From: Candidatus Goldiibacteriota bacterium HGW-Goldbacteria-1
Lineage (GTDB): Bacteria; Oederibacteriota; PGYV01
NCBI GenBank assembly: GCA_002839855.1
Contig: PGYV01000007.1
Span: 62,001 to 126,000, forward strand
Direction of reading: 5' to 3'
DNA length: 64,000 nucleotides
Part shown: in pieces, positions 1 through 64,000 of the stretch
How the letters are laid out: every line of letters starts with the position of its first letter
Numbering within the stretch: the first letter of the stretch is position 1
Made by a program: the position numbers and the translations under genes
The notes under the pieces: model-generated
What the model was told of the DNA's origin: nothing
Databases searched by the model: none
The model's input: the letters and a program-made list of their open reading frames with translations, nothing else

Positions 1-659
1 AAAAAACCAAAATCTAACAATAACCTTGAAACAATATCATATTTTCCAAGGTCAGAATAATATTCAACAGGCTTGTCTTGCGGCATACGCGGTAAAAATG
101 CTGACTGCCATTTCACTTTATCCCAAATCATATTTACAGCCGCTTCCGCCATAATATACCCTTCTAAAGGAGCGGTCTCATCAAGGGGGTCTTTATGTGG
201 ACCTATGAAATTACCCTGCTGATAATACTCAAACTGCCCCCACCTTACAACTTTCTTGCCTAAAGATACATGTGTCCCGTCTTCTTCGCCATACATTATA
301 TACAGCTCATCGACCTGCTGTTTAAAAGTATTATCGTTCATCACAGTGCCAAGGGATCCATCAAACTGCCTTTGCCTTAAAATAAGATTTACCTCTTTAT
401 CATACACAGCTTTAAATAAAAACAACTCCGCATTATACTTATATTCAACTTTGCCTCTGACAAAAAGAGAATACGACTGAAACATAGAATTGTTTCTGTC
501 TGCAGTTATTGAAATATTAGGCCAAAGGTCAACATCGCAGGATAATCCGGGCATAGCAGCAGAAAGTTTTTGTCCTGTATTTGTGCCTATAACGAAATCT
601 TCGGCATGTACACCTATACACAAAAACATAAAGACAAATATAAAAATATTTTTTCTCAT
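1..659 (-). CDS. Predicted outer-membrane beta-barrel protein (3' end outside window)
   Basis: The minus-strand frame opens with ATG at 659 and stays open to the window edge (219 codons seen). The N-terminus MRKNIFIFVFMFLCIGVHA is a Sec signal peptide ending in a HA-like cleavage site. The mature part is rich in alternating hydrophobic/polar stretches with aromatic residues, typical of beta strands. A segment near residues 125-150 reads GKKVVRWGQFEYYQQ followed by N-F-I-G-P-H-K-D-P, which resembles the GK-x-R-x-WG and NP-x-D features of DUF1302-like or alginate-export-like porins. The product is probably exported to the outer membrane. I am confident of the gene and export, moderately of the barrel, and weakly of the named family. 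No C-terminus is visible. Confidence 0.7.
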   Translation of the reverse strand, partial: MRKNIFIFVFMFLCIGVHAEDFVIGTNTGQKLSAAMPGLSCDVDLWPNISITADRNNSMFQSYSLFVRGKVEYKYNAELFLFKAVYDKEVNLILRQRQFDGSLGTVMNDNTFKQQVDELYIMYGEEDGTHVSLGKKVVRWGQFEYYQQGNFIGPHKDPLDETAPLEGYIMAEAAVNMIWDKVKWQSAFLPRMPQDKPVEYYSDLGKYDIVSRLLLDFGF

Positions 660-813
660 TGTATTCCCCGTCCCTTCAACGCGCTCTCCTAATTATGCAG
701 CTTTCTTTATCATCTCACAAACGCTTTATCAGATCAACTTTAAGCGGCTTTTTAACTACAAATGAATTCTTTAGTACTTTGATACATCATAAATTATTTA
801 GTATTTTAAAAAC

Positions 814-838
814 GAGGCGTAATGTATTACGCCTCTAC
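814..838 (-). repeat. GTAG-headed REP-like palindrome, copy 1
   Basis: A 22-nt near-perfect palindrome (arms GAGGCGTAAT and ATTACGCCTC around GT). Read on the minus strand it begins with GTAG, the tetranucleotide that heads REP elements associated with RAYT transposases. It lies in the 278-bp gap upstream of the gene at 1-659. It matches the copy at 3868-3892 with paired base changes that preserve the stem. Confidence 0.7.
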
Positions 839-889
839 GCTAGAAAGTAAAACAGATAAATATAAACTATGGACCTTTTAATTTTTTAC

Positions 890-933
890 CCGGGCTGCAG
901 AGCTGCTGTACGCGCAAAGCGCGCCGAGCTGCC
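890..933. repeat. GC-rich palindromic spacer after pcrA stop
   Basis: The stretch contains CGCGC-AAA-GCGCG flanked by repeated GAGCTGC words. Similar GAGCTGCC/GAGCCGC words occur after rsmA at 15197-15231. It sits four bases past the pcrA stop codon, so it may act as a 3'-end hairpin, although no T-tract follows it. Confidence 0.45.
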
Positions 934-937
934 TTTA

Positions 938-3130
938 TCAGATCTTAGCAAGCCCCGCGTATTTTGCTGAAAGCTCTTTTCTCCCGTTCTTTTTAAACAT
1001 TACAGTTATCCTGTAATCATCCCCATAGGGCTCTATTTTGGTGATAATTCCTTCACCCATCTTTATGTGACTGACCTTGTCCCCCGGTTCCAGCTGCATT
1101 ACCGCAGGCTCCGCGTCCGTTGCTTCGTAATTGGGCTGCGCGTCTATTCCCATGTCATGCACAGCGCCGGATAATTTTTCATCCAGCTGCTTAGCAGGCG
1201 GCCTGCCTTTGTGATGCAGGTATTCTTCGGGAATCTCGTTTATAAACCTTGATATCGCCCCAAGCGTCCTGGCACCAAACTGCCTGCGCGAAATTGCGGA
1301 GAGCAGGTAAAGCCTTTTTCTTGCGCGGGTAATACCCACATATGCAAGCCGGCGTTCTTCTTCTATTCCGCCCTCTTCTTCTATGCAGTTCTTATGCGGA
1401 AATATTTTTTCATCCATACCCGCTATGAACACATTGTCAAATTCAAGGCCTTTGGCGCTGTGAATTGTCATAAGCGTCACGGCATCGGCATTTTCGTCAA
1501 GTTTATCAACTTCGGATATAAGCGCCACCTGGGATAAAAAGTCTTCCAGTGTCGCGTCTTTTTTCTCTTCTTCAAATTCCGCCACAGCAGAGACAAGTTC
1601 CTTAACGTTTTCTATTCTTTCCTTTGCTTTGGGGTTCTGGTCATTTTCCCAAAAAGAAATATACCCTGTGCCGGTCAGAATTTCCGCCATAAGGTCCCTT
1701 AACTTCATATTGTTCCTGTTTATCGCAAGCCCTGTTAAAAGCGCATGCAGCTGCGAGCACGACTGTTTTACCATAGGCTTAATATTTTCCGTTTCCTGTG
1801 TCCTTCCAAGGGCTTCAAGAAGGGTTATGTCATTCTGAAAAGCAAACTGTTCCACTTTTTCCACCGTGGTGTCGCTGATGCCGCGCGGCGGTACGTTGAC
1901 TATCCTTTTAAAACTTATTACATCACGCGGATTGGCAATTATCCTCATGTATGACAGCATGTCTTTTATTTCCATCCTGCCGTAAAAACTGAATCCGCCG
2001 ACAAGCTTATACGGAAGCCCGGCGCGCCTTAACCTGTCTTCAATGGAACGTGACTGCGCGTTGGTGCGGTAAAATATCGCTATGTCCTTTAAATCCGCGC
2101 CGTGCAGACGCATCAGTTTGTCTATTTCATTAAGGATGGCTTCGCCTTCCATGACTTCGTCATCCACGTAATAGAAAATTATCTTTTCGCCCTTGTCGTT
2201 ATCTGTCCACATCTCTTTTTCTTTTCTGTCGGAGTTATTCTGAATCACCTTATGCGCGGCTTTCAGGATAGTCTGTGTGGAACGGTAATTGCGCTCTAAC
2301 CTTATTACCTTTGCATCAGGGTAATCTTCTTCAAAATTGAGAATATTTGTAATATCCGCGCCGCGAAAGCGGTAAATAGACTGGTCATCGTCGCCCACCA
2401 CGCATATATTTTTATATTTGGACGCCATCATTGAAATAAGCATGTACTGCGCGTGGTTAATGTCCTGATACTCGTCTATCATTATGTATTGAAACTGCTC
2501 CCTGTATTTTTCAAGGACAGCAGGGTTATTGTTAAAAAGGTCCAGCGGTTTCCATATAAGGTCGTCAAAATCCATTGAATTGTTGCGTTTAAGCCTTTTC
2601 TCGTAAATTTCATATATCCTTGCAACCATGCCTTTTTCATATTCCGTGCCGTAATCATTCATGTATTCCGCGGGGGTAATAAGGGAATTTTTAGCGTCCT
2701 GAATGTAACGCATGCAGTCATATACTTTCATTTCCTTGTCAGACACCTTGGCGTCGTGCATGCACTCTTTTAAAAGGCGCTCCCTGTCTTCCTGGTCATA
2801 TATGGTGAAGTTTTTGTCATAACCTAAAAGCTCCGCGTGCAGCCTTAAAACACGCACCCCAAAAGAATGAAACGTACTCATCCATACTTTATCAACTTTT
2901 TTGCCCGCGACTTTTCTGGCCCTTGATTTCATTTCCTGCGCGGCTTTATTGGTAAACGTAACGCACAGGATATTTTCAGGGGATACATTATGTTCGGATA
3001 AAAGCCAGGCAAGCCTGTATGTTATAACACGCGTTTTGCCGCTGCCGGCGCCTGCAAGTATTAAAAGCGGCCCTTCTTTGTGCATAACGGCCTGCACCTG
3101 TTCTTCATTTAAGAGTTCACGAAGTTCCAA
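938..3130 (-). CDS. pcrA: UvrD/PcrA-type superfamily 1 DNA helicase
   Basis: ATP-dependent 3'-5' DNA helicase of the UvrD/PcrA family, acting in nucleotide-excision repair and clearance of stalled forks or RNA polymerase. The 730-residue length is normal for the family. Visible motifs in order are Walker A AGAGSGKT (26-33), TFTNKAA (motif Ia), DEYQDIN (motif II, about 220), GDDDQSIYRFRGA (motif III region), ERNYRS (motif IV), TIHSAKGLEF (motif V, about 560) and YVGITRAR (motif VI). The C-terminus carries the PcrA-type Tudor-like RNAP-binding segment, GDKVSHIKMGEGIITKIE. The start is TTG at 3130, supported by an AGGAG ribosome site about 9 nt upstream. The gene is monocistronic by spacing: 200 bp precede it. 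Confidence 0.95.
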   Translation of the reverse strand: MELRELLNEEQVQAVMHKEGPLLILAGAGSGKTRVITYRLAWLLSEHNVSPENILCVTFTNKAAQEMKSRARKVAGKKVDKVWMSTFHSFGVRVLRLHAELLGYDKNFTIYDQEDRERLLKECMHDAKVSDKEMKVYDCMRYIQDAKNSLITPAEYMNDYGTEYEKGMVARIYEIYEKRLKRNNSMDFDDLIWKPLDLFNNNPAVLEKYREQFQYIMIDEYQDINHAQYMLISMMASKYKNICVVGDDDQSIYRFRGADITNILNFEEDYPDAKVIRLERNYRSTQTILKAAHKVIQNNSDRKEKEMWTDNDKGEKIIFYYVDDEVMEGEAILNEIDKLMRLHGADLKDIAIFYRTNAQSRSIEDRLRRAGLPYKLVGGFSFYGRMEIKDMLSYMRIIANPRDVISFKRIVNVPPRGISDTTVEKVEQFAFQNDITLLEALGRTQETENIKPMVKQSCSQLHALLTGLAINRNNMKLRDLMAEILTGTGYISFWENDQNPKAKERIENVKELVSAVAEFEEEKKDATLEDFLSQVALISEVDKLDENADAVTLMTIHSAKGLEFDNVFIAGMDEKIFPHKNCIEEEGGIEEERRLAYVGITRARKRLYLLSAISRRQFGARTLGAISRFINEIPEEYLHHKGRPPAKQLDEKLSGAVHDMGIDAQPNYEATDAEPAVMQLEPGDKVSHIKMGEGIITKIEPYGDDYRITVMFKKNGRKELSAKYAGLAKI

Positions 3131-3331
3131 TTATTTCTCCTGTATGATTTCATATGTGATTTTCTAAATATCAACGCAACATTTTACCACGCAAGAAATA
3201 AATGGCAAGGTATATGTAATAGAAAAAACAATATTTTTTTACGTACTACTAAATGATTTGTTTAATCCGGTATTTTTTGTTACTCTTAATAACGCTTAAG
3301 AAAGCAAACCGATAAATTTATAAGGAGTTTC

Positions 3332-3688
3332 ATGTTCTGCCCAAACTGCAAGCGCAAGCATAAAGCACACCTGTCAGTATGCCCTTACTGCAGCAAATTA
3401 TCCGCTGACAATACAGGAGATTTTCCCACGGTTTTTTTTGCTGTGGTTAAAAGCCAGCCTGAAGAGGACATACTTATAAACGCGCTTAAAAAAAGTAATA
3501 TTGAATGCGTTTCAAGATTAAGCTATTCAAACATAAATAGGCCCCATATACAAAACATCAACGCCGCAGGGTCAAGGGTATTTTTGGAAGATAATTTTTT
3601 CGCAAAGGAAATACTTATTAATAAGACCAAACTAGAAAAAGCAAAAAAGATATTAAAGAAACTTCACGAGGAAACCGGCTTGGGTTGA
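3332..3688 (+). CDS. Zinc-ribbon plus DUF2007-like signalling protein
   Basis: A 118-residue cytoplasmic protein. Residues 3-21 hold a zinc ribbon, CPNC-x13-CPYC. Residues 32-110 (beginning FPTVFFAVVKSQPEEDILINA) resemble the DUF2007 'putative signal transducing' domain, a small ACT-like fold. An in-frame AAGGAG ribosome site lies 5 nt before ATG. It is one of only four plus-strand genes in the window and stands alone between pcrA and the fabD-like group. The function of DUF2007 proteins is unknown. I am confident the gene is real and moderately confident of the family. Confidence 0.75.
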   Translation: MFCPNCKRKHKAHLSVCPYCSKLSADNTGDFPTVFFAVVKSQPEEDILINALKKSNIECVSRLSYSNINRPHIQNINAAGSRVFLEDNFFAKEILINKTKLEKAKKILKKLHEETGLG

Positions 3689-3719
3689 TTGACGAGCATC
3701 TAATTTCGGATTTGGCTTT

Positions 3720-3824
3720 TTAATTAATAAGTTTATGCCTATATGATTTATTTTCTTTTTTCGCTTCCACTTCAAAAGAACCGTCGCTCATCTTAACCCT
3801 GGTAAGAAGCGGAGTATCAATAAT
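3720..3824 (-). pseudogene. Short coding remnant lacking a normal start codon
   Basis: A minus-strand frame reads IIDTPLLTRVKMSDGSFEVE followed by a Lys-rich tail to a TAA at 3722-3720. The composition looks protein-like. An AGGAG lies at 3839-3835, but the codon at the right distance is ATT and no ATG, GTG or TTG is in frame before the upstream stop. It is either a decayed gene remnant or a 34-residue peptide using the rare AUU start. Support is compositional only. Confidence 0.3.
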
Positions 3825-3867
3825 TAATTTATTTCTCCTGTTTAAATATATGATTTTATATAAGACC

Positions 3868-3892
3868 GAGACGCAATATATTGCGTCTCTAC
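3868..3892 (-). repeat. GTAG-headed REP-like palindrome, copy 2
   Basis: A perfect 22-nt palindrome (arms GAGACGCAATA and TATTGCGTCTC) followed on plus by CTAC, giving GTAG at its 5' end on minus. It differs from the copy at 814-838 by two paired substitutions (G-C to A-T and T-A to C-G) plus one change at the centre, so the stem is preserved. Confidence 0.75.
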
Positions 3893-3937
3893 ATTAAAGA
3901 CCCAAACCCATCCAATAAAAACCAAAAACTCCCAACC

Positions 3938-4888
3938 CTAATTTGCCAGTTTAATGGCGGTGGAGATTCCTGCCAGGTCGTGGGTGTTTAAGACGCGCTT
4001 GCCGCTGTCGGCTTTTCTTGCCAGCCTGCCTAAAAATGTGCCGCAGCCCAGTTCCACAAATGTATTAATGCAGTTTTTCATCATGTTGTGTATTATCAGG
4101 TCATTCCTTGACGGCAGATACAGATAATTAAACAAAGACTGCTTAATTTCAGCGGCGTTATCGTACATATCCCCTTTTACCTGGCTGTACATTTTAAACG
4201 CGGGTTTATCCACTTTTATTACTTCGTTTTTAATTGCTTCGCCGAATTCAGCGGTTAACTTATCCGCGGCTTCCTTAAATAAATAAAGGCCGGACAACTC
4301 TTCATAAGGCAGGTCAATCACAGAGCCGCCCAGTTTTTTAAATGCCTCTATCACTTTTTCTTTTAATTTTGATTCCACCGCCACCGTGGCGCTGTCAGAA
4401 GAGTTATATGAAGTAATGCCGCATTTTACCGCCCTGTTTATTTCCCCGCACACCTGCGCGGTCTTGCCGGTATCAAGGGTATTAATAAGCAGCTGCGAAA
4501 ACTGCGCGGAGCCAAGCGCCTCTTTGAACAGGATATTTTTTCTGTAAATAAACGCCATGGCGTCTTCAAATTCAAATGTGCCTGCGCACGCATGCGCGAT
4601 AAGTTCCCCGGAGCGGAATCCCATTATCTGTTCCGGGGTCACCTTTTTTTCCTTTAACACTTCAAACATTCCCGCCTGATACGCGCCGTTAAATATTGTC
4701 CCGTTTTCAGGTTTCTGCAGCTCTTCCTGCGGCCCGATAAACGCAAGTTTGTTAATCTTTACGTCGGGCATCTTTTTTTCCACACGGTCAAAGAACTGCC
4801 GCATGGCCCACATGCTGTCATATACCTTGCGCCCCGCGCCAACGTACTGATAACCGGCAGCGGTAAACAGGTATCCTATGGCTGCCAT
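3938..4888 (-). CDS. FabD-like acyltransferase homologue, catalytically degenerate
   Basis: The 316-residue length and layout match malonyl-CoA:ACP transacylase (FabD), including FNGAYQAGMFEVL and the GxxxGE elbow. Each catalytic position has changed, though. The nucleophile motif GHSLG (90-94 in E. coli) is G-F-R-S-G here, so Ser92 is Arg. The oxyanion-hole Gln11 of the GQGSQ loop is Ala, in TAAGYQ. The catalytic His of the family FHSPLM motif is Gly200, in ELSGLYLF. The protein is therefore probably a pseudoenzyme or carries a different chemistry. It starts one base after the methyltransferase stop (TAA-A-ATG), so the two are translationally coupled. The substrate is unknown. Confidence 0.75.
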   Translation of the reverse strand: MAAIGYLFTAAGYQYVGAGRKVYDSMWAMRQFFDRVEKKMPDVKINKLAFIGPQEELQKPENGTIFNGAYQAGMFEVLKEKKVTPEQIMGFRSGELIAHACAGTFEFEDAMAFIYRKNILFKEALGSAQFSQLLINTLDTGKTAQVCGEINRAVKCGITSYNSSDSATVAVESKLKEKVIEAFKKLGGSVIDLPYEELSGLYLFKEAADKLTAEFGEAIKNEVIKVDKPAFKMYSQVKGDMYDNAAEIKQSLFNYLYLPSRNDLIIHNMMKNCINTFVELGCGTFLGRLARKADSGKRVLNTHDLAGISTAIKLAN

Positions 4889-4889
4889 T

Positions 4890-5582
4890 TTATTTACCGG
4901 CTCTTTTTTTCTTTTTAATCACCAGCATCCCGTAGTTGCCAAAAGGAAGGTTAATTTTTTCAAGCAGATCGTCAACCCACTGCACATAGTGGGCAAACCT
5001 TAAAGGAAGGAACAAGGAGTATTTGACCGAGATTTCAATGTTATCTATTTCATTAAGCAGGTTTTTTTCGCATAGTTTTATAAGTTCGCCGCCTGTAAAA
5101 AATTTGGCATCCGTATACAGCCCTTCCCTGTTGAACTGCCTTAAAAGATTGGTGACCCCTGTCCTGTTAAGAAAACCAATCCCCACTTTCCCGCGGGACA
5201 CCCTAAACGCCTCTAAAAGCGCCTTTGATTTATCGTCCACATATTCAAACGTGGTCATGAATATTACGGAATCAAAACTTGCAGTTTCAAACGGCAGATT
5301 TTCGGCAAAACCGGTTATTACCCTTTTACCGTCTATTCCTTCTTTTTGCCTTGCAAGCTTATTTAATTCTTCCACCGGCTCTATGCCTGTCGGTTCAAGC
5401 CCCAGTTCCTGCAGATACCTTAAATGCCTGCCCGTACCCGAACCCACCTGAAGGACTTTTTCCCCTGTTTTTAAATGCAGGCACGTAATCATGAGTTCTT
5501 TTATTTTTTCGTCAAAGTACAGGCCCTGCGGCGTCATTATCCATTTTTCATACTGGTCGGTTAAATTGCGCGTTACAGCCAC
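4890..5582 (-). CDS. Class I SAM-dependent methyltransferase
   Basis: A 230-residue Rossmann-fold methyltransferase. Motif I is VLQVGSGTGRHL (about 43-54), followed by the acidic end of beta2 (GIEPVEEL) and a post-motif region FETASFDSVIFMTTFEYV. The substrate cannot be told from sequence. The general look is of the Methyltransf_11 group that modifies small molecules or quinones. The start is GTG at 5582 with AAAGGAG about 10 nt upstream. It is followed with a one-base gap by the FabD-like gene and preceded by thpR with a 15-bp gap, all in one minus-strand run. Confidence 0.85.
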   Translation of the reverse strand: MAVTRNLTDQYEKWIMTPQGLYFDEKIKELMITCLHLKTGEKVLQVGSGTGRHLRYLQELGLEPTGIEPVEELNKLARQKEGIDGKRVITGFAENLPFETASFDSVIFMTTFEYVDDKSKALLEAFRVSRGKVGIGFLNRTGVTNLLRQFNREGLYTDAKFFTGGELIKLCEKNLLNEIDNIEISVKYSLFLPLRFAHYVQWVDDLLEKINLPFGNYGMLVIKKKKRAGK

Positions 5583-5597
5583 TTTTATTTTTCTCCT

Positions 5598-6179
5598 TTA
5601 TTCCGCAAAATCTTTTCTGTAAAGTTCCGAATATTCCGGCCCGTCGGGATTTAAATCGCTTTTATACAACACCACACAGCCCGCAGTTGATGTGCCGCTT
5701 ATTTTAATTTCACCCTGAATTTTGGTAATGTCCGCCATTTTTCTGCTTCTTGCCACTGTGATGTGCGGGATATATTCCTGCTTTTCCCCGGCATATGCCA
5801 TTGCACGCAGCTCTTTTTCCAGAATTTTAAAAATTGCCGATATAGCCGTCGCGCCTTCCCCGCAGTTTAACCATACAACAGACGCTTTGTCCGGCGAAGG
5901 AAAAGCTGATATGACCGCCGGTTTTATCACAAACGGCTTTATGCCTTCACAGCTTTTATCTATAATTTCTTTTATTTGATCCAGTTTTCTTTCCGGGGTA
6001 TTGCCGATAAATTTTAACGTGACATGAAGGTGGTCCGGCTTTACAACCTTAATACCTTCAATCTGTTTTAACACGCCTTCAAAAGATCCTATTTCTTCCT
6101 TTAATTCCTGCTGCAGCGGGATTCCGATAAAAATCCGCACTAAAGCCGGTGCTGCTTTTTTTAATTTCCCTTTGCCCAA
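5598..6179 (-). CDS. thpR: RNA 2',3'-cyclic phosphodiesterase (ThpR/LigT, 2H family)
   Basis: A 193-residue member of the 2H phosphoesterase family, which hydrolyses 2',3'-cyclic phosphodiester ends on RNA. The two signature H-x-T-x tetrapeptides are visible: HVTL (in DHLHVTLKFIG, about residues 47-57) and HITV (in PHITVARSRK). Length is typical. The likely start is TTG at 6179, with GAGGGA upstream, overlapping the 3' end of the epimerase gene by 19 bp. That overlap suggests coupled expression with the epimerase and the upstream glycosyltransferase. No functional link between these products is evident. Confidence 0.88.
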   Translation of the reverse strand: MGKGKLKKAAPALVRIFIGIPLQQELKEEIGSFEGVLKQIEGIKVVKPDHLHVTLKFIGNTPERKLDQIKEIIDKSCEGIKPFVIKPAVISAFPSPDKASVVWLNCGEGATAISAIFKILEKELRAMAYAGEKQEYIPHITVARSRKMADITKIQGEIKISGTSTAGCVVLYKSDLNPDGPEYSELYRKDFAE

Positions 6180-7114
6180 TTTATCACATCCCTCATTCCT
6201 TCTTCAAACGCTATTTCAGGTTTCCACTTAAGAAGTTTCGCCGCCTTGGAAATGTCCGCCTGCATATGCCGCTGATCTCCCGGCCTTGCGTCAAAATATT
6301 TCACGGAATACTTTTTCGGGTCATGCCCGAATATTTTTATTATGTACTTTACAAGTTCATTGACAGACACCCTGATGCCGGAACCAAGGTTAAAAACCTC
6401 TCCGTAGGATTTGGGGTTGTCAATCGCGCCTATCCACGCCCTGCAGACGTCTTTTATGTGCACGTAATCGCGCGACTGCTTTCCGTCGCCAAAAATCTTT
6501 ACCTGTTCATTCCTTAGGACATTGCCGATAAAAATAGAAACCACTCCCTGATACGGGTTGGTTAAAGACTGCCTGCGGCCGTACACATTAAACATGCGGA
6601 AAGCTGTGGCATTGAATTTAAACGGCAGGTCATTTCTTAACCCGGTGGCAAGCACGTACCTTTCGCCGGAATATTTTGTAATACCGTAATAGGCAATTGG
6701 CCTTGTAGCCATGGTCTCTTTTACCGGTATCGCGTCAGGAATACCGTAAGAGGTCATTGAAGACGCGTAAAGAAAGCGCGCGGTTTTGTGTTTTATTGCC
6801 GCGTTTATCATATTCACCGTGCCTAAAGTATTTGTCATAAGGTCTGTTGCCGGGTCATCAAAAGATTTAATAGTGGACGCGCACCCGGCTATGTGAATAA
6901 CGGCATGAATTTTATCCTTAAAACACTTTTCTATGTCAGATGGATTTTTTACGTCACCCTTTATGAATTTCGCCTTTGGACTTATATAACTTTTATCCCC
7001 TGTGGAAAGGTTGTCAAATACGGTAACGCTGTACCCTTTATTAATAAGTTCATCCGTCATATTGGAACCGATAAAACCCGCCCCGCCTGTCACTAAAATT
7101 CTTTTATTTGCCAT
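6161..7114 (-). CDS. NAD-dependent nucleotide-sugar epimerase/dehydratase (GalE-like)
   Basis: An extended short-chain dehydrogenase of about 317 residues. The NAD-binding motif GGAGFIGSN starts at residue 8. The acidic adenosine-ribose residue is in VTVFDNLSTG, the catalytic Thr/Ser stretch reads YASSMTSYG, and the Y-x3-K pair is YGITK. It should act on a UDP- or GDP-sugar for surface polysaccharide. I place the start at 7114, where GGAGGGAAT precedes ATG; the open frame extends further upstream but would run into the glycosyltransferase gene. With the DPM1-like enzyme just upstream it forms a sugar-modification pair. The exact substrate is not determined. Confidence 0.88.
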   Translation of the reverse strand: MANKRILVTGGAGFIGSNMTDELINKGYSVTVFDNLSTGDKSYISPKAKFIKGDVKNPSDIEKCFKDKIHAVIHIAGCASTIKSFDDPATDLMTNTLGTVNMINAAIKHKTARFLYASSMTSYGIPDAIPVKETMATRPIAYYGITKYSGERYVLATGLRNDLPFKFNATAFRMFNVYGRRQSLTNPYQGVVSIFIGNVLRNEQVKIFGDGKQSRDYVHIKDVCRAWIGAIDNPKSYGEVFNLGSGIRVSVNELVKYIIKIFGHDPKKYSVKYFDARPGDQRHMQADISKAAKLLKWKPEIAFEEGMRDVINWAKGN

Positions 7115-7127
7115 ATTCCCTCCGTTT

Positions 7128-7838
7128 TTAAATAATCCCCATCCTAAGTTTCCACACAATAACCGCGGCTTCCATTATTACACCGTGTGACATTTTAGAG
7201 CTTCCTGAATGGCGGTCAACAAATATGATAGGCGTTTCCTTTATCTTAAACCCTTTTTTCCACGCCTTGTAATGCATCTCTATCTGAAAAGCGTACCCGT
7301 CTGAATGTATTTTATTCAGGTCAATGGATTCCAGCACTTCCCTTTTAAAACATTTAAACCCGCTTGTGCAGTCGGTTAACGGAAGCCCTGTAATTGTACG
7401 CGCGTACCATCCCGCGAATTTGGATAACATAAGCCTTCTTATGGGCCAGTTAACCACGCTTACACCATTTATATAGCGCGACCCTATCACAAGGTCGCTG
7501 CCTTTTATTTCTTCAAGAAAATTTTTAAGGTACTGCGGATCATGGGAAAAATCCGCGTCCATTTCAAAAATATAATCGTATTTGTGCTTTAACGCGTACT
7601 TAAAACCTTCCACATACGCGGTGCCAAGCCCTAATTTGCCTTTGCGTTCAATAAGTTTTACGGCGCTGTCTTTTTTTGCCAGAGAACCCACGGCTTTGCC
7701 CGTGCCGTCAGGCGACGCGTCATCCACCACAAGAATGTGAACGCCTTTAACCGCTTTTTTTACCAGCGGAATCAGTTTTAATATATTCTCTTTTTCGTTA
7801 TACGTGGGAATCACTATTAACGCCTTCATTTTAACCAT
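7128..7838 (-). CDS. DPM1-like polyprenyl-phosphate glycosyltransferase (GT2)
   Basis: A 236-residue family-2 glycosyltransferase resembling dolichol-phosphate mannosyltransferase. It should transfer a sugar from a nucleotide donor to a polyprenyl phosphate at the inner membrane. Visible are IPTYNEKENI (about 9-18), VVDDASPDGTG (nucleotide binding), the metal-binding MDADFSHDP, and LTDCTSGFKCF. There are no C-terminal membrane segments, so it is the short soluble type. Two starts are possible: ATG at 7838 or ATG at 7829. The second has an AGGATGG ribosome site. It lies 14 bp upstream of the epimerase. Confidence 0.9.
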   Translation of the reverse strand: MVKMKALIVIPTYNEKENILKLIPLVKKAVKGVHILVVDDASPDGTGKAVGSLAKKDSAVKLIERKGKLGLGTAYVEGFKYALKHKYDYIFEMDADFSHDPQYLKNFLEEIKGSDLVIGSRYINGVSVVNWPIRRLMLSKFAGWYARTITGLPLTDCTSGFKCFKREVLESIDLNKIHSDGYAFQIEMHYKAWKKGFKIKETPIIFVDRHSGSSKMSHGVIMEAAVIVWKLRMGII

Positions 7839-7928
7839 CCTGCTTTTTATTTTATTCTATATTAATATATTATGCCACTTTGGCTTTTTTTATAAAGGGT
7901 TATTTGCAGCCGTTAAATCCGCCGTACT

Positions 7929-8609
7929 TTAACCTTTAATTTTTTCAAAAAATATTTTTGTTAAAAGTATAATCCATACAGTATATGGAATCAGCGACAG
8001 AAATGAAAAAGCCATTCCCACCGCGCCAAAGCTTGAAGGGATAAGCATAAAAAACCCTGAAGCAATGCCGGCGGCAATTATTGTTTTAGAAAAACCTTTG
8101 TTTAATATCATGGAATAAGAAATAAGCAGAAGCCCTGCCGCATTCATAAAATAATAAACCACGTAAGCCGACCCGGTAAGGCCCGCCATTGCGCCTTCTC
8201 CCGCTGCAAGATAAAGGTTTCTTGCGCTGTCATCCGGCGCTGAAAGGTATTTATCCGCAAGGTTCATCATTGTAAAAGACGGGCTTGAAGAAATAAAAGC
8301 CGCAACACCGGCAATTATAAAAATAAGCCCCATTACGGCTGTCTTTTCCCCGTCCTGCCCGCGCATAATATAATAAAACGAAGCATAAACCGCCAGCATA
8401 ATAACATTGGTTATAACATAAAGGATGTCCGTGTTTACCAGCCCCAGAAAAACATTTGCGTTGAACACTTCAAAGACGCCGGATACGGTTTCAGGCGGAG
8501 GAAATTTTATAAACATAAATATCTGCGCCGGTATCATCGCAATAAGAAATATTCCCGCCCAGGCGCCCGCATTAAATATAAAACGGTTGTCTTTTGTCAC
8601 ATCAGCCAT
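7929..8609 (-). CDS. DUF4386-like multi-pass membrane protein
   Basis: A 226-residue integral membrane protein with about six hydrophobic helices spread over its length (first at about 12-33, last at about 198-218). The layout and the segment ISSSPSFTMMNLADKYLSAP resemble the DUF4386 family, whose function is unknown. The start ATG at 8609 has GGGAGAAAAGCA upstream and overlaps the end of the YfhO-like gene by 8 bp, so the two are probably cotranslated. No catalytic motif is visible. Confidence 0.75.
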   Translation of the reverse strand: MADVTKDNRFIFNAGAWAGIFLIAMIPAQIFMFIKFPPPETVSGVFEVFNANVFLGLVNTDILYVITNVIMLAVYASFYYIMRGQDGEKTAVMGLIFIIAGVAAFISSSPSFTMMNLADKYLSAPDDSARNLYLAAGEGAMAGLTGSAYVVYYFMNAAGLLLISYSMILNKGFSKTIIAAGIASGFFMLIPSSFGAVGMAFSFLSLIPYTVWIILLTKIFFEKIKG

Positions 8610-10905
8610 GTTGCTTTTCTCCCTTAATATTATTTAACTTCTTTAATTCTATTTTCCATATAACAAATACCCCGGCCATGAATATTATACTTAAAAGTAT
8701 AATCAGATAATCCCGGAAGTTTCCGTAAACAAACCGTATCTCGCTTGTCCCGGGCTGTACTTTTACCGCCATCATATTATAGTTTACATCTACAATATCC
8801 GCCTTTTTGCCGTTTACAAAAGCGCGCCACTTTTTATAATTAGAAACATTTAATACAAACAGCCCCTGCCTGTCTGTTATTACCTTTGCCTTAATCCTGT
8901 TTGGTGTTTTTTCTGTAATATCAACAAGCGCCGGAGCGCCGTCTTTATAAACAATACCGGTATCAAATGTTGTCAGCGCCATTCCAGTTACAAAGACGCC
9001 TTCTTTCATCATATCAAAAACTTTTTTTTCACTGCCCGCGTTTATCACGTTATCCGTAAAATACCCAAGCGGCAGCGCCAGCGCGTCAGCGAAAACTTTA
9101 TTGGCGTTATCATCGCCTATTTTTGTTATCCCCTGACCTATTATTTCATCACGGCTGATATAATAGCTGATGTTAAGCCCCCTGTTTACGCTTATCCTGT
9201 TGAACATTCCGGAACTCTGCATGGCGTAGAATTTTAACGGAAGCATTCCGTGAAACCCTTTTGCGGATTCAATTCCGTAATACATCCCCCTGTTGGCGCC
9301 CCAGAAAAAATTAAAGTCCGCAATCCTTCCTTTATTTCCGTTTTGTTTTATTGCCGAGCTTACCATGTCATTTTTAGGGAAATACCCGTCATAATTAAAC
9401 GGGGTAATGAAGTTTTTCTGTATCCTGGAAGAATCCGCCGCGCTTATGGCAGCGGCTATTATTGCTATAATAAAGGCGCTTTTTACCCTGTTTTTTAAAA
9501 CAAGAGACATTAAAACGCAAAACAGAAAAAGGATTAATATTCCGGCGGCAGCGTCTGCCTGTGTCAGCAAAACAGCTTTATTTAAAGCATCAGCCGGCAT
9601 TTCAGCGGACCTTGTCTGCCTGAAAATACCGCTTATAAAACCCGCCGCATTAAAGGCAATGCCCGTGTATAAAAGCGCAAGGGAACCACAAACCCCAAAA
9701 GCTGCGTAAAAAAAATTTTTTGACTGCTGTACTTTTTTTTCTGCAATTACTTTTATCACGTTATTCAGCCCTACAGCGGACAGCGCGCAGAAAGTGACGG
9801 TAAAAATATACATAAACCTTGAAGGGTTTCTGAACTGGTTAAAAACAGGAAAGTGCCACAGAAGTTTATACAGCGGCGTATAGCCGCCCATTGAAAGCAG
9901 CAGAAACAGCAGCGACGCACCGCCAAGAAAAAAAGACAATTTTCTTGTCTGCCCTTTCATGAAAGCAAAAGGTAATAATAGAAAAGGCAATATTCCGAAA
10001 TAGTATGTGGTAAGGTTCATTGACCAGAAACCGTAATAATTCTGCCCGTGAAGCCCGAATAAGGACGGCATAAGAAGCTGAAGTATTTCTTTGGGGTGCA
10101 GAGACCACGATATAAAATCGTTAAATGTAAATTCCCCGCGCCAGGAATAATTTTTATATTCAAAAGAAGGTATAAACTGCGGTAAAGAAACCAGTATAGA
10201 AAATATTAAAGCCGCGCCCGCCGCAATGGCCGCAAATATCCTTGCTTTTTGTGACTTTTCTTCAAATATAAGGTGATACATTACATATAAAACCGCAAGC
10301 GCCGCGGTGTAAGCCATAACCTGCATACCGGTTGCGGTTATCTGAAGCCCCATAATAAGCCCCGCAAAAAGATACATTGACACTCTCTTTTGCACAAGCC
10401 CCCTTCTTAAAAAATACATGACAAAAGGTATCAGCGCGCCGGCTTTTATATTATTAATGTGTCCGGCAAAAGCGTACGAGACATTATATCCGGCAAACAT
10501 CACACAGATGCCGCCAAAAAATGAAGCGCCACGGGTAAGGCCGCACGCCTTTAAAAACAGGTATGTCCCCGCAAAGGCGGCTATAAGGTGAATTATGACA
10601 TCAATCGCGAAAGTATTCTGCAGCGGCACAGACAATAACATAAACAGGATATCCGTGGGGTAATAAAAAATTATGCTGGAAGACGCAATGCCGGGAGCGC
10701 CAAAAAACAAATCAGGCAGCCATAAAGGTAATTGGTGGAATAAAAACACGGCTTTTTTCGCGAACATCTTAAAAGGCAGGTAAATGCTTAAAAAATCATG
10801 GCCAAAAAGAATATTGCCCTGCTTCATAACGGAAGAAAACAGGTAAATAAGCGCGGCTAACGGCACCGCTGCCGCGCCAAGATATTTTAGTTTTTTAAAT
10901 TCCAT
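8602..10905 (-). CDS. YfhO-like GT-C fold membrane protein
   Basis: A 767-residue inner-membrane protein. It has a long N-terminal block of about 12 membrane helices, an extracytoplasmic domain from about 530 to 720, and one final helix near 735-755. The first loop holds GHDFLSIYLPFK, an acidic loop motif like that of GT-C glycosyltransferases and the YfhO family, which in Firmicutes glycosylates lipoteichoic acid. The likely role is transfer of a sugar from a polyprenyl carrier to a surface polymer. That fits the DPM1-like enzyme and nucleotide-sugar enzymes around it. It overlaps the UXS-like gene by 11 bp. Family assignment is moderate and the substrate is unknown. Confidence 0.75.
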   Translation of the reverse strand: MEFKKLKYLGAAAVPLAALIYLFSSVMKQGNILFGHDFLSIYLPFKMFAKKAVFLFHQLPLWLPDLFFGAPGIASSSIIFYYPTDILFMLLSVPLQNTFAIDVIIHLIAAFAGTYLFLKACGLTRGASFFGGICVMFAGYNVSYAFAGHINNIKAGALIPFVMYFLRRGLVQKRVSMYLFAGLIMGLQITATGMQVMAYTAALAVLYVMYHLIFEEKSQKARIFAAIAAGAALIFSILVSLPQFIPSFEYKNYSWRGEFTFNDFISWSLHPKEILQLLMPSLFGLHGQNYYGFWSMNLTTYYFGILPFLLLPFAFMKGQTRKLSFFLGGASLLFLLLSMGGYTPLYKLLWHFPVFNQFRNPSRFMYIFTVTFCALSAVGLNNVIKVIAEKKVQQSKNFFYAAFGVCGSLALLYTGIAFNAAGFISGIFRQTRSAEMPADALNKAVLLTQADAAAGILILFLFCVLMSLVLKNRVKSAFIIAIIAAAISAADSSRIQKNFITPFNYDGYFPKNDMVSSAIKQNGNKGRIADFNFFWGANRGMYYGIESAKGFHGMLPLKFYAMQSSGMFNRISVNRGLNISYYISRDEIIGQGITKIGDDNANKVFADALALPLGYFTDNVINAGSEKKVFDMMKEGVFVTGMALTTFDTGIVYKDGAPALVDITEKTPNRIKAKVITDRQGLFVLNVSNYKKWRAFVNGKKADIVDVNYNMMAVKVQPGTSEIRFVYGNFRDYLIILLSIIFMAGVFVIWKIELKKLNNIKGEKQHG

Positions 10906-11833
10906 CCCTGAACCACTTTATTGTCCTGGGCAGGCCTTCTTCAAATTTTACCTTTGGCTGCCACCCAAGAATTTTTTTAGCTTTTGTTATGTCGGGTTTT
11001 CTTCTGGCCGGATCATCTTTAGGAAGCGGCTTGTGGACAATTTTGGATTTAGTACCGGTTATTTTTTTTACCAGTTGTGCCGCTTCCAGCATTGTAAATT
11101 CGCCGGGGTTGCCGATATTTATAACTTCCCCTTTTATGCCGCCTTTAAACATAGCCGCAATAAGCCCTGCCACCTGGTCAGAGACATAACAGAAACTGCG
11201 CGTCTGAGAACCGTCGCCGTATATGGTAAGCGGCCTGTTATTTAAAGCCTGGTCAATAAAGTTTGAAATAACACGGCCGTCGTCTTTCTGCAGCCTTGGC
11301 CCGTATGTGTTAAAAATTCTTATTATGCGCGCGTCTAAATTGTGCTTTCTTACGTATTCCATGACAAGCGCTTCCGCGAACCTTTTTGCCTCGTCATAAC
11401 AGCTTCTTATGCCTACGGGATTAACGTTTCCCCAGTAAGTCTCTTTCTGCGGATGCTGCAGCGGGTCTCCGTATGTTTCGGAAGTGGACGTGATAAGAAA
11501 CCCGGCTTTTTTTGCCTTTGCAAATTCCAGGACATTATAAGTGCCAAGTGAATTGGTCATAAGCGTATCTATTGATTTTGTCTGATAATACGGCGGAGAC
11601 GCGTATGATGCAAGATGAAAGACATAATGCACGGGTATTTTTAGTTTAATGGGCTTTCTTATATCCTGTTTTATAAATTTGAAATTTTTATTATTAATTA
11701 TATTTTTTAAATTCTGCATCCTGCCTGTCCCAAGATTATCAATGCAGATGACTTTGTACCCTTTTTCAACCAGCGCATCACAAAGGTGCGAGCCTATAAA
11801 CCCCGCTCCGCCTGTCACCACTATATTTTTCAT
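10895..11833 (-). CDS. UDP-glucuronate decarboxylase-like NAD-dependent enzyme
   Basis: A 312-residue extended SDR that closely follows UDP-xylose synthase (UXS). The NAD motif GGAGFIGSHLCD starts at residue 8. Characteristic UXS strings are HLASYASPPYYQ, STSETYGDP, YWGNVNPVGIRSCYDEAKR (with the Y-x3-K pair) and RIFNTYGPR. It should convert UDP-glucuronate to UDP-xylose for surface polysaccharide. The start ATG has GGAGAG 5 nt upstream. It is the first gene of a run through the YfhO-like and DUF4386-like genes. Confidence 0.88.
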   Translation of the reverse strand: MKNIVVTGGAGFIGSHLCDALVEKGYKVICIDNLGTGRMQNLKNIINNKNFKFIKQDIRKPIKLKIPVHYVFHLASYASPPYYQTKSIDTLMTNSLGTYNVLEFAKAKKAGFLITSTSETYGDPLQHPQKETYWGNVNPVGIRSCYDEAKRFAEALVMEYVRKHNLDARIIRIFNTYGPRLQKDDGRVISNFIDQALNNRPLTIYGDGSQTRSFCYVSDQVAGLIAAMFKGGIKGEVINIGNPGEFTMLEAAQLVKKITGTKSKIVHKPLPKDDPARRKPDITKAKKILGWQPKVKFEEGLPRTIKWFRDGI

Positions 11834-11875
11834 ATTCTCTCCTGCTTAATTATTTTTTACCGGGCCGCCAAGCAT

Positions 11876-13087
11876 CTAAACCGCTGTTTTCTTTACCGCA
11901 ATCCCTTTTAAATAGTACGTCTCCGGAATATTCTTTTTATACGGATGGTCGGCTGCCTGTTCAAATATACCCGCGGGTTCTATTTCACACCTGGCATCAG
12001 CCGCGGCAGCATATGCGTTTTCCATAAGTTCCTGGCCGCGCACGCTGTGCGAACATGAAAAAGACATCATAATTCCGCCCCTGTTTAAAAGCTTTAAAGC
12101 GCTTACGTGCAGTTCTTTATGGCCCGCCATTGCCCCTTCTTTTTCTGATTTTGTCTTTGAAAAAGGCGGCGGGTCCAGTATTATAACGTCATATTTTTCC
12201 TTTTTTGCCGTCTGCTTTCTTAAAAATTCAAACACATCCTCTTTTATAAATTCATAATTATCAAAGTTATTAAGTTTCATGTTATTGTCCGCTGTTTTTA
12301 AACCCTTATCGGAAATATCCACGCCTGTTACACTGCCAGCCCCAAAATGCTTTGCGTAAACCGAGAAAGCGCCTGTATAACAGAAACAGTCCAGCACGCG
12401 CGCCCCTTCCTTTATATAGTCCTTCAGTTTGCCCCTTGCATCCCTCTGGTCAAGGTAAAAGCCGGTCTTAGTACCTGATTTTACGTTAACTTCAAACTTA
12501 AGCCCGTTTTCCGTGATGATAACCGGCTTAATCTCCTCGCCTTGGGGCCATAACACGCCTTCTGACTGTTCAAGCCCCTCTTTCTTGCGCGACGGGGAAA
12601 TGCTTTTTTCATAAATAAGCGCCGGCTTAAGTTCTCTTTTTAACGCTTCCACAAGCATGGGTTTTAATTTTTCCGCGCCAAGGGTATTTACCTGCACGAC
12701 CAAAAGCCCGTTATATAAATCCGCAATAAAGCCGGGAATGCCGTCTGCTTCAGAGAAAAAAATACGTTTGGCGTTTGTATTGGTAATCTTTTCACGCAGT
12801 TTCACAGCCCTGTTAATTTTATTATACAGGAATGACTTTAAATCTTTTATAGGTGCGTACTCTTCTTTTTTTGGCGCGATGTCCAGCATCCGCACTGTAA
12901 TTTCCGACTTTCTGTTAAGATAGCCAAGCCCCACGCGTTTCCTGGAACCCGCGCGCACCATTACAATATCTCCGTCCAGCGCACCATCCGGAATAGTTTC
13001 AATTTCCGACTTAAATACCCAAGGATGCCCTGTTAATATCCTTTGTTCTTCAAATTTCTTAAGTATTACTTCCTGCAGTTTTTTCAT
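11876..13087 (-). CDS. rlmI: RlmI-like 23S rRNA (cytosine-C5) methyltransferase
   Basis: A 403-residue class I SAM methyltransferase of the RlmI/YccW group (E. coli enzyme: m5C1962 of 23S rRNA). An N-terminal PUA-like domain (about 5-80, ILTGHPWVFKSEIE) is followed by an EEHEE-type middle domain and the Rossmann domain. Motif I is VLDCFCYTGAFSVYA (about 245-259), and the catalytic-loop motif is ILDPPPFSK (DPPxF), about 310. A late cysteine in FSCSHSV fits the family. The start ATG has an AAGGAAA ribosome site. Confidence 0.88.
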   Translation of the reverse strand: MKKLQEVILKKFEEQRILTGHPWVFKSEIETIPDGALDGDIVMVRAGSRKRVGLGYLNRKSEITVRMLDIAPKKEEYAPIKDLKSFLYNKINRAVKLREKITNTNAKRIFFSEADGIPGFIADLYNGLLVVQVNTLGAEKLKPMLVEALKRELKPALIYEKSISPSRKKEGLEQSEGVLWPQGEEIKPVIITENGLKFEVNVKSGTKTGFYLDQRDARGKLKDYIKEGARVLDCFCYTGAFSVYAKHFGAGSVTGVDISDKGLKTADNNMKLNNFDNYEFIKEDVFEFLRKQTAKKEKYDVIILDPPPFSKTKSEKEGAMAGHKELHVSALKLLNRGGIMMSFSCSHSVRGQELMENAYAAAADARCEIEPAGIFEQAADHPYKKNIPETYYLKGIAVKKTAV

Positions 13088-13140
13088 ATTTTCCTTTTAT
13101 ATATTTTTTCGGTTTTTTTTTAATTATTTTCTAACTTCAA

Positions 13141-13168
13141 CTGCCGCACCCTAAAGGGTGCGCCTACC
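13141..13168 (-). repeat. GTAG-headed REP-like palindrome, copy 3
   Basis: Read on minus it is GGTAG, then arms GCGCACCC and GGGTGCG around TTTA, ending GGCAG. It shares the CTGCC/CTACC ends with the copies at 15144 and 44955, but the stem bases differ. It lies in the gap between the start of rlmI and the end of glmS. Confidence 0.75.
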
Positions 13169-13176
13169 AATGCATT

Positions 13177-13271
13177 TGCCAGGCTACCGGGCTACCGGTT
13201 TACCGAGCATCCGAGCATCCGAGCATCCAAGCCTCCAAGCCTCCAAGCCTCCAAGCCTCCAAGCCTCCAGC
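13177..13271. repeat. Tandem short-word repeat (family A) directly after glmS
   Basis: About 95 bp built from short tandem words: GGCTACCG twice, CCGAGCATCC three times, then an 8-bp unit CAAGCCTC about six times. It ends at the base before the glmS stop codon, so it forms the start of the glmS 3' untranslated region. The same words occur, usually with an inverted partner, at 31937-32084 and 44792-45033. Confidence 0.85.
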
Positions 13272-15092
13272 CTACTCCACCGTCACTGACTTTGCCAAAT
13301 TTCTTGGTTTATCCACATCTATCCCTTTTTTCACTCCTATATAATACGCAAGAAGCTGCATTGGAATAGCGGCAAGAAGCGGATAGTAATCCTCGTCAAT
13401 ATCCGGTATGTATATTACATCTTCCGCGAACTTTTTCATCTCTTTGTTTGATTTATTTGTGACAGCTATTATTGTGCCTGACCGCGCTTTAATTTCCTGA
13501 ATATTGGAAATAAGTTTTTCATATACTTTACCCTTTGGCGCGATAAAAACATTGGGGACTTTGTCATCCACAAGCGCAATGGGGCCGTGCTTCATTTCAC
13601 CCGCAGCGTACCCTTCCGCGTGTATATAAGAAATTTCCTTAAGCTTAAGCGCGCCTTCAAGCGCCATAGGGTAATTGATGTTGCGCCCGTAATAAAGAAA
13701 ATCGCGGTTCTTTTTATATTTAGCGGCTATCTTTGCTATTTTTTCCTTATCTTTTAATATGACCTTAATAAGGCCGGGCACTTTTCTTAAATTCTGTATT
13801 CCGCGCCTAACGTCCTTTGCTTTTAAAACCCCTTTTATTTTTCCCATATGCAGGGCAAACATGTAAAGTACGGCAAGCTGGCTTATAAAAGTCTTTGTCG
13901 CGGCGACGCCAATTTCCGGCCCCGCATGCGTGTAAATAACGCCGTCCAGCATGCGGCTTAATGTGGAACCCACCACGTTTACTATTGCCAGCGAATATCC
14001 CGCTTTTGCTTTAAGGTTTTTAAACGCCTCTATAGTGTCAATTGTTTCGCCTGACTGAGACACGGCAATTAAAAGCGTCTTTTTATCAACTATCGGATTC
14101 GCGTACCGTATTTCAGACGCCACTTCCACTTCCACGGAAACGCCGGAATATTTTTCAATCAGGTACTTAGCCGCGTAGGCAGCGTGATAGGACGTACCGC
14201 ACGCCACTATCTTTATTCTTTCAATTTTTGCAAGTTTTTTATCATCCACGCTTTCAAATTCAATTCTGCCTTTTAATTCATCAAACCTGCCAAGTATTGT
14301 GTCTTCAAAAGACTGCGGTTCTTCGTTTATTTCCTTAAGCATAAAATGCGGGTAGCCGGCTTTTTCCGCCTGTTTTGCCGTCCATTTTATGTCCCTTACA
14401 GCCCTTTGAACTTTCTTACCGGCATTGGTTATGTTTACTTTTTCTTTTGTCACCACTGCCACATCGCCGTCTTCAAGAAACAGCGCTTTGTCCGTAAACT
14501 TTAAAAAAGACGGCACGTCTGACGCTATAAAATTTTCGCCTTTTCCTATTCCCAAAACAAGCGGCGAACCCTGCCTTGCCGCGATTATTTTTCCCGGTTC
14601 TTTGGCATAAAGTATTACCATGGCATACATTCCGCGTATTCTTTTTAATGCCGCTGCCACGGCTTTTTCTATACCCAAAGATATCTTTTCTTCTATAAGA
14701 TGGGCAAAGACTTCCGTGTCGGTTTCCGATGAAAATTTATGCCCTTTCTTAATAAGTTCTTCCCTTATTTCATAGTAATTTTCTATTATTCCGTTGTGAA
14801 TAAGCGTAATCATACCCGTGCAGTCAGTGTGCGGATGCGCATTTTCATCAGACGGTTTTCCGTGTGTTGCCCAGCGCGTATGTCCTATGCCTGTTGTTCC
14901 CGGTATTTTATTGCCTTTTAATTTTTCCACAAGGTTTTCAAGTTTGCCGGCGCTTCTTACGCGTGTTATTTTACCTGCATTTATCACCGCAATACCGGAA
15001 GAATCATAACCGCGGTATTCAAGTTTTTTAAGCCCGTAAATTATACGCTCTGCCGCTTCATTATTTCCTGTATACCCTATTATCCCGCACAT
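13272..15092 (-). CDS. glmS: Glutamine--fructose-6-phosphate aminotransferase
   Basis: Makes glucosamine-6-phosphate from fructose-6-phosphate and glutamine, the first step to UDP-GlcNAc for peptidoglycan and LPS. The 606-residue length is standard. The N-terminus MCGIIGYTG exposes Cys2, the glutaminase nucleophile. RWATHGKPS and HNGIIENY belong to the GATase-II domain (1-about 235). Two SIS domains follow: VACGTSYHAA and SQSGETIDT in the first, and EGALKLKEISYIHAEG in the second. The C-terminus ends KSVTVE, as is usual. The start ATG has GGAGC upstream. No glmS ribozyme was seen in the 5' region. Confidence 0.97.
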   Translation of the reverse strand: MCGIIGYTGNNEAAERIIYGLKKLEYRGYDSSGIAVINAGKITRVRSAGKLENLVEKLKGNKIPGTTGIGHTRWATHGKPSDENAHPHTDCTGMITLIHNGIIENYYEIREELIKKGHKFSSETDTEVFAHLIEEKISLGIEKAVAAALKRIRGMYAMVILYAKEPGKIIAARQGSPLVLGIGKGENFIASDVPSFLKFTDKALFLEDGDVAVVTKEKVNITNAGKKVQRAVRDIKWTAKQAEKAGYPHFMLKEINEEPQSFEDTILGRFDELKGRIEFESVDDKKLAKIERIKIVACGTSYHAAYAAKYLIEKYSGVSVEVEVASEIRYANPIVDKKTLLIAVSQSGETIDTIEAFKNLKAKAGYSLAIVNVVGSTLSRMLDGVIYTHAGPEIGVAATKTFISQLAVLYMFALHMGKIKGVLKAKDVRRGIQNLRKVPGLIKVILKDKEKIAKIAAKYKKNRDFLYYGRNINYPMALEGALKLKEISYIHAEGYAAGEMKHGPIALVDDKVPNVFIAPKGKVYEKLISNIQEIKARSGTIIAVTNKSNKEMKKFAEDVIYIPDIDEDYYPLLAAIPMQLLAYYIGVKKGIDVDKPRNLAKSVTVE

Positions 15093-15143
15093 ATATTGCT
15101 CCTTGAAAAATTATACATTCAGTTTTTATGTTTTTAAATTCAA

Positions 15144-15171
15144 CTGCCGCGGCTTAAAAGCCGCGCCTACC
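15144..15171 (-). repeat. GTAG-headed REP-like palindrome, copy 4
   Basis: Read on minus it is GGTAGGCGCGGCTT, a TTAA centre and AAGCCGCGGCAG; the stem pairs GCGGCTT with AAGCCGC. It lies between the start of glmS and the end of rsmA. The flanks equal those of the copies at 13141 and 44955. Confidence 0.75.
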
Positions 15172-15196
15172 AAAACTGTTCTTGTCTTTTTATCTT

Positions 15197-15231
15197 GCCT
15201 AGCCGCCTAGCCGCCGAGCTGCCGAGCCGCT
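15197..15231. repeat. Short-word repeat after rsmA
   Basis: Tandem words CCTAGCCG, CCTAGCCG, CCGAGCTG, CCGAGCCG lie 12 bp past the rsmA stop. They are similar in construction to the family A repeat after glmS and share the CCGAGC word. Confidence 0.6.
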
Positions 15232-15242
15232 AATTTATTCCG

Positions 15243-16058
15243 CTATATTTTATTATTATATATTACATCCGACAGTTTCGCAAAGTCAATTATGGAAACA
15301 TCCTCTGCGCGGGCATTTTCCGCTATTCCCGCCTGCCTTAAAGCATTTTTTGCCTGTTCTTCATTAAACCCAAATACCCTTTTTATGTTATTGCTTAACA
15401 TTTTTCTTCTCTGTTCAAATCCGCCGCGCGTAAGCTTAAAAAATTCAATTTCATCTTTTACTATAAACGGCACTTTTTTTTCAAAGTTCATCCTTATAAA
15501 CGCGGAATCCACATCAGGCACGGGGAAAAATGCCTTTCTGCCTATTGTGAAAAGGTATTCACAGTCAGCGTGGTACTGGCAGAACACGGATAAAGACCCG
15601 TATGTCTTTGATCCTTCCGGCGCGCAGATACGCTCTGCCACTTCTTTCTGCACCGTAAGATAAATATCTTTAACATTGCTTTTGTTATTGATTACCATTT
15701 CTATTATAGGGGTTGTTATATAATAAGGAATATTGCCTATGACCCTTAATTTGCCTGTCCGGGGAAAAAACTTCGTTATATCAGTTTCAAGAATATCCGC
15801 GTTTATAATTTCCAGCCATTGCGTGCCTTCAGTGGCTGTTTTTAACTTTACTATCGCCTCTTTATCAAGTTCCACCGCGTATAACTTTTTCACAAGCGGC
15901 AGAATCTTTTTGGTAAGATTGCCTGAACCGGGCCCTATTTCAAGGAACGTTTCCGACGGGTCAGGCGCAATGGCTGTTATCATGCGGTCAATTTTTACCG
16001 TATCATGAAGAAAATTCTGACCCAGCCCTTTTTTATACCTGAATTTTTTATCCGCCAT
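15243..16058 (-). CDS. rsmA: 16S rRNA adenine-N6,N6-dimethyltransferase
   Basis: The KsgA/RsmA enzyme dimethylates A1518 and A1519 in helix 45 of 16S rRNA late in 30S assembly. The protein is 271 residues, a normal length. Visible are GQNFLHD (about 13-19), motif I FLEIGPGSGNLT, the DADILE region, and the catalytic NIPYYITTP (N-x-P-Y/F). The C-terminal helical domain includes RGGFEQRRKMLSNN. The ATG directly follows the pdxA stop with no spacer, so translation is coupled with pdxA, an arrangement also seen in enterobacteria. Confidence 0.96.
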   Translation of the reverse strand: MADKKFRYKKGLGQNFLHDTVKIDRMITAIAPDPSETFLEIGPGSGNLTKKILPLVKKLYAVELDKEAIVKLKTATEGTQWLEIINADILETDITKFFPRTGKLRVIGNIPYYITTPIIEMVINNKSNVKDIYLTVQKEVAERICAPEGSKTYGSLSVFCQYHADCEYLFTIGRKAFFPVPDVDSAFIRMNFEKKVPFIVKDEIEFFKLTRGGFEQRRKMLSNNIKRVFGFNEEQAKNALRQAGIAENARAEDVSIIDFAKLSDVIYNNKI

Positions 16059-17066
16059 TTACCTGTTTTTCATCCTGTTTTGCGCTATAACAACCGCGGT
16101 CTTAAACGCGGTCAGCATGGATTCCACAGAGGCAATATTTGTGCCCGCTATGTCATATGCTGTGCCGTGGTCGGGCGATGTGCGCACAATTGGAAGCCCC
16201 AAAGTTACGTTAACACCTGATTCAAACCCTATTAATTTTAAAGGGATAAGCCCCTGGTCGTGGTACATGCACACGGCAATGTCATGGCTTTGTTTGTGTA
16301 TTAATTTCCCGAATATGGTATCCGGGGGATATGGCCCCTGCGCGTTAATACCTTTTTTCTGCGCGGCTTTTATGGCAGGGGTTATTATTTTTATTTCTTC
16401 ATCGCCAAAAGCGCCGGCTTCCCCGCTGTGGGGGTTTAAACCCAAAACCGCTATTCTTGGCGCTTTAATACCAAAGTCATCTTTCATCGCTGTATGCGCA
16501 AGTTCTATTTTTTCAAGGACTTTTTTTACCGTCAGCAGCCCTGATACGCTTTTTAAGGAGGTGTGCGTGGTCACAAGCATAACTTTTAACTGCGGGCACA
16601 TAAGCATCATGCCGAAATTTTTAACGCCGGTCTCTTTAGCAAGTATTTCAGTGTGCCCGGGATACATTATGCCGGCCATGTGCAGCGCGTGCTTGTTAAT
16701 TGGCGCTGTTACTATCGCATCCACTTCACCTTTAAGCGCGGACTCAATTGCTTTTTTTACGTAATGGTACTGCGCTTTGCCGCCTTTTTTTGTTTCAACG
16801 CCAAGCGGCACTTCACCGTATTTTATAAGCTTCATGTCAAAAAGGTTTATAACGCCTTTGGTCATTTTTTCATTAAAAGAGGTGACAGGCCTTATGGAAA
16901 GTTTATTGCTTACCCGCCTTTGGGTGTCTATCATAGTGGTCAGGTCGCCAATAACGGTCACAGAAGCATTTTTGTAAATTTCAGGCAATAAAAATAACTT
17001 TGCGGTTATTTCCGGCCCTATTCCGGCCGGGTCCCCCATGGTAACGGCTATTCTTAATTTTTGCAT
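16059..17066 (-). CDS. pdxA: 4-hydroxythreonine-4-phosphate dehydrogenase
   Basis: Oxidises 4-phospho-hydroxy-threonine in the DXP-dependent pyridoxal phosphate pathway. The N-terminus IAVTMGDPAGIGPEI is the family signature. TAPINKHALH and PGHTE hold substrate and metal histidines, LNPHSGEAG supplies another, and MYHDQGLIPLKL the last. About 335 residues, a standard length. I choose ATG at 17066, since GGAG lies 5 nt upstream; a GTG two codons earlier is less likely. It forms a unit with rsmA downstream. Confidence 0.95.
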   Translation of the reverse strand: MQKLRIAVTMGDPAGIGPEITAKLFLLPEIYKNASVTVIGDLTTMIDTQRRVSNKLSIRPVTSFNEKMTKGVINLFDMKLIKYGEVPLGVETKKGGKAQYHYVKKAIESALKGEVDAIVTAPINKHALHMAGIMYPGHTEILAKETGVKNFGMMLMCPQLKVMLVTTHTSLKSVSGLLTVKKVLEKIELAHTAMKDDFGIKAPRIAVLGLNPHSGEAGAFGDEEIKIITPAIKAAQKKGINAQGPYPPDTIFGKLIHKQSHDIAVCMYHDQGLIPLKLIGFESGVNVTLGLPIVRTSPDHGTAYDIAGTNIASVESMLTAFKTAVVIAQNRMKNR

Positions 17067-17124
17067 TAACACTCCGATTAAATAATTTGAAATAATAAAT
17101 TAATTTTAATAACCTTAATAAACC

Positions 17125-17150
17125 GGACAGCGCAGGAGCGCTGTCCCTAC
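17125..17150 (-). repeat. GTAG-headed REP-like palindrome, copy 5
   Basis: A 22-nt palindrome with arms GGACAGCGC and GCGCTGTCC around AGGA, followed by CTAC (GTAG on minus). It has the same length and head as the copies at 814 and 3868 but a different stem. It lies in the 153-bp gap between pdxA and hisS. Confidence 0.7.
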
Positions 17151-17219
17151 AAATACTTTTTCCGCGCAAACCATATTTACATAAACAATTTTATAGAACC
17201 AATATAAAAAATCCGTATA

Positions 17220-18455
17220 TTAAATATTATTAAAAAAATACTTTACCGCTTCATTTGTTTCAATATTCATCTGTTCGCCGGTCTTCATATCTTTTACCGC
17301 AAGCCTGTCCGCCTGCGCTTCCGTGTCGCCTATTACAATTACGTGTTTTACGCCTTTTGAATCCGCTTCCCTGAACTGCGCCTTAAAACTTTTATCTTCA
17401 AATGATATAAGGGCTTTTATGCCGCCCTGCCTTAACATGTTTAACACGTTAAAAGCCATATCCCTGTGTTTCGCGTCATATACAATAAACACGCCAAAAG
17501 GCAATGATACCAACCCCTGCTGTGTCTTTAAAACCTCTGCCATGCGCTCCATTCCCATCGCAAATCCCGTGGCAGGGGTGCTTTTTCCGCCGAATTCCGC
17601 CACAAGATTATCATAACGCCCGCCCGCAAGAATTGTGTTTTGCTGCGGTCCAAGCAGCTGCGTGGTAAATTCAAATACAGTGCCTGTATAATAATCAAGC
17701 CCGCGCACCATTTTAGGGTCTTCTTCAAATTTCACGCAGGAAGCGGTTAATAATCTTTTAACTTCCGCGTAATGAGCCGCGGCCTGCGGTGTAAGGTTGT
17801 CGGTTATAAGCGGGGCGTTTTTTGTGGTTTCTTTACATTTTTCATTCTTGCAGTCAAGCACCCGTATAGGCGCGCGTTCTATTTTTTTAAGGCAGTCTTC
17901 ACAAAGCTGACTTTTGCGTTCTTCAAGATACTTTACAAGATTTTCCCTGTAGTCTTTTTCCGCGCCAAGGTTATTTATAAGCAGTTTACAGTCTTTTATC
18001 CCTGTTTCTGTCAATATATCCTGCGCAAGTTTTATCACTTCCGCGTCTTTATAGGGTGATGCTTCGCCAAAACTTTCCGCGCCTATCTGAAAAAACTCCC
18101 TGAAACGCCCCTTCTGAGGCCGTTCATACCTGAACATTGGGCCGTAATAGTACAGGTCGCTTTTTACCGGCAGGCTGTTTTCTATATAGGCCCTTACCAC
18201 AGACGCTGTTCCTTCCGGGCGCAGCACAATGTGCCTGTCGCCTTTATCCTTAAAATCATACATTTCTTTTATAACAATATCCGTGCCTTCGCCTATACCG
18301 CGGGCAAAAAGGTTAACGTCCTCAATAACGGGAGTGATGATATTGGTGTATCCGTATAAAGAGAACATTTTACGCGCGGCCGCGTTTATTTTTTCCCATA
18401 CCGCTGTCTCTTCCCCGAATACATCCTTAACACCGCGAAGGCGGCTGAATTTCAT
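17220..18455 (-). CDS. hisS: Histidyl-tRNA synthetase
   Basis: Class II aminoacyl-tRNA synthetase charging tRNA-His. The 411-residue length is typical. Motif 1 region RGVKDVFGEET is at residues 7-17. Motif 2 is MFRYERPQKGRFREFFQIGAE, and the two HisRS signatures read LRPEGTASVVRAY and GLDYYTGTVFEF. Motif 3, ATGFAMGMER, carries its invariant Arg. A C-terminal anticodon-binding domain follows (FGVFIVYDAKH onward). The start has GGGAGAATAAAATG. It abuts the downstream end of the LpoA-like gene with one base between. Confidence 0.96.
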   Translation of the reverse strand: MKFSRLRGVKDVFGEETAVWEKINAAARKMFSLYGYTNIITPVIEDVNLFARGIGEGTDIVIKEMYDFKDKGDRHIVLRPEGTASVVRAYIENSLPVKSDLYYYGPMFRYERPQKGRFREFFQIGAESFGEASPYKDAEVIKLAQDILTETGIKDCKLLINNLGAEKDYRENLVKYLEERKSQLCEDCLKKIERAPIRVLDCKNEKCKETTKNAPLITDNLTPQAAAHYAEVKRLLTASCVKFEEDPKMVRGLDYYTGTVFEFTTQLLGPQQNTILAGGRYDNLVAEFGGKSTPATGFAMGMERMAEVLKTQQGLVSLPFGVFIVYDAKHRDMAFNVLNMLRQGGIKALISFEDKSFKAQFREADSKGVKHVIVIGDTEAQADRLAVKDMKTGEQMNIETNEAVKYFFNNI

Positions 18456-18456
18456 T

Positions 18457-20796
18457 TTATTCTCCCTTTACTTTGCCAAGAATTTTTATGCCGTCTTCTA
18501 TTTTCATAATATAGTACTCTTTTACAGGGTCATTATTTGAATCAAAGGAAAATTTTCCGGTGACGCCTTCGTAATTTCTTACCGATCTAAGCATATCCTT
18601 AAACGCTTCCCTTGATTCAGCGCCGGATTCCAGTATGGCAGTCATTATCTTAATCATGTCGTACGTGTTAGCTTCAATTACACCCGGCATGGCGGCATAT
18701 TTTTCCTTAAAATCTGTTATGAATTTCTGAATATTTTCAGACGGCTCATCAGGGAAAAATTCAGAGGTAAAATGGATACCCTGCGAACTTTCCATAAAAT
18801 TCAAAAGATACGCCGGATTGTCAAAAGTGCCGCAGAAGATAGGCAGGTCAAGGTCGTAATACTTTAGCTGGTCCCTTATAAGGGTTATTTTTCTTTCAGT
18901 GGAAGGGACAAAAATGGCTTCAAGCCCCAGGGGGTTTAACTTAGGTTCTTTAAGTTTCCTGTATACAAATTTTATTTCATCAATTGCAGTTTCATCTGAT
19001 GCCGATATAGCCCTTATGGTTACATCAAAATAAAGGTAGTCTTCATCAGAAAAAGAATAGGAATATTTGGTGTTTCCCTCGCTGTCATAATCAGCTTCTT
19101 TCGGTATGAAACTGGCGTATATGGTATTTGACTGCCGCTCTTCTATGATACCCCATACCAGAACATCACTTTTCAGCTGCTGCGCGATGTTAAGGGCAAT
19201 TTCCCTGTCAACATCTTTAGGTTCCACTCCTATTTCGTTCATCAGCCCGTCTGTCTGTGCCTGCTTGGCCACAAGTACTTTTTCACCCCTTGCCATCGCG
19301 TATGACATCTGCTTTGTCATGTCAATATCAAGCCCGTATCTTATGGCATTTTCCCCTTCACAGGAAAATCTTAAAAGGGCAATATTCACCTTAGGAAGGT
19401 CTTCTTCTTTTAATACATCGGTTGCCGCCCAGTTACGGTATACTTTCATGTACTCAAAAGCTTTTTCAAGAATCTGTTTACCTGCAGATTCCATTTTATC
19501 GTTAATTGACCTTGTCTCTGCCGCGCGCTTTTCCTTAAGAAGCATGGTGTTAATTCCGCCAAGCGGCACAAGGTAGTTAAGAAAATCACTTTTGGAAGGT
19601 TCAAAACCCACGCTTCCGGAAAGCGAAGCGCCCTGTAATATTTTTTCCGTAAAAAAATCATTAAGGGATTTCCCCAGCGCGTCATTGGGATATAGCGAAG
19701 CTACTTTTCTATATGGAGTGCTGCCTGTTATGTATTTAGCCATCGCGTAAGCGTGGCCTTTTACCGTACCGCAGTTCCTGAAAAAATACGGGCTTGTACC
19801 CGTTAAATCAGGCCTGGCCGCAGTTGAAGAAAAGGATATCACATTGTAACTTTCCAGCAGCGGCGCTATTTTTTTAACGTTATTGCTGAAAACCGGCCCG
19901 GCAAAAGCTATGACATTATCTTCTTCTATTACTCTGACTATTTTTTTTACAAGGGCTTCGGGGTCCATTGACTCATCCACAAACACAAGTGCAAGTTTTT
20001 CTTCATCTTCCTTAATTCCCGCGTTGAATTCCGCGGCTCCCATTTCTATGGCATTTTTAATTGATTCTCCTGCTGCCATGCCTTTTCCGGTCAGGGGAAG
20101 TATAACGCCTATCTTTCTTTTATTAACCGGCTTATACAGCACCGCTTTTCTGAATTCATCGGAGACTTCCTGATAGAATTCGCTGTCCCTGTATTCCATT
20201 ACAAAAGACCTTGCGTGCGTGAAGAAATCAGTGGAATTGCTGTCTTTTATGTCCTGCTTTATTATGTAATAAAGGGCGTATTCATCAATAAGGGCATGAT
20301 AACGCGCCGCATATATTTTTTTAAGGCCGTCCATATTCTGCGCGGAAATTATTTCTTTAAGCCGTCCCAAAACCGCATCCTTGAATTCCGGAAACTGGTG
20401 CCTTTTCTCCGCCAGAACCTTGAATTTTTTCAGCGCTGTTTCAGTGTCTTTTTTTTCAACGCTTATTTCAGACAGGCGCAGAACCGATAAATACCCCCAG
20501 ATAATATCAGAATAATACTTTTCATTATGCCCAAAATACTTTTCAGCCCCCGGAATGTCACCTTTATTCAGGCAGTACTGCCCCGCCCAGAATGCCCCTT
20601 TGGCGCGTTCTGCCGTATTAATACCTTCAGAAGCAAGTTTTTTCCATTCCTTATACTCTTCTTCCGTAATTTCTATTTTCATGCCGGAAAGCGCGGCGTT
20701 TGGGTCTTTAACCACAACTTTGGGAGAACAGCCCGGTATACAGCACGCGATAAACGCGGCAATAATAAGAACAGCAATAAGACTTTTAGTTTTCAT
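18457..20796 (-). CDS. LpoA-like lipoprotein with inserted CsgG/LpoB-like domain
   Basis: A 779-residue exported protein with a lipoprotein-type N-terminus (Cys at 18, 19 and 23; the lipid site is ambiguous because P precedes the usual box). Residues about 40-225 form a helical, TPR-like region. A type I periplasmic-binding (PBP_6) domain starts at KIGVILPLTGKG (228-239), as in the penicillin-binding-protein activator LpoA. The PBP domain is interrupted after FLNYLVPLGG (about 414). Residues about 468-616 read like a CsgG/TolB-N/LpoB fold (VNIALLRF, VLVAKQAQTDGLMNEIG, LKSDVLVWGIIEE). The PBP fold resumes at GLEAIFVPSTERK (about 624). I infer a role in peptidoglycan synthase control or another envelope process. 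Its ligand is unknown. Confidence 0.75.
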   Translation of the reverse strand: MKTKSLIAVLIIAAFIACCIPGCSPKVVVKDPNAALSGMKIEITEEEYKEWKKLASEGINTAERAKGAFWAGQYCLNKGDIPGAEKYFGHNEKYYSDIIWGYLSVLRLSEISVEKKDTETALKKFKVLAEKRHQFPEFKDAVLGRLKEIISAQNMDGLKKIYAARYHALIDEYALYYIIKQDIKDSNSTDFFTHARSFVMEYRDSEFYQEVSDEFRKAVLYKPVNKRKIGVILPLTGKGMAAGESIKNAIEMGAAEFNAGIKEDEEKLALVFVDESMDPEALVKKIVRVIEEDNVIAFAGPVFSNNVKKIAPLLESYNVISFSSTAARPDLTGTSPYFFRNCGTVKGHAYAMAKYITGSTPYRKVASLYPNDALGKSLNDFFTEKILQGASLSGSVGFEPSKSDFLNYLVPLGGINTMLLKEKRAAETRSINDKMESAGKQILEKAFEYMKVYRNWAATDVLKEEDLPKVNIALLRFSCEGENAIRYGLDIDMTKQMSYAMARGEKVLVAKQAQTDGLMNEIGVEPKDVDREIALNIAQQLKSDVLVWGIIEERQSNTIYASFIPKEADYDSEGNTKYSYSFSDEDYLYFDVTIRAISASDETAIDEIKFVYRKLKEPKLNPLGLEAIFVPSTERKITLIRDQLKYYDLDLPIFCGTFDNPAYLLNFMESSQGIHFTSEFFPDEPSENIQKFITDFKEKYAAMPGVIEANTYDMIKIMTAILESGAESREAFKDMLRSVRNYEGVTGKFSFDSNNDPVKEYYIMKIEDGIKILGKVKGE

Positions 20797-20804
20797 TTTT
20801 CACC

Positions 20805-21710
20805 CTACTTTAAAAGATTTTCATTAACACGGACTTCATATTTCTTTTTTAATCCTGTTATCACGCCGTTAAACAGTTCTTTCTGCCTGTTATTTTGAAC
20901 CATCTGAATTATTTTTTCTTTTGAATCATCAAATGATATTTTCTTTTTTTCATTTACCTTGATAAGGTGGTAGCCGTAAATTGTCTTTACAGGGTCTGAT
21001 ACTTCGCCGGGTGACAGCATAAAAGCCGCATATTCAAATTCTTCCACCATCACGCCTTTTCCAAAAAGCGGCAATTTTCCGCCCTGGTCTTTAGTGGTGG
21101 CGTCTTCGCTGTATTTTTTTGTAAGTTCGTCAAAACTTTCGCCTGACGCGATCCTTTTACGAAGATTTAATGCAAGGTCCCTGTTTTTTATAAGCATATG
21201 CTGCGCGGATAATTCCACAAAATCTTCCTTATTTTTTTCGTAATAATCCCTTGCCTCTTTGTCAGTTATTTTTAACTTTTTTTCCACCATGTCGGTATAA
21301 TACGCGTGGGAAAGAATTTCATCAAAATCCCATTCATATTTGGCCGCCACTTCGGCTTTTTCCGCGTAACCCAGTTTTCTGGCTTCTATCGCCATAAGTT
21401 TTTTGTTTATAACGTATTCCAGAAACTCTTTTTCCTGCTCCGCGGAAAGTTTATATTCATACTTATCCTCATTATATTTTTTCATTATCTTATATTTTTC
21501 TTCAGATATTACATAACTGCCAATGGCAGCCACGGTTTTGGCGTCAAGCTTTGCCGCAGATTCTTCCAGCGAAGGCGCCTGTCCGGCCGCGCTTTTTTCC
21601 TGCGCAGATACTGCTTTGTATGGCTGGTCATCTTTTATAGCGGAATCAGTGGTACCGCACGATACAAATAAGAGTGACACCGCGCCGATTAAAAAAAATA
21701 AATGTTTCAT
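20805..21710 (-). CDS. PpiC-type peptidyl-prolyl isomerase lipoprotein (PrsA/SurA-like)
   Basis: A 301-residue exported foldase. The signal sequence ends in LLFVSCG, a lipobox with Cys18, so it is membrane-anchored. Helical SurA-N-like residues (about 60-160) precede a parvulin domain from about 163 to 260, with QHMLIKNRDLAL, FDELTKKYSED, GGKLPLFGKG and YGYHLIKVNEKK. It probably helps fold outer-membrane or periplasmic proteins, fitting the envelope genes around it. It is 8 bp upstream of the LpoA-like gene. The start ATG has an AGAGGTGA ribosome site. Confidence 0.9.
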   Translation of the reverse strand: MKHLFFLIGAVSLLFVSCGTTDSAIKDDQPYKAVSAQEKSAAGQAPSLEESAAKLDAKTVAAIGSYVISEEKYKIMKKYNEDKYEYKLSAEQEKEFLEYVINKKLMAIEARKLGYAEKAEVAAKYEWDFDEILSHAYYTDMVEKKLKITDKEARDYYEKNKEDFVELSAQHMLIKNRDLALNLRKRIASGESFDELTKKYSEDATTKDQGGKLPLFGKGVMVEEFEYAAFMLSPGEVSDPVKTIYGYHLIKVNEKKKISFDDSKEKIIQMVQNNRQKELFNGVITGLKKKYEVRVNENLLK

Positions 21711-21766
21711 CCTTCACCTCTTTTTATTAAATGCTTTTTATCTGCGCCGCAACGGCGCCGGTTTTA

Positions 21767-23089
21767 CTATCTGTTGTAATACTTTCTGTAATACTGCAGC
21801 GGGTTGGGTTCAGTCCCGCATTCCTGCCCTATTTTTATATCAGCTATTTTATCCTGCTGCCTTAAATGCATAAGCCTGGTTATTACTTTATCCCTTAAAT
21901 CATATGGATTCATGGGGTTGATGTATATTTTTGTGCCGCCTTCAAATCCCGCGGGTGTGTTTATCCTCATCTTTATCAGGATATGCCATGGCACCGTGTC
22001 CACGCTGTCCTTGGGCGTGTAATACCATTCTTCGTTTGCCGCGGTCTGATTTGTAAGCGCGGCGTGTACGGCATGCACAATGTCAGAAAAACCTTTAAGT
22101 TCATTTTCATCAAGGTCTTTTGGAAAAGGTTTTTCGCCTTTATAAAAAATTGCAATTGTGGGATACCTGTGCCCTATATCCGAAAAAGCAATCGCGTGTT
22201 CGTTTTCCGCCACCACAAGGTTGTAATATAGCGCCATATTGGCCGCCATTTCATTATATATATTCGGATTTTTCCTTAACAGGTCGCGTTCGCGTTCCAG
22301 CGCCACTCCCCATTCATCAAGCGCCACAAGCTGTTTGTGCAGGTGGTCAAAAGAAGCGCCCGCGGGTTTAAGCCAGTTCTGAAAAACCGCCACGTAGCGC
22401 GCGTATTTATTGTGTCTGTAAATGTTCATCATTCCGCTTATCGTAAACTTAAGGTACTGATAGTGCTCTTCGGGGGTAAGTTCGCCGGAACTGCAAAGCT
22501 GTGTGTCATACTCCGCGCCTTCAATATGATGCCTGGCGCCTACTATAAGTTCGTGGCCGCCGGCAAAAAACGCGTCCGCAATTTCCATTTTTTCATTGTA
22601 GTTAACTTCGTCGGGGTTGCGCCCAAGCAGTTTTAATTTCATATCCACAATATGTGTGACATGCTCCAGCCCTTTTTTATCTTCAAGATATTTCTTTTTT
22701 GCGTCTTCCACTTCTTTGGGCATCACATAACCAAAATTCTTTTTCCAGTAATCCATAGTCACTATTTCAAAAAGATTGGGGATACGCCTGAACACCGGTG
22801 TCGTCTTATCAAGGTCAGAAGGAAAAACACCTGTCATTATTTCATATTTTTTTCCTTTTTTAACAAGCCTGTCATTTTCAGGCGGAGTATTGATGTATTT
22901 TGTTTCACAGAAGTTACAGAAATCTTCTTTATCTTTCTTCTCTATTTTTTTAGCGCTTAAAGGTACGTCGTTGGTTATGGGTTTACTGCCGCGGCCGGGC
23001 ACGTTCCATACTTCCGTGCCGGTAAAAGGGTTAATCTGTTTTATTGTACCGTCTTTTAAGGTCATAAAAAACTCATTGTATTCCGACAT
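21767..23089 (-). CDS. GalT-like / DUF4921 nucleotidyltransferase of the HIT superfamily
   Basis: A protein of about 440 residues resembling galactose-1-phosphate uridylyltransferases and DUF4921 proteins. Near the N-terminus, FCNFCETKY provides a CxxC zinc pair. The HIT-like active-site pattern is FDHLHKQL (H-x-H-x-Q), about residue 252. NEHAIAFSD follows, corresponding to the GalT N-E-H motif. The expected chemistry is uridylyl or adenylyl transfer to a sugar phosphate, but the substrate is unknown. I place the start at 23089, where GCAGGTG precedes ATG; an upstream GTG- or ATG-like codon has no ribosome site. Confidence 0.75.
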   Translation of the reverse strand: MSEYNEFFMTLKDGTIKQINPFTGTEVWNVPGRGSKPITNDVPLSAKKIEKKDKEDFCNFCETKYINTPPENDRLVKKGKKYEIMTGVFPSDLDKTTPVFRRIPNLFEIVTMDYWKKNFGYVMPKEVEDAKKKYLEDKKGLEHVTHIVDMKLKLLGRNPDEVNYNEKMEIADAFFAGGHELIVGARHHIEGAEYDTQLCSSGELTPEEHYQYLKFTISGMMNIYRHNKYARYVAVFQNWLKPAGASFDHLHKQLVALDEWGVALERERDLLRKNPNIYNEMAANMALYYNLVVAENEHAIAFSDIGHRYPTIAIFYKGEKPFPKDLDENELKGFSDIVHAVHAALTNQTAANEEWYYTPKDSVDTVPWHILIKMRINTPAGFEGGTKIYINPMNPYDLRDKVITRLMHLRQQDKIADIKIGQECGTEPNPLQYYRKYYNR

Positions 23090-23198
23090 AGTGCACCTGC
23101 CTTTTTGCAAATTTTGTTGGTTATTTGACGCAGGAAAACATCAAATATATTACATAAAAAATCAGCTGTATAATATCCGCTTTTTGCCTGCCGTGCTC

Positions 23199-24461
23199 TT
23201 ATATTTGATCCAGTTCCGCCTGGCATTTTATAAGCGCATCCGCGGGCAAATAAGCGCCATACAGAGCCGCGGAGATGTATTTCTGCATTATTTCCGAAGC
23301 TTTAGGATATCTTGGGTCAACCGGCCTTAAAACCGCTTTTGAAAAAAGAGCCGGAAGCACTGCGTATTCGGGGCGCATTGAAATAATTTCCGCGTCCGAG
23401 TATACGTCCGCCCTTGAAGGGGTAATACCGCCGCTTAACGCAAGTTTTTTCTGAACTTTTTTGGATGCAAGATATAAAGCCAGCCTGGAAGCGTTGTCTT
23501 TAGATACAGACTTTGCTGCCACTGCCATATGAAGGCCGCCTGCAACAGGTGAACTTTTTCCTTTTATAACAGACGGTACATCATACACTGCTGTCTTTCC
23601 CTTAAGAAGCGACACTGAAGAATTATGAAATGAGATATCTGAAGCCCAGCCCCTTACGGCAAAAGCGCCTCCCTGCTGAAAAAATGCCCTTATGTATTCG
23701 TCTTTTACAAGTTCGTAATTTTTTGTTGATGAAACTTTGGATTTTATCAACTCACTTAATATCTCAAGCGCTTTTTTATTCTGCGGGGTATTGATTACAA
23801 ATTTTCCGTTTTGCACTGAGATTCCGCCGCCATTTGACACCGCGGCTTCAATAAAATTACATACAGTCTGCTCCGTTATAGAGCCCTGAAACGCGTAATA
23901 CGCATTATTTAGAAGAGCCCCTCTTCCCGCACTTTTAATTTTTTTGGAAACGTTTCTGCTGTAGTCCGAAATTTCCTTATACGATGACGGAAGATTTGTA
24001 AGCCCGTAAGCCTCTGCAGCGTCTTTGCGGTAAAAAACCACACCCGCGTCCATTGTCAAAGGAAGCGCTATTATAACGCCTTCACGTGTATCCACCGATG
24101 AAAACACATTTGGAAAAAATACGGACGTATCAAATTTTGAACTTTGAATATATTTATCAAGCGGTTCAAGCAGACTTGCGGAGGCAAAAGACGGTACCCA
24201 TACAAGGTCAAATATTACAAAGTCCGGGCTTGACTGTGAATTAAGCGCGCCTGAAATGTTTGATATTGTCTGCGGCGCTGTCCCCTGCAATGAATTCACA
24301 ACAACTTTTATTCCTGTCTCTTTTGTGAAATCTTTTAATACACCGTCTATGGCGGATGACTGTTCTGCTGAAGCGGACACAGAAACAGCAAGAGGCCTTT
24401 TGCAGGAAATTCCCGCAATGCATATAACAACTAATACTGCTGATAAAATAATTTTTTTCAT
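23199..24461 (-). CDS. Extracellular solute-binding lipoprotein (ABC family 1)
   Basis: A 420-residue sugar-type solute-binding protein. The signal ends in IAGISCK, a clear lipobox with Cys20. LKDFTKETGIKVVV and PDFVIFDLVWVPSFA are typical of the first lobe. GVIIALPLTMDAGVVFYRKD is the hinge-facing stretch of family 1 binding proteins. AVRGWASDI and PVAGGLHMAVAAKS follow in the second lobe. No permease or ATPase genes are nearby, so its transporter is encoded elsewhere or it works alone. It lies 27 bp downstream of the TPR/beta-barrel gene. Confidence 0.85.
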   Translation of the reverse strand: MKKIILSAVLVVICIAGISCKRPLAVSVSASAEQSSAIDGVLKDFTKETGIKVVVNSLQGTAPQTISNISGALNSQSSPDFVIFDLVWVPSFASASLLEPLDKYIQSSKFDTSVFFPNVFSSVDTREGVIIALPLTMDAGVVFYRKDAAEAYGLTNLPSSYKEISDYSRNVSKKIKSAGRGALLNNAYYAFQGSITEQTVCNFIEAAVSNGGGISVQNGKFVINTPQNKKALEILSELIKSKVSSTKNYELVKDEYIRAFFQQGGAFAVRGWASDISFHNSSVSLLKGKTAVYDVPSVIKGKSSPVAGGLHMAVAAKSVSKDNASRLALYLASKKVQKKLALSGGITPSRADVYSDAEIISMRPEYAVLPALFSKAVLRPVDPRYPKASEIMQKYISAALYGAYLPADALIKCQAELDQI

Positions 24462-24488
24462 TTTAAAATAATCCTCCGGCTATATGAT

Positions 24489-26549
24489 TTAAATATAAAT
24501 GTTAAGGTCAACAAACCCGTATAAAAAATCTTCATAGTCCACGTTAACGCCGGACATTGCAGGCGATGGATAAAGCCTTTTATACGCTGCACCCACATTT
24601 AATTCAAAAAGCGGCATATCAAAACCGCCGCCCGCGTAATAACCGATGCAGTTTAAGAACGGGTTTCCCTGCTGCCCCGAAGAAATATTGCCGTAGGCAC
24701 TTCCGTCATTTCTTATAAATTCATATGATATACCGCCGCGAAGCGCCGCCTTTGGAATAGGTTTTACTTCAATACCGCCGCGCACTTCAAAATCCGTAGT
24801 TTCGGATTTTAAGGATATACCGCCTTTATAATTTTCAGCTGTGCCGTAACCGTATTCAAATTCCACCGGTACGGTAAGCTGATCAACGGGCGTGAAATTA
24901 AGCCCGGTTATCATTGTGTGTTTTTTCGCGATAAGCCTTCCTTCGTCATATATAGAAGATGTCTTGTAGGTGTATATTTCATCGTAGTCATAACCGTATC
25001 TTACGCCCGTGGTTAAGAACGTAAAATTATTTCTGATGCCCGTTTCAAATTTTACCTTTCTTCCGTTTCCAAGCCTTACTTTTTCCGTCGCGCTTCTGGT
25101 GACGTTCTGGGCGCCGCCGAAAATTAAAACATTAATTTCATCCGTGGTGCTTTCTTTGTATTCAAGGTTCATCGGGGCTTCCATAAAAGCAAAGAATTCA
25201 TGCTGCCCGTTGCCGGTCATATAATGAAGGTTTCCTTTTACATTGTAGCCTGTTGTTTCAATTATAGTGGACACATCATTTCTTATGCTGTCAAATACCC
25301 CCAAAGGGGTAATAAGGTCCTGAAGCCATGTGGGAAGCGTTGAGAAATCAACCGGATTTGACATAGTATGCTTTTTATTATAACTGTAAAGAAGCGATTC
25401 CGGCAGGTTTCTTAAATTCCCGTTCATTATGTCTTCAAGGGTTAATGAAGGGCTGTAACTGCCGACAGACGCGGTAATATCAAGTTCATCAGTGGGTACA
25501 GCAAGATACGGAAGATAAAGGCCTGCGCTGGCGTTCCAGGTAAGCTCCGTGGAGACCACATTTGTCGCAACTCCATCATCGCTCTGCTGATAAGGTACAT
25601 ATCTGTAACCAGCCCTTCCGGCAATACCAAAAAGAGGTATTGGTTTAAAACCAAACAGATACATTCCGCCGTACATATTGCCGGTATTTGTGTACCATGA
25701 CTTGGGTATTAAAGAACCGTCAGGCGGGGTCATGGAATCTTTTCTGAATGAATTCATGTAATACGGTTTTATGCTGTTCATGAAAAATTTATTGGGCCAG
25801 CCCACTTCACCGAAAGATTCATTTACATCAGCGGCAAAAACTTCTGTTTTGTACTCCGCGCCATCAGGCGCTTTAATTGTATGGTTATACTTTCCAATAA
25901 ACGGCTGCAGCTGAAAGAAGTGGGAATCCTTGCGGAATAAAAGCCCGGCTTCAATACCGCGCGACGCGCCGTCCATGGCTGTGCTTAAATCCGGATAAAC
26001 ATGCTTGATGCCGCCAAGCGAAGTCATCTTGGCTTTTCCGCCTTTGCTCCACCACTCTTTTGTTTCTTCAGCCCTTTTTATTTCTTCCTTTGTAACTGCC
26101 GCGGGTTTTACTGATGTTGTTTCCGTGACAGGAAGCGCAGTTTCCGCTTCGCCTGCAGTCTTTGCGCCCTTGCCAAATAATCTGTTATACTTTTCCCTTA
26201 TCTTATCAATATTACGCCCGCGCTGCTTTGCAATTTCAAAATATCTGTCCAGATTGGGTTCTTTAAAAGTAGGGTCAATTAATTTCGCCTTATCATACAT
26301 CTCTTTTGCCTGTTTGTCCTTGCCCATAAGCATATAACAGTTGCCTTTTCCGGCAATCGCCTGCACACTGTCTTTTTCCATAACAAGCACGGTATCATAA
26401 AGTATAATTGCGTCCGCATACTTGCCTATTTCAAACATATTTCCTGCCTGGTAAAGGTACTGCGACTGGGCTTTTTCCAGCCCCGGAACAGCAAACAGCA
26501 CGATTGGCAAAAACACAATTAAAACAAACAATAATAGCTTTTTTGTCAT
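24489..26549 (-). CDS. TPR plus outer-membrane beta-barrel protein
   Basis: A 686-residue exported protein. The signal peptide is at 1-20 (PIVLFAVPG). Two or three tetratricopeptide repeats occupy about 27-110 (AGNMFEIGKYADAIILYDTV, GKGNCYMLMGKDKQAKEMYD). A charged linker with Pro/Thr/Ala follows (about 130-160). Residues about 170-686 alternate polar and aromatic strands and end DFLYGFVDLNIYI, suggesting a beta-barrel with a terminal strand. I infer an outer-membrane protein with a periplasmic TPR arm; the substrate is unknown. The start ATG has AAGGAG at ideal spacing. Confidence 0.75.
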   Translation of the reverse strand: MTKKLLLFVLIVFLPIVLFAVPGLEKAQSQYLYQAGNMFEIGKYADAIILYDTVLVMEKDSVQAIAGKGNCYMLMGKDKQAKEMYDKAKLIDPTFKEPNLDRYFEIAKQRGRNIDKIREKYNRLFGKGAKTAGEAETALPVTETTSVKPAAVTKEEIKRAEETKEWWSKGGKAKMTSLGGIKHVYPDLSTAMDGASRGIEAGLLFRKDSHFFQLQPFIGKYNHTIKAPDGAEYKTEVFAADVNESFGEVGWPNKFFMNSIKPYYMNSFRKDSMTPPDGSLIPKSWYTNTGNMYGGMYLFGFKPIPLFGIAGRAGYRYVPYQQSDDGVATNVVSTELTWNASAGLYLPYLAVPTDELDITASVGSYSPSLTLEDIMNGNLRNLPESLLYSYNKKHTMSNPVDFSTLPTWLQDLITPLGVFDSIRNDVSTIIETTGYNVKGNLHYMTGNGQHEFFAFMEAPMNLEYKESTTDEINVLIFGGAQNVTRSATEKVRLGNGRKVKFETGIRNNFTFLTTGVRYGYDYDEIYTYKTSSIYDEGRLIAKKHTMITGLNFTPVDQLTVPVEFEYGYGTAENYKGGISLKSETTDFEVRGGIEVKPIPKAALRGGISYEFIRNDGSAYGNISSGQQGNPFLNCIGYYAGGGFDMPLFELNVGAAYKRLYPSPAMSGVNVDYEDFLYGFVDLNIYI

Positions 26550-26795
26550 TTTTTTCTCCTTATTTATGTGCCGAAAGGCCCCTTATAATATGGAATACCC
26601 GCCTTCCGGATTTATTCTTATACATAATATTATATATAAATTAACACAGGGATATTTTAATGTCAATGTGAACAAATGGGCAAAAAAGGGCAAAAAAACA
26701 GATATTTGTTTGGCTTCTAAAGTAATTGATATTTCGGAAGTTTACCGGCTGCTTAATGTCAGATTTACTAAATAAATTTTCTAAAATAAAACACT

Positions 26796-27005
26796 TCATC
26801 TCGGCGCGTCATCTTCCACTATTATATAATGGCCGCTTCCCTGCTTCTTAAGCAGGTATTCTTCTTCGCAGTTGCTGCATGATATTTCTTTCGGATTTTC
26901 TTCGGTTTCTATTATCCATTCTTTATATCCACAAGCACATAAAAATAAACTTACAAAATTATTTTCTTCGCGCAGCCGTGCAAAAATTCTTGCTTTTGTA
27001 TCCAT
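26796..27005 (-). CDS. Small zinc-ribbon-like protein
   Basis: A 69-residue protein with Cys residues in FLCACGYK (C-x-C) and ISCSNCEEEY (C-x2-C), spaced about 20 apart, suggesting a single zinc site. It is rich in Glu and ends in IIVEDDAPR. An AACGGGAGATGTAAA leader gives a good ribosome site before ATG. I do not recognise the family. The nearest genes are the TPR/barrel gene downstream and a thioesterase upstream, and neither suggests a function. Confidence 0.6.
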   Translation of the reverse strand: MDTKARIFARLREENNFVSLFLCACGYKEWIIETEENPKEISCSNCEEEYLLKKQGSGHYIIVEDDAPR

Positions 27006-27164
27006 TTTACATCTCCCGTTTAATGCAGTATCCTAACGGTGTAATAGGATATGCAGCCCTTTCACTTATAACTTACACTTTCGCATATATTTTGTCAATT
27101 TTTTATTTCATCAAATACGCAAATAACACTTACTATATTCAATTCTGCCGTTTATAAAATTTAA

Positions 27165-27189
27165 AACCGCACCCTTATAGGATGCAGTT
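27165..27189 (-). terminator. Hairpin terminator of the 27.3-28.9 kb gene run
   Basis: On minus RNA the arms AACTGCATCC and GGGTGCGGTT pair over 10 bp (two G-U pairs) around TATAA, followed by TTTTAAATTTTAT. The G-U pairs exist only in this orientation, which favours the minus strand. It lies about 87 bp past the thioesterase stop. Confidence 0.55.
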
Positions 27190-27275
27190 TTTTATGATGA
27201 TTATAACTGCCGAAAAAAAGAATAAGGTTCCCCTGTTTCAAATTTATCATTTACCACAAGATTAAAGTTATTTTT

Positions 27276-27677
27276 TTAAATGCCGCACTGCTTGATATAT
27301 TCCAGCAGCTCCCCTTCTATCTTTGCGAATTTTTTGTTTTTTGCGTCAAAACAAACCATTAAAACATCCGCTTTTAAAACCATATCCCCCTGTCTTTTAA
27401 CGGCGTATTCAAGGGTAAACGAAACTTTTTTTATTTCCTTTGATATCATTTCAATTTCAAGTTTATCGCCGAACATTATGGGTTTAAGATAATCCACATT
27501 TACTTTTGACGGAAAAAATGTAATTCCGGTTTCTTCCACGTGCTTCATAAAATTGCCGTACTTTTCCTGAAACCAGTTCACCCTGCACCATTCCATCCAT
27601 TCAAGTGGGCGCGCGTAATAGACCTGCCCGGTTACATCCGTGTCGCTAAGGTGCACTTCCTGCGCCATTTTATACAT
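27276..27677 (-). CDS. Hotdog-fold acyl-CoA thioesterase (4HBT/YbgC-like)
   Basis: A 133-residue single-hotdog thioesterase. The family pattern SDTDVTGQVYYARPLEWMEWCR (from about residue 11) contains the catalytic Asp region (D-x-x-G-x-V-Y). The remaining beta strands (KLEIEMISKEIKKVSFTLEYAV) fit the 4HBT profile. It should hydrolyse an acyl-CoA in the cytoplasm. ATG with AGGGAGAAGTT upstream. It is last in a run of four minus-strand genes ending at the hairpin near 27175. Confidence 0.88.
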   Translation of the reverse strand: MYKMAQEVHLSDTDVTGQVYYARPLEWMEWCRVNWFQEKYGNFMKHVEETGITFFPSKVNVDYLKPIMFGDKLEIEMISKEIKKVSFTLEYAVKRQGDMVLKADVLMVCFDAKNKKFAKIEGELLEYIKQCGI

Positions 27678-27693
27678 AACTTCTCCCTAATAC

Positions 27694-27924
27694 CTATTTA
27701 AAATACTTTTTTTCAAGTTCTTCCGCGGCCTTCATGCCTTTTTCAAGCATGGTCACGGTTTTAGATTTCTTGCTTCCTTCTATATACCCTTCTTTGACAA
27801 GTTCCGTAAGAAGTTTGAAAGGGTAATTTTTCTGGCTGTGAATGGTTTTAATACCCCTTTCTTTTTCTTCCCACGACGTAAGTTTCAAAAGCAAAATCGT
27901 AAGTTCCCTGATTTCTTTATTCAA
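27694..27924 (-). CDS. DUF6429-like small protein
   Basis: A 76-residue helical protein. The pattern LLLKLTSWEEKERGIKTIHS, followed by a winged-helix-like KLLTELVKEGYIEGSKKSKTVTMLEKGMKAAEEL, matches my recollection of DUF6429 proteins (L-T-L-L-Y-L-T and an E-x-G-Y-I wing). Function is unknown; the fold suggests a small DNA-binding or adaptor protein. The start is TTG at 27924 with AAGGGGA upstream. It sits 16 bp before the thioesterase gene. Confidence 0.65.
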   Translation of the reverse strand: MNKEIRELTILLLKLTSWEEKERGIKTIHSQKNYPFKLLTELVKEGYIEGSKKSKTVTMLEKGMKAAEELEKKYFK

Positions 27925-27966
27925 AATTTTCCCCTTTTATAACAGCGCTTTAAATACGGCTGTTAT

Positions 27967-28533
27967 TTATTTTTGCATAAGGCTTATAGTCCACGCTTTA
28001 ATTTCTTCCCAATTTCTGAAGTCCCCGTATTTTTCCAGGCCAAGTATCATTTTTCCCATAAATTTTTCAAACCCGTTGTTGGGTTCTGTGACCACGCCGC
28101 CGAACACGGCGGTTGAAACAGGGATAAACCCAATCGCCACCTTTTGCGGATAGCGCTTTGCTTTTTCCCTTGTATATTCCTTCGCGGAAGTAATAGTGGC
28201 GCACTGAATGAAAACAGCCGCCTTTGCTTTTGTAAGCGCCGTATAATTATCCGCCACATACTTTGTCATGTCAGGATGAGGCGCGCCGCCGTGAATTGCG
28301 GAGCCGAGAATTAAAAGGTCGTATTTGGAGATATCCTCAGCAGCTGCCGAGGCAGGAAGCACTTTTACATTATGTTTAAGGGCTTTTAATTCTTTTGCCA
28401 TAAATTCAGCCGTTTCCTGCGTTGAACCCATAAAAGAAGCGTAAACAATAAGCACGTTTTTCACGTTTGTATCCTTTGCCTGCGCGCCCGCGGATATCAT
28501 GATAGCAAGCAGCGCTATGATTATTTTCTTCAT
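27967..28533 (-). CDS. Exported flavodoxin-domain protein
   Basis: A 188-residue protein whose first 19 residues, MKKIIIALLAIMISAGAQA, form a Sec signal peptide with an A-x-A site. The mature part is a flavodoxin of the HemG/flavodoxin_5 type: VLIVYASFMGSTQETAE holds the FMN phosphate loop (S-x-x-G-S-T-x-E/x-x-A), followed by DLLILGSAIHGGAPHP and the VFIQC strand. Flavodoxins are normally cytoplasmic, so export is unusual. It is in a run with a DUF4180-like gene (upstream) and DUF6429-like and thioesterase genes (downstream). Start ATG with GGGAGAAAATA. Confidence 0.8.
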   Translation of the reverse strand: MKKIIIALLAIMISAGAQAKDTNVKNVLIVYASFMGSTQETAEFMAKELKALKHNVKVLPASAAAEDISKYDLLILGSAIHGGAPHPDMTKYVADNYTALTKAKAAVFIQCATITSAKEYTREKAKRYPQKVAIGFIPVSTAVFGGVVTEPNNGFEKFMGKMILGLEKYGDFRNWEEIKAWTISLMQK

Positions 28534-28545
28534 ATTATTTTCTCC

Positions 28546-28908
28546 CTAATTCTCTTTTACCAGCCACTCTTCCGCGGTTTCTGATTCTGTAAAAACATGA
28601 AAAAGGTTATTATGCATGTTAACCTCTGTAACCATTTCCGCGAACTTTCCTTTTTCTGTATCCTCTTTATCAACCACAACCGCAAGTTTCATCCTGTATG
28701 TCATAAATTTGTGCAGAACCATTCCCGCCTGCCCGGATGCAAGTTTTGTGAATTCCGCGGGAAGATTTTCCTTATATAACATCGCCCTGTCAGCGTCTTT
28801 TTCATACGCCGCTTCCATGACAAGATTTACGTCTGACTCTTTTTCAATAAGCTTTGAACCCTTAATCCCGCTTACATACCTGATGCCGTTTTTTTCAATA
28901 GCCTGCAT
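28546..28908 (-). CDS. DUF4180-like protein
   Basis: A 120-residue cytoplasmic protein. The pattern DVNLVMEAAYEKDADRAMLYKENLPAEFTKLASGQAGMVLHKFMTYRMKLAVVVD matches the DUF4180 shape (a STAS-like alpha/beta fold with L-x-S-G-x-A-G and K-F-x-x-Y-R), followed by NNLFHVFTESETAEEWL. The function of DUF4180 is unknown. No strong ribosome site precedes the ATG. It lies 12 bp before the exported flavodoxin gene. Confidence 0.7.
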   Translation of the reverse strand: MQAIEKNGIRYVSGIKGSKLIEKESDVNLVMEAAYEKDADRAMLYKENLPAEFTKLASGQAGMVLHKFMTYRMKLAVVVDKEDTEKGKFAEMVTEVNMHNNLFHVFTESETAEEWLVKEN

Positions 28909-28917
28909 TTTTAACTT

Positions 28918-29379
28918 TTATTGAAACCAGTAGCGTATGCCAAGGCCGCCGCTTACATTAGGGTGCATACCCGGAAAAAGAAGGATACCCGGCCTTACTT
29001 CAAGAAAGATATCAATAGGGTCTTTCGCAAATTCATACGCAAGCCCTACCGGAACCTGGGCTCCCGCCCACATTCCGCCGTTCCAGAATCCCGCAAAACC
29101 GCCGATACCAAAATAAAACGGAAGCCTGCCCTGCTTTACTTTAAATATATCATAATTGTGTATAAGGTACTGCGCGTGCGCGCCCAAGCCGGACGAATAA
29201 AAATCCCAGTTAACCATCACGTCAAGCGCCGAATTTCTGTCCATAAACGATTTAAAACTGATGCCCGTAGGCTGGCCCAGCACAACACCAAGCCCAAAGC
29301 CCTTTTTTGACGCGTGCGCGCCGATGGCCATCATTAAAACAAATACAAGGGAAAGCATTACAACGGTTAATTTTTTCAT
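28918..29379 (-). CDS. Small predicted outer-membrane beta-barrel protein
   Basis: A 153-residue exported protein. The signal peptide is at 1-23 (IGAHASKKG). The mature chain has Gly/aromatic-rich strands (GFGLGVVLGQPTGISFKSF, PFYFGIGGFAGFWNGG, VSGGLGIRYWFQ) and ends in Gln after an aromatic strand, as in small eight-stranded barrels. A good GGAGGATA ribosome site precedes ATG, and a sigma70-like promoter lies at 29407-29435. The ligand or role is unknown. Confidence 0.75.
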   Translation of the reverse strand: MKKLTVVMLSLVFVLMMAIGAHASKKGFGLGVVLGQPTGISFKSFMDRNSALDVMVNWDFYSSGLGAHAQYLIHNYDIFKVKQGRLPFYFGIGGFAGFWNGGMWAGAQVPVGLAYEFAKDPIDIFLEVRPGILLFPGMHPNVSGGLGIRYWFQ

Positions 29380-29406
29380 TTCTATCCTCCAAAAATTATT
29401 TTTCTA

Positions 29407-29435
29407 GTTATAACATAAGCCGCAAAAAAATGCAA
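29407..29435 (-). promoter_or_regulatory. Sigma70-like promoter for the gene at 28918-29379
   Basis: On minus: TTGCAT, 17-nt spacer, TATAAC. This is about 28 bp upstream of the start codon, after a stop-free AT-rich stretch, with the AGGAGG-like site in the leader. Confidence 0.5.
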
Positions 29436-29473
29436 AAAATACGGTTGCTGTATTTTATACACCGTTATTCTCA

Positions 29474-29520
29474 GTCTAAACGCCCTGTCTGGGGTCAGAC
29501 CCCAGATAGGGCGTTTAGAC
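29474..29520. repeat. 47-bp palindromic REP beside the RAYT gene (left copy)
   Basis: Arms of 23 nt, beginning GTCTAAACGCCC and meeting at TGGGGTC-A-GACCCCA, with a single mismatch (a G-U pair in RNA). The RAYT stop codon TGA lies at its centre, so the last six residues of that protein are encoded by the palindrome. A matching copy is at 30544-30588. Confidence 0.9.
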
Positions 29521-30457
29521 CCTTGATTATGCTTTCTATCTTATCCTGTAGATACACATTTATCTGAAGTTCTCTCTTAACAGAAGCAACCCGCCTCTTT
29601 ACGGAAGATACATCAAGATTATTAAACAAACTCCCAATTTCACCATAAGTTTTCGCCGAGTTAGACCATATAATATATATTGCCGCCGATTTTGCATAGT
29701 TATGCTTGCCTTTTTTATGCGTTACTTCTTCAATAGATACATTAAACACCCGCGCGCTTTCGGCAATTACTTTATTATAATCTGTCATTACAGCAGGCCT
29801 GCGAAATTTTGTAATCTCCTGTATTTTCCCGCAGGACTCGGCAACCCGGACAGCAAACTCATTTCCACCCATCACAAAACTTTCTAAAAGACCGGTTTCT
29901 ATCGCTTCAGTCCCCACTTTTTCTGATAAAAACATTTTATACTTTTCTAATGCTTCTTCTCTCTGAGGGCCGTATTTTTTTATCATCCATCCTATTTCTG
30001 ATAATCCAAACCCTTTCTTTCCGCAATACTCATGATAACTGCTCCATTTATATTCCGAGATTTTTTTACACAATTTTGCTTTAACAGGATTAAGATGAAT
30101 ATACCTGGTAAGTTCAGGTAAAAATGGATGTTTTTCAACCAGCTGGCATCCATATCTGCCCTGAAACAGATGGCCAACCCGTTTATGCCTCCAGTTAAAA
30201 TAAGTTGAATAGGAAGCATTGATGAACTTCATGATATCCGGAAGGTTGGGTGCGGACGTTTCTAAAAGTAAATGATAATGATTTGGCATAAGTACAAAAG
30301 CATATAAAATGAATGAATACTTTTTTTTGGCTTTGCCAACTAAATTAACAAACTTATATCGGTCATCATTATCTCTGAAAATTTCTTTCTTTTCGTTACC
30401 CCTTGCATAGGTATGATAACACTCACCCGCAAGCATTATACGCCTTTTTCTTCCCAT
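29495..30457 (-). CDS. REP-associated tyrosine transposase (RAYT, IS200-like Y1)
   Basis: A 320-residue HUH-superfamily single-strand transposase. The N-terminus is the usual R-x-x-x-x-G-x-x-Y-H-x-x-x-R-G-N pattern (AGECYHTYARGNEKKEIF). The metal-binding HUH motif is NHYHLL (about 66-71). The catalytic Tyr is in LFQGRYGCQLV (about residue 107), then YIHLNPVKA and YKWSSY. Residues about 215-305 add a helical DnaA-C-like tail (IIWSNSAKTYGEIGSLF), common in RAYTs. It is flanked at both ends by near-identical 45-47-bp palindromes, and its stop codon lies in the left one. It seems intact. Confidence 0.93.
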   Translation of the reverse strand: MGRKRRIMLAGECYHTYARGNEKKEIFRDNDDRYKFVNLVGKAKKKYSFILYAFVLMPNHYHLLLETSAPNLPDIMKFINASYSTYFNWRHKRVGHLFQGRYGCQLVEKHPFLPELTRYIHLNPVKAKLCKKISEYKWSSYHEYCGKKGFGLSEIGWMIKKYGPQREEALEKYKMFLSEKVGTEAIETGLLESFVMGGNEFAVRVAESCGKIQEITKFRRPAVMTDYNKVIAESARVFNVSIEEVTHKKGKHNYAKSAAIYIIWSNSAKTYGEIGSLFNNLDVSSVKRRVASVKRELQINVYLQDKIESIIKGLNALSGV

Positions 30458-30543
30458 CTCTAAAACCCCTCTATTTTTAAGCCACTATACAATACTAAAT
30501 ATAAAATTTCAAATTATTTTCATAACCCGGCGCCCTTGCAGAT

Positions 30544-30588
30544 TTTAAACGCCCTGTCTGGGGTCAGACCCCAGACAGGGCGTTTAAA
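30544..30588. repeat. 45-bp palindromic REP beside the RAYT gene (right copy)
   Basis: A perfect palindrome with 22-nt arms beginning TTTAAACGCCC and meeting at TGGGGTC-A-GACCCCA. The core is the same as at 29474-29520. The stop codon TAA of the radical-SAM gene (30586-30584) is formed by its outer edge. Confidence 0.92.
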
Positions 30589-31918
30589 GATTTTGGTTTA
30601 ATGCCGCGGCGAAAAGTTTCATCTTTTCATTTTCTTCATAACCGTATTCCGGGTTAATTGCCATATAATAGGTTTCGTTTTGCATAAGAGGCTCTGCGGT
30701 TATCAAAGCCCGCTTATCAGCGCTTATTTTTTCAAATTCTAAAGTTCCCGGTATCGGCGAATAGTTTGCGGGTTTTATAAGAACTTTATTTGCCGCCACA
30801 AATTCCATATCGCGTTTTATTGTTTCTGTATTCTGCCCCGGCAGCCCCGCCAGAATATACGCGCCGATGTCCTTTGATTCAAAACCCGCGCCTTTAAGAA
30901 TCTTCACTGCTTCTGAAAACTGCCTGTTTGAAACCTTGCCGCCGGAGGCTTTCTGCATAGATATATCAGACGTTTCCAGCGACAGCCTTAAATCCATAAA
31001 CCCGGTTTTTTTCATAAGCTGCGCGCACTCTTCATCTATATACGCCGCGTGCAGGCCATTGGGGGTGTAAAACTTAAAATCAAAACCCGCCATAATGATG
31101 CTTTTTAAAATGTCTTTTATGAAGTAATTTTTATACAAAAGCGCGTCATCATAAACCGCAATATTCTTAATTCCGCGTTTCGCGTAAGTTTCAAGTTCAT
31201 TAATTATTACCTCTTTGCTTCTCTGCTTAAACCCTGTACTTGTCTCTTTAATGGCGCAGTAGGAGCAGGCAAAAGGGCACCCTTCAGATAATCTTACGGA
31301 CACGCTGTTTGTATTATTATATAGAGAGTAATCCGGGGCAATATCGGCAAATTCAGCGTCTGTAATGGGCTTTAAATCCATTTTAAGTTCTTTCCCCAGC
31401 AGATTAAAATATTCAGCATTCGCGCCGCCCATCCACACACGCGACGCGCCGGAGTGCTTTTCCGCGTGCGCCGCACATAAAGTGGCATAAGTACCGCCAA
31501 GTATTATGGGGATTGAAGGAAAAATATCTTTAATTATAGAGATTGCTTTAAACACGCCTTCATACATATACGTCATTGAAGATGTAATCAGAATAATATC
31601 CGGTTTTTCTGCTTTGCGCAGTTTTTCCTTAAACAGTTCAACCGGCATGCCATAACGCTTGTATTTTCTTGGCACTGCCTTATATATTTCCGGTTTATCC
31701 AGCTCTTCGCTGTAAAACATGCCCCTGCCAAGTTTGTCACTCTTTTTAAACCCTTCCGGCATACCGTCCGCCTGCCTGTCCATGCAGTCAATCAGGGAGA
31801 CATTGACGCCGGATTGTTTTAAGACAGAACTAATTTTTAAAAGCCCGTAAGGCTTCATCCAAAAATCGTGGCATTTGAAATCATAAACCCAGGGATTTAT
31901 TAAAAGCGCGTTAATCAT
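30584..31918 (-). CDS. B12-binding-type radical SAM protein
   Basis: A 444-residue protein with an N-terminal cobalamin-binding-like domain (LLINPWVYDF, KPYGLLKISSVLKQSG, about 1-150, although no clear D-x-H-x-x-G is seen) and a radical SAM domain (about 200-400). The cluster motif is CPFACSYC (C-x3-C-x2-C, about 217-224). AVYDDALLY and GAYILAGLPGQ follow. Members modify lipids, hopanoids, tetrapyrroles or peptides; the substrate is unknown. Its stop codon lies in the REP next to the RAYT gene, so the insertion arrived against its 3' end. The ribosome site is weak. Confidence 0.85.
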   Translation of the reverse strand: MINALLINPWVYDFKCHDFWMKPYGLLKISSVLKQSGVNVSLIDCMDRQADGMPEGFKKSDKLGRGMFYSEELDKPEIYKAVPRKYKRYGMPVELFKEKLRKAEKPDIILITSSMTYMYEGVFKAISIIKDIFPSIPIILGGTYATLCAAHAEKHSGASRVWMGGANAEYFNLLGKELKMDLKPITDAEFADIAPDYSLYNNTNSVSVRLSEGCPFACSYCAIKETSTGFKQRSKEVIINELETYAKRGIKNIAVYDDALLYKNYFIKDILKSIIMAGFDFKFYTPNGLHAAYIDEECAQLMKKTGFMDLRLSLETSDISMQKASGGKVSNRQFSEAVKILKGAGFESKDIGAYILAGLPGQNTETIKRDMEFVAANKVLIKPANYSPIPGTLEFEKISADKRALITAEPLMQNETYYMAINPEYGYEENEKMKLFAAALNQNL

Positions 31919-31936
31919 CTTACCGGACAGCTAAAA

Positions 31937-32084
31937 GATGCTTGGAAGTTTGGATGCTTAGATGCTTGGCAGGAATAAAACATACATACATGAACAGCAA
32001 ACTAAAAATATAACTACCGTAAGGACTTATAGAACTGTTTTTCCGGTTTTCCAAGCCTCCAACCATCTGACCATCCAAGCCTCT
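31937..32084. repeat. Family A word repeats in inverted arrangement
   Basis: Left arm 31937-31969 (AGATGCTTGG, TTTGGATGCTT, AGATGCTTGG) and right arm 32051-32084 (CCAAGCCTCC, ACCATC, CCATCCAAGCCTC) are imperfect reverse complements with an 81-bp centre. The right arm begins six bases past the stop codon of the acetyltransferase gene. Confidence 0.7.
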
Positions 32085-32089
32085 ATTCA

Positions 32090-32875
32090 TTATCTTTCCA
32101 TTATTATTTCATTGTGAGTGGTCGCAGAGACAAAGCCTATTTTGGTGTAAGCCTTTAACGCGGCTTCATTGCCCGCTTTAACATTAAGCCCTATATATTC
32201 ATAATCATCCCACAGGTCGCGCACCAAAGACGCAACTATGGATGACGCATACCCTTTTCCGCGGAATTCCGGCATAGTGGCCACATTTCCTATGGCAGCT
32301 ATTTTATGTTTATTATCTAAAAAATGAACGCCCGCGGTTGTAATTATGTCGGAATTTTTTCTTATCATATAATACTTCCCCGTTTTCATCATCTCCCTGC
32401 TGAAAAACAAACCCGGATTAATTTCCTGCACAAAATCATAAAGCGTTTCAAAATCCCTTTCATTCACTTTATAGGTGTACTGCGGGTATTTGATGCAGTT
32501 ATTTACAAGCATATCGCCGTTTATACCCATAGTGTGCTGGGCTTTTTTTGACGTTACTTTATACTTTTTTTCAAGCGGCGCTTCAATGCCGGGAGTGATA
32601 TGGGAATAAAGTTTATCCGGAAGAGTATCTATAACCGCTTCAAGTATCTCTGACGCGTTATTTTTATTTTTTTCCTCAAGCAGATAAAACGCGCTTTGCT
32701 CTTTTCCTTTATATATAAGGGAGACGGCCTTAATTTCATCGCCGTCATAAGAGGCGTGCCAGATGGTGTTTGGATACAGGTGCGGTTCCATATACATAAA
32801 CTTGTAAAGGTGCACATATGGCGACTTTAATAAAAACTCCGCTATTTTCTCTTTATCTGTTATCTGCTTTACCAT
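32090..32875 (-). CDS. GNAT-family N-acetyltransferase
   Basis: A 261-residue acetyltransferase with the GNAT domain in its C-terminal half. Motif A is IGNVATMPEFRGKGYASSIVASLV (Q/R-x-x-G-x-G/A acetyl-CoA loop as RGKGYAS, about residues 205-211). GLNVKAGNEAALKAYTKIGFV is motif B. The N-terminal half (about 1-130) resembles a degenerate second GNAT domain. The layout is like the FR47 or DUF4081-type two-domain acetyltransferases. The substrate is unknown. ATG with GAGGAGATAATT. Confidence 0.85.
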   Translation of the reverse strand: MVKQITDKEKIAEFLLKSPYVHLYKFMYMEPHLYPNTIWHASYDGDEIKAVSLIYKGKEQSAFYLLEEKNKNNASEILEAVIDTLPDKLYSHITPGIEAPLEKKYKVTSKKAQHTMGINGDMLVNNCIKYPQYTYKVNERDFETLYDFVQEINPGLFFSREMMKTGKYYMIRKNSDIITTAGVHFLDNKHKIAAIGNVATMPEFRGKGYASSIVASLVRDLWDDYEYIGLNVKAGNEAALKAYTKIGFVSATTHNEIIMER

Positions 32876-32913
32876 AATTATCTCCTCAATTATTCTGCCG
32901 TTAAATTATACAA

Positions 32914-32961
32914 CAAAAAAGCCCTGTGCCTCTCCTGTTTTTTCAGCAAGAGGCACAGGGC
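32914..32961 (-). terminator. Rho-independent terminator of the VIT/VWA gene
   Basis: On minus: GCCCTGTGCCTCT, a 15-nt loop, AGAGGCACAGGGC (13 bp, perfect), then TTTTTTG. It begins just past the stop at 32974. Confidence 0.9.
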
Positions 32962-32973
32962 CGGGACCTTGTT

Positions 32974-35136
32974 TTATTCTTCTATTTCATAAAACATATT
33001 GTCATGTTTAAACAGCACTTTATTGCCAAGGCTTAGGATTTCGCTTATCTCCGCGGAAACCCCGGAGAGTTTAAAGTACTCTTTACTTAAATACTTTATT
33101 CTCTTTACTGTATCCTTTGACTTATTATATTCCGTATCCGTGTACCTGCCGTTATTATCCAGCACAAACGCCCTTCCGCCTGCGTTTACAACAGCCGCGC
33201 TTATCTGCCTGTTCATCTCTTCGGCTTCAGATGAATCCATGCCCGCAGCCGATGGCATCATGGACGCCGGGGCTGCAGCTTCTGCTTTTTTTGCCATCGA
33301 TATACTCTTAGAACGCTGCACCGCAAAACTTCCCGTCTTTGCCTCTGCCAGGTCCTGCATTACGGAATCCGCGCTGCGCCCGCCTAACGCCCTATCTTTT
33401 AATGATTCATCTGTGATAAGAAAGGAAGTGTACGGCGTGACTATCCCGTACTTTATGCCAAGCTTAATTATCTCCTTTTCAATTTCTTTGTTTCTGCCCC
33501 TTAAATTTATTTCATCCATAAGATAAGTAACTTTTTTGGAAGCCCAAAGCTTCATAACAGACTCATCCCTGCCGTCATCGGAAAAATCCACGGGGAATCT
33601 GAATTCTTTTCTGCTGCCGGAAGTCTCTCCGCTTACCTTTACCTGCGTCATTCCATTTCCCTTAAACCTGCCGGTAACGGTAATCTGAGAGCCGGCAAAC
33701 ATATCAGGTATCTTTTTCGGGTACATGTCATATACCCCCGCGCTGCCGTCAAAACTTAAAGTAATTCCCGCAAGCGCCGGGCTTGCAATTCTTGAAGCAA
33801 GTGAGGAGACGCTTTCTTCAATTGAATCAGAAGGGTTAATTACGTATTCACAGTCACCGCCGTTATCCGCGCTCATTTTATCCAGAAGCCCTGTGTTTAC
33901 GTCTTCGCCCACTCCAAAGACAAATATTCTGGCGTCCGCCCTGTTAGCGTGTGAAGTATTCTTTAAAATATTCATTATGTCCGTTTCACCCACTGTGGGA
34001 AGCCCGTCCGTTAGAAAAACAATTACCGGCAGCCTGCCCTTTTCTTTTTTCAACATTGACAGCGCTTCTGTCATCGCGGAATTTATATCCGTCCCGCCTT
34101 CAGCCGAAATTGCCCTGATAAAGTTTTTTGCTTTTCCGCTTTCCTGATAGGAAAAATTCTTCAGCCTGCCTGACATCGCGTCAACAGAAGATGAAAAAGC
34201 GATGATACCGAACCTGTCCCCTCCCTTTAACGTGTTCACGCAGAACTGCAGCGCGTCCTTTGCCTTTTCAATTTTATCGCCCTGCATGCTGCCCGATTTA
34301 TCAAGGACAAAAACAAAATCCTTTGGCATGTATTTTTCCCTGCTGTCATCAATTGACGGGGAAAGCAGCAGCGTAAAATATCCGTCTTCGTTGTGATTGA
34401 CGTGCGTAATAATAGAGGCCGCCACTTCGCCTATTACAGGGCTGTAATAAAAAACAAAAGGCTTGTCGGGATTGTAATTGCGCGCGTTAAAAGACGCCCT
34501 TACAAAATTATTTTCTCTGATTTCAGTATTGATGCTGTGTCCGGATGAGTAAACATTTTTAATGCCATTTGAATCTTCCACGTTTACTTTAATATTAACT
34601 TCACCCACATACCCCGTGTCTGACTTAGCGGAGGATAAAGGATAAACCAGCTTTACCTTTCCGTTGACTGTTTTTAACTGCTGGGTGTATTTAAGTACAA
34701 GCGAAACTTCTCCGCGCGCGGGAATAGGGTACACCCTCTGCCGCAGCATCCTTGTGCCGGCAAATTCTAACAGCGCCGGGTCTTTCATTCTTCTTACTAT
34801 TTCTTCATAAATTGCCCTTGCCTTGTCAGCTTCCAGAATTTCCGCCTTCATCTCCTTGCCGTTTACTATCATCGTGAAAGATGTCACTGCAGCGTCTTCA
34901 TAAAGCGGAAACCAATAGTCGCCTTCCAGAACCGTACTGTTGGGATTGTAAAACAGGGCATTTACAGTGATATCAGCCACCTGATTTTTGATGCTGATGT
35001 TGACGTCGTGCTTTCTGGTCTCTATGGGCAAAACGCGCCCTTCGTGCGGAAACACCGCAATCCTGCATGCAAGTACCTGTACTGCCGATAAAACGATGAA
35101 AAGTAAGGCTAAAAACAGATTTTTTTGTTTCTTCAT
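32974..35136 (-). CDS. VIT and VWA domain surface protein
   Basis: A 720-residue exported protein. Signal peptide about 1-23 (LSAVQVLACR). The VIT (inter-alpha-trypsin) domain covers about 28-160 (VNALFYNPNSTVLEGDYWFPL, YEEIVRRMKDPALLE). A VWA domain covers about 270-440 with a complete metal-ion-dependent adhesion site: DKSGSM (D-x-S-x-S), the Thr in GGTDINSAM, and the Asp in LTDGLPT. A C-terminal helical region follows, with an Ala/Met-rich linker (about 605-640). Such proteins bind ligands at the cell surface or act with ECF sigma systems. It lies downstream of the NHL array and has its own leader with a hairpin and a GGAACTT box. Confidence 0.88.
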   Translation of the reverse strand: MKKQKNLFLALLFIVLSAVQVLACRIAVFPHEGRVLPIETRKHDVNISIKNQVADITVNALFYNPNSTVLEGDYWFPLYEDAAVTSFTMIVNGKEMKAEILEADKARAIYEEIVRRMKDPALLEFAGTRMLRQRVYPIPARGEVSLVLKYTQQLKTVNGKVKLVYPLSSAKSDTGYVGEVNIKVNVEDSNGIKNVYSSGHSINTEIRENNFVRASFNARNYNPDKPFVFYYSPVIGEVAASIITHVNHNEDGYFTLLLSPSIDDSREKYMPKDFVFVLDKSGSMQGDKIEKAKDALQFCVNTLKGGDRFGIIAFSSSVDAMSGRLKNFSYQESGKAKNFIRAISAEGGTDINSAMTEALSMLKKEKGRLPVIVFLTDGLPTVGETDIMNILKNTSHANRADARIFVFGVGEDVNTGLLDKMSADNGGDCEYVINPSDSIEESVSSLASRIASPALAGITLSFDGSAGVYDMYPKKIPDMFAGSQITVTGRFKGNGMTQVKVSGETSGSRKEFRFPVDFSDDGRDESVMKLWASKKVTYLMDEINLRGRNKEIEKEIIKLGIKYGIVTPYTSFLITDESLKDRALGGRSADSVMQDLAEAKTGSFAVQRSKSISMAKKAEAAAPASMMPSAAGMDSSEAEEMNRQISAAVVNAGGRAFVLDNNGRYTDTEYNKSKDTVKRIKYLSKEYFKLSGVSAEISEILSLGNKVLFKHDNMFYEIEE

Positions 35137-35144
35137 GTCCCTTC

Positions 35145-35199
35145 CTCCTTTAGGTTTTTGAAAGCTTAACCGCCTTCACCTATCAGGAAACCAAAGGAG
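35145..35199 (-). promoter_or_regulatory. Leader hairpin that would cover the ribosome site of the VIT/VWA gene
   Basis: On minus, CTCCTTTGGTTT (35199-35188) can pair with AAACCTAAAGGAG (35157-35145): 12 bp with one bulged base. The 3' arm contains the AAGGAG of the ribosome site. The loop holds a second stem, TGAAGGC-GGTTAA-GCTTTCA. It may be an RNA switch. It competes with the reading of the upstream arm as a promoter spacer (entry at 35183-35211). Confidence 0.45.
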
Positions 35200-35211
35200 T
35201 AAAAAAGTTCC
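35183..35211 (-). promoter_or_regulatory. Possible ECF (sigma-E-type) promoter of the VIT/VWA gene
   Basis: GGAACTT at 35211-35205 equals the E. coli sigma-E -35 consensus. After 16 nt, TCCTGA resembles the TCTGA -10. An ECF sigma gene lies 5.6 kb upstream. If transcription starts here, the 5' arm of the leader hairpin is not transcribed. Confidence 0.35.
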
Positions 35212-35220
35212 ATAAAAAAT

Positions 35221-35255
35221 AAAAAAAGCCCGAGACTTTACGGCCCTGGACTTTT
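35221..35255 (-). terminator. Likely terminator of the last NHL gene
   Basis: On minus, AAAAGTCC pairs with GGGCTTTT (8 bp, one G-U) around an inner short stem, then a T-tract TTTTTTTATTTTTT. It lies about 24 bp past the stop at 35279. Confidence 0.55.
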
Positions 35256-35278
35256 GAGTACTTACAAAACTTTATATA

Positions 35279-36241
35279 TTATTGTTGAACAAACTTTTGT
35301 ATTCTGTAATTACTAGAATCCGCCACATATATATTACCCGCGGAACCTACTGCCACTCCGACAGGACCATTAAACTGTCCATCTCCGCTTCCATAACCCC
35401 CCCAATTTGTTACAAACACACCTTCTGATGTGAACTTTTTTATCCTGTTATTACCAACATCCGTAACATAAACATTACCGTAAGAATCTACTGCCACTTC
35501 GTTAGGTTCATGAAACTGTATATTTCCGGTTCCATAACTTCCCCATTTTGTTACAAATACTCCTTCTGATGTGAATTTTTGAATTCTGTAATTATCATTA
35601 TCCACCACATAAACATTACCTGCAGAATCTACTGCAATTCCCATAGGAGCTTTGAACTCCCCATCTCCGGTTCCTAAACTTCCCCATTTTGTTATAAATG
35701 TTCCTTCTGATGTGAATTTTTGTATCCTGTGATTACCATACTCCGACACATAAACATTTCCTGCAGAATCTACTGCCACTCTCATAGGATTATTAAACTC
35801 CCCATCTCCGGTTCCGCCACTTCCCCATTTTGTTATAAACACACCTGATGATGTAAATTTTTGTATCCTGTTATTCCAACTGTCCACCACATAAACATTA
35901 TCCACAGAATCTACTGCCAGTCCCATAGAGGCATCAAACTGTCCGTCCGCAGTTCCTTCACTTCCCCATTTTTTTACAAACACTCCTGCTGATGTGAATT
36001 TTTGTATATTGTAATTTTCATAATCCGACACATATACATTTCCAGCAGAATCCACTGCCACTCCGGCAGGATAATAAAACTGCCCGTCTCCGGTTCCATA
36101 ACTCCCCCATTTTGTCACAAACGTCACTGCCAATTTATCCGGCGCTACCGGTGAGCTTGTTTCTTTACAGCTTATTAACGCCACACATAACATAACTGAA
36201 ATAACTATTATTTTTTTGATATTATTACCTCCCATTAACAT
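35279..36241 (-). CDS. Six-repeat NHL beta-propeller lipoprotein, copy 4
   Basis: A 320-residue lipoprotein (lipobox VALISCK). Six NHL repeats of about 47 residues each read G-N-V-Y-V-x-D-x-x-N-x-R-I-Q-K-F then WGSxGTGDGQF and P-x-G-V-A-V-D-S, giving a six-bladed propeller. It is probably anchored on the periplasmic or outer surface and binds a protein or polysaccharide. Start: in the sister genes ATG follows GGAGGTAACAAT, but here that position is ATC (36220). Translation probably begins at the in-frame ATG at 36235 or 36241, which lies before the ribosome-site sequence. This copy has its own promoter (36291-36318) and is separated from the other three by a broken anti-sigma fragment. Confidence 0.85.
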   Translation of the reverse strand: MLMGGNNIKKIIVISVMLCVALISCKETSSPVAPDKLAVTFVTKWGSYGTGDGQFYYPAGVAVDSAGNVYVSDYENYNIQKFTSAGVFVKKWGSEGTADGQFDASMGLAVDSVDNVYVVDSWNNRIQKFTSSGVFITKWGSGGTGDGEFNNPMRVAVDSAGNVYVSEYGNHRIQKFTSEGTFITKWGSLGTGDGEFKAPMGIAVDSAGNVYVVDNDNYRIQKFTSEGVFVTKWGSYGTGNIQFHEPNEVAVDSYGNVYVTDVGNNRIKKFTSEGVFVTNWGGYGSGDGQFNGPVGVAVGSAGNIYVADSSNYRIQKFVQQ

Positions 36242-36290
36242 TTAAACCTAAACTGTATAATAATTCCCTTCTATTTTAAAACTTATCTTA

Positions 36291-36318
36291 ATTTTATACC
36301 TTTTATATATTTAGTCAA
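36291..36318 (-). promoter_or_regulatory. Promoter of NHL copy 4 (duplicated)
   Basis: On minus: TTGACT, 16-nt spacer, TAAAAT. The same boxes, spacing and most flanking bases occur at 39695-39722 before copy 1, showing that the promoter was duplicated with the gene. Confidence 0.6.
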
Positions 36319-36354
36319 TAAGCTATAAACAATAGGTTTCACAGTGTGCGACAA

Positions 36355-36500
36355 TTACTCCCTTATAAACTCCACAGGTTTGGAGGAGATGGGGATTACG
36401 GCGATGCTGTAAGGGGATGTTATTACCTGCGCGGTAATCGCGCCTTTTGCCGGCGCGGTTTAGGAGTAGAACATTACTATTTTTGTCTCCTGCTATTAAA
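36355..36500 (-). pseudogene. Duplicated, broken 3' end of the anti-sigma gene
   Basis: The minus strand encodes ...KIVMFYS-stop-TAPAKGAITAQVITSPYSIAV...EFIRE-stop, matching the last about 45 residues of the anti-sigma protein at 39759-40787 (KIVILYSETAPEKG...). A Glu codon has become TAA. The fragment runs directly into the end of the NHL gene at 36511. The promoter and NHL gene that follow the true anti-sigma gene are also duplicated, so this is a segmental duplication scar. Confidence 0.9.
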
Positions 36501-36510
36501 AATCAATACC

Positions 36511-37602
36511 TTATTGTTGAGCAAACTTTTGTATCCTGTTATTTCCACCATCCACCACATAAACATTTCCCGCTGAATCTATTGCTACCCCGCAAGGATC
36601 ATTAAATTGCCCGTTTCCATTTCCATAACTTCCCCATTTTATTACAAACACTCCTTCTGATGTAAATTTTTGTATCCTACAATTATCCTTATCTGCCACA
36701 TAAACATTTCCCGCAGAATCTACTGCAACTCCGTGAGGTTCATCAAACTGCCCGTCTCCGGTTCCAAAACTTCCCCATTTTGCCACGAACACACCTTCTG
36801 ATGTGAATTTTTGTATTCTGTTATTATCAAAATCCGACACATAAATATTACCTGTAGAATCTACTGCCACTCCGTAAGGAGAATAAAATTGTCCGTCTGA
36901 ATTTCCTTCACTTCCCCATTTTTTTATAAACATACCTGCTGATGTAAATTTTTGTATCCTATGATTATTACTATCCGTCACATAAACATTTCCTGCAGAA
37001 TCTACTGCTATTCCGCGAGGACCATCAAACTTCCCATCTGCCGTTCCTTCGCTTCCCCATGTTGTTATAAACACCCCTGCCGATGTAAATTTTTGTATCC
37101 TGTCATTAGCCGCATCCGACACATAAACATTACCTGTGGAATCTACCGCTACGTCATAAGGATTATAAAAATACCCATCCGAAGTCCCATAACTTCCCCA
37201 TTTTGTCATAAACACACCTGCTGATGTATATTTTTTTATCCTGTTATTGCCACTATCTGTAACATAAACATTACCTGTGGAATCTACCGCCACTCTGGAA
37301 GGATAATAAAACTGCCCGTCTTCTGTCCCATAACCGCCCCATTTTGTTACAAACACCACTGACATTGTCGCAGTTTGAGTCGCTTGTGCAGTTGCTGTCT
37401 GTTGAGCTATTGCCGTAGCTGTCTGCTGCGCACTAATACCGGCAGTTCCCAGAGCTATTGCTGTTTGTGTTATTTGTGCCTCTGATATTTGTGTATCTGT
37501 CGAAAAAATAACCGGGTCTTCCACGGGTACCGGCGAGATATGCCTGTTACACCCAATTAACGCCATGCATAACATAACTGAAAGAACTATTATTTTTTTC
37601 AT
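36511..37602 (-). CDS. Six-repeat NHL beta-propeller lipoprotein, copy 3
   Basis: A 363-residue lipoprotein: MKKIIVLSVMLCMALIGC is the signal with lipobox ALIGC. Unlike its sisters it has a Thr/Gln/Ala-rich linker of about 50 residues (QTATAIAQQTATAQATQTAT) between lipid anchor and propeller, which would push the propeller away from the membrane. Six NHL repeats follow (GNVYVTDSGNNRIKKY first, GNVYVVDGGNNRIQKF last). ATG follows GGAGGTAACAAT at good spacing. It is 54 bp downstream of copy 2, so probably cotranscribed. Confidence 0.9.
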   Translation of the reverse strand: MKKIIVLSVMLCMALIGCNRHISPVPVEDPVIFSTDTQISEAQITQTAIALGTAGISAQQTATAIAQQTATAQATQTATMSVVFVTKWGGYGTEDGQFYYPSRVAVDSTGNVYVTDSGNNRIKKYTSAGVFMTKWGSYGTSDGYFYNPYDVAVDSTGNVYVSDAANDRIQKFTSAGVFITTWGSEGTADGKFDGPRGIAVDSAGNVYVTDSNNHRIQKFTSAGMFIKKWGSEGNSDGQFYSPYGVAVDSTGNIYVSDFDNNRIQKFTSEGVFVAKWGSFGTGDGQFDEPHGVAVDSAGNVYVADKDNCRIQKFTSEGVFVIKWGSYGNGNGQFNDPCGVAIDSAGNVYVVDGGNNRIQKFAQQ

Positions 37603-37656
37603 ATTGTTACCTCCACTTAATATTCAGCCTTGCGTAGTTTTATAATTATAAAAATT

Positions 37657-38610
37657 CTATTGTTCAACAAACTTTTGTATTCTGTCATTATACATGTCCG
37701 TCACATAAATATTACCCGTGGTATCCACTGCTATTCCGTCAGGACCATCAAACTGCCCGTCAGCGGTTCCTTCACTCCCCCATTTTGTTATAAACACACC
37801 TGTTGATGTGAGTTTTTGTATCCTGCTATTAGTACTATCCACCACATAAATATTACTGGCAGAATCTACTTCCACTCCGCAAGGATCATTAAACTGCCCA
37901 TCTGCCGTTCCTTCACTCCCCCATTTTGCCACAAATACACCTGTTGATGTAAACTTATGTATTCTGTCATTATTTTCATCCGCCACATAAATATTATCTG
38001 CGGAATCTATTGCAATTCCATAAGGATAACCAAACTGCCCATCTTCAGTTCCCTGACTCCCCCATTTTGTTATGAACACACCTTCTGATGAAAACTTTTG
38101 TATTCTGCGATTACCGCTATCCGACACATAAACATTACCTGTGGAATCTATTGCCACATCGCTGGGATTCCAAAACTTCCCGTCTTCAGTTCCAAAACTT
38201 CCCCATTTTGTTATAAACACCCCTGCCGATGTAAATTTTTGTATTCTGGCATTGCCATATTCTGTAACATAAATATTACCTGTGGAATCTACCGCAATTC
38301 CACAAGGATAACTTAACTGCCCATCTTCAGTCCCTTGATTTCCCCATTTTGTTACAAACACTCCTTCTGATGTAAACTTTTGTATTCTGTTATTATCTTG
38401 ATCCACCACATAAACATCACCTGCAGCAGATGCTGCAATTCCGCTGGGATAACTAAACTGACCATCTCCGGTTCCATAGTTCCCCCACTTTGCCGCAAAC
38501 GTCACTATCGGATTAATCTCAGGATTATCCGCCGCTGCCGGTAAGCTTGCTTTTTTACAGCTGATTAACACCACACATAACATAACTGAAATAACTATTA
38601 TTTTTTTCAT
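37657..38610 (-). CDS. Six-repeat NHL beta-propeller lipoprotein, copy 2
   Basis: A lipoprotein of about 317 residues: MKKIIVISVMLCVVLISC, lipobox VLISC. It has six NHL repeats, the fourth and fifth slightly diverged (DNIYVADENNDRIHKF, SNIYVVDSTNSRIQKL). I place the start at ATG 38610, which has AGAGGTGATAAT upstream; the frame extends seven codons further without a ribosome site. It is 55 bp downstream of copy 1, in the same transcription unit. Confidence 0.9.
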   Translation of the reverse strand: MKKIIVISVMLCVVLISCKKASLPAAADNPEINPIVTFAAKWGNYGTGDGQFSYPSGIAASAAGDVYVVDQDNNRIQKFTSEGVFVTKWGNQGTEDGQLSYPCGIAVDSTGNIYVTEYGNARIQKFTSAGVFITKWGSFGTEDGKFWNPSDVAIDSTGNVYVSDSGNRRIQKFSSEGVFITKWGSQGTEDGQFGYPYGIAIDSADNIYVADENNDRIHKFTSTGVFVAKWGSEGTADGQFNDPCGVEVDSASNIYVVDSTNSRIQKLTSTGVFITKWGSEGTADGQFDGPDGIAVDTTGNIYVTDMYNDRIQKFVEQ

Positions 38611-38664
38611 ATTATCACCTCTATTTAGCATTCAATCACACTTCGTTTTGTAATTATATAAATC

Positions 38665-39645
38665 CTATTGTGGAGCAAACTTTTGAATTCTGCTATTGTA
38701 GGTGTCCGCTACGTAAATATTACCTGTTAAATCCACTGCTATTCCAAAAGGATTATGAAACTCCCCGTCTCCGCCTCCACAACCACCCCATATTGTTATA
38801 AGCACTCCTGCCGATGTAAACTTTTTTATCCTTTCATTATACTGATCCACCACATATACATTATCTGAAGAATCTACTGCCACCCCGTAAGGATTATAAA
38901 ACTGGCCTTCTCCATATCCAAAACCACCCCATTTTGTTAAAAATACTCCTGCTGATGTGAATTTTTGTATCCTGCTATTATCTTCATCCGCCACATATAC
39001 ATTACCCGCAGAATCTGCTGCTACTCCGGTAGGACCCCAAAACTGTCCATCTCCAGTTCCACGGCTTCCCCATTTTGTTATAAACACTCCTTCTGATGTG
39101 AATTTTTGTATTCTATAATTATCTGAATCCGTCACATATATATTACCCGCAGAATCTGCCGCTACTCCCCAGGGATAATTAAACTGCCCGTCTGCGTTTC
39201 CGGAACTTCCCCATTTTGTTATAAATACTCCTGCTGATGTGAATTTTTGTATTCTATGATTAAGCCTATCCGCAATATATACATTATCTGCAGAATCTAT
39301 TGCAACTCCGTCAGGGCTACTAAACTGCCCATCTGCGTTTCCTTCACTTCCCCATTTTGTTAAAAACACTCCTGCTGATGTGAATTTTTGTATCCTACAA
39401 TTACCTGAATCCGTAACATATATATTACCCGTAGAATCCGCTGCTACTCCGCGAGGATAATTAAACTGTTTATCGCTTCCTCCTATAATATACAAAGGCA
39501 TAACTATTCTTGGTGTAAGTGTCGGATTTATTATTTGATCTTCCCCTGCTGCCGGTGAATTCATCTTTACACAACCTATTAATGCCAAATATAGCACAAA
39601 CGATATAAATAATATTTTTTTGATATTATTACCTCCCATTAACAT
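38665..39645 (-). CDS. Six-repeat NHL beta-propeller lipoprotein, copy 1
   Basis: A 326-residue lipoprotein (lipobox LALIGCV). Six NHL repeats from GNIYVTDSGNCRIQKF to GNIYVADTYNSRIQKF. Its 5' end, like copy 4, has ATC (39624) where copies 2 and 3 have ATG, so the start is probably ATG at 39639 or 39645. It is the first gene of the NHL run, with a promoter at 39695-39722, and lies 113 bp after the anti-sigma gene. Shared 5' features show copies 1 and 4 are the closest pair, as expected from the segmental duplication. Confidence 0.87.
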   Translation of the reverse strand: MLMGGNNIKKILFISFVLYLALIGCVKMNSPAAGEDQIINPTLTPRIVMPLYIIGGSDKQFNYPRGVAADSTGNIYVTDSGNCRIQKFTSAGVFLTKWGSEGNADGQFSSPDGVAIDSADNVYIADRLNHRIQKFTSAGVFITKWGSSGNADGQFNYPWGVAADSAGNIYVTDSDNYRIQKFTSEGVFITKWGSRGTGDGQFWGPTGVAADSAGNVYVADEDNSRIQKFTSAGVFLTKWGGFGYGEGQFYNPYGVAVDSSDNVYVVDQYNERIKKFTSAGVLITIWGGCGGGDGEFHNPFGIAVDLTGNIYVADTYNSRIQKFAPQ

Positions 39646-39694
39646 TTAAACCTAAAGTGCATAATAATTCCCTTCTATTTTGAAACTTATACTA

Positions 39695-39722
39695 ATTTTA
39701 TGCTTTTTATATATTAAGTCAA
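39695..39722 (-). promoter_or_regulatory. Promoter of the NHL run (copies 1-3)
   Basis: On minus: TTGACT, 16-nt spacer, TAAAAT, conserved with 36291-36318. It lies 37 bp past the stop of the anti-sigma gene and about 50 bp before NHL copy 1. Confidence 0.6.
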
Positions 39723-39758
39723 TACGCTATAAACAATAAGTTTCATAGCGTGCGACAA

Positions 39759-40787
39759 TTATTCCCTTATAAACTCCACAGGTTTGGAGGAGATGGGGAT
39801 TACGGCGATGCTGTAAGGGGATGTTATCATCTGCGCGGTAATTGCGCCTTTTTCCGGCGCGGTTTCAGAGTACAGAATCACAATCTTTGTTTCCTGTATG
39901 GATATGCTTTTAATTTTCGCGGAGTATCCTGCCGTGGGTTTTTCGCCGGAATTTACCAGCACCACCATCTGCCTTGAAAAATCCACTTTGCCCAGCCACG
40001 GGTTGTCCGCAATTATCCCGGGCGCCAGATTCCATATCATTTTATTTTTAAAAACCACTTTCATTCCCGCTGCCATACCTGAATTTGTGCCTGAAAAAAC
40101 TTCTTTGCTGAACGGGTTTATCTCCTGTTCCTGCAGCTGTACAGAAGCTGCGGATGCCGGAGCAATTTCATCCGCCGTATCATACGCGGGCGCGGCAGCG
40201 CTTTTTGACGCCATTCCTGCGGCAGGCGCGGCCTCTGCTTTAGTCATATTTGCCCTTGACGGCGCGGCGCTTTTCTTTTTAGCGTATGTAATTGCGGCAG
40301 GCGCTTCTGATTTTAACGGCGCAAGGTCAGCCATATTTATTCCCTGTTTTACACTTTTTAATTCCTCTGTGTCTTTTGCCCTCTCTGCAACGACAGGCTT
40401 TTGAACACTTTCCGCTTCCAGCCACTCTTTATCCGCTTTTATGGTTTTTGTATCGTATATCTGCCTTACTAAAACGCCGACAATAAGCATTGCCGCAACA
40501 GTACCTGAAACTTTCATAAAAACAGGCCAGCTGAATTTATTTTTTGCTTTTTTACTGTCAGCTTCATCAAGCCTTTTGCTTAAGGTTGCCAGAAAATTAA
40601 CAGGAAGGTCTTCAGCGCGGCCGCTTTTGGCATACTGAACCGCGTTCTTCAGCGCATCCAGCTGGTGCCTGCACTCTTTGCATGTTTTTAAATGCGCAAG
40701 AAAATCTTTCAGCTGCTCTCCCTTTAACGTTCCGTCAATATAATCTGATATTAAGCCGTAAGCTTTTTTATGCTCCATTTTATCCAC
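39759..40787 (-). CDS. Zinc-finger anti-sigma factor with PrcB-like C-terminus
   Basis: A 342-residue single-pass membrane protein. Residues about 5-45 form a ZAS-type anti-sigma domain with HLKTCKEC (H-x3-C-x2-C). A membrane helix is at about 88-106 (VSGTVAAMLIVGVLV). An Ala/Lys/Met-rich linker follows (about 155-220). The outer part ends with a PrcB-like domain, SGEKPTAGYSAKI (about 280-292). It should hold the ECF factor encoded just upstream and release it on an envelope signal. The start is GTG 40787 (overlapping the sigma gene by 8 bp) or ATG 40778 with GGGTGG upstream. Its 3' end was copied to 36355-36500. Confidence 0.88.
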   Translation of the reverse strand: MDKMEHKKAYGLISDYIDGTLKGEQLKDFLAHLKTCKECRHQLDALKNAVQYAKSGRAEDLPVNFLATLSKRLDEADSKKAKNKFSWPVFMKVSGTVAAMLIVGVLVRQIYDTKTIKADKEWLEAESVQKPVVAERAKDTEELKSVKQGINMADLAPLKSEAPAAITYAKKKSAAPSRANMTKAEAAPAAGMASKSAAAPAYDTADEIAPASAASVQLQEQEINPFSKEVFSGTNSGMAAGMKVVFKNKMIWNLAPGIIADNPWLGKVDFSRQMVVLVNSGEKPTAGYSAKIKSISIQETKIVILYSETAPEKGAITAQMITSPYSIAVIPISSKPVEFIRE

Positions 40788-41358
40788 CCTGCATCTTTAT
40801 GAATTTTTGTTTAAACGCTTCCCTTGCCCTTGCTATTCTTGATTTCACGGTCCCTGTATTAAGCCCGGTCATCGCGGCAATTTCATCGTAGCTTTTTTCT
40901 TCCATATCCCTTAACACTATCATTTCCCGCGCGTCCGGATTTAAAAGCGCCAACACCGCGTATATTTCATCATTCTTCTGCCTGTCTTCCAGAACTTTAT
41001 CAGCGGGCGGGTCTGAAGACGCATACTGTTTTTTCATTTCACCATCATCACTTTCATAATTGTCATCAAGCGAATCGTGTTTTGTAAAAAACCTGCGAAT
41101 TTCGTATCTTACCGTATTTTTCCACGCGTTCACGGCTATTCGCCTTACCCACGCGGAAAACGGGCTGTCTTCACGGAAGCTGCCTATGCTTTTATATGCG
41201 TTAACAAACGCGTCCTGCGCTATGTCCTGCGCTTTGTGGCGGTCACCGCATAACCGCAGCGCAAGGTTATATATTTCTTTCGCGCATGAAGCCGCAAGCG
41301 CTTCAAAAGCCCTTCTGTCGCCGTCTTTGGCAAGCTTTACAAGCTGTTTTTCTTCCAA
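40780..41358 (-). CDS. ECF-type RNA polymerase sigma factor
   Basis: A 192-residue ECF (RpoE-like) sigma factor. Region 2 includes KAQDIAQDAFVNAYKSIGSFREDSPFSAWVRRIAVNAWKN (from about residue 42), the core-binding and -10 recognition part. Region 4 includes DAREMIVLRDMEEKSYDEIAAMTGLNTGTVKSRIARARE (from about 140), the -35 helix-turn-helix. The start is TTG 41358 with AAAGGTG upstream. It overlaps the anti-sigma gene, the usual regulator pair. The likely targets are envelope genes; a GGAACTT box is present before the VIT/VWA gene. Confidence 0.94.
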   Translation of the reverse strand: MEEKQLVKLAKDGDRRAFEALAASCAKEIYNLALRLCGDRHKAQDIAQDAFVNAYKSIGSFREDSPFSAWVRRIAVNAWKNTVRYEIRRFFTKHDSLDDNYESDDGEMKKQYASSDPPADKVLEDRQKNDEIYAVLALLNPDAREMIVLRDMEEKSYDEIAAMTGLNTGTVKSRIARAREAFKQKFIKMQGG

Positions 41359-41399
41359 GTTTCACCTTTAATGACACCAAATTTTAAAATATGTTCCAT

Positions 41400-41683
41400 A
41401 TGTAAATATAGCGGATTAAGTTATAGGCAATTAAGCTATAGCGAAACATAAAACATAGCGGATTAAGCTATAGCGAAAACATAGCACCGTAGCGATTTAA
41501 GCTATAAGCTATAGCGAAACATAAAACATAGCGGATTAAGCAATTAAGCTATAGCGTAAACATAAACCATATTTCCTTTTTTTAGCTTATGCCTAATTGC
41601 TTATTAGCTTTTTGCTTACGTTCTCCGCTATAGCTTAATTGCTTATAAACTTTTTGCTTATCTTTTCGCTATAGCTTATCCCT
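41400..41683. repeat. Family C word-repeat region (328-bp gap)
   Basis: The gap between the sigma gene start and the thioesterase end is filled with repeated words: left half TTAAGCTATAGCG, CATAAAACATAGCGGATTAAG (twice); right half CGCTATAGC, TTAATTGCTTAT, TTTTTGCTTA. The halves are largely reverse complements, so a long imperfect hairpin can form. The array ends four bases before the thioesterase stop codon. No coding frame or tRNA is seen. Confidence 0.8.
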
Positions 41684-41686
41684 CTA

Positions 41687-42430
41687 TTATTTAAATACAA
41701 ACCTTCCCCTTGCCGCTTCTTTACCGCTTTCTTTTTTTATAACCGCGCAGGCAAAGGTGTTTTCATCTTTCTTTTCAAGCACTGCCGTAACCCTGCCGCC
41801 ATATTCCGCCTCTTCCATAAAATTTATCAGCAGGCTTTTTACCTCGTGCGTTTCAAGGTATTCCTTTGTCAGCGTTTCGTTCATCCAATCAATATACGAC
41901 ACATTATTAACATGCCTGTTTACGTCAAATTCCCCAAACTTAACTTTATATTCCGCTGACGCCACAGGGTTTAAAACCGCTTCCACTTTGCCCGCTTCCC
42001 TGCCTATGGCGCTTTTATCTTTCTGCTCCGGCCATTTTTCAGCCACGCTCTTTAAAGGCTGAATCTTTTTTGTCACAGGGTCTATTACCACCCAAGTGGT
42101 GGTGGCAGCAGCTATCCTTATGCCATTTTCATCAGTAACATCGTAATCACGAAACGCGGAAACTTTTCCCACGTTTTTTGACCACGTCTCAACAGTTAAT
42201 TTATTTCCCCAGGCCGCTGTTTTATAAATTTCCACTTCAAGGCGCATCATTGCCCATATATGGCCGCTTTTAAGCATTGCGCCTTTTACTTTTTCAATTT
42301 CGCTGTAATGGCGCCACGCCGTATTCTGAAGGTAATTGCACAGCGCAGTAATTTTCAGCCTGCCGTTTATGTCAGCGTCATATACATTAACATCATATTT
42401 TTCTGTCCAAATTCCCGGTGCCTGTTCCAT
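41687..42430 (-). CDS. Acyl-ACP thioesterase (FatA/FatB-like, double hotdog)
   Basis: A 247-residue member of the acyl-ACP thioesterase family. The N-terminal hotdog (about 10-125) includes GRLKITALCNYLQNTAWRHY and GHIWAMMRLEVEI. The C-terminal hotdog holds EFDVNRHVNNVSYIDWMNE with the catalytic Asp/Asn/His cluster (D-x-N-x-H-V-N-N, about 168-175), followed by the acidic residue in NFMEEAEYGG. It should release free fatty acids from acyl-ACP in the cytoplasm. The start ATG has GGGGTAAACG. It is a single gene, divergent from the O-antigen-ligase gene. Confidence 0.9.
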   Translation of the reverse strand: MEQAPGIWTEKYDVNVYDADINGRLKITALCNYLQNTAWRHYSEIEKVKGAMLKSGHIWAMMRLEVEIYKTAAWGNKLTVETWSKNVGKVSAFRDYDVTDENGIRIAAATTTWVVIDPVTKKIQPLKSVAEKWPEQKDKSAIGREAGKVEAVLNPVASAEYKVKFGEFDVNRHVNNVSYIDWMNETLTKEYLETHEVKSLLINFMEEAEYGGRVTAVLEKKDENTFACAVIKKESGKEAARGRFVFK

Positions 42431-42527
42431 CGTTTACCCCGCTTTGCCTGTATTCTATATATGGTAATACTAAGCCAAAATATGTAATTTATAAAGTCTT
42501 TTTTATTACGTCCGGGAGTTTTAGAGG

Positions 42528-42710
42528 CCCCGGATAAGATTACGGAGTTACAGAGGGGGGAGGGATAATAATCTTAATCCGGAGCCATAAGTTGGACGTG
42601 ATAAGGTATGCCATAGTTCCCGGATTATTTAATTTATAAGCCCCGGAGCAATTGGGGATGAGGGAGGAAGTTAATTGCCCGCGGGGCTTATATATATATG
42701 ACGTGATAAA
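42528..42710 (+). ncRNA. Candidate structured leader: two hairpins with purine-rich loops
   Basis: In the 365-bp divergent gap, hairpin 1 pairs CCGGATAAGATTA (42530-42542) with TAATCTTAATCCGG (42569-42582), one bulge. Its loop contains GAGGGGGGAGGG. Hairpin 2 pairs TATAAGCCCCG (42635-42645) with CGGGGCTTATA (42682-42692), with an inner GCAATT/AATTGC stem and loop GGGGATGAGGGAGGAAGTT. Each is followed by GACGTGATAA (42595-42604 and 42700-42709). Strand and function are inferred; no known riboswitch was recognised. Confidence 0.4.
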
Positions 42711-42747
42711 ACATAAAAAGGGTTGCATATTACGCCCGTAAACTGTT

Positions 42748-42777
42748 TTGTCTTTGCTGATGACAAAAAAATAATAT
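42748..42777 (+). promoter_or_regulatory. Possible promoter of the O-antigen-ligase gene
   Basis: TTGTCT, 18-nt spacer, TAATAT, giving a predicted leader of about 12 nt with no clear ribosome site before ATG 42796. If right, the mRNA is nearly leaderless and the hairpins upstream would not be in it. Confidence 0.35.
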
Positions 42778-42795
42778 TGCTGTAAAATTACCGTC

Positions 42796-44787
42796 ATGAC
42801 AGATAAAAAACTTATTCACCTTACAGAACTTTCACTTAGGCTGCTGATTTTCTCCGCGGCTTTTATTGTGCCGCTTGCGTTTTACCTTAACGCCCATGAA
42901 AGCTTTGAAATGCCCAAGTCAGCCGCTTTCTTCTCTTTTACAGCCCTGGCAGCAGCCCTGCTTTTTATAAAGATGGCGCTTAAAAAAGAAAGCGTACTGT
43001 TTGTAACGCCGTTTTCTTTTCCCGCAGCCCTTTTAGCCGCCGCCTTTACCGCTTCGTTTATAAGCGGCACAATTTTTAACCCGAATGCCGTATTGCTTCA
43101 CTGGCAGTTTTTAAAACTGTGCCTTCTTATTATATTGTCCTATTTCCTTATTATTAATACTTTTTTTAAGCGGGACATTCCCCGCCTGCTTTACATTATA
43201 ATAGCTTCACATTTTATCGTATCAACTTACGGGGTAATGCAGTATTTTCACATGGATTTCATAAAGTGGGTTTCTTTCGGCGAAGGCCGCGTTTATTCCA
43301 CGCTTGGAAATCCGGACTACATGGCAGCGCAGTTTTCAATACTGATCCCGGTTTTAATCGCGGTTTTGCTTTCACCCATAAACAAACTTGCCAAATTTTT
43401 CAGCGGCTTATGTATTTTAATGATGTTCTTTCTGATTATTGTATCGCAGGGACGCGGCGCATGGCTTGGTTTTCTTGGCTCTCTGGCTTATCTGTTTATA
43501 ATGTTTGGAATATTTTACGGCAAAACGTATTTTGCGCGCCATAAAAAATTCTTTATGTCCATGGGCGCGTTTCTTGTACTGCTTATAATACTGTTTACAG
43601 TGCCTAACCCAATTAACCGCAACCCAATAACCGACAGGTTAAAACAGAGCTTTGATTTAACCGGCGATTCCGCGGCTGTAAGGCTTTTTTACTGGGAATC
43701 CGCCCTTCAGATGGCGGCAGCTAAACCTGTGTTCGGCGCGGGCATAGGCGGCTTTAGTCTGAACACCGCATATTATCAGCGCAGGGTTTATGACCGCTGG
43801 CTTAAAGCGGCGCCAAAGATGGCGGCCAAAGTGGAACCGCATGTGGAGCTTTACACCCATAATGATTTTCTTCAGACCCTTGCGGAAAACGGCTTTACGG
43901 GTTTTGGAATTTATTTGCTGCTTTTCTTTTCCGCTTTTTTCATTTCAATTAAACTTGCATTAAAGGAAGAAAATCTTTTTTATAAAAACCTTCTTATAGG
44001 AATAACAGCTTCTTTTACCGCGTTTTTAATAAACGGGCTTTTTAATTTCCCGTGGAGGGTTACGCCCACGCTTATTCTTTTATGGGCGCTGTTTGGCGTC
44101 TTTTCGCTTTACGAAAAACGCTCCGCCCTGCAGATAAAAAAGATTCCCGCTGTGCCTTTAGCGGTTATCCTTGGAATTTGCGCTTTTATTTTTTCTGTCA
44201 TTCAGGTCAGGGTATTTTATGCCAACGTGCTTGTTAAACAGGGTCAGGCACAGTTTGCCGCCGGAAACTACACACAGGCGCGCGACACTTTTGAAAAATC
44301 ACTGGCTTCTAATGCCCGCGGCACGGACAGCATAGAACTTGTTTTATACGCGGGCAACGCGTATAACGCGCTTACGGACACTGACACCGCAATAAAATAT
44401 TACAACCGCGGCCTTGCCATGTTCCCCCATTTTATAGAGTCACATTACAACGTGGCAAATGTCTATATGGCAAAAGGAATGAACGAACAGGCGCTTGAAG
44501 AATATGAAAAGACACTGGCGCTTAACCCAAAATTTACGGCAGCCATGAATAACATGGCAAATTTATATTTTAACAGCGGAGATTTTGAAAAAGCAAAAGA
44601 CATGTACAAACGTGCTTTGGACGTGACCCCGTCGCTTATAGAAGCACGGTACAACCTGGGTGCGTGTTATTACAGGATGAAAGATTATAAAAACGCGAAG
44701 AAGGAACTTGCTGAAGTTTTAAAGTACGACCCCAATTACCAGGCCGCAAAACAATGGGTGGAACAGTTGGGAAAGATGGGATATTAA
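42796..44787 (+). CDS. O-antigen ligase-like (Wzy_C) membrane protein with TPR tail
   Basis: A 663-residue inner-membrane protein. About 11 helices span residues 10-470. The Wzy_C signature lies around SQGRGAWLGFLGSLAY (about 213-228), and the large periplasmic loop has AKPVFGAGIGGFSLNTAYY and VELYTHNDFLQTLAENGFTG, typical of WaaL/Wzy ligases. The C-terminus (about 475-655) holds four or five TPR units (AGNYTQARDTFEKSL, GMNEQALEEYEKTLALNP, GDFEKAKDMYKRALDVTPS). It should join or polymerise surface glycans, with the TPRs recruiting partners. It is alone on the plus strand between divergent and convergent neighbours. Confidence 0.88.
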   Translation: MTDKKLIHLTELSLRLLIFSAAFIVPLAFYLNAHESFEMPKSAAFFSFTALAAALLFIKMALKKESVLFVTPFSFPAALLAAAFTASFISGTIFNPNAVLLHWQFLKLCLLIILSYFLIINTFFKRDIPRLLYIIIASHFIVSTYGVMQYFHMDFIKWVSFGEGRVYSTLGNPDYMAAQFSILIPVLIAVLLSPINKLAKFFSGLCILMMFFLIIVSQGRGAWLGFLGSLAYLFIMFGIFYGKTYFARHKKFFMSMGAFLVLLIILFTVPNPINRNPITDRLKQSFDLTGDSAAVRLFYWESALQMAAAKPVFGAGIGGFSLNTAYYQRRVYDRWLKAAPKMAAKVEPHVELYTHNDFLQTLAENGFTGFGIYLLLFFSAFFISIKLALKEENLFYKNLLIGITASFTAFLINGLFNFPWRVTPTLILLWALFGVFSLYEKRSALQIKKIPAVPLAVILGICAFIFSVIQVRVFYANVLVKQGQAQFAAGNYTQARDTFEKSLASNARGTDSIELVLYAGNAYNALTDTDTAIKYYNRGLAMFPHFIESHYNVANVYMAKGMNEQALEEYEKTLALNPKFTAAMNNMANLYFNSGDFEKAKDMYKRALDVTPSLIEARYNLGACYYRMKDYKNAKKELAEVLKYDPNYQAAKQWVEQLGKMGY

Positions 44788-44791
44788 GAGC

Positions 44792-45033
44792 AGAGGCTTG
44801 GACGGTTGGATGCTTAGAGGCTTGGCAAAGACAAGTATAAAAACCAGACCAACACAGCACGGGCTGAATACCCGCATCTATCCCGCCTGATGGATTCAAG
44901 TTTGTCTGCATTAAATACTACTAATTTGCTGTTCGAAATTTTTGATTTTGTTTCGGTAGGCGCGCCTTTTAAGGCGCGGCAGTTGTCTTTATAGTTGTTT
45001 CTTCAAGCATCCAAGCCTCTAATCTAAGCTTCC
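44792..45033. repeat. Family A word repeats in inverted arrangement between convergent genes
   Basis: Left arm 44792-44825 (AGAGGCTTGG, ACGGTTGGATGCTTAGAGGCTTGG) and right arm 45004-45033 (AAGCATCCAAGCCTC, TAATCTAAGC) are partly reverse complements. They start 4 bp after the stop of the plus-strand gene and end 8 bp before the stop of the minus-strand GT51 gene. The centre carries a GTAG-headed palindrome. Confidence 0.7.
44955..44982 (+). repeat. GTAG-headed REP-like palindrome, copy 6
   Basis: GGTAGGCGCGCC, TTTTAA centre, GGCGCGGCAG on the plus strand; ends match the copies at 13141 and 15144, which lie in the opposite orientation. Confidence 0.75.
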
Positions 45034-45040
45034 TTAGAGT

Positions 45041-45757
45041 TTATGCCCCGCTCTCTTTTATGTATCCCCTTAATTTCATCCTTGCAATTATCCTTGCAAC
45101 GCGCCTTTTCTGGAATTCTTCTTTCTGCTTTGTTAAAAGTTCTTTTCCCCTTGCCTTCGGCCGGGGGATAACAACGGCAAGCATGGCCGCTTCTTTGGGC
45201 GTAAGTTCATGCGGAGATTTGTTAAAGTATACTTTTGAAGCCTGTTTAATACCGTAAATTCCCTTTCCAAATTCCGCGATATTTATATAGTAATCAAGTA
45301 TCTGCCTTTTTGTAAGTTTATTTTCAACGCGAAGGGCGGTTATTGCCTCTATTATCTTTCTTTTAACTGTTTTTTCTTTGGTCAAATACGCGTTTTTAAC
45401 AAGCTGCTGGGTTATTGTGCTGCCGCCGTACTTCAATTTAAGATGAAGTATGTCATATCTTGCGGCCCTTAAAGTTTCATCTATATTAACCCCTTTATGC
45501 CTGAAAAAACTTCCGTCTTCCGCGGCAATTATCGCGCCTGTGACGTATTTGGGAAGTTCAGCGGAGCGGACAAAATCTTTTGAATACGGAGAAACAGAAC
45601 GTTTGATATAGGTTTTCCCGTTGTATGCCTTTATGGTTACTCTTGTTTTTATTTTGCTTATATCCGGAAGTATCGCGTTCATGACAGTAAAAAAACCGAT
45701 AATATAAGCAAACGCGCATTGAACTATAATAATTGCTCTTAACCGCAAAAGTGTCAC
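45041..45757 (-). CDS. mtgA: Monofunctional peptidoglycan glycosyltransferase (GT51)
   Basis: Polymerises lipid II into glycan strands at the inner membrane. An N-terminal membrane helix (IIIVQCAFAYIIGFFTVM) is followed by the GT51 domain: EDGSFFRHKGVN (first catalytic Glu and H-x-G), GGSTITQQLVKNAYL, KRKIIEAITALRVE and the second Glu in KRQILDYYINIAEFGKGIYGI. There is no transpeptidase domain, so it is monofunctional. I prefer GTG at 45757, with GAAGGA upstream; the frame extends to GTG 45808 without a ribosome site. A strong promoter lies at 45884-45912. Confidence 0.93.
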   Translation of the reverse strand: MTLLRLRAIIIVQCAFAYIIGFFTVMNAILPDISKIKTRVTIKAYNGKTYIKRSVSPYSKDFVRSAELPKYVTGAIIAAEDGSFFRHKGVNIDETLRAARYDILHLKLKYGGSTITQQLVKNAYLTKEKTVKRKIIEAITALRVENKLTKRQILDYYINIAEFGKGIYGIKQASKVYFNKSPHELTPKEAAMLAVVIPRPKARGKELLTKQKEEFQKRRVARIIARMKLRGYIKESGA

Positions 45758-45883
45758 TTGAAATCCTTCGGGCGTTTCAGGAAAGTCTGTTGGGCTTTCT
45801 TGGCGCACATTTTAGTCTGTTATCTTCCGTCTCCGTTATGCGGATGAATCGTATTAACAAGGTTTTCTACTATAATCTACTAT

Positions 45884-45912
45884 ATTATACTGCATAAAAT
45901 AACCCCGGTCAA
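45884..45912 (-). promoter_or_regulatory. Strong sigma70-type promoter of the GT51 gene
   Basis: On minus: TTGACC, 17-nt spacer, TATAAT. The predicted leader to GTG 45757 is about 120 nt. Confidence 0.75.
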
Positions 45913-46287
45913 GAGTATGATCATTGCGGATGTATTTTATTATGAAAAAGTGCTTTTTTTAGAGACAAAAATTACGCCCCGAATCATATTGCCGTAACTT
46001 TGCTTTAATTAAATATCAACTAATCCCCTGCAATCTTCTACTATAAGATATGCTTTTCCTCATAATTTGATAATGATTAATTAGGTTTTTTTATAGTATC
46101 CTCTGCTTTTCTACTGTGTTAAAGCGTGACTTTCAAATCACTGGAATAACTATAATTATTATTTTGTAAAAATATCGATAATCATGGGTTAATGGCGATA
46201 TTTCGTTGAAGCGTTCACCGTAAAAACACAATATAAAACAGCGAGTAAAAATCGAATATTGGATTAATACTTTATAAAAACTAAGAA
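45913..46287. other. Noncoding AT-rich gap at the island border
   Basis: No convincing frame or RNA gene. An 8-bp inverted repeat AAATATCG/CGATATTT (46170-46177, 46196-46203) lies about 85 bp past the stop of the PIN gene and may be a weak terminator. Base composition changes here from the mixed composition of the backbone to that of the AT-rich island. Confidence 0.5.
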
Positions 46288-48294
46288 TTATTTGGAGGCT
46301 AAATCAATTAGTTCTTTTGTTGTCTTCCTGCTAATAAGAAAACTGATTCCAATAGCAATAATTACAGGGAATCCTATAATACAAGCATTTATCCAATTTA
46401 GGCTCAATAATCTTTCTACATTTGTATTTCCGGTTCCAATTTTCGTTCCAACAATAACATCTAAAATAAATCCAATAATTACAGAAATTAAAATGAGGGA
46501 AACAATTATAATATCTTTTTTTGAATTCTTTTTTACCATGTTATCAATATCGTTTTTGAATTCACTCTTTAAGTCATTGACTTTTTTATCAAATCTTCTT
46601 TCCTGTTCTTGTTCTCTGTTGTGAAAACTCTGTTCTTGTTCTGAATACTTACGCTCAAACATTTGTTTAACTTCATTCAATTCTTTTTTTTGTTGAGCTT
46701 CATTTGTCTCCTGCTTTTTTTTCAAATTTTCAACCATTACAGAAAGGTTTTTGCTGTTAATCTCATCAACATTTTTAGTTATAGAGGCATTTATCAATAA
46801 ATTTCTTGTTTCTTGATCATAAATAAGTTCGGTCATATGTTCTTCTGTAATTGTTCCCGAATTTTTTTCCTGTACTAATAATTCAACAAAGTATTCCCAT
46901 ACACCCTCGTCAATTAATAATGAGTTTTTAAATATAGATAAAATTGCTTCTAGGTCGATTGTCTTTGGTATTTTTAACCATAAAAGATTTGTAAAAACCT
47001 TATCAAACATCACTTCTGCTATCGTTAAATTTACAAAGTGCTTATGAATGTCGTTATCGAATTTAAACAAAGTAAAATCCGATGTCAAAAATATATATTT
47101 TGCTTGTTCAAAATTACGTACATTTCCTTTTCTTTTTTTCTTAATTAATTCAATTACTGCTAAATCGTGTTTAACCGAATTCGGTGTTACATCTTTTATT
47201 TCATCCTCATCCAGCGATTTATTTAGATTTCTTTTTTCTTTCCTTTTCTTTAATTCCGCATAGTCGTTTTTATTATAATCTTGAAATTTTTCAATGTCCG
47301 TTATTCCTGTATTTTCTATTGTTATTCCTAATTTTCTTATCTCATCATCTATATGGATTACAAATTCTCTAACTCTCATTGATGACCAACCCTTGTTTTT
47401 TAATGCAGAATAAATAGAATAAATATCAATCCCAGTAATGTAGTTAAATTCTTTGTAGTCATATCCATGAAGGACGTTAACACATTCCGTTATCGTAAAA
47501 TCAAATACTTTTATTTCAACATCTTTTATGTCCTTTATCATTTTAAATAACTCAAGTGCAGGTTTTGTATAAGAATCATGATGCAAATTTAATATGCTAA
47601 ACATAATATTGCTGTCTAAATATACGGTTATTTTTTCAAACTTTCTTCCCAGTTCATTCATCTCTGCTGCGTTCAACGAAACGGATAAAATACTGCCTCT
47701 AATCAGACTGGACAATACCTCATATTGTTCAGGTTCATTTACATAGATTCGCTCAAGTATGTTTATCAGCACTTCAGTTTCCTTAACATCAATTTTTTCA
47801 TTTCGTTCTTGTATTGATGTTTGATGCTGCGTTTTATTCATTTTAATAAAATATTTTTTCATCACTTCCACTTGTTTACTTAATATTCTTACAAGTATTT
47901 TTTCTATTTCGTTCTTACTTCTTTCAAGGCCAAACTTTTTAAATTCAATCATTAAATAATCAAATAATTGATTTATTTTCCTGATTTCTTCATCTGCTGT
48001 AGAAAATTTCTTAGCGTATTCTTTCCCGCTTTCTGTCAAGAAATATTCTTTAAATTTACTGCACCCGATCAAATTTAATTTTTTTAATCTGTTCAGAAGA
48101 GTATGTAAAGAATTTATAGGAACATCGAGACAGAATGACTCTTTTAGCTTATCTGTCATTTCATCAAATAGCATTGTATTATCCTTTTTGTTATCTATTA
48201 CATAAACGACAAATGGGAGAAAGCTATCAATTAGACTTTTTTCCCGCTCATAAAATGTTTTAATTAGAAGATACGATGATAAGTTGTTTAGCAT
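46288..48294 (-). CDS. Membrane-anchored winged-helix/PIN-like nuclease candidate
   Basis: A 668-residue protein that I do not recognise as a named family. Seen: an N-terminal winged-helix-like part (about 30-95, NSLHTLLNRLKKLNLI ... KEYFLTESGKEYAKKF); a helical part; a PIN-like domain from 220 to 430 with acidic residues at the usual places, D227 (VYLDSN), E270 (TITEC), D377 (VKHDLAV) and D406 (FLTSDFTLF); a long coiled coil (about 505-590); and two membrane helices (about 594-617 and 634-655). I infer an RNA- or DNA-cleaving enzyme tethered to the membrane. Codon use is far more AT-rich than in its neighbours, suggesting transfer. A GGGAGG ribosome site precedes ATG. It is divergent from the HEPN-like gene. 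Confidence 0.7.
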   Translation of the reverse strand: MLNNLSSYLLIKTFYEREKSLIDSFLPFVVYVIDNKKDNTMLFDEMTDKLKESFCLDVPINSLHTLLNRLKKLNLIGCSKFKEYFLTESGKEYAKKFSTADEEIRKINQLFDYLMIEFKKFGLERSKNEIEKILVRILSKQVEVMKKYFIKMNKTQHQTSIQERNEKIDVKETEVLINILERIYVNEPEQYEVLSSLIRGSILSVSLNAAEMNELGRKFEKITVYLDSNIMFSILNLHHDSYTKPALELFKMIKDIKDVEIKVFDFTITECVNVLHGYDYKEFNYITGIDIYSIYSALKNKGWSSMRVREFVIHIDDEIRKLGITIENTGITDIEKFQDYNKNDYAELKKRKEKRNLNKSLDEDEIKDVTPNSVKHDLAVIELIKKKRKGNVRNFEQAKYIFLTSDFTLFKFDNDIHKHFVNLTIAEVMFDKVFTNLLWLKIPKTIDLEAILSIFKNSLLIDEGVWEYFVELLVQEKNSGTITEEHMTELIYDQETRNLLINASITKNVDEINSKNLSVMVENLKKKQETNEAQQKKELNEVKQMFERKYSEQEQSFHNREQEQERRFDKKVNDLKSEFKNDIDNMVKKNSKKDIIIVSLILISVIIGFILDVIVGTKIGTGNTNVERLLSLNWINACIIGFPVIIAIGISFLISRKTTKELIDLASK

Positions 48295-48348
48295 GTTCGC
48301 CTCCCGTCCTTACTCCCATTTTTAATATTAACCATTTTTATATATTTC

Positions 48349-48376
48349 AGTATACTTTAAATATATCGTTTTACAA
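48349..48376 (-). promoter_or_regulatory. Candidate promoter of the PIN-like gene
   Basis: On minus: TTGTAA, 16-nt spacer, TATACT, about 55 bp before the start codon. AT-richness makes chance matches likely. Confidence 0.4.
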
Positions 48377-48626
48377 TTATTATTTTATTAAATATTAGAA
48401 TACGTAGTAGTTTTGGTATTTTTAGATCCCGAGTTTCTCAATTATTTATATAACTTTCTAGAATTGTACTAATTTTTTTTGTAAAAAATCTATATCTTTC
48501 TCTCTATTAACAATATTCCGTAACTCCGATATCTGATCAACTAAATTTTCTATTTGTTTACGGCAGCCCTAGGTGATAATCCCCGGCACGAAAAATAAGA
48601 GACATCCTATCTCTAATGGATAATCA

Positions 48627-48654
48627 TTGACTGCTTGATATAGCAGAGTATAAT
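48627..48654 (+). promoter_or_regulatory. Promoter of the HEPN/DUF5677 gene pair
   Basis: TTGACT, 16-nt spacer, TATAAT; predicted start near 48661, then a 50-nt leader with TTGAGG before ATG 48712. Confidence 0.65.
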
Positions 48655-48711
48655 CAAATAAGATACGTGTCCCAGTTGAGAAAAGGTTATAAATAATTTT
48701 TTTGAGGAAAA

Positions 48712-49641
48712 ATGAAATACGGTATAATTTGCGAGACTAAATGCACAATTCCATTGCACAGAGAAGAAATATTTATCGTTAATGGAATAACTATTTCCTT
48801 AATTCCAAAAAATGGTTTTTTAAATGAAGTGTCAACAAGCGTTTCAATCCCAATGACTGATAATAACTATACATATATCAAAAAAGCAACTAATAATATG
48901 AACGAATTAATTGTAAATAGAGACGAAGTCTATTATAAGAAGTTTATTGATATAATGATACATTTAGAAAATTTTTTAGGGCTTCATTATGAATTGGAAA
49001 AAATAACTTGGGAAAACAGGAAAGAATTCTGGACTCCCGAAAATGAAATCGAGAGAAAAAGTAACATGGTGTTTTCGCATTCGATAAATGGCAAATATCC
49101 CATTAGACATGAAAAAATTAATATGCAATTACTCCTGCAAATGCTGAAAGAGAATGCCGCACTTAATAAATTAAAAGTGCCGCTATCTTTCTATAGAGAA
49201 GGAGAAAATTATTTCAAGAAATTCAGATATATCGATTCTTTCAAATATTTATTTTTAGCAATGGAAAGCATTTATGCCAACGGTCATTCGAAGTCAAAAA
49301 AAATGATAAGTGAATTTAAAAAATCTGGAAATCTTTTACAGGGGTTCAGAGTTTCAATTTCACAAATTGATAATAAACATAAAAGTAGTTGTATGGGGTT
49401 AGGGGTTGAGTTTGGAATTGTCGATTGGGAAAACGAAATTATTGAATTTGTCGTAAGAATCAGAGGGTTTCTAAGTCATCACAATATAAAAAGTAATAAA
49501 TACGGAAATCCGTTCGAACACGAAAAGTATTGTTCAATAACACTTGTTCTAATGACAGCGCTGAACATAGCGCTGACAGGAGAACTTATACTCTTATCGA
49601 AGGTTAATATTGTAGAGTATTTACTTAATAAACAGGAATAA
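48712..49641 (+). CDS. HEPN-like protein (Apea-type) with Rx4H motif
   Basis: A 309-residue protein. The N-terminal half (1-about 155) is of unknown fold. The C-terminal half is helical: FLAMESIYANGHSKSKKMISEF (about 181-202), then VVRIRGFLSHHNIK, where R251-G-F-L-S-H256 fits the HEPN R-x4-H catalytic motif, followed by a final long helix. This resembles Apea-like HEPN proteins, many of which are RNases in defence or toxin systems. AT-rich codon use matches its island neighbours. The second gene starts 34 bp downstream. The family assignment is inference from the motif and helix pattern. Confidence 0.6.
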   Translation: MKYGIICETKCTIPLHREEIFIVNGITISLIPKNGFLNEVSTSVSIPMTDNNYTYIKKATNNMNELIVNRDEVYYKKFIDIMIHLENFLGLHYELEKITWENRKEFWTPENEIERKSNMVFSHSINGKYPIRHEKINMQLLLQMLKENAALNKLKVPLSFYREGENYFKKFRYIDSFKYLFLAMESIYANGHSKSKKMISEFKKSGNLLQGFRVSISQIDNKHKSSCMGLGVEFGIVDWENEIIEFVVRIRGFLSHHNIKSNKYGNPFEHEKYCSITLVLMTALNIALTGELILLSKVNIVEYLLNKQE

Positions 49642-49675
49642 CAAAAAAAGATACCCTAAACTTAAGGAAGAACTA

Positions 49676-50497
49676 ATGGATGCTAAAGAAGAGCAAATTT
49701 TACAAGAAGATATAAAAGAAATTTCTTCTATTATTTCTTTTCAAAAGAGACTGTTTTATCCAATAACTATTCCTTCTGATTCGGAAGAAAACCAAATACG
49801 TAATAATATTCTATATTCATTACACGAATTGAATTTGAAATCGTTTGAAACTATCCAATATCTAATATCAACTTACAAAGTATCGGATATTTTTGCATTG
49901 AGTAGACAAATATTTGAAACAACTATAAATATGGGGTTGCTTGCGAAACCGATTATACCTGATGATTTAGAAAAATTTTGTGAGTACGATTTTTTTCAAA
50001 TTAATAAGGGAAACACACACATAAAGGAAATGAAATTAGATAAATATATCAAAATAGAAGAAAGTAGAGTTTCAGAAATCAGCGAAAAAGTTAAGCAAAT
50101 TAAACAAAAAAGAAATTATAAAAATAATCCACAATCGTGGACGAATACCGACTTATTAAGTAGAACTAAACTTATCGATGAAAATTATTTAAATTATATA
50201 CCCGAACAAAATAAACATTTTTACGAATTACTATATTGTCAATTATATAGAGCATCCTCGCAAGTTTTACATGCTACCCCTGCTGGTTTTTTAAAAATGT
50301 ATGAATTCAATCCCGAATTAAAAAAAAATAGTGTAACACATTATAAACTCAAATTAGTTGATGGCATAATGATGAAAGCGGCAGAATATACAATCATTTC
50401 ATTTTTAAGTTCTATAAGATTTTTTGGAATATATCTCAACAAAACCGAAGCAGAAGAATATTTCAAAGAAAAAATACTAGAACATTATAATCTTTGA
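49676..50497 (+). CDS. DUF5677-like helical protein
   Basis: A 273-residue, mostly helical protein. KVSDIFALSRQIFETTINMGLLA (about 68-90) and the later YRASSQVLHATPAG (about 191-204) match the two conserved blocks of DUF5677-type proteins (a Ser/Arg-x3-E helix and a Y-R-x-x-S-x-x-V-H helix). DUF5677 proteins are frequent in defence islands, but their biochemical role is not settled. It probably shares a transcript with the HEPN-like gene 34 bp upstream (leader CTTAAGGAAGAACTA before ATG). It has the same AT-rich codon use. Confidence 0.6.
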   Translation: MDAKEEQILQEDIKEISSIISFQKRLFYPITIPSDSEENQIRNNILYSLHELNLKSFETIQYLISTYKVSDIFALSRQIFETTINMGLLAKPIIPDDLEKFCEYDFFQINKGNTHIKEMKLDKYIKIEESRVSEISEKVKQIKQKRNYKNNPQSWTNTDLLSRTKLIDENYLNYIPEQNKHFYELLYCQLYRASSQVLHATPAGFLKMYEFNPELKKNSVTHYKLKLVDGIMMKAAEYTIISFLSSIRFFGIYLNKTEAEEYFKEKILEHYNL

Positions 50498-50693
50498 AAA
50501 GAAGGTAAATCAAATAATTAAAACAGCGAAATTGTTATAGTAATTTGTTTTAAAACAAACAATAATTAACAAAGAAATACAGCGGCGATTAAAACCCATA
50601 GGCGCATCAAAAGCCCGCCTCTTTCATCTGCTCGTCTACAAACACTGGCATAAAATCACAATCAATAACTTTTATATTAATTTTTCTTTTACT

Positions 50694-50966
50694 CTACGCG
50701 CGTTTGGTCCCTATAATCCATCTTCCATATAAAAATGCAGCCAGGGGAAATACTATGATGATAAGTTTGTTCATGGCAAAAGCACCGGAAAATTTAAGGT
50801 GGATTAAAAGCCAAGCTGCGCGTGTTATGCCGCAGCCCGGGCATTCAAATCCAAAAAGGTTTTTATACAGGCAGAAGCTTTTTCCGTTAAATATAATATC
50901 ATACGGAAAAAAATATAAACCGCAAAGCAGTGCTGCTGTAATAACTATTTTTAAAGGTACTTTCAC
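50694..50966 (-). CDS. DUF2752 membrane protein
   Basis: A 90-residue protein with two membrane helices and the DUF2752 signature CPGCGITRAAWLL (C-x-x-C-G-x-T-R), about residues 41-53, between them. Function unknown; possibly metal or thiol chemistry. The start is GTG at 50966, with no ribosome site of its own. It lies 6 bp after the TM2-domain gene, so coupling is likely. Confidence 0.85.
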   Translation of the reverse strand: MKVPLKIVITAALLCGLYFFPYDIIFNGKSFCLYKNLFGFECPGCGITRAAWLLIHLKFSGAFAMNKLIIIVFPLAAFLYGRWIIGTKRA

Positions 50967-50972
50967 AGCTGT

Positions 50973-51314
50973 TTACTTGCTTGTAATTACATTGCCGCTT
51001 TTATCGGTAAACTTCTGCGTAAGTATCAGGATAAGGTCAATGATAACCCATATTCCGCATCCGCCGCCTGTTAACAGCATCAGTATTCCTGTTCCCACTT
51101 TGCCCACATAGAACCTGTGAGCGCCAAGAAACCCCAAAAAAATACACAGAAGAAGGGACACAAGCCATTTTTCTGAAATATCAGGTACTGAACCCGAAAC
51201 TGCAGGCTGCCTTACGCCGCAATGCGGGCATATTTCCGCGGCGGCTTTAATTATTTCCCCGCAGCTGGAACAGTACTTTTCATCAATGCCTTTATTTTGT
51301 TTTTTTGTTGTCAT
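50973..51314 (-). CDS. Zinc-ribbon TM2-domain protein
   Basis: A 113-residue membrane protein. An N-terminal zinc ribbon, CSSCGEI-x8-CPHCG (about 15-34), is followed by a TM2 domain: helix one (WLVSLLLCIFLGFLGAHRFYVGK, with the typical G-x-H-R-F-Y), a glycine-rich turn and helix two (GIWVIIDLILIL). TM2 proteins are widespread; the role is unknown. ATG with GGGAGGGTTTAA. It is paired with the DUF2752 gene. Confidence 0.92.
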   Translation of the reverse strand: MTTKKQNKGIDEKYCSSCGEIIKAAAEICPHCGVRQPAVSGSVPDISEKWLVSLLLCIFLGFLGAHRFYVGKVGTGILMLLTGGGCGIWVIIDLILILTQKFTDKSGNVITSK

Positions 51315-51330
51315 TTAAACCCTCCCGTTT

Positions 51331-51795
51331 TTATTTTGGCAGCGCGCCAAATAAACCCATTATACCTTTATGTATATTGTGCGGAAAACCCGCGTTTGGC
51401 ATAAACATCATTGGGCAGAACCCTGTAATACACTTTATCCCGTTGGTCTCGCATGCCGCTATTGCCTTTGTGTTTGATATGCCTTTCATAACGTGTTCGT
51501 GAATCCAAAGTTCTTTCACGCCGGCTTTTGCGCATTCATTTGCCACTTTGTCCTGTTCCGCGGGCGGCACCACGGCAATCGCCGCGTTTACGCCGCCGGG
51601 TATATCTGCCACGCTTTTAAACGCCGGCTCGCCGTTTATTTCAGACGCGTTGGGATTAACCGGAAACACTTCATACCCTTTTTTTATAAGCTCCATATAA
51701 AGCATATTGCCGTATTTTTTATTGTTTCTTGAAGCGCCTATCACCGCGATTTTCTTATTTCCAAAAAAACCTTCCACATCCTGTTTTCCTATCAT
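51331..51795 (-). CDS. CoA-binding domain protein
   Basis: A protein of about 154 residues with a single CoA-binding Rossmann domain (CoA_binding_2): KIAVIGASRNNKKYGNMLYMELIKKGYEVFPVNP (from about residue 17), VNAAIAVVPP and KELWIHEHVM. YccU-like proteins of this type bind CoA or nucleotides; their function is unknown. I place the start at ATG 51795, which has GCGGAGGC 5 nt before; a start at 51822 has no ribosome site. Confidence 0.85.
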   Translation of the reverse strand: MIGKQDVEGFFGNKKIAVIGASRNNKKYGNMLYMELIKKGYEVFPVNPNASEINGEPAFKSVADIPGGVNAAIAVVPPAEQDKVANECAKAGVKELWIHEHVMKGISNTKAIAACETNGIKCITGFCPMMFMPNAGFPHNIHKGIMGLFGALPK

Positions 51796-51870
51796 ATATG
51801 CCTCCGCAAAATTTTCATACATTATATTATTATCCCGCTAAATATCAATTAGAATTTAAACAACAAACCG

Positions 51871-52896
51871 TTATTCAATAAACATCCTGTTTCCGTGTTC
51901 CGTGAATTTCACATTCATCCCCTTTGAATACTCCTTAATCCTTTCCTTTATAACAGCGGCTTCTTCGCCCTTGGCAAAATGCGGCCTGCTTTTTTCAATC
52001 TTTGCCGGCGTAATATACGCGTCTTTTACGGCTCCGTCGGATAACCTGCAGCTGAATATCATGGTGTCTGTCTGTATGTCCTTAAACTGGTCAAATACAA
52101 AATTACCCAGGCTGTAAAGTATTATCGCATTTTTATATTTTTCTATCCCCTGCAGTACGTGAGGGTGGTGTCCTATGATAAGGTCAGCGCCGGAATCCAC
52201 AAGCATACGCGCAAGTTTTTTCTGTTTTTTACCGGGATAATTTTTATATTCTTCCCCCCAGTGAAAAGACACAAAAATATAATCAGCCAGCCCTTTTGCC
52301 GCAGACACGGCTTTACGCATCTCTTTTTCTGAAGGGTGGCACGGCTGCGGCGTGTTACAGCTGTTCATATCTTTATCAGTCTCATAATAAAAATCCGCAA
52401 ACGCAAACAGCGCTATTGTCACACCGTTGCCGGTTATTATGCGCGGTTCAAGCGCGTGCTCCCTGTTATATCCCGCGCCCGCGTGCATTACACCAAGATC
52501 ATCAAGATTTTTTATGGTCTGCGAAACGCCTGTGTAATTGCAGTCCAGCATGTGATTATTTGCAAGTGACACCGTATTAAAACCGGAATTTTTAAACCCT
52601 TCCATTTTTTCCGGCTCGCACCTAAACGCGTATGGCTTTTTTCTTTTTTTCTCCGTGGAAATGGGGGTTTCAAGGTTACAGAAAGACACGTCGTGCGCTT
52701 TGACAAACGCCCTTATATTTTCAAACGGGTAATCATACCCGTAAGCTTCCATATTTGCCTTTACGCCGCGGTCCAGCATCACATCGCCGGCAGCGCAGAA
52801 ATAAACCGTTTTTGGCGCCATTAAATACTGCCTGTTTGCCGCGCACGAACTTAATAAAAAGATTACCGGCAGAATTAGAATGTATTTTATTTTCAT
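51871..52896 (-). CDS. CapA-family (PGA_cap) lipoprotein
   Basis: A 341-residue exported protein with lipobox LLSSCAA (Cys18). The domain is the metallophosphatase-like CapA/PGA_cap fold: GDVMLDRGV, CNLETPIS, LANNHMLDC, FHWGEE, GHHPHVLQGIE and YSLGNFVFDQ appear in the usual order. Family members act in poly-gamma-glutamate capsule production or related surface polymers, but no capB/capC neighbours exist. Its ATG overlaps the stop of the Lpd-like gene (ATGA). Confidence 0.92.
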   Translation of the reverse strand: MKIKYILILPVIFLLSSCAANRQYLMAPKTVYFCAAGDVMLDRGVKANMEAYGYDYPFENIRAFVKAHDVSFCNLETPISTEKKRKKPYAFRCEPEKMEGFKNSGFNTVSLANNHMLDCNYTGVSQTIKNLDDLGVMHAGAGYNREHALEPRIITGNGVTIALFAFADFYYETDKDMNSCNTPQPCHPSEKEMRKAVSAAKGLADYIFVSFHWGEEYKNYPGKKQKKLARMLVDSGADLIIGHHPHVLQGIEKYKNAIILYSLGNFVFDQFKDIQTDTMIFSCRLSDGAVKDAYITPAKIEKSRPHFAKGEEAAVIKERIKEYSKGMNVKFTEHGNRMFIE

Positions 52897-54200
52897 ATGC
52901 CGGAAACTGAAGGGGCGGTCTCGCCGTATATCAGGGCTTCTATTATTATCTCTGAATAACTTGGATGGATGTGCATGGTGTTTTTTACGGTTTCCACACT
53001 GACGCCGGCATTTATTATAAGCCCTATTTCATTCATCATATCAGCTATTTCGTAACCCACGGCAGACGCGCCTATCACCCTGTCATCCGCCGTCAACAGT
53101 TTTAAAAATCCCGCGTCGCTTTCTTCCACTACGGCTTTGCCTATGCCTTTAAAAAAATATTTATATACTTTATACTCTATGCCGTTTTTCCGCGCGTCCG
53201 CTTCGGAAAAACCCGCGCTGCCTGTCTGCGGCATTGAAAAAACAAGTTTAGGTATCCTTATGTAATCCAGGTCACCGGATTTTCCCGTGGCCATATTATC
53301 CACGGCGGTTTCAGCTTCTTTATATGCGGTGTACGCAAGCATGGGCGAATTGATGCAGTCGCCGGCGGCGTATATGCCTTTTACGTTTGTCATCATGTCG
53401 CCGTTTACTTTAATAAACCCTTTTTCATCGGTTTGAATACCTGCGGCTTCAAGATTAAGCCCTGCCGTATAAGGCACCCTGCCTGTGGCTTCAATTATAA
53501 TGTCATAGTTTTCTTCTGTGCGCGTTCCATTACTTTCTATTGTCACAATCCCGCCGTCATCGGGCACCGCAATGCCAGCGCCGCTGATTATTTTTATCTT
53601 CTTTTTCTTAAACTCCCTGACAAGCGCCCTTACTGCCTCTTCATCCATTCCATATAATATAGAAGGCGCAGCTTCCGCTATTGTAACTTCCACCCCTATA
53701 TTATTAAGGAAGGACGCGTATTCGCACCCTATCACTCCGCCGCCTATTATAAGGGCGCGCTTTGGCACCGGGTTTAAGGCAAATATTATTTCCGGAGAAC
53801 TTACTTTGCCGCTTTTGAAAAGCCTGCGTGCTGATGAACCCGTGGATATAAGGATGTTCTTTGACTGATAGGCGTTTCCCGCCGCTTCAATTTCATTGGC
53901 GGATATAAAACGCGCCTGCGCTTCCAGAATTTCTATCCCGGCTGCCTGCATTCTTGCTTTAAGCCCGCTTCTTATCGCGTTTATTTTCTGCGCCACGGTT
54001 GAAATTATTTTTTCATAATCAGCGCTGTGTCCTGAATGGTGAAGCAGCCCTTTAAGCGGAATGCACCCTTCGTTAAGGCAGGTGCCGCCAAGGTTGTTTA
54101 AGTTTTTTTCTATAAGAAGAGTTTTCATCCCCGCCTTTGCCGCAAGCAGCGCCGCAGTATAGCCGGCAGGGCCTGAACCTATTACAATTAAATCATACAT
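52893..54200 (-). CDS. lpdA: Dihydrolipoamide dehydrogenase-like disulfide oxidoreductase
   Basis: A 435-residue FAD/NAD enzyme. The FAD motif GSGPAGYTAALLAAKAG is at 8-24. The redox disulfide is GGTCLNEGCIP (about 38-48). IGGGVIGCEYA binds NAD. GIYAAGDC closes the FAD site, and the dimer-interface base HIHPSYSE holds His and Glu. Pyruvate-dehydrogenase subunit genes are absent nearby, so it may serve another lipoyl complex or reduce a different disulfide; it is also slightly shorter than typical Lpd (about 460-470). ATG with GGGAGAAAAATA. Confidence 0.88.
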   Translation of the reverse strand: MYDLIVIGSGPAGYTAALLAAKAGMKTLLIEKNLNNLGGTCLNEGCIPLKGLLHHSGHSADYEKIISTVAQKINAIRSGLKARMQAAGIEILEAQARFISANEIEAAGNAYQSKNILISTGSSARRLFKSGKVSSPEIIFALNPVPKRALIIGGGVIGCEYASFLNNIGVEVTIAEAAPSILYGMDEEAVRALVREFKKKKIKIISGAGIAVPDDGGIVTIESNGTRTEENYDIIIEATGRVPYTAGLNLEAAGIQTDEKGFIKVNGDMMTNVKGIYAAGDCINSPMLAYTAYKEAETAVDNMATGKSGDLDYIRIPKLVFSMPQTGSAGFSEADARKNGIEYKVYKYFFKGIGKAVVEESDAGFLKLLTADDRVIGASAVGYEIADMMNEIGLIINAGVSVETVKNTMHIHPSYSEIIIEALIYGETAPSVSGI

Positions 54201-54217
54201 CTTATTTTTCTCCCGGA

Positions 54218-56581
54218 TTAATCGCCTATGTATTCCCTTGGCTTATTGCCGTCAGCTTCTGTTATAAGCCCTTTTTCTTCCATATCATCTATCATGCGCG
54301 CGGCCTTGGAATAGCCTATGCCAAGTTTTCTCTGAAGATAAGACGTTGAAATATTGCCTTTGTTTTTGGCAAGGTCTATGGCTTTCTTCATCATCTCATC
54401 GCCGCCGGTTCCGGTGTCGCCGTCGCCGGAAAGGTCCGGATCATCATCTTTCATGTCAAATTCCGGTGATATATCCGGTTTTCTCTGTTTCTTTATAAAG
54501 TGGCACACTTTTGATATTTCTTCTGATGATACAAAAGCCGCCTGCCCTCTTAAAGGTTTGCTGATATCAGCCGGCGCGTAAAGCATATCGCCGCGCCCTA
54601 AAAGCGCGTCTGCGCCGTTCATGTCAAGTATTGTGCGCGAATCCACCTTGGACATTACCTGAAACGCTATCCTTGACGGGAAGTTGGCTTTAATAACGCC
54701 GGTGATAACATCAACCGAAGGACGCTGCGTGGCAAGCACTATGTGAATGCCAACGGCGCGCGCAAGCTGGGCAAGGCGCTGCAAAGACGCTTCCACGTTT
54801 GCTTTTGCCAGCGTCATTAAGTCGGCAAGCTCGTCTATTATCAGTATTATATAAGGAAGGGATTTCTTTAAATCTTCGGGGTTAAAATCCGGCTCGCTCT
54901 TTAACTGCATATTGAATTCAGACGCCATTTTATTGTATGTGTTTATATCCCTGGCGCCTTCCTTGGCAAGCATGTCATAGCGGTAGTCCATTTCATAGGT
55001 AAGTTTTTTCAGAACGTATGCCGCGTGCTTGGGGTCGGTGATTACGGGGGATATTAAATGCGGTATGTCGCGGTAGTGCGTAAGTTCCACGCGCTTGGGG
55101 TCCACAAGCACAAGTTTTACTTCGTCAGGCGATGCCTTATATATCACGCTCATGATTATGGAATTGATACAAACGCTTTTGCCCGACCCGGTGGCGCCGG
55201 CTATTAAAAGATGAGGCATTTTTCCAAGCTCCGCAATTATCGCTTTTCCGCCAAGGTCCTTGCCTATTGCCATTGTAAGAAGGGAGCCCGAATCCTGAAA
55301 GGCTTCGGTTTCTATAAGTTCTTTTAACGTGATAGTTTTCTTATTTGATTTTGGAACTTCTATGCCTATCAGGGATTTATTTGGAACCGGCGCAACGCGC
55401 ACCTGTTCCACGCGCATTGACAGCGCTATGTCATCGGCAAGGTTTACCACACGGGATACCTTGGTGCCTGTGGCAAGTTCAAGTTCAAAGCGCGATATTA
55501 CCGGCCCGTCCACCACGTTTACCACTTCCGCTTCCACGCCGAAATCCTTAAGGGTCTTTTTCAGCTTTTCCGCGTCTTCCGCGTAGTCTTTCTTTTCGCC
55601 GCCGGCGGTATCAACAGCGTTTCCTTTTAACAGGTCAATTGACGGCAGGGTGTAATCGCCTTTTACCACTGCCTGTATCGCCTTTGTCTTTTTTTCCGAA
55701 GGTTCATCAGGGGTTATTATATTTAACTTTTCTCTTTTTACGGGTTTTTTTCTTTCCTGTTCTTCCGCTTTTTCCTGCTCTTTAAGTTTTTTCGCCGCTT
55801 CTTTTTCTTCCTTCTTTGTCATGGGCTTTTCGGTTTCTTTTTTTGCCTTTGGTTTTTTCTCTTTTACCTCATCTTCTTCGTCGTCTTCATCATCTTCTTT
55901 ATTATTTCTTATATCCATAAAAAGCGATTTGACATAATCGGCCGCGTTCATAAACACATCGCGCGCAAACCTTCCTGCCGCAAAAAGCATTTCTTCTTTT
56001 CCAAGCAGAAAAAATGACAAGGCAGTAAGAAGTATAAATACGATATACGCCCCGATTATGTTAAACCAGGCGGATAAAAAGTGCGCAAGGTTATAACCCA
56101 GAATTCCGCCCGTATAAAATTTATAGTTTCCGTCCATTACCCTTAAAACGGCAGGCATGCCTTCCCAGAATGTCCGCATATCCCGTCCGATTAATTTTGC
56201 CACCTTTTCCATATGAAAAGTTTCAAGCGCGCCGCCTTTTACCACAAGCGCCATAAAAAGCGATATGGAAATAAGAGCGGCAGAAAACCCCGCAAGATAC
56301 CTTGTAGAAGCATACTTCATTTCATTTCTGAAAACCGCGTATGAATAGAAACCCGTTATAAAAGGAATAACATATGATGCCTTGCCGAAGAAAACATATA
56401 AATACCTGGCTATCACTTCTCCAAACGGCCCAAGCAGGTTTCTGTCATTTATTATTATAAAGGAAAAGAAGGTTATTATAGAAATAAGCCCCAGCGAAAC
56501 CGCAAGGTAAATATCCGGCTGCTGATCAGGCTTTACTTTTGATTTTGAACGGCTTTTTGCTTTTTTTGATTTTTTTGCCAA
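54218..56581 (-). CDS. ftsK: DNA translocase FtsK/SpoIIIE
   Basis: A 787-residue septal DNA pump that helps segregate chromosome termini at division. About four membrane helices are in the first 190 residues. A highly charged Lys/Glu linker follows (about 215-310). The motor domain has Walker A GATGSGKSVC (about 472) and Walker B LIIDELADLM, with LARAVGIHIVLATQRPSVDVITG. The C-terminal gamma winged helix (ISTSYLQRKLGIGYSKAARMIDDMEE, from about 735) reads KOPS-like sites. The start is TTG at 56581 with AAGGGTGG upstream. Confidence 0.96.
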   Translation of the reverse strand: MAKKSKKAKSRSKSKVKPDQQPDIYLAVSLGLISIITFFSFIIINDRNLLGPFGEVIARYLYVFFGKASYVIPFITGFYSYAVFRNEMKYASTRYLAGFSAALISISLFMALVVKGGALETFHMEKVAKLIGRDMRTFWEGMPAVLRVMDGNYKFYTGGILGYNLAHFLSAWFNIIGAYIVFILLTALSFFLLGKEEMLFAAGRFARDVFMNAADYVKSLFMDIRNNKEDDEDDEEDEVKEKKPKAKKETEKPMTKKEEKEAAKKLKEQEKAEEQERKKPVKREKLNIITPDEPSEKKTKAIQAVVKGDYTLPSIDLLKGNAVDTAGGEKKDYAEDAEKLKKTLKDFGVEAEVVNVVDGPVISRFELELATGTKVSRVVNLADDIALSMRVEQVRVAPVPNKSLIGIEVPKSNKKTITLKELIETEAFQDSGSLLTMAIGKDLGGKAIIAELGKMPHLLIAGATGSGKSVCINSIIMSVIYKASPDEVKLVLVDPKRVELTHYRDIPHLISPVITDPKHAAYVLKKLTYEMDYRYDMLAKEGARDINTYNKMASEFNMQLKSEPDFNPEDLKKSLPYIILIIDELADLMTLAKANVEASLQRLAQLARAVGIHIVLATQRPSVDVITGVIKANFPSRIAFQVMSKVDSRTILDMNGADALLGRGDMLYAPADISKPLRGQAAFVSSEEISKVCHFIKKQRKPDISPEFDMKDDDPDLSGDGDTGTGGDEMMKKAIDLAKNKGNISTSYLQRKLGIGYSKAARMIDDMEEKGLITEADGNKPREYIGD

Positions 56582-56739
56582 TTGTATCCACCCTTGTAAT
56601 TTTATTATTGCGTACCGGTGATTATAACCGAAAAACGGTTATTTTGCATTATTGATTTTTATGGGCAGGTTTTGCCTGTTACGATATTTTATACCCGGTA
56701 TCCGGTATTGCTGATGGTTAATAATTGCTTTTGCCCATA

Positions 56740-56781
56740 AACATAAAAAGGGGCTAATTCTCATTAGCCCCTTTTTATGTT
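56740..56781 (-). terminator. 18-bp perfect hairpin terminator after the tiny Lys-rich gene
   Basis: Arms AACATAAAAAGGGGCTAA and its exact complement around TTCTCA. T-rich arms make it work in both directions. It lies 21 bp past the stop of the gene at 56802-56849 and separates it from ftsK. Confidence 0.9.
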
Positions 56782-56801
56782 GTTACCCCGTTTTAATCAA
56801 C

Positions 56802-56849
56802 TTATTTCTTTTTTGCTTTTTTCTTTGCTGCTTTTTTCTTGGCTGCCAT
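56802..56849 (-). CDS. Tiny Lys/Ala-rich 15-residue protein
   Basis: The frame encodes MAAKKKAAKKKAKKK and a TAA stop. AAAGGGGGGAG, an exceptionally strong ribosome site, ends about 7 nt before ATG. A near-consensus promoter is 125 bp upstream and an 18-bp hairpin terminator follows, so this is a compact, complete transcription unit of about 220 nt. The sequence resembles the tails of histone H1-like bacterial proteins, so it may bind nucleic acid or acidic polymers. It could instead be a leader or the by-product of a small RNA. I do not recognise a named family. Confidence 0.65.
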   Translation of the reverse strand: MAAKKKAAKKKAKKK

Positions 56850-56972
56850 TGGGTACTCCCCCCTTTCGGTGTTAAAGTTTTTAACAAGAGTTTAAGAAAA
56901 CCCTTTGTTTTTGAATCTCTGTTTTTTTCATACTTCCTGTTGTGTAAGAGCTGCTGCCTTTCTTCAAGACCT

Positions 56973-57000
56973 AGTATATAATATATAATTTTTTTGTCAA
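56973..57000 (-). promoter_or_regulatory. Strong promoter of the tiny Lys-rich gene
   Basis: On minus: TTGACA (exact), 16-nt A/T spacer, TATACT. Predicted start near 56966, giving a 117-nt leader. Confidence 0.8.
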
Positions 57001-57173
57001 CAAATAAAATCGGTTTTATACCTAATTAACCTTAAATTTGATGAAAATTTAACGTTTTTTGTTTGTTTTTGAATTATTTTGAACTTTTTTAAACCATATT
57101 TGTCCACAGGTTATTAACAGTTAGTCTACAATAACAAATATATGTTGTGGCTAACTCGTATTTTAATACTCCC
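57001..57173. other. AT-rich noncoding stretch
   Basis: Upstream of the promoter at 56973. It contains TTGTCCACA (57100-57108), a single DnaA-box-like 9-mer, and no coding frame. I see nothing else in it. Confidence 0.5.
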
Positions 57174-57212
57174 GAGGGACAGATGCACAGATGCACAGAG
57201 GGACGGAAGTAA
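57174..57212. repeat. Family B word repeat, left copy
   Basis: Words GAGGGACAGATGCACAG, ATGCACAGAGGGACGGAAG and an A-rich tail. The same words recur at 57440-57475 and 63646-63822. It flanks the 199-bp inverted-repeat element on the left. Confidence 0.75.
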
Positions 57213-57229
57213 AAGTAAAAAATAAAACA

Positions 57230-57428
57230 GGGGTTATGTGTGTTTTTTCAGAAGCGACGCGCAAGCATACTTTATACGCGATACAATGTATGTAATGCTG
57301 CGCCGGCATATTCGGATGTGCCGCGAGTTCACGGTTGCTAATGACGTTAATCTTACCGAATAATTCAAGCTTGTTTGACTGCAAGAACACCAGTTTGCGG
57401 CGAGCACTGAAAAAATATACATAACCCC
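57230..57428. mobile_element. MITE-like 199-bp element with terminal inverted repeats
   Basis: Left end GGGGTTATGTGTGTTTTTTC (57230-57249, then AG) and right end, whose complement begins GGGGTTATGTATATTTTTTC (57428-57409), match at 20 of 22 positions. The interior is more GC-rich than the flanks. A 99-codon open frame crosses the whole element on minus but has no ribosome site and no recognised family. No target duplication is obvious. It is bracketed by family B repeats. Confidence 0.5.
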
Positions 57429-57439
57429 GGTTAAAAATT

Positions 57440-57475
57440 GAGGGACAGATGGTCGGATGCACAGAGGGACAGAGG
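57440..57475. repeat. Family B word repeat, right copy
   Basis: GAGGGACAGATGGTCGGATG, CACAGAGGGACAGAGG. A direct, not inverted, copy of 57174-57212. Confidence 0.7.
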
Positions 57476-57489
57476 AAAACGTTAAAAAC

Positions 57490-57625
57490 AGCGGTCTAAG
57501 CTATAGGCAGATAAACATAAGCGAAGACAAACAAAATCTTTCGCTATAGCTTAACCGCCTATATTTTTAAGGTGCTATGTTTTAATCTTTCGCTTATGCT
57601 TAATTGCTTATCTGCATATAGCTTA
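57490..57625. repeat. Family C word repeats in inverted arrangement after the phosphomutase
   Basis: TAAGCTATAGGCAGATAA (57497-57514) and TTATCTGCATATAGCTTA (57608-57625) are reverse complements at 17 of 18 positions. Between them lie further TAAGCGAAGA/TCTTTCGCTTA words. The array ends 4 bp before the phosphomutase stop codon. It is related to 41400-41683. Confidence 0.8.
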
Positions 57626-57629
57626 ACAT

Positions 57630-59051
57630 TCAGCTTTTAATAAACTTTTCGCCTTCTTCAAGAATTTTGTTTAACACCTTTTTTTCTTTTGCTTCCGCGT
57701 AAAGCCTTACTATGGGTTCTGTGCCTGACAGCCTTATCATTGCCCAGGTATCGCGCCCAAGCATAAATTTATATCCGTCAACAGTGATAAGTTCAAGGAC
57801 ATCAAAAGAACCAAATTTGTCATTGGCGCCATTTTTAAGCCTTTCAATTATTGCCTGCATTTTTTCATTTGTAAGCCTGAAATTCTTTCTGTCATTTATA
57901 AACGGCCCTGTTTTTTCTTCCAGTTCCTTTAACAGTTCCTTAATGGTCTTCTTGCTTTTGGCCACCATTTCCACCACAAGCAGGCACGCTATTATTCCGT
58001 CTTTTTCCGGAATGTGTCCGTGCACCGTAAGCCCGTTTGATTCTTCCCCGCCTATCACTATTTCTTCTTCCTGCATTATCTCGCCGATGTATTTAAAACC
58101 CACAGGTGTTTCATGAAGCACCCTTTTATGAATCTTTGCCACCGCATCCACCATATGCGATGTTGCAACTGAACGGATAACGGAACCGGGCCAGTCCCTG
58201 CTTTTTATCAGGTAATCCAGAAGCAAAGGCAGTATCTTGTTTGCCTGAATATAACTTCCGTCGCTGTCAATTATGCCGTAGCGGTCGGCGTCGCCGTCCG
58301 TGGCCACGCCAAGCATGGCTTTTTCTTTTTTTACCATGGCTATAAGGTCAGCCACGTTTTTTTCAGCCGGTTCAGGGGGAAACCCGCCAAAATACACATC
58401 CCTGTGGTCGTTTATAACCTTAACATTGGCGCCTGCTTCAATTAACAGCGTGTCAAGGTAACCTCTTCCTGTTGCAAACAGGGGGTCCACCACTATTTTC
58501 ATTTTTGATTTTTTAATAGCTTTAAAGTCCACAATTTCCTTAAGCCTTTCAAGGTAAAATGGTTTTGGGTCAAAATAAGTTATAAGCTTCTTTTCCATGG
58601 CTGTTTCTTTTTCCATAAAATTGATTGTGGTCTGTTCCTTTATATTTTTCTCTATTTCAGAAGTCTCTGCCGGAGTTGCCGGCCCGCCCCAGGAAGGACT
58701 GAATTTAAGGCCGTTATATTCCGCGGGATTGTGGGAAGCCGTAAAGTTAATGCCGCCGGCAGCTTTTCTTCTGATAACTTCATAAGAGATAACAGGCGTA
58801 GGCGTGTCCCTGTCGCATACAAGCGACGGTATGCCGTTCGCGGCAAGCACGCACGCGGTTGTTTCGCAGAACTTTTCCGAGAGGAACCTTGCATCGCCGC
58901 CCACTATTACGGGTTTGCCCTTAAGTTCATCTTTTGTTTTAATAAAATCCGCTATTGCCTGAACAACTATCTTCACGTTTCCAAACGTAAAGTCATCGCT
59001 CATTATCCCGCGCCATCCGGAAGTCCCGAATTTAATCTCTTTTGTTGACAT
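57630..59051 (-). CDS. Phosphoglucomutase/phosphomannomutase (alpha-D-phosphohexomutase)
   Basis: A 473-residue four-domain phosphohexomutase interconverting hexose 1- and 6-phosphates for surface-sugar supply. The phosphoserine loop is TASHNPAEYNG (about 101-111). The metal loop is ATDGDADRYG (about 240). The sugar-binding loop is GGEESNG, and the phosphate-binding loop is RLSGTEPIVRLYAEA near the C-terminus. Specificity (glucose, mannose or glucosamine) cannot be fixed from the motifs. ATG with AGGAGGACATT, an excellent ribosome site. An array of inverted repeats lies upstream at 59235-59297. Confidence 0.94.
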   Translation of the reverse strand: MSTKEIKFGTSGWRGIMSDDFTFGNVKIVVQAIADFIKTKDELKGKPVIVGGDARFLSEKFCETTACVLAANGIPSLVCDRDTPTPVISYEVIRRKAAGGINFTASHNPAEYNGLKFSPSWGGPATPAETSEIEKNIKEQTTINFMEKETAMEKKLITYFDPKPFYLERLKEIVDFKAIKKSKMKIVVDPLFATGRGYLDTLLIEAGANVKVINDHRDVYFGGFPPEPAEKNVADLIAMVKKEKAMLGVATDGDADRYGIIDSDGSYIQANKILPLLLDYLIKSRDWPGSVIRSVATSHMVDAVAKIHKRVLHETPVGFKYIGEIMQEEEIVIGGEESNGLTVHGHIPEKDGIIACLLVVEMVAKSKKTIKELLKELEEKTGPFINDRKNFRLTNEKMQAIIERLKNGANDKFGSFDVLELITVDGYKFMLGRDTWAMIRLSGTEPIVRLYAEAKEKKVLNKILEEGEKFIKS

Positions 59052-59234
59052 AATGTCCTCCTGTTATTTTCCCTTTTTGGGTTTAAATCCTGTAAACAGG
59101 AAATATGATATATTATTTTTCGCGGTTTTACAACAGAATCGTGAGGCAGATTAGTTTTATATACCGTGCTTACATCTGAAACCGTCTTAATACAACCATC
59201 CATTTTACTTTTTTGCTCCAAACCCAGCTTTTAC

Positions 59235-59297
59235 ATATGCACTATTTCAAGATAAAACAGTGCATATTTTCCCGATATGCACTAAACCAGTACATAT
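59235..59297. promoter_or_regulatory. Array of four ATATGCACT/AGTGCATAT half sites
   Basis: ATATGCACT (59235), AGTGCATAT (59259), ATATGCACT (59275) and AGTACATAT (59289) alternate in orientation within 63 bp. This looks like two operator dyads or nested hairpins. It lies between the small TPR gene's stop and the phosphomutase start, 184 bp before the latter. Confidence 0.5.
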
Positions 59298-59303
59298 CCT
59301 GTT

Positions 59304-59672
59304 TTAAATCTTCCACCACGGAATAATCTCAAGCCCGTTTTTTATCTTACCCAGATTATCTTCCATTTCTTCAATAACTTCAATATCTATAGAATCATCC
59401 TCCAAAAACTTACGCGCAATTACAAGCGCCCGTTCCTGAAACCAGACAGCTTTTTCAGCCTGCCCGGTTTTGGCATAAAGCATCGCAAGGCATTCGCAGC
59501 CGGCGTGATGGTCCGGCTGAGCAAGGGCAAGTTCCTTAAACTTTAATTCTGCAGTTTTATAATCGCCGGACATATAAGCGTTCTGCCCGGCTTCTTCAAT
59601 GGCAGAATCGTCTTCCTCACAGGGTTTAATATATGTTATTTCCTTTTCTATATCAGTAATATAGTCTGTCAT
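59304..59672 (-). CDS. Small tetratricopeptide-repeat protein
   Basis: A 122-residue protein with about two TPR units: AIEEAGQNAYMSGDYKTAELKFKELALAQPD (from about residue 23) and HAGCECLAMLYAKTGQAEKAVWFQERALV. There is no signal peptide, so it is probably a cytoplasmic adaptor. ATG with CGGAGGCTTAA. It lies 24 bp after the ST7-like TPR gene and is probably cotranscribed with it. Confidence 0.8.
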   Translation of the reverse strand: MTDYITDIEKEITYIKPCEEDDSAIEEAGQNAYMSGDYKTAELKFKELALAQPDHHAGCECLAMLYAKTGQAEKAVWFQERALVIARKFLEDDSIDIEVIEEMEDNLGKIKNGLEIIPWWKI

Positions 59673-59695
59673 TTAAGCCTCCGGAATAGTGTTTA

Positions 59696-60676
59696 TCAAT
59701 TCTTACGCGGCTTTTTTGTCAGCTTAGTTTTATCTTTGCCTTCGCCTAAAAGATCCGGACCATACTTCTGCATCAGGTTTGCCATGGTATTCATAAACCA
59801 GGCATATGCCTCATATGATGAAAGCCATGATTCCAGATTTAAGTGCACGTATATAACAGCCTCTTCCTCGCTTTGCGGAGAAAACATATCCGGCGTGCGT
59901 TTTGGTATTTTTACCGTTCCGGACAAAAATAACGCGGCATGAATATTACGTTTAAGCGCATCATGAACAAGCTGCCGGGCTTTTTCCGAATCACCGCGCA
60001 GAATAAATTCAACAAGCAACCCGTTATATGCCCATTCTATTCCGGAGTCATTCTTATATTTACCGGTGTTCATAAGAGTATCAGCCTCTGCAAAAAGTTT
60101 TTCCGCGCAAAGATATGAACAAAGCAGGTAACGCATTCCCTGGTTATCACCCGTATTAAGTTTTAACATCTCCCTGCATTTATCTATAGCAGCGCGGCGT
60201 TCTCCCATATCCCAAAGTACATTAACTACACCCTGCATAGAACGCATATATGGCCTTGCGGAAATATGCATCCAGAGTTCTCCGGTTTCTTTTTTTATAA
60301 AATCTTCCCCAAGCTGCCTGCGTCCCGCTGCCTCTCCCTTGGAATAAAATTCAAGCCTTTCCCTGTCATTCTTAGCCTCATCCTCGGCAAGAAGGTTATA
60401 GGCATCGGCACAGTCCGGATATATAAAAAGGGCTTTATACGCAAGAAGCAGCCTGTCTTTGATGCTGTTTTTTTCATAAGCGTCATATATAAGATCCTGC
60501 GCGCGGTCAAACGGCGTTTCAGGCCCGTCAAATTCAGGTACTTGTTTTCCGGTTAAATCATTCATAAACGCCTGTACCTCTTCAATAGAATTGAACTGTT
60601 TTGAATCAATCGTTTTTTTAATGTCCAAAAAGCTTTTTTCCATCAAACGCATATCAGGTATCTTTTTGTTTTTCAT
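59696..60676 (-). CDS. ST7-like TPR protein
   Basis: A protein of about 326 residues built of helical repeats. The block AYKALFIYPDCADAYNLLAEDEA, then WMHISARPYMRSMQGVVNVLWDMGERRAAIDKCREMLKLNTGDNQGMRYLLCSYL, resembles bacterial relatives of ST7/SEC-C-associated TPR proteins, where A-R-P-Y-M-R and N-D-N-Q-G-x-R-Y-L-L are well kept. Function unknown. I place the start at ATG 60676, with AGAGGAT upstream; an earlier in-frame codon at 60703 has no ribosome site. Confidence 0.72.
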   Translation of the reverse strand: MKNKKIPDMRLMEKSFLDIKKTIDSKQFNSIEEVQAFMNDLTGKQVPEFDGPETPFDRAQDLIYDAYEKNSIKDRLLLAYKALFIYPDCADAYNLLAEDEAKNDRERLEFYSKGEAAGRRQLGEDFIKKETGELWMHISARPYMRSMQGVVNVLWDMGERRAAIDKCREMLKLNTGDNQGMRYLLCSYLCAEKLFAEADTLMNTGKYKNDSGIEWAYNGLLVEFILRGDSEKARQLVHDALKRNIHAALFLSGTVKIPKRTPDMFSPQSEEEAVIYVHLNLESWLSSYEAYAWFMNTMANLMQKYGPDLLGEGKDKTKLTKKPRKN

Positions 60677-60735
60677 ACGGAATCCTCTTATTTTATTTAA
60701 CATCTGTTATTTGATAAAAAATCTAAATAAAATCC

Positions 60736-61314
60736 TTATTTACCTGCCATTGCCTTATTCTCTTTTTCTATTTTTTCATCTGCCACTTCAAGCGGGGCGG
60801 ATATATGAATTGTTTCATATTTTTTATTTTCTTCGGTAAAATCCAGCCTTGCAATTTTACCGGAAACAATTGCATTTAAATTTATGTGAGCTTCTTTCAT
60901 AAAACTTTTAATACCTTTAAAAATAGAATCGTTCTTATTTTCTTCAGCAATAATCACAAGTTTTTCAAGGTAATAATTAATTTTTGAAGCGTGATATTTT
61001 ATCAGGTCAACAATCTTAATGTCCGGTTTTCTATATCCTATTTCCAGCTTTAAATTCAGCGCTTTACCGTAATCAACAAGGTCTTTTATTGATATTTCAT
61101 TGTCACTTGATGTTTCTATTTTTGATATTCTGCTCTGCGTACATCCAAGTTTTTTGGCTAATTTTTTCTGAGTAAAACCGTTTTTACATCTTAAAACCAG
61201 AAGAAATTTGGAAATCCGGCTGTTATCTATTCTTTTTAACGCTTTCTTTCTGAAACCTTCATCAACATCCGAATCCTGTATCATATCTTTTATACTGCCA
61301 TATTGTTTTCCCAT
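60736..61314 (-). CDS. XRE-family antitoxin (HigA-like)
   Basis: A 192-residue DNA-binding protein. The helix-turn-helix is KNGFTQKKLAKKLGCTQSRISKIETS (about 44-69), of the XRE type. The N-terminal segment (1-40) is typical of HigA-like antitoxins that neutralise RelE-fold toxins. The C-terminal about 100 residues are helical and unassigned. Its ATG overlaps the toxin stop by one base (TAATG), after GGGAGGAAAA. The toxin-first order is that of HigBA. It probably represses its own promoter through the palindrome at 61705-61723. Confidence 0.82.
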   Translation of the reverse strand: MGKQYGSIKDMIQDSDVDEGFRKKALKRIDNSRISKFLLVLRCKNGFTQKKLAKKLGCTQSRISKIETSSDNEISIKDLVDYGKALNLKLEIGYRKPDIKIVDLIKYHASKINYYLEKLVIIAEENKNDSIFKGIKSFMKEAHINLNAIVSGKIARLDFTEENKKYETIHISAPLEVADEKIEKENKAMAGK

Positions 61315-61679
61315 TATTTTCCTCCCTTTAATTTACTTACATAATCAACGCAATATTTAATATCATCCGGCTGCGTTTTCTTATCTCCTATTGCCAGCAA
61401 ATACAAAACCTTATTTTTAAAAAAACTGTAAACATAAAGCCTTGTCTGCCTGGGTTTATTTGTGTTTTTTGCGCCTTTTTGGTCTATTGCCTTTATTCCC
61501 GCCGGTTCCTTATGCAAAAAACCCGCGTTTATTTGTACATGTTCTTCGCATTCATTCAGCATAACCAGATAACTTTCAAGATTGTTAATTACAGCTTCCA
61601 GTTCATTTGGATGTTTTTTTGAATACCATTTTAAATCCCTGTTGAACCGTTCTGCCTTTTCCGTGACCCAGCCGCCCAT
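61314..61679 (-). CDS. RelE/HigB-fold toxin
   Basis: A 121-residue protein with the RelE/ParE shape: an N-terminal helix pair (AERFNRDLKWYSKKHPNELEAVINNLESYL) and a beta sheet carrying KPRQTRLYVYSFFKNKVLYLLAIGDKKTQ, the region where HigB/RelE toxins keep basic catalytic residues. It should cleave mRNA on the ribosome when free. It is the first gene of a promoter-operator-toxin-antitoxin unit. The ribosome site is weak (TTGGGAAAAT), which would keep toxin low relative to antitoxin. Confidence 0.78.
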   Translation of the reverse strand: MGGWVTEKAERFNRDLKWYSKKHPNELEAVINNLESYLVMLNECEEHVQINAGFLHKEPAGIKAIDQKGAKNTNKPRQTRLYVYSFFKNKVLYLLAIGDKKTQPDDIKYCVDYVSKLKGGK

Positions 61680-61704
61680 ATTTTCCCAATCCGCCGAAAA
61701 GCAT

Positions 61705-61723
61705 ATATTCCATATTGGAATAT
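61705..61723. promoter_or_regulatory. Operator palindrome of the toxin-antitoxin unit
   Basis: ATATTCCA-TAT-TGGAATAT, a 19-bp palindrome that overlaps the -10 box of the promoter at 61720-61748. It is the expected place for autorepression by the XRE antitoxin. Confidence 0.75.
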
Positions 61724-61748
61724 TACACCATCAGGCTTAATTTGTCAA
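61720..61748 (-). promoter_or_regulatory. Promoter of the toxin-antitoxin unit
   Basis: On minus: TTGACA (exact), 17-nt spacer, TAATAT. The predicted start is about 33 bp before the toxin ATG. The remaining gap from 61749 to 61915 is AT-rich and holds nothing I recognise. Confidence 0.8.
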
Positions 61749-61917
61749 GTTTTCAGCCCCTTTTCCCTGCTTTAGTTTTACCAAAACATATAAATATGTC
61801 AATTGGCATTTATAGATATTTTACATCCCAAACCGGCTGATAATTACTTTAATCCCGTTAAATTATAAGGTTCTATTTTCAATTTAATCAAATCAGAACA
61901 TATAAGCAGAATAAAAA

Positions 61918-61975
61918 CCCCGGGCCGATTGATAAGGGGGTGTCTCTTAGAGAGAGACGGTGGACCGGCCCGGGG
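61918..61975 (-). terminator. Terminator of the AraC-family gene
   Basis: CCCCGGGCCG (61918-61927) pairs with CGGCCCGGGG (61966-61975). An inner hairpin GTCTCT/AGAGAC sits in the loop. On minus the stem is followed by TTTTTATT. It starts 6 bp past the stop at 61982. Confidence 0.88.
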
Positions 61976-61981
61976 CTTATT

Positions 61982-62851
61982 TTATTTTGGCTTCTTAATT
62001 ATCCCTGCCGGGATATAAATTTCCGCCCTGAATATTTTTTTTCCGTTTACCCTGTTCTCTGAAATCACATAAAAATATTTAAGCCCCTGCCTGCAGCTTT
62101 TTTTCAGCCACGAACCGAATATGTAATTAAGGCTTGATAAAAGCATTTCAGCCCCGCCTTTATGCACAAACCTTGCGTATTTGCCCGACGGGACAGTTTT
62201 TTCGGGCTTGCCGCATTCTTTCTTTTTTTTCTCGTAATCATTCGCGGAAAAGATTTCAACCGGGCTGTCCATTGAAATTTTGCTTAAATCATTTCCGCAT
62301 CCGCAATAAGCGGTAAAAGTTTTACCGCCTTTTTTTTCAAGTTCAGATGCCCTTTTAAGCCTGTCAGACATCAGGCGCTTTAATGTGATTTTTTTCAGGT
62401 TTCCGTAAACAATAAATGATTTTAACTTTACAAAATCAGGATTTGTATTAATACCGCCGCCCAGAATATGGTCAATGTCTTTCCCCGTAAGCCTTTGCCT
62501 TTCAAGGTAATAAAAACGGCTTTTTTTCTTTTTGTATTCCGCAGGAGCCATTTTAAACAGTTTTTTAAACGCCCTTGAAAAAGCTTCATATGACTCAAAA
62601 TTGTATTCGTAGCATATATCGGATATCTTTTTTTTGGATGAAAGAAGCTTCTGCGCGGTTAAAGTCAGCCGCCGGTTTCTTATATACACGCCTATCGTTT
62701 CTCCAAAAAGCATTTTAAACAGGCGCCAGAAGTGCCCCTTTGAAATGGCCGCAGCCTGCGCCACTTCGGAATATGTGACATTATTCTTAATATTTTTCTC
62801 AATGTAGTCAACAGCCCTTTTCATGTTAGAGCTGTATCTTTTATATACCAT
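61982..62851 (-). CDS. AraC-family regulator with GyrI-like effector domain
   Basis: A 289-residue transcription factor. Two N-terminal helix-turn-helices of the AraC type cover about 10-105 (VTYSEVAQAAAISKGHFWRLFKMLFGETIGVYIRNRRL and ISDICYEYNFESYEAFSRAFKKLFKMAPAEYKK). The C-terminal part (about 135-289) resembles GyrI/Rob-type small-molecule binding domains (VPSGKYARFVHKGG, near 225). The ligand is unknown. It is single, with its own terminator at 61918-61975. Confidence 0.9.
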   Translation of the reverse strand: MVYKRYSSNMKRAVDYIEKNIKNNVTYSEVAQAAAISKGHFWRLFKMLFGETIGVYIRNRRLTLTAQKLLSSKKKISDICYEYNFESYEAFSRAFKKLFKMAPAEYKKKKSRFYYLERQRLTGKDIDHILGGGINTNPDFVKLKSFIVYGNLKKITLKRLMSDRLKRASELEKKGGKTFTAYCGCGNDLSKISMDSPVEIFSANDYEKKKKECGKPEKTVPSGKYARFVHKGGAEMLLSSLNYIFGSWLKKSCRQGLKYFYVISENRVNGKKIFRAEIYIPAGIIKKPK

Positions 62852-62954
62852 TCCGCCGCAACCTTTCTCCCCGTGGACATATTACAACATTGATACTTCA
62901 AAACACTTGACTTTTTTCTTCATTTTTACGGATATATTTTTCACGCTATAAAAC

Positions 62955-62983
62955 AAAAATGCCCCTTTTTCAGGGGCATTTTT
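62955..62983 (-). terminator. Hairpin terminator of the gene at 63001-63573
   Basis: AAAAATGCCCC and GGGGCATTTTT form an 11-bp stem with a 7-nt loop; T-tracts on both strands make it bidirectional. It lies 18 bp past the stop. Confidence 0.88.
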
Positions 62984-63000
62984 ATTTTATACCACATTAT

Positions 63001-63573
63001 CTACCTTTTGTGCTTTTTTTCCTGTATCTTATATTTATATACAATTTTTGATTTATTTTTAAAACTGCTTTCTTTGCCTTTAAATGCTATATGCCTGTCT
63101 TTTATCTTTGTAACAGCTTCAGGACGGCAGTTGTGGTAATCGGATACAAACCTGTAGTTTACCCTTTCAATTATCTCCCTGTCCGTGAACCTGAAAGGTT
63201 TTCCATAATGCGGTATGAATTTATCATGCGTATTGATAACAAAAACCTGCGGTGCAAGGCGCAGCCTTAATGCCACTTCCATCCACGACATGCGCTGAAG
63301 CCTTAATTTATACACCGCTTCCGCCCTTACATTTGCTTTTGACGCAAGAAAGAACACCACGGGCAGTTCCTCATCGGGAATTCCGTGATTTCTGACGGCA
63401 ATAACATCCCTGTGCGGAACCCTGTTATATTCGCTTACCGACATATAAAAACTATTTACACCGGAAGCATCCGCTGAAATTCCAAACCTGACATCCGCCC
63501 GGACATTAATAACCGCCACAGCAAGGATTATTACAGCCGTTCCAACAAGCGCTTTTAATATTGTGCTTCTCAT
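63001..63573 (-). CDS. Exported protein of unknown function
   Basis: A 190-residue protein. The N-terminal hydrophobic segment ALVGTAVIILAVAVINVRA is a signal peptide with an R-A cleavage site. The mature part includes VIAVRNHGIPDEELPVVFFLASKANVRAEAVYKLRLQRMSWMEVALRL, a helical motif resembling a short helix-turn-helix-like repeat, and a very basic C-terminus (KNKSKIVYKYKIQEKKHKR). I do not recognise a family. An AGGAGGT ribosome site precedes ATG and can pair with an upstream CCTCCTG (63615-63621). Confidence 0.65.
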   Translation of the reverse strand: MRSTILKALVGTAVIILAVAVINVRADVRFGISADASGVNSFYMSVSEYNRVPHRDVIAVRNHGIPDEELPVVFFLASKANVRAEAVYKLRLQRMSWMEVALRLRLAPQVFVINTHDKFIPHYGKPFRFTDREIIERVNYRFVSDYHNCRPEAVTKIKDRHIAFKGKESSFKNKSKIVYKYKIQEKKHKR

Positions 63574-63580
63574 TTTATTA

Positions 63581-63621
63581 CCTCCTGAAATTTTTTGATT
63601 ACAATAATTTGACGCAGGAGG
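63581..63621 (-). promoter_or_regulatory. Possible hairpin covering a ribosome site
   Basis: On minus, CCTCCTG (63621-63615) is the exact complement of CAGGAGG (63587-63581), the ribosome site of the gene at 63001. AAATT/AATTT in the loop can extend the stem. Confidence 0.4.
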
Positions 63622-63645
63622 AAAGAGAAAGGATTACGTAAAAAT

Positions 63646-63822
63646 AGAGGGACGGAAGTATAAAAGTACAAAAAAGCAGAGGGACAGATGCACGGATGCA
63701 CAGAGGGACGGAAGTATAAAAGTACAAAAAAGCAGAGGGACGGTGAGATAAAAAACAGAGGGACAAAAGGTCAGACGTTTAAAACTTCCGACCTTCCGTC
63801 CCTCTGTGCATCCGTCCCTCTA
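63646..63822. repeat. Family B word repeats after the DEAD-box gene
   Basis: A 32-bp unit beginning AGAGGGACGGAAGTATAAAA is repeated exactly at 63646-63677 and 63702-63733. A third partial unit follows. The right end (63785-63821) is an inverted copy, CTTCCGACCTTCCGTCCCTC then TGTGCATCCGTCCCTCT. The array ends 6 bp before the DEAD-box stop codon. It is the same family as 57174-57475. Confidence 0.85.
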
Positions 63823-63827
63823 TCTTA

Positions 63828-64000
63828 TCAGTTCTTCGCTTTTTCCGCGAAGATTTTTGCGCCTTTGATTCTTTTCCCGTTCATCTTTTCAACCACTTTA
63901 TCAGCCTGCGTTGAATCCACATGCACAAACGTGTTGCGGTCCTGCATATCTATACGGCCAACCTGGTTGCCGCCTATGCCTGTTTCACCGGTTATGGCGC
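63828..64000 (-). CDS. C-terminal end of a DEAD-box RNA helicase (DbpA-type RNA-binding domain)
   Basis: The last 57 codons of a gene that begins outside the window. The chain reads AITGETGIGGNQVGRIDMQD, RNTFVHVDSTQADKVVEKMN and GKRIKGAKIFAEKAKN, then TGA. This is the DbpA-type RRM found at the C-terminus of DeaD/CsdA/DbpA helicases (I-x-x-E/D-x-x-T-F-V-x-V and N-G-x-x-I-K-G-R/K-x-x). The helicase core is not visible. Such enzymes act in ribosome assembly and cold RNA unwinding. Confidence 0.85.
   Translation of the reverse strand, partial: AITGETGIGGNQVGRIDMQDRNTFVHVDSTQADKVVEKMNGKRIKGAKIFAEKAKN

Follow-up and report, generated by a model that had tools for sequence, protein, structure and literature searches.

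The window analysed here, a stretch of 64,000 nucleotides of contig PGYV01000007.1 from Candidatus Goldiibacteriota bacterium HGW-Goldbacteria-1, encodes a lipoprotein in which a TPR-like region is followed by a type-I periplasmic-binding (PBP) fold, and a separate domain of the CsgG/FlgO/LpoB fold superfamily is nested within the second lobe of that PBP fold. The architecture, the fold of the insert, its phylum-wide conservation and its position were established computationally. The nested architecture is real and old, and the job in cell-wall synthesis that has been proposed for it is unproven. No published description of such a nested design was found in literature searches.

Gene layout and the nested domain

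The minus-strand open reading frame yields a product of 779 aa, and orthologues within the order are 37-91% identical to it (Table 1). The lipobox cysteine, Cys23, was invariant among the orthologues in two alignments, and the residue at position +2 after it reads as Ser, not Asp. Ser at +2 fits outer-membrane sorting under the E. coli lipoprotein rule. A BamA-type Omp85 is encoded in the same genome; the cell is therefore considered diderm, and an outer membrane is expected. Ten helices were present in residues 27-224 of the AlphaFold (AF2) model, and a profile of this region built from 15 sequences matched CpoB (1.3e-9) and BamD/YfiO (3.5e-5) in the PDB, while TPR Pfam families matched most members of the family. 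PF13458 (PBP_6) matched the protein in two stretches (E 6e-39), residues 228-409 and a second one after a gap, and PDB binding proteins aligned to residues 228-405 and 626-769. These matches confirm the TPR-like region and the PBP_6 domain reported in the first-pass annotation, and the alignments also agree with the boundaries that it gave for an insert of about 200 residues between FLNYLVPLGG and GLEAIFVPS, the segment being 209 aa long. The insertion site is a helix-to-strand junction in the second PBP lobe.

Table 1. Features of the nested-insert gene and its immediate neighbours (positions in the window)
Feature	Position	Strand	Evidence
PpiC-type PPIase lipoprotein, 8 bases upstream; neighbour conserved within order	20805..21710	-	Pfam Rotamase_3 4e-22; synteny
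Whole gene: TPR / split PBP_6 / nested CsgG-LpoB-fold lipoprotein, 779 aa	18457..20796	-	ORF call; orthologues
Signal peptide and lipobox ending at Cys23 (IPG-C)	20728..20796	-	Read from sequence; alignments
TPR-like helical region, residues 27-224	20125..20718	-	AF2 helices; CpoB/BamD profile matches; TPR Pfam matches in relatives
PBP type-I fold, first part, residues 225-413	19558..20124	-	PF13458 228-409; PDB binding proteins
Nested insert, residues 414-622, 209 aa	18931..19557	-	Alignments; own predicted fold; invariant G414, K421
Long entry helix of the insert, residues 417-449	19450..19548	-	AF2 models
CsgG/LpoB-fold core, residues about 466-616	18949..19401	-	Foldseek; superfamily profile matches
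PBP type-I fold, second part, residues 623-779	18460..18930	-	PF13458 second stretch; 3td9 626-769
hisS, 1 base downstream; neighbour also in phylum families f12, f13	17220..18455	-	Synteny

Gene order is conserved across the order, with small losses, as GalT-PPIase-nested-insert gene-HisS-PdxA-KsgA-GlmS-RlmI, and synteny analysis revealed no PBP gene and no ABC transporter gene among the conserved neighbours of the lipoprotein gene. A short transglycosylase frame (PF00912, 256 aa, MtgA-like) occurs in the same window at 45077-45589 (-).

Modelled in isolation, the insert formed an independent long helix and α/β domain (AlphaFold pLDDT 84.8, pTM 0.79). Foldseek ordered its PDB matches as LpoB, CT253, GNA1162, LPHT ring, FlgT, HpaA, PelC, CsgG and TolB, and the best match was LpoB 4q6l (E 3.7e-7, probability 1.00, TM 0.57 by target). 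At E <= 0.001, 39 of the 41 PDB matches were CsgG/LpoB/TolB-N/PelC-like or similar lipoprotein folds, and the remaining two were methyltransferase chains with a probability of about 0.3. Structure prediction and PDB matches thus agree with the CsgG/LpoB/TolB-N-like fold claimed earlier for this segment, with LpoB ranked at the top and TolB among the matches. The alternatives that the segment is an integral piece of the PBP domain or belongs to an unrelated family were also tested, and a separate fold with CsgG/LpoB-group matches was obtained.

Profile searches supported this assignment in part. The relatives of the insert matched FlgO (8.7e-6), FlgT_M (6.2e-5), LpoB (9.7e-4) and CsgG (4.5e-3) in Pfam, but the window insert alone gave nothing significant in Pfam or NCBIfam scans, LpoB (PF13036) included, and relatives and profiles were therefore needed for the superfamily link. 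The PF13036 cut-off was not reached by the insert, the E value of 9.7e-4 being that of the best relative. Outside the phylum, the insert profile matched CsgG-family proteins with E values down to 5e-14; in the PDB, LpoB and PelC were its best matches, both weak (0.02-0.09), and the LpoB match spanned 61 positions. Membership of the CsgG/FlgO/LpoB fold superfamily is secure, because the Pfam matches of the relatives, the out-of-phylum CsgG matches and the fold all point to it. Alignment with hhalign gave 98.7% against a small CsgG set, a value that is biased upward because the set was picked with the same insert profile, and comparisons with single E. coli sequences were weak (LpoB 52%, CsgG 5%). 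In sequence terms the insert is generically CsgG/FlgO/LpoB-like and not specifically LpoB; it is no closer to LpoB than to FlgO or CsgG. Matches to DUF5027 and Carbam_trans_N were below cut-off and not common to the relatives, and were therefore treated as chance.

In the alignment of the insertion site across 40 phylum members, G414 and K421 at the insert entry were invariant, and strict invariance was confined to this junction; the core of the insert was mostly 11-23% identical to that of the window outside its order. An order-specific loop at about residues 555-583 reads as polar and charged, unlike the CsgG membrane hairpin.

Distribution across the phylum and placement of the PBP domain

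Of the 45 genomes surveyed from the phylum (Goldbacteria/FCPU426), 41 encode the nested insert, whose site does not vary, and the four genomes without it are 65-84% complete. The survey of the phylum that the first-pass annotation had called for also revealed a separate LpoB-family lipoprotein, which is described below. The relatives are named Candidatus Goldbacteria/Goldiibacteriota or candidate division FCPU426, and a few records carry other names (for example Spirochaetia or Firestonebacteria). Outside the phylum, the nested architecture was not found in 244 genomes and a partly overlapping second sample of 386, a result that covers those long CsgG-like frames that were inspected; these encoded VWA, TPR, BlaR1/M56, NHL-repeat-like or CsgG proteins, with no PBP domain. 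Among proteins of other phyla, the CsgG-like domain was seen fused to a BlaR1/M56 peptidase (L096:1094-3589), fused to a VWA domain (L092:1121-3301) and together with NHL-like repeats as read from the sequence (L137:1-1731). Conversely, other phyla encode PBP proteins that have a long N-terminal region and no insert. Four such TPR + PBP_6 lipoproteins (L032, L047, L048 and L049) share the PBP domain, an N-terminal region of 220-290 residues and the same tree group with the window protein, but they have only 28-72 residues at the site and no CsgG-like insert.

Trees were built from PBP domains with the insert removed. A single clade of insert carriers was not rejected (p-AU 0.52), and one origin of the insert is compatible with the data. 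The PBP domain joined the TPR-PBP proteins in a group separate from the LivJ-type transport proteins (SH-aLRT 95). Proof from the tree that LpoA is the sister of the nested-insert family was not obtained, the placement of LpoA with LivJ types having a p-AU of 0.59.

Families f8 and f16 have kept the insert and have no TPR region; the TPR is therefore not needed everywhere. The short form in these families has about 550 aa (L035:3030-4679, L041:2934-4601). Two genes upstream of it lies a gene whose product has a membrane segment and sequence resembling TPRs, and a large cytoplasmic-looking protein is encoded between the two.

Relation to LpoA, LpoB and class A PBPs

The lipobox, TPR-like region and type-I PBP fold of the window protein follow the order seen in the lipoprotein LpoA (PF04348, LppC; YraM). 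Among the top 50 Foldseek matches of the whole model, H. influenzae LpoA was the sole TPR + PBP protein (758-793 columns, E 6.7e-15); the TM-score of this match was low, and therefore either the match is partial or the model orients the domains differently. When the insert was deleted, the profile aligned with E. coli LpoA (probability 96.2, E 2.2e-9) through a similar TPR-PBP linker at the same place (YKPVNKRKIGVILPLTG vs FKPASTNKIALLLPLNG). Region 2 of E. coli LpoA (S493-N531), described as disordered or flexible, without a known function and missing in H. influenzae (PMC4111904), aligns just before VDAVYIVATPGEIAFIKP, which matches LEAIFVPSTERKITLIRD of the window, and this is the corresponding lobe-2 junction. 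Residues 493-531 of E. coli lpoA (L108) thus fall at the helix-to-strand junction that in the window protein holds the folded insert (window positions 18931-19557).

The likeness to LpoA has limits. The PF04348 score was 15.5 bits vs a cut-off of 28.8, and this family had no match in the genome of the window at E <= 0.001. The TPR region alone gave no profile match to E. coli LpoA, and among E. coli proteins the PBP domain scored higher with LivJ (72.5 bits) than with LpoA (27.1 bits). Where E. coli LpoA has a disordered loop, the window protein has a folded CsgG/LpoB-type domain, and no ODD-bearing PBP1A was detected in the genome of the window. The claim that one lipoprotein joins LpoA-like and LpoB-like parts is right as to architecture, in layout, fold and nesting; as to family assignment, the PF04348 score is too low and the insert is not LpoB-specific by sequence.

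The insert resembles LpoB (PF13036) in its fold, in its top PDB match and in the 61-position profile match, but it is nested and has no long flexible linker. The same genome encodes a distinct LpoB-family lipoprotein (E 3e-41, L080:4656-5258 (-), G000:C1). No significant sequence relation was detected between the insert and the stand-alone LpoB of the phylum (hhalign probability 2.6%), and the idea of the insert as a copy of the genome's own LpoB was not supported. A gene for a TPR-containing lipoprotein (L080:3363-4649) lies 6 bases downstream of the stand-alone gene. The stand-alone lipoprotein occurs in most of the order of the window and in families f7 and f13, and in just one of the seven f12 genomes. 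LpoB/CsgG-like matches were numerous in genomes G016, G035 and G015 (18, 15 and 8 places, respectively), most of them within frames of 300-900 aa.

Of the 44 genomes searched, 40 encode class A PBPs or other proteins with a transglycosylase domain. In the genome of the window, two class A PBPs are located at G000:C2:67045 and G000:C10:49846. Four class A PBPs were examined and contained solely transglycosylase and transpeptidase domains, with BiPBP_C also present in two of them. UB2H (PF14814) was absent from the genome of the window and was matched in a few other phylum genomes, outside the transglycosylase genes. Neither the class A PBPs checked nor the genome of the window contained ODD/PCB_OB (PF17092); a divergent docking region is possible. 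Matches to ODD/PCB_OB elsewhere in the phylum also lie outside the transglycosylase genes.

Candidate roles of the nested protein

We tentatively prefer the explanation that the protein is an outer-membrane-anchored, periplasm-spanning, Lpo-like regulator or scaffold, with the insert as a membrane-distal partner-binding module; its location, orientation, partner and activity are what we infer. The protein would keep the layout of LpoA, namely, a lipid anchor, a TPR and a rigid PBP-fold body, and a CsgG/LpoB-superfamily domain would have been inserted once into PBP lobe 2, no later than in the common ancestor of the phylum. LpoA itself is a long molecule of about 145 Å that contacts PBP1A through its C-terminal domain (PMC4111904). 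Since the TPR is attached to lobe 1 and the insert to lobe 2, the topology suggests that the nested domain would occupy the end of the protein distal to the outer membrane, away from the cleft. There it may bind a partner in envelope assembly, the likeliest being a class A PBP or some other component of peptidoglycan synthesis that would dock without UB2H or ODD. This explanation is consistent with the domain content and fold, the structural match to H. influenzae LpoA, the insert-deleted alignment, which brings region 2 of E. coli LpoA to the equivalent junction, the fixed site in 41/45 genomes with carrier monophyly not rejected, the grouping of the PBP domain with TPR-PBP proteins apart from LivJ types, and the BamA-type Omp85 and PPIase lipoprotein neighbour in a context free of transporter genes. 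Several results weigh against it: the class A PBPs have no detectable UB2H or ODD and none is adjacent, PF04348 stays below its cut-off, LivJ outscores LpoA, the tree does not place LpoA firmly, the TPR part on its own gives no profile match to E. coli LpoA, and f8/f16 have no TPR. A bolder form of the Lpo-like regulator, which we regard as quite unlikely, would be phylum-specific: an LpoA-type arm, in place of a flexible linker, would deliver the LpoB-fold domain to the inner-membrane side, and this domain would control peptidoglycan synthases through a docking surface unrelated to UB2H/ODD. The lobe-2 junction would then serve LpoA-type proteins in general as a plug-in site, filled by a disordered segment in E. 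coli and by a folded domain in the window protein.

An unlikely explanation is that the nested domain oligomerises or forms rings at the outer membrane in an envelope or secretion complex, with the TPR-PBP part as its decoration or gate and with no link to PBP activation. Many of the structural matches are ring-formers (LPHT ring, FlgT, PelC dodecamers, CsgG), the best Pfam matches of the relatives are FlgO and FlgT_M, and several out-of-phylum profile matches belong to the CsgG family. However, the insert is tethered at both ends inside PBP lobe 2, its loop at about 555-583 is unlike the CsgG hairpin, and its top structural match, LpoB, is not known as a ring-former. The named members of the CsgG/FlgO/FlgT_M/PelC/GNA1162/TolB-N superfamily, relatives of the insert in sequence and fold, carry the domain free or at a terminus and not within a PBP lobe. 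Rather unlikely is a ligand-sensing lipoprotein whose PBP domain binds an amino acid, peptide or wall fragment, so that cleft closure moves the nested domain and signals to a partner. The PBP fold is complete and close to that of LivJ-type proteins, with which it shares PF13458, and in the alignment Ser304 stands opposite a cleft serine with a role in ligand binding in E. coli LivJ. The cleft threonine of LivJ, which contacts the ligand, is replaced by Ala/Gly/Ser in the nested-insert family, which is mildly against LivJ-like amino-acid binding. In addition, LivJ/LivK-type solute-binding proteins have no TPR and no insert, are found in a transporter context and lie on the other side of the tree; with its different grouping and no transporter genes nearby, the window protein was not placed among the LivJ-type ABC solute-binding proteins.

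The first-pass annotation had suggested that the nested design integrates the PBP1A and PBP1B routes, acting in LpoA style through the PBP fold and in LpoB style through the nested domain. This is improbable. The architecture and the class A PBPs or other transglycosylase-domain proteins in 40/44 genomes fit the idea, but the two-route model has no positive support beyond architecture, because LpoB exists separately, UB2H and ODD were undetected in the class A PBPs, the insert is not LpoB-specific and PF04348 is below its cut-off; an adjacent PBP gene is also missing. It is highly improbable that the insert has no partner and serves as a passive spacer or stabilising decoration: the variable core and the restriction of strict invariance to the entry junction would suit such a role, but the insert is kept in 41/45 genomes, TPR-less lineages included.

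According to an earlier description (PMC3060616), LpoA and LpoB are outer-membrane activators that are unrelated, evolved separately and are restricted to gamma-proteobacteria. In a phylum far from gamma-proteobacteria, a single polypeptide combines the two folds, with the nesting at a constant site, and a separate LpoB-family lipoprotein is retained by many members as well. It thereby becomes possible to test whether control of cell-wall synthesis from the outer membrane is more ancient and more widespread than has been assumed, and the nested domain may hint at what the unexplained region 2 of E. coli LpoA does.

Follow-up and report, generated by a model that had tools for sequence, protein, structure and literature searches.

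A probable small defence island of PIN-like, HEPN-like and DUF5677 genes at a variable site in a Candidatus Goldiibacteriota genome

A single protein with a PIN nuclease domain can act as a complete defence system, as published for DS-3 (DefensePredictor), whose catalytic residues are essential (PMC13092281). In phage P2, the locus that contains fun has been described as a hotspot for defence genes (PMC9519451), and fun, tin and old are together regarded as such hotspots (PMC9519451, PMC9122126). PIN folds also occur in the VapC-type toxins of about 130 amino acids, and HEPN RNases are found in defence and toxin systems. Here we compare with these systems a group of three genes from Candidatus Goldiibacteriota bacterium HGW-Goldbacteria-1, in a window of 64,000 nucleotides (contig PGYV01000007.1, positions 62,001 to 126,000) that was analysed as a whole and from whose first letter all positions below are counted. 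We prefer, with a probability of roughly 0.65, the reading that independent antiviral genes were inserted as cargo at a variable site, where they form a small defence island, over that of a single system whose three genes evolved together.

The three genes lie in an inserted AT-rich island of about 4.7 kb (45916 to 50580), with 28% GC against 42 to 45% in the flanks. When the window was aligned by blastn with a contig of a congener (G040), the matches of the flanks terminated at these two points; in that genome the flanking genes are adjacent, with a native spacer of only about 370 bp, a near-empty site. A second congener (G039) carries at the same flank a different cargo, two DNA methyltransferases at 27% GC. 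Variable cargo between conserved flanks is what is expected of a defence island or hotspot, and the near-empty site and the alternative cargo therefore identify the locus as an insertion hotspot. Outside the island, the host genes on either side are a transglycosylase (45041 to 45808, minus strand; Pfam Transgly), which is 91 to 94% identical in two congeners, and a DUF2752 protein (50694 to 50966, minus strand; Pfam), which is likewise kept in two congeners. Neither an integrase nor a tRNA, another RNA family or a long terminal repeat was found at the borders, and the best word common to both is 11 bp.

All three open reading frames are intact, at 46288 to 48294 on the minus strand (PIN-like), and at 48712 to 49641 (HEPN-like) and 49676 to 50497 (DUF5677) on the plus strand. 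Their GC contents of 28.2%, 30.1% and 26.5%, respectively, are 5.3 to 6.9 SD below the 42.3% (SD 2.3%) of the other 36 long open reading frames of the window. The deviation of GC3 is smaller than that of overall GC (2.0 to 3.5 SD low), and the codon likelihoods fall near the lower edge of the range of the host genes. The sharp difference in base and codon use claimed by the initial annotation is thus borne out for base composition, while the difference in codon use is mainly a reflection of that composition, since GC3 and codon likelihood deviate less. The HEPN-like and DUF5677 genes, separated by 34 bp on one strand, are probably cotranscribed, as had been proposed. A purine-rich sequence resembling a ribosome-binding site precedes each of the three genes. 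The divergent intergenic region (417 bp, 48295 to 48711) has its best sigma-70-like match at 48627 to 48654 on the plus strand, scoring 11 of 12; the island as a whole shows no excess of promoter-like sites over shuffled sequence.

The PIN-like protein has 668 residues, and its putative catalytic region spans residues 221 to 410 (47065 to 47634, minus strand). Across nine homologues, D227, E270 and D377 are invariant and position 406 (D406 here) is D or N, so that the family shows the three to four conserved acidic or catalytic positions expected of a PIN nuclease, arranged as D, E, D and D/N. A highly charged stretch, a single long helix in a low-confidence model and probably a coiled coil, follows at residues 514 to 586 (46537 to 46755), and two hydrophobic helices lie at residues 595 to 613 and 637 to 655 (46330 to 46512), with hydropathy peaks of 3.02 and 2.48. 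Both are present in eight of the nine homologues, whereas the ninth, from Enterococcus, is cut short at its C terminus and adjoins an insertion sequence. The window protein gave no significant match to a Pfam PIN family, and one homologue matched PIN_3 below the cut-off (E value of 5.6e-4, 21.2 versus 27 bits). Alignment of the family profile to two PIN toxins with hhalign gave no match. The fold model was poor (pLDDT 41) and yielded only noise in Foldseek, but its order of strands and helices around the acidic residues is compatible with PIN. A match to DUF2207_C, also below the cut-off, covers the coiled coil and the membrane helices and was taken as compositional. The protein is accordingly called PIN-like here, on the basis of motif and predicted secondary structure, and within that limit the earlier description of a membrane-anchored PIN-like protein agrees with the conserved acidic residues and hydrophobic helices.

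The catalytic positions follow the order of VapC-type toxins (D - E - D - Tx[ND]). However, the family is much larger, at about 650 amino acids, lacks a VapB-like antitoxin, and has membrane helices and a large insert between the second and third acidic residues. DS-3, too, is one protein from the E. coli accessory genome with PIN-type catalytic residues and no cognate antitoxin; by its published description, with which alone we compared it, its PIN domain is split between the N and C termini (PMC13092281), whereas the conserved region of the window protein is central and has a long insert, with the coiled coil and then both membrane helices after it.

Full-length relatives of the PIN-like protein were found in five phyla, and both prophages and plasmids carry a family member as a lone gene. 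In P2-like prophages, which include one of E. coli strain FDAARGOS_1337, one relative sits, like fun, between the tail sheath and tail-fibre assembly genes, and two are found beside gene D; the window copy, in contrast, is chromosomal and outside any prophage. The family is not detectably P2 Fun, since tblastn of phage records gave no relative of it; phage records likewise yielded none of the HEPN-like protein. Among viral contigs there was one P2-like copy of the PIN gene and no relative of the other two proteins. Several relatives have defence genes as neighbours, an association judged, for all three families, by inspection of the neighbourhoods and with no background rate: CBASS genes with SMODS and SAVED domains, methyltransferase-helicase genes resembling restriction-modification together with CHAT proteins, a YhcG/DUF1016 nuclease, and TIR and caspase genes. 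Some neighbourhoods, in Pantoea, Klebsiella and Enterococcus, contain mobile elements and lack known defence genes. Pfam, NCBIfam and PADLOC have no entry for the family.

The HEPN-like protein (309 residues) carries the Rx4-6H motif of HEPN RNases near its C terminus as RGFLSH (49462 to 49479, plus strand), and both R251 and H256 are kept in distant relatives from Rhizobium and Sinorhizobium, in keeping with its first designation as an Rx4H protein. One relative lies divergent from a full LmuABC Lamassu. Unlike the HEPN RNases known from defence and toxin systems, the protein matches no Pfam HEPN family and has no MNT partner, and its fold is poorly predicted (pLDDT 32, too low for use). The DUF5677 protein (273 residues) was correctly named, matching Pfam PF18928 above the cut-off (E value of 1.7e-12, 48.2 bits versus a gathering score of 27.1). 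Its relatives are found directly after the type I restriction-modification genes hsdRMS, beside an IrrE-DUF4411 pair, and beside a cyclase-like TPR protein.

None of the three is a housekeeping family. Because the flanks are conserved, a sister species carries alternative cargo and relatives lie beside known defence genes, it is well supported that the island was horizontally acquired and is defence related. That much of the candidate undescribed defence module in the initial annotation stands, and so does its statement that no known system fits: PADLOC-DB 2.0.0 gave no convincing match for the three proteins or for the enterobacterial PIN relatives. Solved structures gave no useful match. The part that is not supported is the single three-gene module. 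The 45 FCPU426 genomes searched contain the PIN gene in three, the HEPN gene in one and the DUF5677 gene in four, and only the window's own genome has more than one of them; nor were the three found together in any of the annotated neighbourhoods of relatives, among them those on plasmids, in E. coli and on viral contigs. This is the outcome that the initial annotation had itself named as a refutation. Weak matches to the PIN protein in a response-regulator/kinase gene (G041), to the HEPN protein within or across a long helicase-like gene (G025) and to DUF5677 in a long secreted-type protein (G000, contig 8) were rejected, the latter two as chance. Two scans of genome contigs outside the phylum recovered no relative of the PIN protein and a single one of DUF5677, which was already known, a small yield that we attribute to back-translated patterns missing relatives at about 20 to 25% identity.

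These distributions bear directly on whether a membrane PIN effector, a HEPN RNase and a DUF5677 regulator form one integrated system served by a common divergent promoter region. The genes are adjacent, share an atypical base composition, diverge around one intergenic region and arrived in one inserted block, yet the absence of co-occurrence just described and the recurrence of the PIN gene alone in prophages and plasmids make such a system very improbable. A narrower grouping, compatible with our preferred reading as a sub-case of it, pairs a solo PIN defence gene with a HEPN-DUF5677 operon of toxin-antitoxin-like or two-component type. It falls somewhat short of even odds: the two genes are on the same strand with 34-bp spacing, and many HEPN toxins act with a small partner, but no second HEPN-DUF5677 pair was found, the HEPN relatives being two rhizobial records without a DUF5677 neighbour, and DUF5677 occurs with other partners. 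Rather than in antiviral defence of the host, the genes might act in the maintenance of mobile elements, through addiction or through elements excluding one another, or in a stress response that has nothing to do with phage. The frequent location of PIN relatives on plasmids and prophages is in favour of this, but no recognizable antitoxin gene adjoins them and they are also chromosomal, beside defence genes, so we consider it unlikely.

The three genes were not found together elsewhere, so the island resembles a small set of two or three defence genes that are independent of one another. Its chief element would be the stand-alone PIN-like RNase, which the coiled coil and the two C-terminal helices would hold at the inner membrane, probably as an oligomer; its N-terminal region is probably either a sensor of infection or a lock on the enzyme. 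Upon infection, the PIN domain would cut RNA, either tRNA or mRNA, and so halt the phage, whether or not the cell dies. A separate transcription unit would comprise the genes for the HEPN-like and DUF5677 proteins, either as a second module, in which HEPN is the RNase and DUF5677 works with it, or as two more genes that each stand alone. A more ambitious combination, which we put forward only tentatively and think rather doubtful, is that the PIN-like proteins are a widespread, unnamed single-gene defence family of at least five phyla, membrane-anchored and auto-inhibited RNases sensing infection at the inner membrane, and that HEPN and DUF5677 are a second, undescribed two-gene RNase system.

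The locus represents a defence insertion hotspot in the little-studied candidate phylum FCPU426. DUF5677 gains a recurring context, as an accessory gene of defence loci, and the membrane-anchored PIN-like family of about 650 amino acids is a directly testable candidate for single-gene defence, with laboratory-tractable copies in E. coli prophages.

All three open reading frames of the island were confirmed, encoding a PIN-like protein (positions 46288 to 48294, minus strand), a HEPN-like protein (48712 to 49641, plus strand), and a DUF5677 protein (49676 to 50497, plus strand). The island has a GC content of 28 to 31% in 1-kb windows, versus 35 to 47% in the remaining window. Relative to the 36 other long ORFs of the window, the GC content of the three genes is 5.3 to 6.9 standard deviations low and their GC3 is 2.0 to 3.5 standard deviations low, while their overall codon likelihood only approaches the limit seen for host genes. 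The initial annotation had described a sharp deviation in both base and codon use; on these figures, the case is strong for base composition and moderate for codon use. In the PIN-HEPN intergenic region, a short open stretch on the minus strand, KQIENLVDQISELRNIVNREKDIDFLQKKLVQF (48452 to 48560), is followed by a stop and may be a gene remnant.

Foreign origin was borne out by comparison with two congeners of the host, a probable member of candidate phylum FCPU426 with a 2.86-Mb genome. Both congeners, G039 and G040, lack all three genes. The DUF2752 protein and transglycosylase genes that flank the island adjoin each other in G040; homology ends at 45916 and 50580, and the intervening stretch of G040 measures about 370 bp, has a GC content of 45%, and is part of a small native ORF. 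Matches to this ORF persist over about 75 bp on the DUF2752 side (50580 to 50655), which suggests that most of a small gene was replaced by the island. On the transglycosylase side, homology to G039 stops at the same point (45913), close to a contig end; past the DUF2752-side flank, G039 carries a ribbon-helix-helix-like ORF together with two DNA methyltransferases, of the N6_N4_Mtase and D12 families, at 27% GC. This cargo occupies positions 431 to 2964 of locus L028 (G039:C115:6600-9664), and the contig ends shortly beyond. The near-empty site in G040 and the different AT-rich cargo at the same flank in G039 make this an insertion hotspot where AT-rich cargoes, one of them restriction-modification-like, are interchangeable. 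The island borders showed neither an integrase nor a tRNA nor a long terminal repeat. Beside the hotspot, at a G039 contig end (start of C65; L022, positions 1 to 90), GGACATTTCTATTTTGC occurs twice in direct orientation and resembles a transposable-element end.

The proposal that the three genes form one new defence module found no support. Among 45 genomes of the phylum, the PIN gene occurs in three, the HEPN gene in one, and DUF5677 in four, and only this genome has more than one of them; searches for co-occurrence beyond the phylum were of limited sensitivity. No HEPN or DUF5677 partner was annotated or recognised in any PIN-relative neighbourhood examined. The lack of a second genome with any two of the genes among the 45, together with the solitary PIN gene elsewhere, points to an assortment of cargo genes. 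With a gap of 34 bp and probable cotranscription, HEPN and DUF5677 may form a two-gene unit; HEPN relatives are few (two, both rhizobial). Taken gene by gene, the link to defence was strengthened by known defence systems adjoining the relatives.

The window PIN-like protein had no significant match in Pfam, NCBIfam, or PADLOC, nor in a profile comparison with two PIN toxins, and its structure model was of poor quality. Searches by tblastn and profiles recovered relatives of 600 to 700 amino acids and roughly 16 to 25% identity in two further FCPU426 genomes (G001 and G017), on plasmids of Sporosarcina, Klebsiella, Pantoea, Enterococcus, Arthrobacter, and Hymenobacter, in two E. coli prophages, and on one IMG/VR contig. 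Nine aligned members have D227, E270, D377, and D/N406 in common, arranged as in PIN domains; D/N406 falls within a [TC]x[ND] motif that follows a predicted strand. One member matches Pfam PIN_3 below the cut-off (E 5.6e-4). For the window protein itself, profile comparison and modelling gave no statistical support for a PIN fold, and we call it PIN-like on motif evidence. Two hydrophobic C-terminal helices recur in all nine except the truncated Enterococcus copy.

A P2-like prophage of E. coli FDAARGOS_1337 has the PIN gene between its tail sheath and tail-fibre assembly genes, where fun is located in P2. A second defence-enriched locus of P2-like phages, described by Vassallo et al. (PMC9519451), includes fun. 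In the other E. coli prophage and on the IMG/VR contig, the PIN gene adjoins the P2 D gene. In Sporosarcina, the PIN gene is followed by a recombinase and then a CBASS operon encoding SMODS and SAVED proteins. In Hymenobacter, its divergent neighbour is a DNA methyltransferase-helicase pair, and CHAT proteins are encoded nearby. The G017 copy (31% GC within a 47% GC region) adjoins a YhcG/DUF1016 nuclease gene matching PADLOC candidate PDC-S02; at this locus (L043, G017:C17, 5482 to 8575), the PIN gene is directly upstream of the PDDEXK nuclease gene, with smc-like and trxB-like flanks. TIR, CAP12-type TIR, and caspase genes are among the PIN neighbours in G001. No known defence gene is adjacent to the Klebsiella, Pantoea, and Enterococcus copies.

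Fold prediction gave no usable fold for the HEPN-like protein. Its RGFLSH sequence is an Rx4H motif, as first annotated, and this motif is conserved in two rhizobial relatives of about 24% identity; no others were detectable in the phylum, plasmids, or phages searched. In Sinorhizobium meliloti Ak57, the relative has a complete LmuA-LmuC-LmuB Lamassu operon as its divergent neighbour.

The window DUF5677 protein matches PF18928 significantly. Elsewhere in the phylum, the gene of G041, which belongs to the same order as the host, directly follows hsdR-hsdM-hsdS. In G044, a 28% GC DUF5677 gene adjoins a 31% GC gene whose product has a weak nucleotide-cyclase match and TPRs. This AT-rich pair (L044, G044:C90, 7352 to 10014) encodes a 218-amino-acid DUF5677 protein and then a 628-amino-acid protein whose N terminus resembles nucleotide cyclases (Guanylate_cyc, E 9.6e-4; PADLOC PycC, E 3.8e-4), and is a candidate Pycsar-like pair. 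G027 has two DUF5677 genes. One follows an IrrE-DUF4411 pair and precedes an ORF that looks like a tyrosine recombinase by sequence appearance, with no profile match. The other is lone and AT-rich (L045, G027:C156, 6726 to 7565; 36% GC), has a CPNCG zinc-binding-like N terminus, and sits between dnaK-like and dxr-like genes of 59 to 61% GC. Across five members, only R77, E81, H199, and a handful of other positions are constant. The R-x6-H of the window copy is not conserved, so no RNase assignment is made for DUF5677.

The PIN protein is most likely a single-gene defence. It would be a membrane-tethered RNase, inactive until infection; we infer its RNase activity, trigger, and antiviral effect. 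DS-3, a published one-protein PIN defence that requires its catalytic residues, shows that this kind of design works (PMC13092281); the likeness drawn here is one of design. The main remaining interest lies in this unnamed, widely spread family of membrane-anchored PIN-like proteins.
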